DNA of 21,412 nt from a virus: positions 1 through 21,412 of the IMG/VR virus record IMGVR_UViG_3300028925_011376; one strand, written 5' to 3'. The notes below the pieces were generated by a model. It saw only the letters and a list, made by a program, of their open reading frames with translations, did no database searches and was not told the origin of the DNA. Position numbers and translations under genes: made by a program. The number at the start of each line of letters is the position of its first letter. Positions within the stretch are counted from its first letter, which is position 1. Below, in pieces: positions 1-21,412 of the stretch.

Positions 1-1
1 T

Positions 2-280
2 AAAAACTTTTTAAAACATCTTAGAAGTATAGGTTTTAAAACATTTCATCCTGTAATAGATGAAAGTTATGATGAGATAGATGACATACAAGAACGTATG
101 AAGTCTGCATTTAATAGTTTTTTAGAACTACAAAAACAAGATCCTATTACAGTAAGGCAGAAACTTAAAGAACAATTAGATCACAATGAGAAATGTATTC
201 GAGATAAAGAATGGCTAACAAGAGGTGCAAGAACAGTTTTAGATAAGTTAGCAACTCATGTAGAACCATTGTATAAGTAA
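2..280 (+). CDS. C-terminal part of an unidentified protein (5' truncated by window edge)
   Basis: The frame is open from base 2 to the TAA at 278-280, giving 92 residues with no start needed inside the window. An ATG at 98 exists, but the upstream in-frame codons read as ordinary protein, so the gene very likely begins before the window. The visible part starts with a segment reading GFKTFHPVIDESYDEIDD (about residues 11-28), which looks like a conserved acidic motif that I associate only loosely with the C-termini of phage surface-glycan or glycosyltransferase-like proteins. The rest is a charged, helical tail rich in Lys, Gln and Glu. The next gene begins 4 nt after the stop, so the two are probably co-transcribed. 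Function not assigned. Confidence 0.7.
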   Translation, partial: KNFLKHLRSIGFKTFHPVIDESYDEIDDIQERMKSAFNSFLELQKQDPITVRQKLKEQLDHNEKCIRDKEWLTRGARTVLDKLATHVEPLYK

Positions 281-284
281 TTGT

Positions 285-536
285 ATGAAACTATTTGACG
301 TAGATAAGTTAGTTACAATACAAGTTATATACTACATGCCAGACTATACACAACTAATTAACGAATTTGTTTGGCAAACACATGACACAATTCCTGACTA
401 TCCCAGAAGTGAACGTTTTATCAGATATTGGCATACTGACATAGATGCAGTAATAAAAGAAGCATATCTGTATCATAAAAACTATTGGGGTGGAACCACA
501 TATAAAGATGTGAGTGTGGTATACGAAATAAATTAG
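285..536 (+). CDS. Usg-like small protein
   Basis: 83 residues, starting at ATG 285 just after the preceding stop. The order of conserved residues resembles the Usg-like family as I remember it: a Y-x-M-P-D segment (Y17, P19, D20), F-V-W-Q at 28-31, then D34, P37, P40, F45 and W49 in a spacing matching 'PD..LLQ.FVWQ..D..P.FP....FL.FW'. I associate Usg-like proteins mainly with Alphaproteobacteria; their biochemical role is not known to me. A phage copy would be consistent with an alphaproteobacterial host. No membrane segment or signal peptide is visible. It sits between a truncated gene and a nuclease gene, which gives no functional hint. The family call is from memory of the motif pattern only. 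Confidence 0.55.
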   Translation: MKLFDVDKLVTIQVIYYMPDYTQLINEFVWQTHDTIPDYPRSERFIRYWHTDIDAVIKEAYLYHKNYWGGTTYKDVSVVYEIN

Positions 537-569
537 GCAAATACTTACAAACTATGTTATAATAATACT

Positions 570-1247
570 ATGATAACAGAGCAACATAACTACAAAGCCT
601 TGACTCGACAGAGTGTAGATGGACGAAGGCTATATAGTACTCCTGACGGATTAGCAGTACCAAGTGTAACAACAATCTTAGATAAGACTAAACCAGAGAA
701 AGCAAAGCAGGCTTTACTTAACTGGCGTAAAAGAGTTGGCGAAACACAAGCGGCAAACATTACAAAAGAAGCCGCCGGACGTGGAACTCGTATGCATAAA
801 TGGTTAGAAGATTATGTATTGACTGACGACATTGGTATACCTGGAAGCAATCCTTATAGCCAACAAAGTCATAAGATGGCAGAGATAATTGTTGAGCAAG
901 GACTTAGTAACATGACTGAGTGTTGGGGAGTGGAAGTTCCTTTATACTTTCCACAGATATATGCAGGCACAACAGACTGTGTTGGCATCTATAATGGCAA
1001 GCCAAGTATTATAGATTTTAAACAAACCAATAAACCTAAAAAAGAAGAATGGGTACAAGATTACTTTATGCAATTATGTGCCTATGGAAATGCACACAAC
1101 GAGGTGTATGGTACAGATATACAACAAGGTGTTATCTTAATGTGTAGTAAAGACTTTGAGTACCAGACATGGACTATTGAAGGCGAAGACTTTAAGCAAC
1201 ATTCACATAAATGGTGGGAGAGGGTTGGCGAATACTACGGTGCCTAA
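570..1247 (+). CDS. PD-(D/E)XK superfamily (RecB/Cas4-like) exonuclease
   Basis: 225 residues. The C-terminal half carries a RecB-type nuclease core: G-R-G-T-x-x-H (70-76, the early His/helix motif), E122 in a strand, D136 in the segment Y-A-G-T-T-D-C, the D-F-K motif (D149, K151) and Q168 followed by Y172 in the helix after it. This matches metal-dependent PD-(D/E)XK exonucleases often found in T4-like marine phages, which process DNA ends in recombination or degrade host DNA. Start ATG 570 has no Shine-Dalgarno sequence. A TATAAT box lies at 558-563, so a transcript from it would begin close to the ATG, though I see no matching -35 box. The upstream gene ends at 536. Family well supported, exact role inferred. 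Confidence 0.8.
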   Translation: MITEQHNYKALTRQSVDGRRLYSTPDGLAVPSVTTILDKTKPEKAKQALLNWRKRVGETQAANITKEAAGRGTRMHKWLEDYVLTDDIGIPGSNPYSQQSHKMAEIIVEQGLSNMTECWGVEVPLYFPQIYAGTTDCVGIYNGKPSIIDFKQTNKPKKEEWVQDYFMQLCAYGNAHNEVYGTDIQQGVILMCSKDFEYQTWTIEGEDFKQHSHKWWERVGEYYGA

Positions 1248-1251
1248 AAGT

Positions 1252-1259
1252 AATAAATA
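1252..1259 (+). promoter_or_regulatory. T4-like late promoter for the tail spike gene
   Basis: The sequence AATAAATA followed by CTATATAATT resembles the T4 late promoter TATAAATA with its usual downstream CTAT extension. It lies 23 nt before the start codon of a virion gene, with a strong AGGAGG ribosome binding site between them. The same TAATAAATAC string occurs before the virion gene at 16223. Confidence 0.65.
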
Positions 1260-1282
1260 CTATATAATTAGGAGGCACTAAC

Positions 1283-2857
1283 ATGGCAGTAGTCCAAATC
1301 TCAAGAATACAACATCGAAGTGGAGTCAGTGATAATCTTCCACAACTAGCAAGAGCAGAAATAGGACTTGCAGTAGATACTAGAAAAGTCTACATCGGCA
1401 ATGGTGGAACAGATGCTCCTACAACAGAGAACATTGAACTGTTAACAACAAAAAGTCAATTATTACAATCTGCAGAAACTTATACATACAGTGGTGCACA
1501 GATTGGGTTTAGTGCTCAAACTGGAACAGCAGCGACAGTGCCTATAGTTAGATCAATACAAACTAAGTTAGATGATTTTGCTAGTATTAGAGACTTTGGT
1601 GCAAAAGGCGACGGCAATACAGACGACACTGTTGCTATTAATCGTGCTTTATATGAATTATATATTAGAGAGTCAGAACAAAGAATAAGGCGTACACTAT
1701 ATTTTCCAGCAGGAAATTATATAGTAAGTGGTATAATTAAAGTACCAACATTTGCAAGACTAGTAGGCGAAGGTCCTTTTAGCACAACAATTACTAGTAG
1801 TGACTCTGTAGGCCCAGTTGCAACAACTTGTGATAGTAAACAACAAACCGGAAGTGGTGTAGGATCTAACAGTGGTGTTATTCCTCAAGATATTATTATA
1901 GAAGGTATGACATTTGCTAGTAGTACAGACATTGACACATTTGTAATTGATCAAACAGAGAATATTCATTTTACTAATTGTGCATTTGTAGGACCTAAAA
2001 CAACTGCTCCAAGCACTGTGGGCAATAGTAAGGCAAATATTAAGATAACAAGTTCAGAAACTTACAACAGTAACTATATAACACTTAGGAACTGTACACT
2101 AAGAGGGCAAAGTCTCAACTTCCTTGCAGATCAGAATATGCAGAGTATACTTCTTGATAGTTGTCATTTTGATATATCATTTAAAAGTATTAAGATAGGA
2201 GAAGCGATTTCAGGATCAGGTGTTTCATCTAAAGGACCTGAAGGTGTAAAAGTTACAGGTAGTGTTTTTGATAAGAGTCATAATAATGCAATTCATATAT
2301 TTCCAAACGTAGAAGGATTTGCAAGTTCTTATAATATGTTTAAAGATTGTGCAAACTCGGGATTAGGTGCAAACAATGCATCTTCTGATGTTATATTATT
2401 CGCTAATGATCATTCTTATAGTATTGGAGATAACTTTGAGAGACCAGATGGTGATGTTTCAACTACAACTAGAAGAATAGACCATGGCACTAGAAACATT
2501 GTTACTGAAAAAGAACAGTTAGCAGTTGGTAGTCATATTAGACGAGCCCAAGCATCTCTTGTTATAGCGGGTAGTCAAACTGCAACAACTACAGGATTAA
2601 CTTTTAGCGATACTGGAGACTTTGCCTCAGTAGAAGTTGATTATAGTATTGTTCGTAATTCAAAACTTAGACAAGGTAAGATTACTGTTACACACGATGC
2701 AACACAACAGGTTATAGATGACGAATTTTCAGAAAACAACGGTGATATTGGTGTGACTTTTACCTTGACAAATACAAGTAATGTCAGTACAATTAAGTAT
2801 ACAAGTGATAGTCAAGCCGCTGGCACTATGTTTATGTCAACTAGAATTATTCGATAA
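1283..2857 (+). CDS. Tail spike / tail fibre with right-handed beta-helix (pectate-lyase-like fold)
   Basis: 524 residues; start fixed by AGGAGG 7 nt upstream of ATG 1283. Residues about 4-42 (Q-x-x-R-x-x-H-R-S-G, then A-E-I-G-L-A-V-D-T-x-K-V-Y-I-G-N-G) resemble the short N-terminal domain seen in phage fibre and Mtd-type proteins. Residues about 101-123 read S-I-R-D-F-G-A-K-G-D-G-N-T-D-D-T-x-A-I-N, the hallmark entrance of the pectate-lyase-3/tail-spike beta-helix. The middle is Ser/Thr/Asn/Gly-rich with rung-like spacing, and the C-terminus (about 430-524) looks like a small beta domain for trimerisation. It probably sits at the tail tip or baseplate rim, binding or cutting host surface glycan. 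Catalytic residues cannot be assigned by eye. Expressed late, judging by its promoter. Confidence 0.85.
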   Translation: MAVVQISRIQHRSGVSDNLPQLARAEIGLAVDTRKVYIGNGGTDAPTTENIELLTTKSQLLQSAETYTYSGAQIGFSAQTGTAATVPIVRSIQTKLDDFASIRDFGAKGDGNTDDTVAINRALYELYIRESEQRIRRTLYFPAGNYIVSGIIKVPTFARLVGEGPFSTTITSSDSVGPVATTCDSKQQTGSGVGSNSGVIPQDIIIEGMTFASSTDIDTFVIDQTENIHFTNCAFVGPKTTAPSTVGNSKANIKITSSETYNSNYITLRNCTLRGQSLNFLADQNMQSILLDSCHFDISFKSIKIGEAISGSGVSSKGPEGVKVTGSVFDKSHNNAIHIFPNVEGFASSYNMFKDCANSGLGANNASSDVILFANDHSYSIGDNFERPDGDVSTTTRRIDHGTRNIVTEKEQLAVGSHIRRAQASLVIAGSQTATTTGLTFSDTGDFASVEVDYSIVRNSKLRQGKITVTHDATQQVIDDEFSENNGDIGVTFTLTNTSNVSTIKYTSDSQAAGTMFMSTRIIR

Positions 2858-2869
2858 TAAGATTTATGT

Positions 2870-3358
2870 ATGTGGAATTTAGATACCCAAGGGCGATTAT
2901 CCGCCTGGAGAAATTTTAGAGAAACTATATCTAGTTTATCGTTGTACGAAGCAGTACACGAAACTAATAGTTTTTGGAATACTGCTCCCATTAGTAACCC
3001 CTATTATACACAAGATATTAAGAAAGATTGGCCTAATCCTTGGGAATTAGTTGCAGATAATCATTACGATAATCTTGCAAAAGGACTAGGAATATGCTAT
3101 ACTATAGCATTAAGTAGAAGTGAAAACTGTGAATTTCGTTGTTACAATAACCGAAAACGCAGTGCTAATTACAATTTAGCATGGATAGACAATGGGAAAT
3201 ATGTGCTTAATTTCGATTTGTCTATTCGAGTAAATAGAGAACTAGAAGAGTTAACAGAATCTACTCTTATAGCCAGTTACACCAAAGAGGAAATAATCAA
3301 TGAGTCAGATTCAAGTTACAAAAAGAGATGGGACGAAAGAGCCGTTAGATTTAGATAA
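2870..3358 (+). CDS. Hypothetical protein overlapping nrdA
   Basis: 162 residues from ATG 2870, 12 nt after the tail spike stop, with no clear ribosome binding site. I do not recognise the family. It is rich in Trp, Tyr and Asn (for example W-N-T-A-P-I-S-N-P-Y-Y, N-P-W-E-L), has no signal peptide or membrane segment, and looks like a soluble globular protein with a charged C-terminus. Its last 59 nt (3300-3358) overlap the start of nrdA in another frame, a long overlap for a phage. The nrdA start is secure, so either the overlap is genuine or the C-terminal tail of this protein is dispensable. Neighbour relations suggest translation coupled to nrdA. Confidence 0.65.
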   Translation: MWNLDTQGRLSAWRNFRETISSLSLYEAVHETNSFWNTAPISNPYYTQDIKKDWPNPWELVADNHYDNLAKGLGICYTIALSRSENCEFRCYNNRKRSANYNLAWIDNGKYVLNFDLSIRVNRELEELTESTLIASYTKEEIINESDSSYKKRWDERAVRFR

Positions 3359-5603
3359 ATTACACAAAGTAGTTTACTATGCCTGTGAAGGTATCACTGG
3401 AGTAAGTCCTAGTGAAGTTGAAATTAGAAGTCATTTACAGTTCTATGACGGAATTAAAAGTAATGATATACAAGAAACTCTTATTAAGAGTACTGCTGAT
3501 CTAATTTCAGAAGAAACGCCAGGGTATCAATATGTTGCTGGGAGACTTATTAATTATCATCTACGTAAGATGGTATACAATAGTTTTATGCCTTGGCATT
3601 TATATAGAATAATACAAAAGAACATTGAACTAGGATTTTACGATCAGGCTCTACTTGATGATTGGTCACAGGAAGAGTGGAATCAGTTAAATGATTACGT
3701 TAAGCATGACAGAGACGAGAACTTAACTTATGCAGGTATGGAACAATTCCGTGGAAAGTACCTTGTACAAAATAGAGTAACAAGAACAATTTACGAAACA
3801 CCACAGGTTGCTTATATGTGTATTGCAGCAACACTATTCGGAGATTATCCTAAAGATACAAGAATACGTTGGGTAAAAGACTACTATGATGCAATTAGTA
3901 CATTTCAAATAAGTCTGCCTACACCAGTAATGGCAGGAGTTCGTACACCACAAAGACAATTTAGTAGTTGTGTATTAATTGAAACTGATGATAGTTTAGA
4001 TAGTATTAATGCAACAACAAGTAGCATTGTAAAGTATGTAAGTCAAAAGGCAGGGATTGGTATCGGTGCTGGTAATATTCGTGCGTTAGGAAGTCCTATT
4101 AGAAACGGAGATGCTTACCATACAGGTGTTATTCCTTTTTACAAAATGTTTCAAAGTGCTACAAGAAGTTGTAGTCAAGGTGGTGTACGTAACGGAGCGG
4201 CAACACTTTACTATCCATTGTGGCATTTAGAGGTTGAAGACTTACTAGTACTAAAGAACAACAAAGGCACAGAAGACAACAGAGTACGTCATATGGATTA
4301 TGGTGTACAGTTTAATAAACTTATGTACGAAAGATTAATTAGTGGAGGAGATATAACTTTATTCTCTCCTAGTGATGTTCCTGGATTATATGATGCATTC
4401 TTTGCAGACCAAGACGAGTTTAAAAGATTATACGAGAAAGCCGAACGTAATACAAGTATACGCAAGAAGACTTTAAAGGCAAGTATATTGTTTAGTAGTT
4501 TTATGGAAGAACGTAAAAATACAGGACGTATTTACTTAATGAATGTTGATCATGCTAATGACCATGGAGCATTTAAAAAAGAACTTGCACCGATAAAACA
4601 AAGTAACTTATGTTGTGAGATTAACTTACCTACGAAGCCTCTTAAAAATTTTAATGACCCCGAAGGCGAGATTGCACTATGTACGTTGAGTGCGATTAAT
4701 TGGGGACTAATAAAAACACCTAAGGATTTTGAAAAACCTTGTTCGTTAGCAGTAAGGGGATTAGATGCATTATTAACATATCAAAAGTATCCTGTACTAG
4801 CGGCAGAGAATAGTACAATGAAAAGACGTCCTCTTGGAATTGGTATAATTAATCTAGCATACTTCTTAGCAAAGAATGATACAAATTATAGTAATCCAGA
4901 TTTAGGACTTATAGATGAATATGCAGAAGCATGGAGTTATTATTTAATAAAAGCAAGTGCAGACTTAGCAATAGAACAAGAGGCATGTCCTGGAACAAAT
5001 GAAACACATTACGGAGATGGAATAACTCCTAACCAAACCTACAAGAAAGATGTTGATGAACTTATTCCGCATGTTGAACGTATGGATTGGAAAGGACTTA
5101 GAGAACAATTAAAAACAACAGGAATAAGAAATAGTACACTAATGGCACTTATGCCTGCTGAAACATCAGCACAGATATCTAATAGTACAAACGGCATTGA
5201 GCCGCCACGTAGTTACATTAGTATTAAACAAAGTAAAGATGGTGTGTTAAAACAAGTTGTGCCAGGTTATCCAAGACTTAAAAACAAATATGAATTACTA
5301 TGGGATCAAAAGTCACCTGAAGGATACATTAAGATTATGGCAGTATTGCAAAAGTATATTGATCAAGGTATTAGTGTAAACACAAGTTACAATCCTCAAC
5401 ACTACGAAGATGAGAAGATACCTATGTCCACTATGCTACAACATTTACTGATGTCGTATAAATATGGTACGAAACAATTATACTATTTCAATACATTTGA
5501 TGGTGCTGGAGATGACGTAAGTGAACGTATGGAAGAATCTATTACATTAGAGATTCCACAAGAAGGACAGTTCGAAGAAGACTGTGATAGTTGTACAATA
5601 TAA
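3300..5603 (+). CDS. nrdA: Class Ia ribonucleoside-diphosphate reductase, alpha (large) subunit
   Basis: 767 residues, full length for the family (E. coli NrdA about 761), close to the enterobacterial/T4 type throughout. Reduces ribonucleoside diphosphates to deoxy forms for phage DNA synthesis. The N-terminal ATP-cone begins V-T-K-R-D-G-T at 6-12. Active-site residues are all present: C224 (F-S-S-C), C438 and E440 in S-N-L-C-C-E, C461 in L-C-T-L-S, and the radical-relay pair Y728/Y729 in L-Y-Y-F-N-T. The C-terminal redox pair is C762-x-x-C765, spaced more tightly than in E. coli (C-x4-C). The position equivalent to Leu440 of E. coli is Cys439, next to the radical cysteine. GAGG precedes ATG 3300. 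nrdB follows after 18 nt. Confidence 0.97.
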   Translation: MSQIQVTKRDGTKEPLDLDKLHKVVYYACEGITGVSPSEVEIRSHLQFYDGIKSNDIQETLIKSTADLISEETPGYQYVAGRLINYHLRKMVYNSFMPWHLYRIIQKNIELGFYDQALLDDWSQEEWNQLNDYVKHDRDENLTYAGMEQFRGKYLVQNRVTRTIYETPQVAYMCIAATLFGDYPKDTRIRWVKDYYDAISTFQISLPTPVMAGVRTPQRQFSSCVLIETDDSLDSINATTSSIVKYVSQKAGIGIGAGNIRALGSPIRNGDAYHTGVIPFYKMFQSATRSCSQGGVRNGAATLYYPLWHLEVEDLLVLKNNKGTEDNRVRHMDYGVQFNKLMYERLISGGDITLFSPSDVPGLYDAFFADQDEFKRLYEKAERNTSIRKKTLKASILFSSFMEERKNTGRIYLMNVDHANDHGAFKKELAPIKQSNLCCEINLPTKPLKNFNDPEGEIALCTLSAINWGLIKTPKDFEKPCSLAVRGLDALLTYQKYPVLAAENSTMKRRPLGIGIINLAYFLAKNDTNYSNPDLGLIDEYAEAWSYYLIKASADLAIEQEACPGTNETHYGDGITPNQTYKKDVDELIPHVERMDWKGLREQLKTTGIRNSTLMALMPAETSAQISNSTNGIEPPRSYISIKQSKDGVLKQVVPGYPRLKNKYELLWDQKSPEGYIKIMAVLQKYIDQGISVNTSYNPQHYEDEKIPMSTMLQHLLMSYKYGTKQLYYFNTFDGAGDDVSERMEESITLEIPQEGQFEEDCDSCTI

Positions 5604-5621
5604 AAAAGATAAGAGAAAAAA

Positions 5622-6743
5622 ATGGCAGTATTAAATAAAACAAAACATGATCACACAGAAAAGAAAGCATTCTTTGACGGTGATATCGGAATGCAGAGAT
5701 ACGACACAGTTAAGTATCGACAGTTTGATAAACTAACCGACAAGCAGTTAGGATTCTTCTGGCGTCCAGAAGAAGTTGATATCCTCAAAGATAGTAAAGA
5801 CTTTAAAGAGTTAACAGAACATGAGCGTCATGTATTTACTAGTAACTTGAAAAGACAAATACTTTTAGATAGTGTACAAGGTCGTGCTCCTGCTGAAGCA
5901 TTTAATCCTATTACAAGTTTGCCTGAATTAGAAAACTGGATTACAACCTGGACATTCAGTGAAACAATCCATAGTAAGAGTTACACACATATTATTCGTA
6001 ATGTCTATAGCGACCCTAGTAAAGTATTTGATGATATGATGGATGTTAAAGAGATTGTTGATTGTGCAGATAGTATTACAGAATGTTATGATGAACTAAT
6101 TACGAAGAGCATGTACTACAATCTATTAGGTGAAGGTACACATACAGTTAATGGTAAAAAAGTTGTTGTTGATATGTACGAACTTAAAACACTCTTGTAC
6201 AAAACAATAATGAGTGTTAATATCCTTGAAGGTGTTAGATTTTACGTTAGTTTTGCATGTAGTTGGGCGTTTGCCGAACTTAAGAAGATGGAAGGCAATG
6301 CTAAAATTATTAAGTTTATTGCTCGTGATGAAAATGTACACTTAGGTTCAACTCAACAGTTACTTAAGATACTACCTAAGGATGATCCAGACTTTATTAA
6401 AATTGCAGAAGAAACTCGTGAAGAATGCATACAAATGTTTGTAGATGCTGTTGACCAAGAGAAAGCATGGGCAGAGTATTTGTTTAAAGATGGAAGTATG
6501 ATCGGACTTAATGCTCTATTGTTAAACGAATATATCGAATGGATTGCAAATAAACGTATGCTTGCAGTAGGTGTTAAGAGTCCTTATAGTGTGCCTCAAG
6601 CAAATCCTTTGCCTTGGACACAAAAATGGATTAGTGGAGGAGATGTTCAAGTTGCTCCTCAAGAAACAGAAATTTCAAGTTATATTATAGGTGGTACGAA
6701 GCAAGATGTCGAAAAAGATACCTTCGCAGGATTTAGTCTCTAA
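5622..6743 (+). CDS. nrdB: Class Ia ribonucleoside-diphosphate reductase, beta (radical) subunit
   Basis: 373 residues, matching the family length. Provides the diiron-tyrosyl radical for NrdA. The diiron ligands are present in the expected order: D83 (L-L-D-S-V-Q-G-R), E114 and H117 (S-E-T-I-H-S), E203 (N-I-L-E-G-V-R), E237 and H240 (R-D-E-N-V-H). The radical tyrosine is Y121 (S-K-S-Y-T-H). The C-terminus ends in F-A-G-F-S-L, similar to the NrdA-docking tail of E. coli NrdB. It follows nrdA by 18 nt with a weak purine-rich leader (AAGATAAGAGAAAAAA), so it is almost surely in the same transcript. The next gene starts inside its last codons. Confidence 0.97.
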   Translation: MAVLNKTKHDHTEKKAFFDGDIGMQRYDTVKYRQFDKLTDKQLGFFWRPEEVDILKDSKDFKELTEHERHVFTSNLKRQILLDSVQGRAPAEAFNPITSLPELENWITTWTFSETIHSKSYTHIIRNVYSDPSKVFDDMMDVKEIVDCADSITECYDELITKSMYYNLLGEGTHTVNGKKVVVDMYELKTLLYKTIMSVNILEGVRFYVSFACSWAFAELKKMEGNAKIIKFIARDENVHLGSTQQLLKILPKDDPDFIKIAEETREECIQMFVDAVDQEKAWAEYLFKDGSMIGLNALLLNEYIEWIANKRMLAVGVKSPYSVPQANPLPWTQKWISGGDVQVAPQETEISSYIIGGTKQDVEKDTFAGFSL

Positions 6744-7434
6744 GTACGAACAGATAGCAAATGTAAATTTTGAAGATACACTTTGTGATATTCAGATTTG
6801 GGAAAGATACCCAAAGTATAGATGGATACATAATAAATTAGAACTTGCTATTCGGTGTGGATATAACGCAGGACCTATTGGCAGTGTTGTTACTAGTCCT
6901 GGTTATTATTGTGTACGTCCCATTTATAATCTTTTTGGGCTGGGTATAAATGCTAAAAAAGTATGGCTTGAACAAAAAATGAAATGTATTGAAAACTATC
7001 ATCCAAGTGAGTTTTGGTGTGAATGGTTTGATGAATCACATTATAGCATAGATTATATTTGGAACGATGGATGGCAACCTATCTTTGCAACACAAGGATT
7101 TAATGACGACGAAGATTTAATACATTTTAATTACTGGAAAAAAATTAGTCCACCAAACAAGAAACTTCCTAGTTTCCTTGATGACTTACAAGATATGGAG
7201 TATATTAATATTGAATTTAAAGGAGACAATATTATAGAAGTTCATTTACGACTTGGTAATTTACATGGTGATTGGTACAAACTGCATGATGCAAATATAT
7301 TAGTACCAGCATGGAAGTCAAAATACGAAGAGGAAGCAGCAACTCGTGAACAACAAGGCTGGAAATTTGTGTCAGATGTAAATCATGACTTTAATAACAT
7401 TAAAGACCATAGACTAGGATTTTGGTATTGTTAG
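6706..7434 (+). CDS. Hypothetical protein between nrdB and glutaredoxin
   Basis: 242 residues from ATG 6706. A GTG at 6691 is in frame but ATG gives the likelier start. The start overlaps the end of nrdB by 38 nt, implying translational coupling. I do not recognise the family with confidence. It is Trp/Tyr-rich, cytoplasmic-looking, with a conserved-looking block G-Y-N-A-G-P-I-G followed by Y-Y-C-V-R-P-I-Y-N-L-F-G-L-G around residues 51-80, which vaguely recalls ATP-grasp-like phage proteins. The C-terminus has D-H-R-L-G-F-W-Y-C. Its place inside the nrdA-nrdB-glutaredoxin cluster suggests a link to nucleotide metabolism, but this is only context. Confidence 0.75.
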   Translation: MSKKIPSQDLVSKYEQIANVNFEDTLCDIQIWERYPKYRWIHNKLELAIRCGYNAGPIGSVVTSPGYYCVRPIYNLFGLGINAKKVWLEQKMKCIENYHPSEFWCEWFDESHYSIDYIWNDGWQPIFATQGFNDDEDLIHFNYWKKISPPNKKLPSFLDDLQDMEYINIEFKGDNIIEVHLRLGNLHGDWYKLHDANILVPAWKSKYEEEAATREQQGWKFVSDVNHDFNNIKDHRLGFWYC

Positions 7435-7436
7435 TT

Positions 7437-7471
7437 AAGCGACTATACTTCGTTTTCGCTTTGTTTCTTCT
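7437..7471 (+). terminator. Possible weak intrinsic terminator after the nrdAB block
   Basis: AAGCGA (7437-7442) can pair with TCGCTT (7456-7461) around a 13-nt loop, followed by a pyrimidine-rich run (TGTTTCTTCTT). The stem is only 6 bp and the T-run is interrupted, so this is tentative. It lies in the 97-nt gap between the hypothetical gene and glutaredoxin, which otherwise holds only a TATAAT box at 7500-7505 without a good -35. Confidence 0.3.
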
Positions 7472-7531
7472 TGCCCATAATGTTTCTCCGATGGTTGTTT
7501 ATAATACTTATCAAAATAAAGGAATTAACTA

Positions 7532-7804
7532 ATGATAACGGTATACACAAAAGATTTATGTGGATTTTGCCATATGGCAATGAACTACTTAAACGAAAAT
7601 AAGATAGAATTTAAGGAGATAAACATTGACTATGATTCAGAGGCTAAAACATTTCTTAAAGAGAATGGGCACAGAACTTGTCCGCAAATCTACAACGGTA
7701 GTAACTTGCTCGTCGAAGGTGGTTGTGACGGATTACTTGCACTATCCAAAAAAGAAATACATGAAAGAGTAAATGGTCCAGACTTAGGTAATTTTAAACT
7801 ATAA
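7532..7804 (+). CDS. Glutaredoxin
   Basis: 90 residues, typical glutaredoxin length. The dithiol active site C10-G-F-C13 follows the first beta strand (I-T-V-Y-T-K). T-C-P-Q-I-Y (49-54) holds the cis-proline P51, and the glutathione-binding G-G-C-D segment is at 63-66. It most likely reduces the NrdA C-terminal cysteines, the role of NrdC in T4, and lies close downstream of nrdAB. C50 directly before the cis-proline, where Val is usual, is slightly unusual. Start ATG 7532 follows AAAGGA. The stop overlaps the next start by one base (TAATG), so the next gene is coupled. Confidence 0.93.
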   Translation: MITVYTKDLCGFCHMAMNYLNENKIEFKEINIDYDSEAKTFLKENGHRTCPQIYNGSNLLVEGGCDGLLALSKKEIHERVNGPDLGNFKL

Positions 7805-8553
7805 TGGCTACAAAACTTTATAACTTTGGTTGTAGTTTTAGTTATGGAAATTGTGCTAAAACTAAAAACAATCTTATAGACAAACATATTGGACCCGGTA
7901 CTCTTGTTGCTGGTCACTTAGGACTAGAGGAAGTTAACTATGCCGCCAACGGAGATAGTAACGACGGTATATTAAGAAAATTATACACTTATCCTATAGA
8001 GCCTAACAATGTAGCACTAGTAGGTATTACAGGAGCAACAAGATTTGGAGTTGTAGGGCCAGAGAGCAAACCTACAAAACATAAAAAGGTTAGGCTGAAG
8101 AATAATATTACTAATAAAATGCAAGAATTCTTTGCAAAACCAAGTAAAGCCAGACAACGAGCATTTACTCTAGGGCCAGATCTTCCAATTGAACCAGATT
8201 ACTTTACAAAAATAAAAGGAGCATTAGCACCTGGTAATTGGGATAAGTTTGAAACCTTTACATACCGAACTTTATTAAATGTAGTAAGTATACAAAAAAG
8301 ATTAGAAGAACTAGGGTTGAAGTATTACTTTTATAATACCTTAGACAGTCAAATAATGGAAGATGGTTATGCAAAAGAACTTAAAATATTAAGAAGTTAT
8401 ATAAACTTTGATCAATATTTCGAACCTAACAATGCTATAATGCCTTGGGTTGATGTTAACAAAGATTTATGGATAGCAGACGACGATTCTCATCCTAACC
8501 ACTATGCATATAGTATTTGGTTTGAAAAATTTAAACAGTGGTTACCTAATTAA
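7804..8553 (+). CDS. SGNH/GDSL-like hydrolase
   Basis: 249 residues; start overlaps the glutaredoxin stop (TAATG). Block I is F-G-C-S-F-S (8-13) with likely nucleophile S11. A Gly/Asn block N-Y-A-A-N-G-D-S-N-D-G (45-55) fits blocks II/III. Near the C-terminus D227-x-x-H230-P-N (D-D-S-H-P-N-H-Y-A-Y) provides the Asp-His pair of block V. This arrangement matches SGNH esterase-like proteins common in marine phages. The substrate is unknown; deacylation of surface or cell-wall polysaccharide would be a reasonable guess given the structural genes that follow. No signal peptide. Family assignment good, function open. Confidence 0.75.
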   Translation: MATKLYNFGCSFSYGNCAKTKNNLIDKHIGPGTLVAGHLGLEEVNYAANGDSNDGILRKLYTYPIEPNNVALVGITGATRFGVVGPESKPTKHKKVRLKNNITNKMQEFFAKPSKARQRAFTLGPDLPIEPDYFTKIKGALAPGNWDKFETFTYRTLLNVVSIQKRLEELGLKYYFYNTLDSQIMEDGYAKELKILRSYINFDQYFEPNNAIMPWVDVNKDLWIADDDSHPNHYAYSIWFEKFKQWLPN

Positions 8554-8573
8554 AGTAGCACATAATATAGTAG

Positions 8574-8581
8574 GATAAATA
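8574..8581 (+). promoter_or_regulatory. Late promoter for PAAR/baseplate genes
   Basis: GATAAATA matches the T4-like late box at seven of eight positions. Exactly 5 nt separate it from ATG 8587, so a transcript starting at the usual late distance would begin at or next to the start codon. An AGGA at 8572-8575 could serve as a ribosome site only for transcripts from further upstream. Confidence 0.55.
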
Positions 8582-8586
8582 GTTGT

Positions 8587-8874
8587 ATGGCAATGCAAGT
8601 AGTAAGAATGATGGACGTTAATCAAGCAGGCGGTGCAGTAACTAATGCACATGCAAATGTTCTTGCGAACGGAAGACCGTTGGCAAAGAAAACATCTCCA
8701 GTAACACCTCATCCTCCTTGTAGTCCTCTGGATCCTATTCACTGTGTAGCAACTTCAGGTACTCCTGGAAGTACAAGAGTACTTGCTAACGGAATTGGAT
8801 TATTGAGAGTTGGAGATAGAGACACCTGTGGGCATAGTAGAGCAACAGGTAGTCCAAACGTATTTGTAGGATAA
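8587..8874 (+). CDS. PAAR-motif tail spike tip protein (T4 gp5.4-like)
   Basis: 95 residues. PAAR proteins form the sharp cone capping the central tail spike (gp5 in T4) and help pierce the outer membrane. Visible PAAR features are the Gly/Val repeats V-L-A-N-G-R-P-L-A and V-L-A-N-G-I-G-L-L-R-V-G-D, and a candidate metal site from H42, C45, H52 or C53, C81 and H83 (H-P-P-C, P-I-H-C, D-T-C-G-H), which normally binds a metal ion at the tip. The end G-S-P-N-V-F-V-G is typical of the fold. A late promoter lies immediately upstream and a large structural gene 4 nt downstream. Confidence 0.88.
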   Translation: MAMQVVRMMDVNQAGGAVTNAHANVLANGRPLAKKTSPVTPHPPCSPLDPIHCVATSGTPGSTRVLANGIGLLRVGDRDTCGHSRATGSPNVFVG

Positions 8875-8878
8875 AGAA

Positions 8879-10687
8879 ATGGCATGTATTAGTGCAGTAA
8901 TTACATCAGTAGGAATAAATGCTTTTGGCGGCATAGGAGATAATGTCGTTGGCCAAGGGTTAGGGAATACAGGACAGGATATCGCAAGTAAAGTAAGTAA
9001 CGTAGCCGGAGTAAAAGATTTTACTGCCACGTTGACTACTATTTCAGGAGTAGCAACTGGATCTGGAAGTGTAGCAGATCTTGTTACTGCTAGTTTAAAT
9101 CCTTTGGCAAAAGTTACTGCTGGAATATTACCAGACTTTGAAACTCTTGGTGCTACTGTAGCAGGAGGTGCTTTAACTGGTTCATTAGGAAGTGATTTTA
9201 AAAGTGGGTTAGATGGATTAGCAAATACATTTGGAGGTGCTTTAAGTAAACACACTGGAGATTTGTTCGGTGACAGTCCTATACAAATGATACAGGCTAT
9301 GGGAATGGCAGAAGGATTTGCAAGCATTAGTACGGCTGTGGCAGGGCCTTATAAAAATGCTCTTACACAAAATTTTGGAAAATCAATAAGCAGTATCACT
9401 GGTGCATTACCAATAGACGGAGACTTTGGCAACTTCTTAGGAGACGCTATTCCTAATATAAATGCAACAGTTAATAATGGATTAACAAACTTTATGTCTA
9501 ATGAAAGTATACCAAACTTTGCAGAAGATTTATCTAACCTAGGTAGTTCTTTTGATTTAGGAGATATCAGCAACTTTGGAAATCTTGGTCAAGTAGCAGG
9601 TAATTTATTAAAGAATGGTGCTGGGGATATATCAGGACTAACACAAGCATTTGAAGAAGTTAATTTTGATGCTTTTGGAGATGTTGTAAATTTAAGTAAT
9701 CCAGAGTTTAACGATATATTGGGTGATGCAATGTCAAGAATAACAAATCCAGAGATGATTGCCGACGCACAAAAAATGTTAGGTAGTAATATTCCAAACC
9801 TAACTAGTATGGCAGACTTTGGCGACTTATCTAAAGTGCTACCAACAAGTTTTAGTTCTATAATTCCAAATAACTTTGATGAGTTTAAAACAGAGTTGCA
9901 AAGTATCGACCTAGGATCAATGAGTACACCAAAACAGTTTGGTGACTTATTAAGTAACTTAAAGATGGTAGACTTGCCTAACATATCTGATGTGACAAGT
10001 GTACTAGACTCTGATGCGGCAGCACAAGTTGCGGCAAAGTTCTTAGGTGGAACTGGAACAAGTGGAGCAGTTACCGTAAGTGATATTATGGGGACAGTTG
10101 GGGGCATAGGCATCTTAAACGAAAGTATCGTTTATGAAACTGCAATGGAAAGTTTAGATACTAATGGTGCATTTACAACTACACGTGCTATCTTTAACGA
10201 ACTTGCATCAGGAATATCAGGAAACTTAACAACTGGTGATGGTGTATATGATACTGATACGATTAACGATCCCAGAGGCAGTAACCATGATGACTTAGAT
10301 TCTTTTGTTACTGCAAAAAAAGCACAATTAGAAACTGCATTCGCTGCTATTTCTAATGATAGTTCACTTAGTGGAACTATTGGGACCTTAACAACTGCTT
10401 ACGATTCAATGCAACGAAAGTTATTAACTGAAAAGAATCAATTTGACAAGATTGATATGCATTTAGATTTAAGAAATGATGATCCGCAGAATGCTTTTAA
10501 CTTTGTAAGTGATTTACAACAAAAAGCAACAGACGATAGATTTGATTTAATTAAAGGAATGATTAATTCTGCTGATGATAATAAATTTCGTGACTATATG
10601 GATGCGGCACTTACTGAAGCCAAGAACATACCTTTCTTACAAGACTTTGGCATTAATCCTCGTACTGCTCAAATAATCGAACTTTAA
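8879..10687 (+). CDS. Large probable baseplate/virion structural protein
   Basis: 602 residues, starting 4 nt after the PAAR stop, with AGGATAA overlapping that stop as ribosome site. The protein is rich in Gly, Asn, Asp, Ser and Leu and poor in Cys and Trp. Short loose repeats such as N-L-G, F-G-D-L and N-F-G recur between residues about 220 and 380. The N-terminal 200 residues have glycine-rich stretches resembling amphipathic helices. I do not recognise a catalytic motif. Co-transcription with PAAR from a late promoter and the composition point to a virion component, perhaps at the baseplate hub. Long open frames on its opposite strand are shadows caused by codon bias. Confidence 0.7.
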   Translation: MACISAVITSVGINAFGGIGDNVVGQGLGNTGQDIASKVSNVAGVKDFTATLTTISGVATGSGSVADLVTASLNPLAKVTAGILPDFETLGATVAGGALTGSLGSDFKSGLDGLANTFGGALSKHTGDLFGDSPIQMIQAMGMAEGFASISTAVAGPYKNALTQNFGKSISSITGALPIDGDFGNFLGDAIPNINATVNNGLTNFMSNESIPNFAEDLSNLGSSFDLGDISNFGNLGQVAGNLLKNGAGDISGLTQAFEEVNFDAFGDVVNLSNPEFNDILGDAMSRITNPEMIADAQKMLGSNIPNLTSMADFGDLSKVLPTSFSSIIPNNFDEFKTELQSIDLGSMSTPKQFGDLLSNLKMVDLPNISDVTSVLDSDAAAQVAAKFLGGTGTSGAVTVSDIMGTVGGIGILNESIVYETAMESLDTNGAFTTTRAIFNELASGISGNLTTGDGVYDTDTINDPRGSNHDDLDSFVTAKKAQLETAFAAISNDSSLSGTIGTLTTAYDSMQRKLLTEKNQFDKIDMHLDLRNDDPQNAFNFVSDLQQKATDDRFDLIKGMINSADDNKFRDYMDAALTEAKNIPFLQDFGINPRTAQIIEL

Positions 10688-10718
10688 TATTATTGTACTG
10701 TCTTTTTTATAGGCATGG

Positions 10719-10747
10719 TTGACTTAGAGTAATTACAATGTTACAAT
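10719..10747 (+). promoter_or_regulatory. Host sigma70-type (early) promoter
   Basis: TTGACT (10719-10724), 17-nt spacer, TACAAT (10742-10747). It lies in the 92-nt gap after the baseplate gene and 33 nt before ATG 10780, which has AAGGAG as ribosome site. This is one of a set of TTGACA-type promoters in the window. Confidence 0.65.
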
Positions 10748-10779
10748 TTATATATTAGTTAACAATTAAGGAGTGAGTT

Positions 10780-11016
10780 ATGACATTTGAATGGGGCAGA
10801 ATGTACAAAGTTGAAGATTATCTTGAAACAGAAGCATATACTAGTGCTTATGACTATATCTCAGACTTTTATAAGTTAGAAGGTCTTAACGACTTAACAC
10901 AAGAACAATACAATGAAATTGCATCTTGGAGAGAAAAGACAGTGATGGACGGATCAATAATGTGGAATGCATTAGGTGACGTACTTAGTAATTGGGAACA
11001 TCCAGATGATGTTTAA
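10780..11016 (+). CDS. Small hypothetical acidic protein
   Basis: 78 residues from ATG 10780 with a good ribosome site (AAGGAG, 7-nt spacing). Acidic, rich in Tyr, Trp, Glu and Asp (for example Y-D-Y-I-S-D-F-Y), with no membrane segment or recognisable motif. It follows a sigma70-type promoter, so it is probably expressed early. Its last codons overlap the start of the next small gene. No function can be assigned; small acidic early proteins of T4-like phages are often host-takeover factors, but nothing here shows that directly. Confidence 0.7.
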   Translation: MTFEWGRMYKVEDYLETEAYTSAYDYISDFYKLEGLNDLTQEQYNEIASWREKTVMDGSIMWNALGDVLSNWEHPDDV

Positions 11017-11158
11017 TGTTATATACATACCTAAGATAGAAGATGAAGTAGTTGTTGCTACTTTTAAGACTCAAGATGAAGCACAAGATCATATGGATCA
11101 TATTGCAGAAGTTAAACCAAATGTACTACCTCATCATTACATACAAGAAGTAGCATAA
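11006..11158 (+). CDS. Very small hypothetical protein
   Basis: 50 residues if started at ATG 11006 (a second ATG follows directly at 11009). An in-frame GTG at 10976 would add 10 residues but has no better ribosome site. It overlaps the preceding gene by 11 nt, so it is probably translated by coupling. It is acidic, with a beta-strand-like start (F-N-V-I-Y-I-P) and a His-rich end (H-H-Y-I-Q-E). Not recognised. It is followed by the tmRNA promoter region after about 75 nt. Confidence 0.5.
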   Translation: MMFNVIYIPKIEDEVVVATFKTQDEAQDHMDHIAEVKPNVLPHHYIQEVA

Positions 11159-11232
11159 CGTGTGGATAACGTTTACAATTATGTATATGGTTATGGTAAT
11201 GTTTTCAATTTATTGTATAACACAGATATAGA

Positions 11233-11261
11233 TTGACACTATCTATATAATAGTATATAAA
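11233..11261 (+). promoter_or_regulatory. Strong sigma70-type promoter for tmRNA
   Basis: TTGACA (11233-11238), exactly 17 nt, TATAAA (11256-11261). The predicted start is near 11268, just before the acceptor piece of the tmRNA. The 70 nt upstream (11159-11232) are AT-rich without a gene and could act as an UP-like element. Confidence 0.75.
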
Positions 11262-11424
11262 TAAACTGTAACGTTGAAGCAAGTTGAAAACTAGACTGGA
11301 CCCGGGGGCAGTACCCGGCAACTCCACCAAAATTTATGGGGTTGAAATAGGATCGACAGATAGACAATAGACAAGTGGAGTTACCCGGATGTAAGCACGG
11401 TTATCGCGAACGAAAACTATAATT

Positions 11425-11466
11425 GTAAATGACAATTATGCGCCAGAGATGGCAATGGCTGCCTAA
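11425..11466 (+). other. tmRNA proteolysis-tag reading frame
   Basis: GTA resume codon at 11425-11427, then AAT GAC AAT TAT GCG CCA and on to TAA at 11464-11466, giving VNDNYAPEMAMAA. The N-D-N-Y-A core and Ala-Ala end are like bacterial tags (E. coli ANDENYALAA). Starting with Val instead of Ala and ending Met-Ala-Ala instead of Leu-Ala-Ala are the differences. The resume codon is inferred from the upstream U-A and from the frame. Confidence 0.82.
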
Positions 11467-11495
11467 TTAGGTAACCGGGGTTGGCAACTGACCTA

Positions 11496-11518
11496 GCAAC
11501 AGAATAGTTGCACTTTTT
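11496..11518 (+). terminator. Hairpin and T-run at the 3' end of tmRNA
   Basis: GCAAC (11496-11500), loop AGAATA, GTTGC (11507-11511), then ACTTTTT. A 5-bp stem with five T residues, consistent with either an intrinsic terminator or a 3'-end processing hairpin of the coding piece. Confidence 0.5.
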
Positions 11519-11532
11519 ACTAGGGGTGTCTA

Positions 11533-11640
11533 ATGGATTGGTTAACAGATTATATAGAGCAGTTATTAAGTAGATTCATAAAACCTAAACCTGAAGTTAG
11601 ATACTTGTCTGGTAAAGGAAAACTAGGACCAAAAGGGTAG
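11533..11640 (+). CDS. 35-residue basic peptide downstream of tmRNA
   Basis: ATG 11533 to TAG 11640. AGGGG at 11522-11526 is a fair ribosome site. The peptide begins M-D-W-L-T-D-Y-I-E-Q-L-L (amphipathic helix) and ends in a Lys/Gly/Pro-rich tail (G-K-G-K-L-G-P-K-G). It lies directly after the tmRNA, so a read-through transcript could express it. Not recognised. Its short length keeps confidence modest. The following 57 nt (11641-11697) hold no clear signal apart from the AAAAAGGA ribosome site of the next gene. Confidence 0.45.
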   Translation: MDWLTDYIEQLLSRFIKPKPEVRYLSGKGKLGPKG

Positions 11641-11697
11641 TTACTTAATAAACTCATAAGGATCTAAGGTTAGTCCTATTAATAAAAAGGAATCATA

Positions 11698-11964
11698 ATG
11701 GCAAAAAGAGGATCAGGTGATAACTACAGCTCTAAAGGAGAACGTAGTAATACATCTAAGAAGTTACAAAAAGCAATACGTAGAGATTACATAGAGAATA
11801 GAGGCATGGAGAGAGCAATTAACCAAGTTAAGGCTTGGAGGCAAGGAAAGAATGTTATGTTAACAGTTGCAAATCCAAGTAAGGCAGAGACTAACAAACC
11901 GTTCTTAAGAAAGTCTGCTCGTGAAGTTTGGGGATCACCGTTTAACAAACCTTCGACAAAATAG
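11698..11964 (+). CDS. Small strongly basic protein, hypothetical
   Basis: 88 residues from ATG 11698 after AAAAAGGA. Very rich in Lys, Arg, Ser and Asn (for example K-K-L-Q-K-A-I-R-R-D-Y), with no hydrophobic segment. The composition suggests nucleic-acid or ribosome contact, but I see no family motif, so this is inference from charge alone. It lies between the tmRNA region and a thermonuclease-like gene that may have its own late promoter and ribosome-site hairpin. Confidence 0.65.
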   Translation: MAKRGSGDNYSSKGERSNTSKKLQKAIRRDYIENRGMERAINQVKAWRQGKNVMLTVANPSKAETNKPFLRKSAREVWGSPFNKPSTK

Positions 11965-11978
11965 TAGCAAGATTTTAG

Positions 11979-12005
11979 GTAAATACTCTTATAAAAGGAG
12001 TATTT
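11979..12005 (+). promoter_or_regulatory. Ribosome-site hairpin overlapping a late-promoter-like box
   Basis: AAATACTC (11981-11988) pairs perfectly with GAGTATTT (11998-12005), an 8-bp stem with a 9-nt loop. The ribosome site AAGGAG (11995-12000) is partly in the loop and partly in the stem, 8 nt before ATG 12009. GTAAATAC (11979-11986) resembles the late box; a transcript from it would start near 11991 and lack the left arm. This would block translation on read-through early mRNA and allow it on late mRNA, as known for T4 gene e. Confidence 0.5.
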
Positions 12006-12008
12006 GTA

Positions 12009-12452
12009 ATGTATGAATATCGAGCAACAATAGTAAAAGTAATCGACGGAGACACAGTTGATTGTGACATCGATCTAGGATTCGGTGTAATTTTAAAAGA
12101 CGAGAGAGTTAGGATTATGGGAATCGATACTCCTGAATCTCGCACTAGAGATTTAGTAGAGAAGAAGTTTGGGTTAGCCGCAAAGGCAAGACTTAAAGAA
12201 CTACTTGGCAAAACTTGCAATCTTAAAACACAAATAAACAAAAATGGCGAAGATATGAAAGGTAAGTTTGGACGTATCTTAGGAGACTTTGATGTTTATG
12301 ATGTAGTTACTGATAGTTGGAAACCAGCAACACAAATAATGATCTCAGAAGGTCATGCAGTTCTCTACCATGGTCAAGCAAAAGCAGATGTAGCAGAAGC
12401 ACATCTAGCGAACAGAGAAAAACTTATCTCTGAAGGCATTGTTATTCTTTAG
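12009..12452 (+). CDS. Thermonuclease (staphylococcal nuclease-like, SNase)
   Basis: 147 residues, one complete SNase domain with no signal peptide, so it acts in the cytoplasm. V-I-D-G-D-T (11-16) gives metal ligands D13/D15. R-V-R-I-M-G-I-D-T-P-E (33-43) gives the catalytic R35, ligand D40/T41 and general base E43. K-F-G-R (86-89) gives the second catalytic arginine R89. The spacing is almost identical to staphylococcal nuclease (R35, D40, E43, R87). Likely a Ca-dependent phosphodiesterase acting on DNA and RNA, perhaps for host DNA or mRNA breakdown. Start ATG 12009 has AAGGAG inside a hairpin. The next gene follows after 4 nt. Confidence 0.92.
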   Translation: MYEYRATIVKVIDGDTVDCDIDLGFGVILKDERVRIMGIDTPESRTRDLVEKKFGLAAKARLKELLGKTCNLKTQINKNGEDMKGKFGRILGDFDVYDVVTDSWKPATQIMISEGHAVLYHGQAKADVAEAHLANREKLISEGIVIL

Positions 12453-12456
12453 TACA

Positions 12457-12693
12457 ATGCTTGATTTACACGGTTATATTATTCACGATGCATGGAAAAG
12501 ATTCAATGACCATATGCAGGATTGTTATCTTAATAGACACAAGTATACAAGAATAATCACAGGACATGGTGCTATAGCAAATGAAATAACTGATTGGTGC
12601 AATGCTAATCATTATGTTCGTTCTTGCGAGAGACAATCCCCTAACACTGGTGTTTATAAGATATTAATTAAAAAACGGTTGACGCAGAACTAA
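12457..12693 (+). CDS. Stand-alone Smr-domain protein (putative endonuclease)
   Basis: 78 residues from ATG 12457. An in-frame TTG at 12439 overlapping the previous gene is less likely because the domain begins at once with L-D-L-H-G. That D-L-H motif (residues 3-5) and G-H-G (about 37-39, in R-I-I-T-G-H-G) are the two signature blocks of the Smr fold, with the usual A-W/helix between and V-R-S then G-V-Y-K-I-L-I strands at the end. Smr domains are nucleases: SmrB of E. coli cuts mRNA at collided ribosomes and so feeds tmRNA rescue. This copy lacks the N-terminal ribosome-binding extension of SmrB, so its target is uncertain. It lies about 0.94 kb downstream of the phage tmRNA and next to another nuclease. 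Confidence 0.82.
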   Translation: MLDLHGYIIHDAWKRFNDHMQDCYLNRHKYTRIITGHGAIANEITDWCNANHYVRSCERQSPNTGVYKILIKKRLTQN

Positions 12694-12709
12694 CCTGTGT
12701 TACTATAAA
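12679..12709 (+). promoter_or_regulatory. Sigma70-type promoter for the lysin gene
   Basis: TTGACG (12679-12684), 15 nt, TTACTATAAA (12700-12709). The whole element closely matches the one at 15421 (shared ACTAA, CCTGTGTTA and TATAAA strings), so the two are probably related copies. It starts inside the end of the Smr gene. Confidence 0.6.
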
Positions 12710-12738
12710 TGATAGTGTAATTAACACGGAGAGTTACT

Positions 12739-13527
12739 ATGTCAAGAGCAATGTTAATATTAATAATGGGTTTTATAGGCGGTGTAATTAGTTATTATTA
12801 CGCAGGTGATCCTAGGCAGATTACAGTAGTTGAACAAATTATTAAAAAAGTTCCAGTAATACAAGTAGTAGAAAAAGAAATAATTAAAAGGATTGAAGTT
12901 CCTAAGATTATAGTAAAAGAAGTAATTAAAGAAATTAAAGTACCAGTAATACAAGTAGTAGAAAAAGAAGTGATTAAAGAAATTAAAATACCTTCCAATA
13001 CTATTACTATTGTAAAAACTAGAACAATATATGTTCCTAACAAAGATGCTGTAAAAGTTGACAAAAAAGAATTAGAATGTATGTCGCTGAATATATACAG
13101 AGAAGCAAACAATCAAAGCACTGCTGGTATGGTTGCAGTAGCAAGAGTTGTTATGAATCGTGTGATGGATAGAAGATACCCAGGAGATCCGTGTGGAGTT
13201 ATATATGATGCTCCTATGAGAGAATCATGGAAGACCAAGCAAAATCCTAAACTTAAAGAAGAAGAAAGAACTTATTACCCTGCAAGAAATAGATGTCAAT
13301 TTAGTTGGTATTGTGATGGAAAGGCAGACGAAGTTATTAAAAAAGAGAATAACATTAAATGGAAGATTGCAGAAGATATTGCATATAATGTTCTAGCATA
13401 CGATAAATGGAATGGTATACTAGAAGGCGCAACTCACTATCATGCAGACTATGTAAAACCTAAATGGAGACATAGTCTTCAACTAATTACAAAAATAGAC
13501 AATCATATATTTTATAGAAGCCAGTAG
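12739..13527 (+). CDS. Membrane-anchored SleB-type cell wall hydrolase (endolysin)
   Basis: 262 residues; CGGAGAG precedes ATG 12739. Residues 4-21 form a hydrophobic N-terminal segment without an obvious cleavage site, so the enzyme is probably exported and held in the inner membrane as a signal anchor. Residues 38-85 are a repeated Val/Ile/Lys/Glu stalk. The catalytic SleB/Hydrolase_2 domain spans about 110-262: N-I-Y-R-E-A (118-123) with catalytic E122, V-A-V-A-R-V-V-M-N-R-V (132-142), C-Q-F-S-W (186-190), and the conserved end A-T-H-Y-H-A-D-Y-V-K-P-x-W (231-243) and N-H-I-F-Y-R. Four cysteines (114, 152, 186, 192) could form disulfides outside the membrane. It likely cleaves peptidoglycan for host lysis. 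Confidence 0.88.
   Translation: MSRAMLILIMGFIGGVISYYYAGDPRQITVVEQIIKKVPVIQVVEKEIIKRIEVPKIIVKEVIKEIKVPVIQVVEKEVIKEIKIPSNTITIVKTRTIYVPNKDAVKVDKKELECMSLNIYREANNQSTAGMVAVARVVMNRVMDRRYPGDPCGVIYDAPMRESWKTKQNPKLKEEERTYYPARNRCQFSWYCDGKADEVIKKENNIKWKIAEDIAYNVLAYDKWNGILEGATHYHADYVKPKWRHSLQLITKIDNHIFYRSQ
12850..12987 (+). repeat. In-frame repeats encoding the lysin stalk
   Basis: Three tandem units beginning Val-Pro: residues 38-53, 54-67 and 68-83, the first and third nearly identical (V-P-V-I-Q-V-V-E-K-E then I/V-I-K). The DNA repeat between units 1 and 3 has a 90-nt offset. The pattern predicts an extended charged beta or coil stalk between membrane and catalytic domain. Confidence 0.85.
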
Positions 13528-13528
13528 C

Positions 13529-14284
13529 ATGTTTAATACACAAGACTTAGATAAAGCAAGAGGACATTTCTCTGAACACAGATATGCAGTGATAGATAAT
13601 ATCCTCTTGCCATCATATATAAAAGAGTTATATAAAAGTGTAACAACTATAGACTATGGGTATTGGGCATGTAACGGCGAGACCCATCTAAAATTTAATC
13701 ATAATGAAGATAAAAACTTTAAAGAAATAAGAGACGAATATAGAGATAATGCAGTAGACAACTTTAGTTACTGGCATCGTGCATACTGGATACACGAAAA
13801 GAAACACAAACAGTTTCCTGACAGGTTTCCTAGAACCACAGAATTTACAAAAGTTGTTACTGAAGATTACGAGATAACAAGACCAGACACAACATTTTTA
13901 GAACTAGCAGAAACTGTTAGTGGATTTACTAATATGTATACTGACAACCCTAGTTATAGTTATTATTCATATGATAACTGGTTAGTTCCTCATCATGATC
14001 CTGCTAGATGGCTGGCATATATATTTTATTTTAATCCTGATTGGAAAGCACATTGGGGCGGACAGTTATGCATAATGAATCAAGACGAAGCAACTATTAA
14101 AACAAGTATAGAACCTTTTGGTAATAGATTAGTTTTAATGGATGTGAGTGCCACAAGTGGTACAAGAATAAACAAACATTTTATAAGTCCAGTAAGTTAT
14201 ATTGCACCTTATCCTCGATATAGTTTAGCAGGCTGGTTCTACCAAAAGGATAAGAATGGACCTAGTCCGGTTGACATACTCTAA
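13529..14284 (+). CDS. 2-oxoglutarate/Fe(II)-dependent oxygenase (prolyl-4-hydroxylase-like)
   Basis: 251 residues; ATG 13529 is 1 nt after the lysin stop. The double-stranded beta-helix core is visible: iron ligands in P-H-H-D (H155-x-D157), distal H217 in N-K-H-F-I-S-P-V, and R230 in R-Y-S-L-A-G-W-F-Y as the 2-oxoglutarate binder. The segment A-Y-I-F-Y-F-N-P-D-W, then W-G-G-Q-L, and P-F-G-N-R-L-V-L-M match the P4H/Tpa1-like group often carried by marine phages. Substrate unknown; protein or nucleic-acid hydroxylation are possible. Cytoplasmic, no signal. The end of the gene contains the -35 box of the next promoter. Confidence 0.87.
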   Translation: MFNTQDLDKARGHFSEHRYAVIDNILLPSYIKELYKSVTTIDYGYWACNGETHLKFNHNEDKNFKEIRDEYRDNAVDNFSYWHRAYWIHEKKHKQFPDRFPRTTEFTKVVTEDYEITRPDTTFLELAETVSGFTNMYTDNPSYSYYSYDNWLVPHHDPARWLAYIFYFNPDWKAHWGGQLCIMNQDEATIKTSIEPFGNRLVLMDVSATSGTRINKHFISPVSYIAPYPRYSLAGWFYQKDKNGPSPVDIL

Positions 14285-14300
14285 AGATATGTTAATATAA
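14271..14300 (+). promoter_or_regulatory. Sigma70-type promoter for the glycine-zipper gene
   Basis: TTGACA (14271-14276), 15 nt, TTAATATAA (14292-14300), then AGATAG. Same layout as the promoter at 15421 (TTGACA, 15 nt, TTAATATAA). ATG 14329 follows with AAGGAG as ribosome site. Confidence 0.65.
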
Positions 14301-14328
14301 AGATAGTAATAAAACAAAGGAGAATATT

Positions 14329-14778
14329 ATGAGAGCAACTACAATTTTTGGAACATTAGCAGTAACCATAACAACTTGGTTAGTATTAAGTATCTTTTCT
14401 GCGGCATTCGCAGATACAACTACTGAAGGTTATACAATAAGAGACCACTACAGGTCTGTTATTAACCAACAACCTTATACTGTGAATATATGTAGAGATG
14501 TACAAGTTAGCGGCAATAGAACTGGTGATATGTTATCAGGTGCAATTATCGGCGGAATTATTGGTAATAATATAACTAAGAACATACCAGATGGTGGAAC
14601 TGCTGGTGCTATAATCGGTGGACTTTTAGGTCGTCAAGGTAGCAACTCAACAGGTGGTACTAGAAGAGAATGTAATACAGAGACTCGTTACACTGAAAGT
14701 CAAGAAGAAGTGTACAGTCATTCAATTATAACATTCGTAACCAATGGTAAGAGATATAAAGTTAAATTTAAGAAGTAA
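14329..14778 (+). CDS. Exported glycine-zipper protein
   Basis: 149 residues. Residues 1-28 form a classical signal peptide (hydrophobic core 8-26, likely cut after A-F-A). There is no lipobox cysteine. The mature protein has a glycine zipper, G-A-I-I-G-G-I-I-G (71-79) and G-A-I-I-G-G-L-L-G (93-101), resembling the 17-kDa surface antigen / 2TM glycine-zipper families that insert in or span membranes. Two cysteines (55, 115) flank the zipper and could pair in the periplasm. Possible roles are envelope modification, superinfection exclusion or help in lysis; none is shown. It has its own host-type promoter, so it may act early. Its 3' end overlaps the convergent metallopeptidase gene by 11 nt. 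Confidence 0.8.
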   Translation: MRATTIFGTLAVTITTWLVLSIFSAAFADTTTEGYTIRDHYRSVINQQPYTVNICRDVQVSGNRTGDMLSGAIIGGIIGNNITKNIPDGGTAGAIIGGLLGRQGSNSTGGTRRECNTETRYTESQEEVYSHSIITFVTNGKRYKVKFKK

Positions 14779-15406
14779 TATATTGATAAACTTTTTTAAG
14801 CAACCGTTTTAATACAGGATGGTTGCTTTTGAAATCCCATAAACCCATATAAGCAAATAAATCAGGACTAAGTAGATTGCCCATTTCATCTTTGAATTGG
14901 GCAGTTTTGTTTGCCATTCGCAATAATGCTAAAGCACCGTCTTTATCTGCTTTACGAACTAATTCATCAGCAATGTTCATTGCATATGCTTCTATCTCAT
15001 CAGTACGACTCATATACTCATACTCAGTGCTTCTTTTATCTTTTCCTTCAGGGCCGTCTAGTCCATCTCGTTTACTGTATTGAGTTTGGTGTAGTAGTTC
15101 GTGTTTGATAACATCATGTAGTCTATTAATAAAACCAGTACGACTATTGTTGTCCCACACAATACTTTTTGATTTTGAACTAAATGTTGGGTAAATAATG
15201 ATTTCATCTGTTTCAGGTTCGTATACTGCTCCTACAGATCCTTGTCCAATTTCTAAGTCTGGTGTTGTTTCGATTTCAGTCTTGAACTCAGGGAAAGTCT
15301 TAGACATAAGTTGACTAATTTCAGTGTATTCCATTTCCCCTTGTAGTTTAGTGTCAAGGTCCTTCAAATCGATTTTACTAGGTTGTGTGATTTCAAATAT
15401 TTTCAT
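14768..15406 (-). CDS. Putative zinc metallopeptidase (HExxH), only minus-strand gene
   Basis: 212 residues starting at the ATG on the minus strand at 15406; an in-frame TTG at 15427 would add 7 residues but runs through the promoter box. H102-E103-L-L-H106 is a zincin HExxH motif. The third ligand could be E137 in T-D-E-I-E-A-Y-A, followed by a helix. Before the motif is a domain with V-G-A-V-Y and E-I-I-I-Y-P strands. No signal peptide. Substrate unknown; a virion-associated or head-maturation protease is possible given the late promoter, and the N-terminus M-K-I-F-E-I-T faintly recalls T4 capsid-targeting sequences (speculative). It converges on the glycine-zipper gene, overlapping 11 nt. 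Confidence 0.78.
   Translation of the reverse strand: MKIFEITQPSKIDLKDLDTKLQGEMEYTEISQLMSKTFPEFKTEIETTPDLEIGQGSVGAVYEPETDEIIIYPTFSSKSKSIVWDNNSRTGFINRLHDVIKHELLHQTQYSKRDGLDGPEGKDKRSTEYEYMSRTDEIEAYAMNIADELVRKADKDGALALLRMANKTAQFKDEMGNLLSPDLFAYMGLWDFKSNHPVLKRLLKKVYQYITS
14798..14830 (+). terminator. Stem-loop terminator for plus-strand transcription
   Basis: AAGCAACC (14798-14805) pairs perfectly with GGTTGCTT (14821-14828), followed by TT. The 8-bp stem with a 15-nt loop lies 20 nt after the glycine-zipper stop, inside the 3' end of the opposite gene. The T-run on the plus side is short (4 T). On the minus side A residues follow, so it would stop plus-strand transcripts only. Confidence 0.5.
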
Positions 15407-15411
15407 AATAG

Positions 15412-15419
15412 TATTTATG
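15412..15419 (-). promoter_or_regulatory. Minus-strand late promoter
   Basis: Read on the minus strand: CATAAATA, then CTATT and ATG. Seven of eight bases match TATAAATA, and the CTATT extension is typical of T4 late promoters. The box ends 5 nt before the ATG, the same spacing as at 8574. It sits back to back with the plus-strand promoter at 15421. Confidence 0.65.
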
Positions 15420-15420
15420 G

Positions 15421-15450
15421 TTGACAAATACTAATCCTGTGTTAATATAA
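15421..15450 (+). promoter_or_regulatory. Sigma70-type promoter for the 15481 operon
   Basis: TTGACA (15421-15426), 15 nt, TTAATATAA (15442-15450). Sequence and spacing nearly match the elements at 12679 and 14271. ATG 15481 follows after AAGGGAGAGAG. Confidence 0.68.
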
Positions 15451-15480
15451 AGTATAGTTAGAAACAAGGGAGAGAGTTAG

Positions 15481-15750
15481 ATGTCATTAGCATTTTTAGA
15501 TTGGAAGTTAAAGAAAAATACAGAAAAAACTATAACTAATCGAGCATATTATATGTATGGTCCTTATAAGATTATGAATACTAAAGGCACTTATGCAAAT
15601 TGGTATGGTTACTTGGATGGTGATGTAGTTGCTGGTCCGTATGCAACTAGAACAGTAGTTGTAGAAGAAATTTTGCATTTAGAATATGTAAAGTATGAAA
15701 ACGATCCAAACAGAAGTAGTAGAATTATTGAGGAGATGATGAATGATTAA
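15481..15750 (+). CDS. Hypothetical protein
   Basis: 89 residues from ATG 15481, with GGGAGAG upstream as ribosome site. Basic N-terminus (W-K-L-K-K-N), a central Tyr/Gly-rich region (Y-M-Y-G-P-Y, W-Y-G-Y-L-D-G) and an acidic helix at the end. Cytoplasmic by composition. I do not recognise the family. It is first in a three-gene run with overlaps (8 nt to the next gene) led by a host-type promoter, so early expression is likely. Confidence 0.7.
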   Translation: MSLAFLDWKLKKNTEKTITNRAYYMYGPYKIMNTKGTYANWYGYLDGDVVAGPYATRTVVVEEILHLEYVKYENDPNRSSRIIEEMMND

Positions 15751-15979
15751 AGCAATACAAATTACCGCAATGGTAAAAGAAGATGGTGTAAGTGTTGAAT
15801 ATGAAACTGGTAAGCATGATAGTATTAGTTCAGCCGAGAACGACTTGTTTTGGATGGTAGAGAATACTAAGGACACAGGCAAGTTTGAAACTGTAGAAGT
15901 TGGTAAAAGTGTGTTTAATATTGTAGAAGATTACAGTGATGAAATGCAACAAGAATATTTAACTAAGGAGAATGCATAA
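15743..15979 (+). CDS. Hypothetical acidic protein
   Basis: 78 residues from ATG 15743, overlapping the previous gene by 8 nt with GAGGAG in its last codons as ribosome site. Strongly acidic (many Glu and Asp), predicted alpha/beta, no membrane segment. Not recognised. Its stop overlaps the next ATG by one base (TAATG), which indicates coupled translation within the same small operon. Confidence 0.7.
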   Translation: MIKAIQITAMVKEDGVSVEYETGKHDSISSAENDLFWMVENTKDTGKFETVEVGKSVFNIVEDYSDEMQQEYLTKENA

Positions 15980-16167
15980 TGGCAATGCCAGAGAAAGTAA
16001 TTATACCTGCGAGTAAAGATCCTGGTAAAGGACACTTTTACATAAGTTTGGTTAAATCTGCAGTACGTATATTCGCTGGCATATTTTTGTTGTTTGGCGA
16101 TTTCGTTCTTGCTGGTTCATTACTAATAGCCGCCGAGTTATTAGGAATATTAGAAGAAGTTGTTTAA
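15979..16167 (+). CDS. Small membrane protein
   Basis: 62 residues; start overlaps the upstream stop, with AAGGAG 8 nt before the ATG. The N-terminal third is hydrophilic and ends in a basic stretch. Residues about 30-56 are hydrophobic (I-F-A-G-I-F-L-L-F-G, then L-A-G-S-L-L-I-A-A-E-L-L-G-I-L), enough for one long or two short membrane-spanning helices. Possible inner-membrane protein; a holin cannot be excluded, but nothing specific supports it and the lysin is 2.4 kb away. Confidence 0.7.
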   Translation: MAMPEKVIIPASKDPGKGHFYISLVKSAVRIFAGIFLLFGDFVLAGSLLIAAELLGILEEVV

Positions 16168-16172
16168 ATAAT

Positions 16173-16180
16173 AATAAATA
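16173..16180 (+). promoter_or_regulatory. Late promoter for the Ala/Gly-rich virion gene
   Basis: AATAAATA followed by C, the same TAATAAATAC string as at 1251. ATG 16223 follows 42 nt later after ATAGGAG. Confidence 0.62.
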
Positions 16181-16222
16181 CACATATAGAAAACATAGAT
16201 AGTTTATAGGAGTATTTAGAAA

Positions 16223-16831
16223 ATGGCAAGTGCAAAAACGATCAGTGACGAAGTTGCCGCAGACGATAACGGTATATCAGCATCGGCTAATCCAGGCAAC
16301 AACGCTGCTTTAGTTATTGGCGGTGCCTTAGCAGACAGTGGTGCAGTTACATTCGCAGGTGGTAGAACAGTAGAGATTACATCAGCCGGCAATGATGCAG
16401 CGATAGATTTCGTAATAGCGGGCACAGACGTAGACGGAGCAAGTTTATCAATAACAATAGATGGTGGAAACGCAGGCGCAGTTGAAACAACTGCATTCTT
16501 TGCAACAATAGCAAGTATTACTTCAGTTGGCAACTCTGCAGGAAACGTAATAGCAGGTACTTCAACAGAAGCCGCTGGCAGTGTCTTTAGCGGTGGTGGA
16601 AGACTAAGAGGCATGACCATTACGTCAGGTGGAACTGCTGGAATAATTAATCTCCATAATGGTCTCACAGCAGGAGTTCCAGGTACAATCCTTTTTAAAG
16701 CAAGAACTGTTGGAACAGACAATACTAACGAACATTATGCCTTTCCAGATGATGGAATACTATTTGATTCAGGATGCTATGTAACCTACACTATTGGTCA
16801 TATAGACATGATGACGTTCTACTTTAATTAA
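16223..16831 (+). CDS. Probable virion surface/decoration protein
   Basis: 202 residues, very rich in Ala, Gly, Thr and Ser, nearly devoid of basic residues in the first 140. The pattern of short beta strands (V-T-F-A-G-G-R-T-V-E-I-T, I-D-F-V-I-A-G-T-D-V-D-G-A) suggests an immunoglobulin-like or beta-sandwich structural protein. The ending G-I-L-F-D-S-G-C-Y-V-T-Y-T-I-G, then M-T-F-Y-F resembles small structural proteins common in marine phages. It stands alone behind a late promoter with a good ribosome site, as expected for an abundant virion protein. GC content looks higher than in its neighbours, which fits heavy use of Ala/Gly codons. Long antisense frames here are shadows. Confidence 0.7.
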   Translation: MASAKTISDEVAADDNGISASANPGNNAALVIGGALADSGAVTFAGGRTVEITSAGNDAAIDFVIAGTDVDGASLSITIDGGNAGAVETTAFFATIASITSVGNSAGNVIAGTSTEAAGSVFSGGGRLRGMTITSGGTAGIINLHNGLTAGVPGTILFKARTVGTDNTNEHYAFPDDGILFDSGCYVTYTIGHIDMMTFYFN

Positions 16832-16832
16832 G

Positions 16833-16861
16833 TTGACAAACTTGCAAAAAACTGTTTAAAT
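16833..16861 (+). promoter_or_regulatory. Sigma70-type promoter for the coiled-coil membrane gene
   Basis: TTGACA (16833-16838), 17 nt, TTAAAT (16856-16861). Predicted start near 16868, directly before ATG 16870, and no Shine-Dalgarno sequence is present, so the mRNA may be nearly leaderless. The -10 box is a moderate match. Confidence 0.5.
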
Positions 16862-16869
16862 AAGATATA

Positions 16870-18618
16870 ATGTTTTTAGGTTTACTCACATTATTAGTAG
16901 CCATATCTATCAGTGTGATAGCGGCGTACTACAGTATAATTGGATTGACGGCAATCTTTGCCGCGGCTTTCCTTCCCATTGTTCTTATGGGTAGTGTACT
17001 AGAAGTTGGTAAACTATTAGCAACAGTGTGGCTACACCAAAACTGGCGTCGTGCACCTTTTATAATGAAAACATATTTATGTACGGCAGTTGTTGTTTTA
17101 ATGTTTATTACAAGCATGGGTGTATTTGGTTTTCTTAGTAAGAGTCATATAGAACAAAGTGCTATGGGTACAGAACAAATAGCACAAGTAGATGTCATCA
17201 ATAAAAAGATGAATCGTATTGATGCAAAAGTTAATCGCTGGTCAGAAGATATCTTAAGACTTAATCAAGGAGGCAACAGTGGCAGACTTGATAATTTAAT
17301 TGTACGTGAACAAAAACGTATTAGTGATGCAAACAAAAGAATACAACCACAGATTGATGCAGAAAATGCTAAAGTGCCAGGGTTACAAGCACAAGCAGAT
17401 AAAGAAATTGCACAACAAAACAAACGTTTAAATGATGCACAGGCACGAACACAAGCAGAGATTGTACAATCAGAAAAAAGACTAGCAGTATTAGATAGAG
17501 ACGTTGAAGCATACACAAGTCAAGGTACTACAACCGGCGGAGTGTTTACTCCTGATGTAGACAACGTTAAAAAGGGCGAAGCACTACGTCTAAGACAGAA
17601 GCCTGAAAGAGATAGGCTAAATTTAATTATTTCAAAAGCAAAGAAAAGTGAACTTGGTGTTGCTAGTGCAGTACAAAGAGAAATTAGAAAAATAAATGCT
17701 AAATTAGCAAAGCAGATTAACGATACAGAAAAACGTATTGAAAAGATTCGTAACAGTATAAGCAATACAATTATTAGTGCAAATAAAAATATTGCAAAGT
17801 ATACTGATAATGCAGGAACAACCAACGAAGGTGTCGATGTTAAGATTGCAGAATTAGAAAGACTTATTGAAAGTGTTCAGCCTAACTTAGACAGTCTTAG
17901 AGAAGAAAAGTTTGTATTTGAAAAACAGTATAGACAGTTTGAAGCAGAGGTTGGACCTGTAAAGTATATTGCAGAATTAATTTACGGAGAAGCAGATCGT
18001 AATCTATTAGAAGATGCAGTAAGATGGGTTATAATTATTATTGTTGCAGTATTTGATCCTCTAGCAGTTTGTTTAGTACTAGCAGGTACAATGACAATAG
18101 GTTGGTGGAGAGAAGATCGTAACCTAAATAAACCTAAGATTAAAGAAAAAATTATAAGAGTCGAAGACCCGAGACTAAAGGAACTAGAAATGCAATTAAA
18201 AAAACATAACGAAATAATAGACGAGTTAGAGAAACTTCTCGACTCCAATATGGGAAACATTGATGCTAGTGAATATGCTAAATTAAAAGCAGAGCATGAT
18301 AAGATGATAGCAGAACGTGATGCACTGGCTAAGGCATTTGATGAAGCAAAAGCAGAGTCAGGTGCATTAGTAGATAAGGTTGTTGCTACAGAACAAGAAA
18401 GAGATACACATAAAGTACACATTGATAAACTAGTTGAAGGTGCAGGTGTTTTTGAAAAACGTATCGAAGACCTAATAAACCAAATTTCAGAATTAGAAGC
18501 AGAGATTGTACGAAGAGATCAAGTTGTTCTTAAGATGGCACAGAAGTATCAGTTAATAGAAAAAGACGAATTTGGCGATGATTTAGTTGCACAGGTAACT
18601 GACGAAAAAAAGTCTTAG
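16870..18618 (+). CDS. Large inner-membrane coiled-coil protein (zero-frame product)
   Basis: 582 residues. Membrane helices at about 2-23, 27-52 and 68-90 are followed by a very long charged coiled coil (about 105-360, rich in Lys, Gln, Glu and Ala), a fourth membrane helix at about 386-410 containing F-D-P-L-A (395-399), then a second coiled coil (about 420-565). The layout recalls DUF4407-like membrane proteins and related marine phage proteins. No enzymatic motif is seen. It may remodel or scaffold the host membrane. No ribosome site precedes ATG 16870; a host-type promoter ends a few bases before. The gene ends in GAA AAA AAG TCT TAG, which contains a -1 slippery heptamer, so a longer 693-residue form is likely also made. 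Confidence 0.85.
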   Translation: MFLGLLTLLVAISISVIAAYYSIIGLTAIFAAAFLPIVLMGSVLEVGKLLATVWLHQNWRRAPFIMKTYLCTAVVVLMFITSMGVFGFLSKSHIEQSAMGTEQIAQVDVINKKMNRIDAKVNRWSEDILRLNQGGNSGRLDNLIVREQKRISDANKRIQPQIDAENAKVPGLQAQADKEIAQQNKRLNDAQARTQAEIVQSEKRLAVLDRDVEAYTSQGTTTGGVFTPDVDNVKKGEALRLRQKPERDRLNLIISKAKKSELGVASAVQREIRKINAKLAKQINDTEKRIEKIRNSISNTIISANKNIAKYTDNAGTTNEGVDVKIAELERLIESVQPNLDSLREEKFVFEKQYRQFEAEVGPVKYIAELIYGEADRNLLEDAVRWVIIIIVAVFDPLAVCLVLAGTMTIGWWREDRNLNKPKIKEKIIRVEDPRLKELEMQLKKHNEIIDELEKLLDSNMGNIDASEYAKLKAEHDKMIAERDALAKAFDEAKAESGALVDKVVATEQERDTHKVHIDKLVEGAGVFEKRIEDLINQISELEAEIVRRDQVVLKMAQKYQLIEKDEFGDDLVAQVTDEKKS

Positions 18619-18655
18619 AGGTCCTTACTAATTCTAGCACGGAAAGTATTGACCT
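18606..18655 (+). promoter_or_regulatory. Programmed -1 ribosomal frameshift signal
   Basis: Slippery heptamer A-AAA-AAG at 18606-18612, in the correct register for the zero frame. A 6-nt spacer follows, then a stem-loop at 18619-18655: AGGTC/GACCT (5 bp), 2x2 internal loop, TACT/AGTA (4 bp), a 2-nt bulge and TTC/GAA (3 bp), loop TAGCACG. A weak AGG lies 10 nt upstream of the heptamer, the distance used by the dnaX stimulator. The zero-frame stop (18616-18618) is in the spacer. Confidence 0.78.
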
Positions 18656-18950
18656 AAAAGTTCCGGATGGTGTAAACGTAGACTTTGGAATAAGATTTCC
18701 AGAACACCATAATTCTCAAAAAGGTGACTTGTTTATTAGAGTAGATATGTTACCAAATAAATTATATAAATTTACAAGTCAGAACTGGATAGAAATACCA
18801 AAATCAAGAACAACAACTTATTTAGATAATGCAGAGTATATCGATTATCTCAGTAGTAAAGTTCAACGCGGTGAAATAGAAATGGAAGACTTAACTCCAC
18901 AAGAACAAGATGAACTTGTAGGATGGGTACCATACGAAAAAGAAGAGTAG
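18612..18950 (+). CDS. -1 frame C-terminal extension of the coiled-coil membrane protein
   Basis: After slippage at A-AAA-AAG the -1 frame reads GTC TTA GAG GTC and stays open for 112 codons to the TAG at 18948-18950, giving a fusion of 581+112 = 693 residues. The frame is closed just upstream by TGA at 18600 and has no ATG or GTG until ATG 18747; the only other candidate is TTG 18729, without a ribosome site. Yet the part before 18729 reads as good protein (for example V-P-D-G-V-N-V-D-F-G-I-R-F-P), continuing into G-D-L-F-I-R-V-D-M-L-P-N-K-L-Y-K-F and W-I-E-I-P, a small beta-domain-like segment, then an acidic helical end. A sequencing indel in the 7-A run would give the same picture. Confidence 0.72.
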   Translation, partial: VLEVLTNSSTESIDLKVPDGVNVDFGIRFPEHHNSQKGDLFIRVDMLPNKLYKFTSQNWIEIPKSRTTTYLDNAEYIDYLSSKVQRGEIEMEDLTPQEQDELVGWVPYEKEE

Positions 18951-18959
18951 ATATAATCA

Positions 18960-19316
18960 ATGACAACGGATTTAGTTCCTTATAAAGATACAAATATTGT
19001 AGAATATGTTTATAAGTTCAAGTTAGTAGAAGAAGATTTAAATTTAATGGATAGGGAAAGTGTAAAAGCACTTCTTCCTGATATCCTAAGTAGAGCACTT
19101 GCTCGCAGTTGGATAGACGACAAATATAAAGATAAATTATCCAAAGATGTAAAAACTACACTACAAGAAGGCGGAGTACATTTGCCTAAAGATTACGAAT
19201 GTCAGTATGAAAAATCTAAACTAGGCGAAAGAGCAAAGATTATTGTATATGAATGGACAGGTACATTGAAACTAAGAGTTTGTAGTTTACATTTAACAAT
19301 GATAGCAACAAGATGA
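18960..19316 (+). CDS. Hypothetical protein
   Basis: 118 residues from ATG 18960, 9 nt after the frameshift-extension stop. N-terminal strand-like V-E-Y-V-Y-K-F-K-L-V, a central helical region (L-L-P-D-I-L-S-R-A-L-A-R-S-W) and a C-terminal strand pair (K-I-I-V-Y-E-W-T-G-T-L-K-L-R-V). Soluble, not recognised. Its stop overlaps the next start (ATGA at 19313-19316), so the two are translated together. It opens the run that leads to bS21. Confidence 0.7.
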   Translation: MTTDLVPYKDTNIVEYVYKFKLVEEDLNLMDRESVKALLPDILSRALARSWIDDKYKDKLSKDVKTTLQEGGVHLPKDYECQYEKSKLGERAKIIVYEWTGTLKLRVCSLHLTMIATR

Positions 19317-19678
19317 ATAAACTTACAGTAGTAACTGAACCTAACATATATGTTATGGACCAGCCAAGTTTTCTAGTTATAGCAGAAGATCAAGATATTG
19401 TTAAAGTTTGTGATTATTTAAGAAACATAAATAACAATATAACAGTATATATTAGTAACGGTACGGATAGTTTAAATTGGTTATTAAACAGTTATGCTAA
19501 CTGCGATACAGTTATACTAGATACTTCACTAGATGAATTTTTAACAGGTTTTTTTATTGACAAACCTAAAACATTCTACTATAATAGTACTAATGATTAT
19601 ACAAGTATAAACATACAAACAATTGAAGATCCTATAAGATTCTTAGTTGATTGGACAGTAAAACAAAAGGACAACTAA
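19313..19678 (+). CDS. Hypothetical protein upstream of bS21
   Basis: 121 residues; ATG 19313 overlaps the previous stop (ATGA). Alternating strands and helices (F-L-V-I-A-E-D, N-I-T-V-Y-I-S-N-G, D-T-V-I-L-D-T-S) suggest a small Rossmann-like alpha/beta domain, but there is no nucleotide-binding glycine motif. Acidic, cytoplasmic, not recognised. Its stop TAA shares a base with the ATG of the bS21 gene (TAATG), so the two are tightly coupled, which hints at a translation- or regulation-related role without proving it. Confidence 0.7.
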   Translation: MNKLTVVTEPNIYVMDQPSFLVIAEDQDIVKVCDYLRNINNNITVYISNGTDSLNWLLNSYANCDTVILDTSLDEFLTGFFIDKPKTFYYNSTNDYTSINIQTIEDPIRFLVDWTVKQKDN

Positions 19679-19932
19679 TGGCTTTCAATGATAGACCAAA
19701 AAGAGACTACCGTGAACCTAGAGAGAAACAAGGTTTGTATGTTAGAGTAATAGACAACAATATTACTAAAGCATGGAGAAAATTTAAAAGACTTTGTCAG
19801 GATGATGGAGTACTCAATACATACAGAGAAAAGCAATATTACCAGAAACCATCAGAAAAAAGAAATAAGGCTAAAGCAATGGCTATTGCTAGATGGAAGA
19901 AAAAACAGAAAGAAATAGAAAATAATTTTTAG
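19678..19932 (+). CDS. rpsU: Phage-encoded ribosomal protein bS21
   Basis: 84 residues from ATG 19678, preceded by AAAAGG and sharing a base with the previous stop. An in-frame TTG at 19651 lies inside the upstream gene and is unlikely. Residues about 22-80 follow bS21: V-x-V-I-D-N-N-I, A-W-R-K-F-K-R-L-C-Q-D-D-G-V-L-N, R-E-K-Q-Y-Y-Q-K-P-S-E-K-R-N-K-A-K-A-M-A, ending in a basic tail. The first 20 residues are an added basic extension absent from E. coli bS21 (71 residues). bS21 sits by the anti-Shine-Dalgarno end of 16S rRNA and aids initiation, so a phage copy could shift ribosomes toward phage mRNAs. Phage bS21 genes are already known from aquatic phages including pelagiphages. Confidence 0.92.
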   Translation: MAFNDRPKRDYREPREKQGLYVRVIDNNITKAWRKFKRLCQDDGVLNTYREKQYYQKPSEKRNKAKAMAIARWKKKQKEIENNF

Positions 19933-19949
19933 AATTTTATACTTACAGG

Positions 19950-19957
19950 TATAAATA
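19950..19957 (+). promoter_or_regulatory. Consensus late promoter before Hsp20
   Basis: Exact TATAAATA, the best late box in the window, 62 nt before ATG 20020. Between them GAAGAC (19963-19968) can pair with GTCTTC (19979-19984) as a small hairpin in the leader, and AAAAGGAG provides the ribosome site. Confidence 0.68.
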
Positions 19958-20019
19958 AAAGAGAAGACGCCATAATGGGTCTTCGTAAATAAACATCTTG
20001 CTTAAAAGGAGATTATATC

Positions 20020-20463
20020 ATGACAAGATTAACCACACTCGACTTCAATAAACTAACACCATACGCAGTAGGCTTTGATAAAGTAATAGACGACATGTTT
20101 CGCTATGCAAATCATCAAGCATCAAGCAATGGATATCCACCTTACAACATTATAAAGAACGATAACGAATTTCAAATTGAAATTGCACTCGCAGGAGTAA
20201 AGCAAGAAGATTTGGATATTAACGTTGCAGAAGGTGTTCTAAATGTTTCACACAACCCACCTGAAATTGACGAAGAAAAACAAAACTTTCCAGGGGCATA
20301 TGTTCATAGAGGAATTGCTCAACGTAAGTTTAGCAGAAACTTTACATTATCAGATGATGTTGTTGTACAAAGTGCAAAATTTGAGAACGGTATGCTCTGT
20401 ATTAGTTTAGAGAGAATCATTCCCGAAGAGAAGAAACCTCGTAAGATAACCATTAAGTCTTAA
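20020..20463 (+). CDS. Small heat shock protein (Hsp20/IbpA-like)
   Basis: 147 residues, usual for IbpA-type proteins. The N-terminal region ends in Y-P-P-Y-N-I-I-K (39-46). The alpha-crystallin domain then shows F-Q-I-E-I-A-L-A-G-V (51-60), Y-V-H-R-G-I-A-x-R-K-F-S-R-N-F-T-L (94-110) and F-E-N-G-M-L-C-I-S-L-E-R. The C-terminal I-x-I motif (I-T-I in R-K-I-T-I-K-S) for oligomer contacts is present. Holds unfolding proteins, likely phage structural subunits, in a refoldable state. Hsp20 genes are common in T4-like cyano- and pelagiphages. Start ATG 20020 after AAAAGGAG; probably late-expressed. Confidence 0.95.
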   Translation: MTRLTTLDFNKLTPYAVGFDKVIDDMFRYANHQASSNGYPPYNIIKNDNEFQIEIALAGVKQEDLDINVAEGVLNVSHNPPEIDEEKQNFPGAYVHRGIAQRKFSRNFTLSDDVVVQSAKFENGMLCISLERIIPEEKKPRKITIKS

Positions 20464-20473
20464 CCACAGATAA

Positions 20474-20503
20474 ATATGAGAGAGTATTAGTACTCTCTCA
20501 TAT
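20474..20503 (+). other. Perfect 13-bp inverted repeat between Hsp20 and clpS
   Basis: ATATGAGAGAGTA (20474-20486), loop TTAG, TACTCTCTCATAT (20491-20503). No T-run follows, so it is not a classical intrinsic terminator. The left arm starts in ATAAATAT (20470-20477), a weak late-box match. GGAG for clpS (20510-20513) is just outside the stem. It may act as an RNA-stabilising or processing hairpin, or a dyad binding site. Confidence 0.75.
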
Positions 20504-20520
20504 GATTATGGAGAATTTAT

Positions 20521-20829
20521 ATGACTAGTAATATTAACAACACTAAATTAAAAGTTAGACAGATAGAAACTATTAGTCCGCCAATGGATTGTAAGGTCAT
20601 TTATATGAATGATGATGTCACAACATTTGACTTTGTATCTGGTAGTTTGGTGAACTTTTTTGAATACGATCCTAAGTTAGCACAAGATAAAAGTGTAGAG
20701 ATTAATGATAAAGGGTCAGGAATAGTTGCTGTACTGCCTTATGAGATTGCAGAACAAAAAGGCGTAGAAGTACTAATATCTGCAAGGACACAAGGATTTC
20801 CTATGGAAATTAAATTAGAAACTGCTTGA
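20521..20829 (+). CDS. clpS: ClpS-like adaptor of the ClpAP protease
   Basis: 102 residues, close to E. coli ClpS (106), alignable by eye over residues 23-102. N30-D31-D32-x-T34 matches the N-D-D-Y-T core; F38-V39, F46-F47-x-Y49-D50 and A76-E77 (E-I-A-E, matching E-V-A-E) follow in order. The 22-residue N-terminal arm needed for delivery to ClpA is present. E. coli ClpS brings N-degron substrates to ClpAP. Several pocket residues differ: positions equivalent to M40, M62 and H66 are F36, S58 and N62. Specificity may therefore be changed, or it may bind ClpA without delivering substrates. GGAG precedes ATG 20521. Expression is probably with Hsp20. Confidence 0.9.
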   Translation: MTSNINNTKLKVRQIETISPPMDCKVIYMNDDVTTFDFVSGSLVNFFEYDPKLAQDKSVEINDKGSGIVAVLPYEIAEQKGVEVLISARTQGFPMEIKLETA

Positions 20830-20858
20830 TTGACATTTACTTAAATAGGTAGTACTAT
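20830..20858 (+). promoter_or_regulatory. Sigma70-type promoter giving a likely leaderless mRNA
   Basis: TTGACA (20830-20835), exactly 17 nt, TACTAT (20853-20858). The predicted start falls at about 20865-20866, the A of ATG 20866. No Shine-Dalgarno sequence exists between. Confidence 0.68.
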
Positions 20859-20865
20859 ATACATA

Positions 20866-21117
20866 ATGAAGTATATCCATATAAACAGAAATATCATTCA
20901 ACAGAATGACAAGAATAATACTGAACTACCTGTATGTAGAGTACAAGAAGGAAGTAAGGCTCGTTATGGCACAAGTGTAGAGATACACGGACCAAGTAAA
21001 ATGGTTTATAGACCTGACAAACCTTTAAGTTGCGGTGCAAAACTTTGGATCGAAACTAACAGTGGAGTTACTATCGAAGATGAATGTACTTTTAAAGATA
21101 TTCAAAAAATGAAATAA
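20866..21117 (+). CDS. Small hypothetical protein
   Basis: 83 residues from ATG 20866. N-terminal polar, Asn-rich stretch, then what looks like a compact beta domain: P-V-C-R-V-Q-E-G-S-K-A-R-Y-G-T-S-V-E-I-H-G-P-S, V-Y-R-P-D-K-P-L-S-C-G-A-K-L-W-I-E-T. I believe similar short proteins occur in many tailed phages without known function. Two cysteines, no membrane segment. A near-consensus host promoter sits so close that the start codon would be at or near +1. The stop overlaps the next start by one base (TAATG). Confidence 0.72.
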   Translation: MKYIHINRNIIQQNDKNNTELPVCRVQEGSKARYGTSVEIHGPSKMVYRPDKPLSCGAKLWIETNSGVTIEDECTFKDIQKMK

Positions 21118-21392
21118 TGGAGACTTTTTTAATATGCTTGGTATTATTTTTAGTTATTATGGCGGGAATGGCAATAGGCCTTTTAAAGGGTCGTTCTGTA
21201 AAAGGCAGTTGTGGTGGTGCAGAAGGCGTTTGCTCTGTCTGTGGAAAAGATCCTGCTCAGGATCGCTTAGAACAAATGAAACGTGATCCTAATCGTAGGA
21301 TTGATAGTGATAATATGACTGAAGTTGAAAAGATGGATGCAGGGTTTACTCACGGCACTTATAACATTAACGGCAGAGACGTAGATTTTTAG
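21117..21392 (+). CDS. NqrM-like (DUF539) cysteine-rich membrane protein
   Basis: 91 residues. Residues 3-23 form one membrane helix (F-L-I-C-L-V-L-F-L-V-I-M-A-G-M-A-I-G-L-L), directly followed by K-G-R-S-V-K-G-S-C32-G-G and C39-S-V-C42-G-K-D-P. Helix plus K-G-S-C-G-G plus a nearby C-x-x-C is the NqrM pattern. NqrM is needed to mature the Na+-translocating NADH:quinone oxidoreductase, probably by delivering iron to the cysteine site between NqrD and NqrE. The remaining 45 residues are a charged tail (R-L-E-Q-M-K-R-D-P-N-R-R, G-T-Y-N-I-N-G-R-D-V) longer than in usual NqrM. The coupled upstream gene is unknown. Role in a phage is inference. Confidence 0.72.
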   Translation: METFLICLVLFLVIMAGMAIGLLKGRSVKGSCGGAEGVCSVCGKDPAQDRLEQMKRDPNRRIDSDNMTEVEKMDAGFTHGTYNINGRDVDF

Positions 21393-21401
21393 GAACAAAA
21401 G

Positions 21402-21412
21402 ATGGCAACAAC
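21402..21412 (+). CDS. Start of a further gene (cut by window end)
   Basis: ATG at 21402 preceded by AGGA (21391-21394), 9 nt after the previous stop. Only M-A-T and part of a fourth codon are visible, so no function can be given. Confidence 0.45.

Follow-up and report, generated by a model that had tools for sequence, protein, structure and literature searches.

The window, by which we mean the whole stretch of DNA analyzed here, is a 21-kb fragment from a virus record of 21,412 bases, and it carries at positions 11268 to 11514 a complete circularly permuted (two-piece) tmRNA gene of the alphaproteobacterial type. From the RNA anatomy, its conservation, the promoter enrichment, and the absence of a phage SmpB, it is very likely a functional phage tmRNA that relies on the SmpB of the host and is made in both the early and the late phase to rescue ribosomes. 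With somewhat less confidence, we favor the view that the permuted tmRNA gene in this phage group is a phage-adapted bifunctional unit. A fused early/late promoter would drive a precursor that is first the mRNA for a small protein encoded in the spacer and, once cut, the tmRNA; the spacer would be an exchangeable cargo site, of which the 8 nt in the window are the empty version. What is new here is the fused promoter, which is conserved at tmRNA genes and precedes very few other genes of the same loci, and the small protein genes in the gap between the RNA pieces of related phages.

The window also encodes NrdA, NrdB, glutaredoxin, a PAAR spike protein, a cell-wall hydrolase, an SNase-type nuclease, Hsp20, and ClpS; the PAAR gene suggests a contractile tail. 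Searches against 50,697 phage records returned one weak, partial match for the tmRNA (blastn) and a single 49-bp match for the window (megablast); no named phage in that set is closely related. A scan of genome contigs for the GGGGTTG stem pattern found nothing, and tblastn with NrdA gave no informative host signal.

Anatomy and tag of the tmRNA

The first-pass annotation had proposed a phage-borne permuted tmRNA and had named a poor score on the Rfam alpha_tmRNA model as evidence against it. Using cmscan, we found that RF01849 (alpha_tmRNA) matched positions 11213 to 11514 over the full model (1-355) with 127.9 bits against a threshold of 50 (E 5e-35), and RF04321 (tmRNA_permuted) matched 11268 to 11466 with 113 bits against a threshold of 47. 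Both scores are far above chance. Direct reading and the two covariance models agreed that the acceptor half, with its CCA end at 11329, lies 5' of the coding half that starts at 11338. The perfect acceptor stem and the complete T-arm described earlier were also borne out: 7 of 7 acceptor pairs form, with G-U at pair 3, leaving the Ala identity element intact. Features are listed in Table 1. The terminator-like hairpin is weak evidence taken alone (1 found versus 0.5 expected in shuffles).

Table 1. Positions of the tmRNA gene, its parts, and neighboring features in the window
Feature	Position	Strand	Basis or remark
Hybrid promoter TTGACA (11233-11238)-N17-TATAAATA (11256-11263)	11233..11263	+	Motif scans and comparison
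Acceptor piece (tRNA-like 3' half)	11268..11329	+	Rfam and direct reading; 5' end inferred from model and promoter
P2 5' strand GTAAC	11268-11272	+	Can pair with GTTAC 11380-11384
T-arm CCGGG-GGCAGTA-CCCGG	11302-11318	+	Direct reading
Acceptor 3' strand CAACTCC	11319-11325	+	Direct reading
Discriminator A; CCA	11326; 11327-11329	+	Direct reading
Intervening sequence AAATTTAT, 8 nt	11330..11337	+	Predicted removal by tRNA-type processing
Coding piece (mRNA-like half), including tag region and downstream stem	11338..11514	+	Rfam and direct reading
Acceptor 5' strand GGGGTTG	11338-11344	+	Direct reading
P2 3' strand GTTAC	11380-11384	+	Direct reading
Tag frame VNDNYAPEMAMAA-stop, GUA resume codon	11425..11466	+	Expected product tag A-VNDNYAPEMAMAA
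Terminator-like hairpin GCAAC-AGAATA-GTTGC and T run	11496..11519	+	Overlaps tmRNA 3' end
Small ORF MDWLTDYIEQLLSRFIKPKPEVRYLSGKGKLGPKG just downstream of tmRNA	11532..11639	+	No family match
phrog_23239 gene	11698..11964	+	Directly follows tmRNA in L123, L141, and L149; syntenic marker
Hsp20 chaperone	20020..20463	+	Linked to clpS in relatives; TATAAATA upstream at 19950
ClpS adaptor homologue	20521..20829	+	Possible pathway partner

Across 140 aligned viral and bacterial permuted tmRNAs, the acceptor stem was 100% paired. Acceptor pairs 5 and 6 occur as several compensated pair types in this set, and T-stem pairs 1 to 3 covary. The gene order is also kept in diverged phages: in L123, L141, and L149 the tmRNA stands directly upstream of the phrog_23239 gene, with neighbor proteins at ~40-72% identity, and L123 retains the Hsp20-ClpS order as well. 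With the two covariance models, this order and the compensatory changes support the claim of a phage-borne permuted tmRNA. The 8-nt loop between the pieces is real but not unusual. Spacers of 3-19 nt are common in streamlined alphaproteobacteria and other phages, and we dropped it as an exceptional feature for this reason.

The tag codons are GTA AAT GAC AAT TAT GCG CCA GAG ATG GCA ATG GCT GCC TAA, preceded by A at -11 and U-A at -5/-4 relative to the resume codon. The resume frame depends mainly on A86, at -4 (PMC2481249); the window tmRNA has this base, and both U85-A86 and an Ala-Ala tag end are present. The AMAA ending and the U-A ahead of the resume codon had been noted before and were read directly here. 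The Val start held up in the nearest relative, contig L002/L220, whose sequence opens within the tag region and from there to the 3' end of the tmRNA matches the window without a difference. Since GTA and the whole 3' part recur in this independent contig, GTA cannot be put down to a sequencing error. Beyond the tmRNA, the two have diverged in the intergenic stretch; at L220:200-340, a unit (ggttacttaataaactcgta...) that is single in the window is duplicated after the tmRNA.

The nearest tmRNAs by sequence are those of L221 (86%), L088, L222, L123, and L150. The L221 tag, ANDNYAPEMAMAA, equals the window tag except for its first residue, and ANDNYAPEMALAA is common to L150, L207, and L222. Among 84,980 genomes of bacteria and archaea, a degenerate search for NDNYAPEMA, with the Tyr codon fixed as TAT, matched 2 contigs, whose gene content is phage-like in both cases; the related NDNYAP pattern matches 95 viral contigs. 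When Val replaced Ala in the pattern, the matches apart from the window and L220 were L088 and L091 alone. Nearly all bacterial or MAG loci with a parsable tag resume at GCN (L295 may use GTC); because the parse favored GCN when several frames were open, this indicates the rarity of other resume codons, not their absence. Judged by these comparisons, the window tag falls in a class typical of phages, and GUA is a rare resume codon.

Several side observations concern these relatives. Very long tags (~20-31 aa), e.g., ANDNALSNVTFVDFSAPVTAVNEDFALAA, occur in the phage permuted tmRNAs of L151, L163, L193, L206, L175, L209, L525, and L538; we dropped long tags as a phage-specific trait because bacterial tmRNAs carry them too. 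By eye, an IscU-like protein (L221:943-1332) is encoded near the tmRNA of L221, a phage-like contig that had been assigned to a Neomarinimicrobiota MAG (335 kb). On L222, a phage-like contig inside a "Rickettsiales" MAG, Rieske-oxygenase-like (L222:3959-5047) and AdoMet-decarboxylase-like (L222:3004-3366) proteins, also judged by eye, stand next to the tmRNA.

Promoter upstream of the tmRNA

The tmRNA had been placed behind a near-consensus host promoter. It is more than that: behind a TTGACA -35 box, its second element is the T4-type late motif TATAAATA. As judged from sequence, a sigma70 -35 box and the late motif are joined in one element with a shared -10. TATAAATA is the T4 late promoter and is close to cyanophage NATAAATA (PMC2984593). 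From the spacing, the sigma70 start is predicted near 11268, where the acceptor piece begins. Our promoter scanner accepts only T as the sixth base of the -10 box and therefore missed the hybrid. The window has two matches to TTGACA-N16-18-TATAA where 0.11 would be expected, and TATAAATA alone is not enriched there (3 found versus 4.4 expected).

The hybrid lies upstream of 36 of the 109 distinct viral permuted tmRNAs versus 0 of 87 bacterial ones, and TATAAATA, with or without the -35 box, upstream of 51/109 versus 0/87. Since related sequences are not independent, Fisher p-values for this enrichment overstate its significance; among viral representatives at <80% identity, 12 of 32 carry the hybrid. 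A larger viral set had it at 63 of 137 tmRNAs and TTGAC-TATAAT at none. Within the same loci, we counted the hybrid at 45 tmRNA copies and only 3 genes, while the classical TTGAC-TATAAT preceded 62 genes and 0 tmRNAs. Outside tmRNAs, TATAAATA stood upstream of ORFs 67 times in the sense orientation and once in the antisense only; it is therefore a real promoter element.

The protein annotated as the late sigma factor in Pelagibacter phage HTVC008M has a relative (E 1e-16) on a 116-kb contig with the hybrid promoter, L145/G369. Searching 19 viral contigs for gp55 relatives gave matches in two, G369 and G399; the protein is divergent and the contigs are incomplete. The permuted tmRNAs of the isolates HTVC008M, DSS3P8, and RcSimone-Hastad lack the hybrid promoter.

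Protein genes in the spacers of relatives

The window's own spacer holds no gene. Among its relatives, spacer length ranges from 3 to 266 nt, and several long spacers contain complete ORFs: of 75 aa in L222 (L222:3404-3862, nested in a 266-nt spacer), L364, and L366; of 47 aa, membrane-like, in the 156-nt spacer of L367 (L367:642-989); and of 62 aa in L377, L383, L401, and L425. All eight loci are recognized by Rfam as permuted tmRNAs that span the spacer. If these genes are what they appear to be, the pre-tmRNA would also be an mRNA.

The ~62-aa family sits between tmRNA halves in 31 of its best 80 relatives (26 located by script and 5 added after the flanks were read), namely, within the set L377, L383, L401, L425, L460-L470, L482, L487, L503, L506-L517, L523-L525, and L538. 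These nested loci comprise 21 distinct DNA sequences with a median dN/dS of 0.18, and their variable sites number 30/15/51 at the three codon positions, which shows that the protein is under selection. An AAGGA Shine-Dalgarno sequence begins one base after the CCA, and the stop codon falls 1 nt before the coding piece. The ends of cargo spacers are complementary and covary, e.g., ACATTGA/TCAATGT and ACACTGA/TCAGTGT. L401 and L425 share the same cargo sequence though 25 of the 66 acceptor-piece positions are different between them, which suggests cargo exchange.

Stand-alone members of the family were also seen. In L471, L510, L533, and L539, the gene starts 14-16 nt behind tRNA-Thr(UGU) (4 of 4 checked), and in L518 and L521 the upstream sequence resembles a tmRNA 3' end. 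The 62-aa gene is possibly a mobile small gene linked to tRNAs and tmRNAs.

ARAGORN reported no tmRNA anywhere in the window and also missed the cargo-bearing tmRNAs tested; it does detect those of L123, L150, and L221. ARAGORN-based surveys therefore probably undercount phage tmRNAs.

Function and relation to known tmRNAs

We infer processing, charging, dual transcription, and a benefit to the phage along the following lines. Transcription would start at ~11268, from the hybrid promoter, by host sigma70 RNA polymerase early and with a gp55-type phage sigma factor late. RNase P and 3' processing would remove the 8-nt spacer, leaving the acceptor piece with its CCA end paired to the coding piece, and the G3-U70 pair would direct its charging with Ala. 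With host SmpB, the tmRNA would enter stalled ribosomes, add A-VNDNYAPEMAMAA, and free the ribosome, and the tagged chain would pass to host ClpXP or ClpAP. No smpB was found in 35 viral tmRNA records (0/35), and the same SmpB model detected the gene in 10 of 14 control genomes; the phage would have to borrow SmpB from its host. The fused host-type and late phage elements predict rescue through the whole infection, and dual early/late transcription would let the phage keep rescue capacity while degrading host DNA and mRNA.

ClpS occurs in 12 of 41 tmRNA records, but five of these 12 had been selected through ClpS; leaving those out, it is in the window and 6 of ~35 viral contigs chosen for the tmRNA alone. 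At 9 kb away, ClpS was not supported as a tmRNA operon partner, and we treat the two as co-occurring only. E. coli ClpS diverts ClpAP from ssrA-tagged proteins. When aligned with it, the window ClpS has Phe for Met40 and Asn for His66, which we take to be pocket residues, and these replacements may change the choice of N-degron.

The main alternative to this rescue role is that the phage tmRNA competes with host tmRNA and that its phage-specific tag changes the proteolytic fate of tagged chains, with phage ClpS helping to free ribosomes while degradation is changed or slowed. It would fit the near confinement of the tag pattern to phages, the ClpS genes of tmRNA-selected contigs, and the retention in L123 of the Hsp20-ClpS order together with the tmRNA. 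However, the tag ends in AMAA, near the canonical ALAA, retains NDNY, and looks degradable; moreover, the pattern search covered only TAT for Tyr, and the co-occurrence of ClpS may reflect one phage lineage. We consider this alternative unlikely. Less probable still is recycling of host proteins, in which the tmRNA tags them early to supply amino acids. PMC9004378 proposes this for phage Melnitz because its tmRNA follows an early promoter, and a -35 box is likewise present at the window tmRNA. That idea concerns early action only, whereas the -10 element in the window lineage is the late motif and predicts late action too.

Since tmRNA genes are common integration sites (PMC9004378 and PMC11915505), the gene could also be a functionless passenger, a host tmRNA copied in a past integration. 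This we find barely credible: both halves are complete, the gene has its own phage-type promoter and compensatory stem changes, and its order is stable in diverged phages. In addition, a second assembly shows no change in the 3' part, against drift in the neighboring intergenic region, and no decayed copies were seen in close relatives. Nor is the gene the partial tmRNA fragment expected of an integration-site remnant of host ssrA; the match in the window is full length.

Phage tmRNAs had been described as mostly one-piece, but the two-piece form is not exceptional: a survey of 133 unique phage tmRNAs assigned 53 to it, 50 of the 53 from marine or aquatic phages (PMC9004378), and a single pattern of ours finds permuted tmRNAs in >120 viral contigs. 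A two-piece tmRNA in a phage is thus an already published kind and fairly common in marine phages. The window shares with Melnitz and the pelagimyophages (PMC9004378) a permuted alphaproteobacterial-type tmRNA in a marine myophage with NrdA/NrdB. In the Methylophilales phage Melnitz, the tmRNA lies upstream of a transcription coactivator, a glutamine riboswitch is reported, and there is an early promoter only (PMC9004378); the window differs in its neighbors, hybrid promoter, GUA resume codon, and NDNYAPEMAMAA tag. By cmscan, the window had no match to the glutamine riboswitch RF01739 or to any other riboswitch. L088 and L091 do carry a glutamine riboswitch (L088:6146-6194 and L091:11662-11710) ~1.7 kb from the tmRNA, and both have the GUA resume codon and 8-nt spacer of the window. 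HTVC008M has a permuted tmRNA unannotated in its record (KC465899 145161-145370, 90.6 bits, tag ANFNEYALAA), which lies close to the annotated late promoter transcription factor and is without the hybrid promoter.

Bacterial permuted tmRNAs of the alphaproteobacterial type (RF01849/RF04321) share with the window the gene order, two pieces, a tRNA-like domain, and a tag ending in AA. They differ in score (listed bacteria mostly 150-313 bits, checked phage members 94-145), in promoters without TATAAATA, and in a GCN resume codon in nearly all parsed. For RB49, S-PM2, and Syn9, early and late promoter types both lie upstream of one gene, and the overlapping promoters in RB49 and cyanophages were proposed to give middle-type expression (PMC2984593); in the window lineage, by contrast, they form one fused element almost confined to tmRNA genes. 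As for the spacer, PMC11915505 describes one permuted tmRNA intervening sequence with a tRNA-Ala gene and one with a repetitive element and, in the passages covered, mentions no protein gene there, nor did we find one in the literature searched. Compared with those cases, the intervening sequence in the phage relatives is filled by protein genes.
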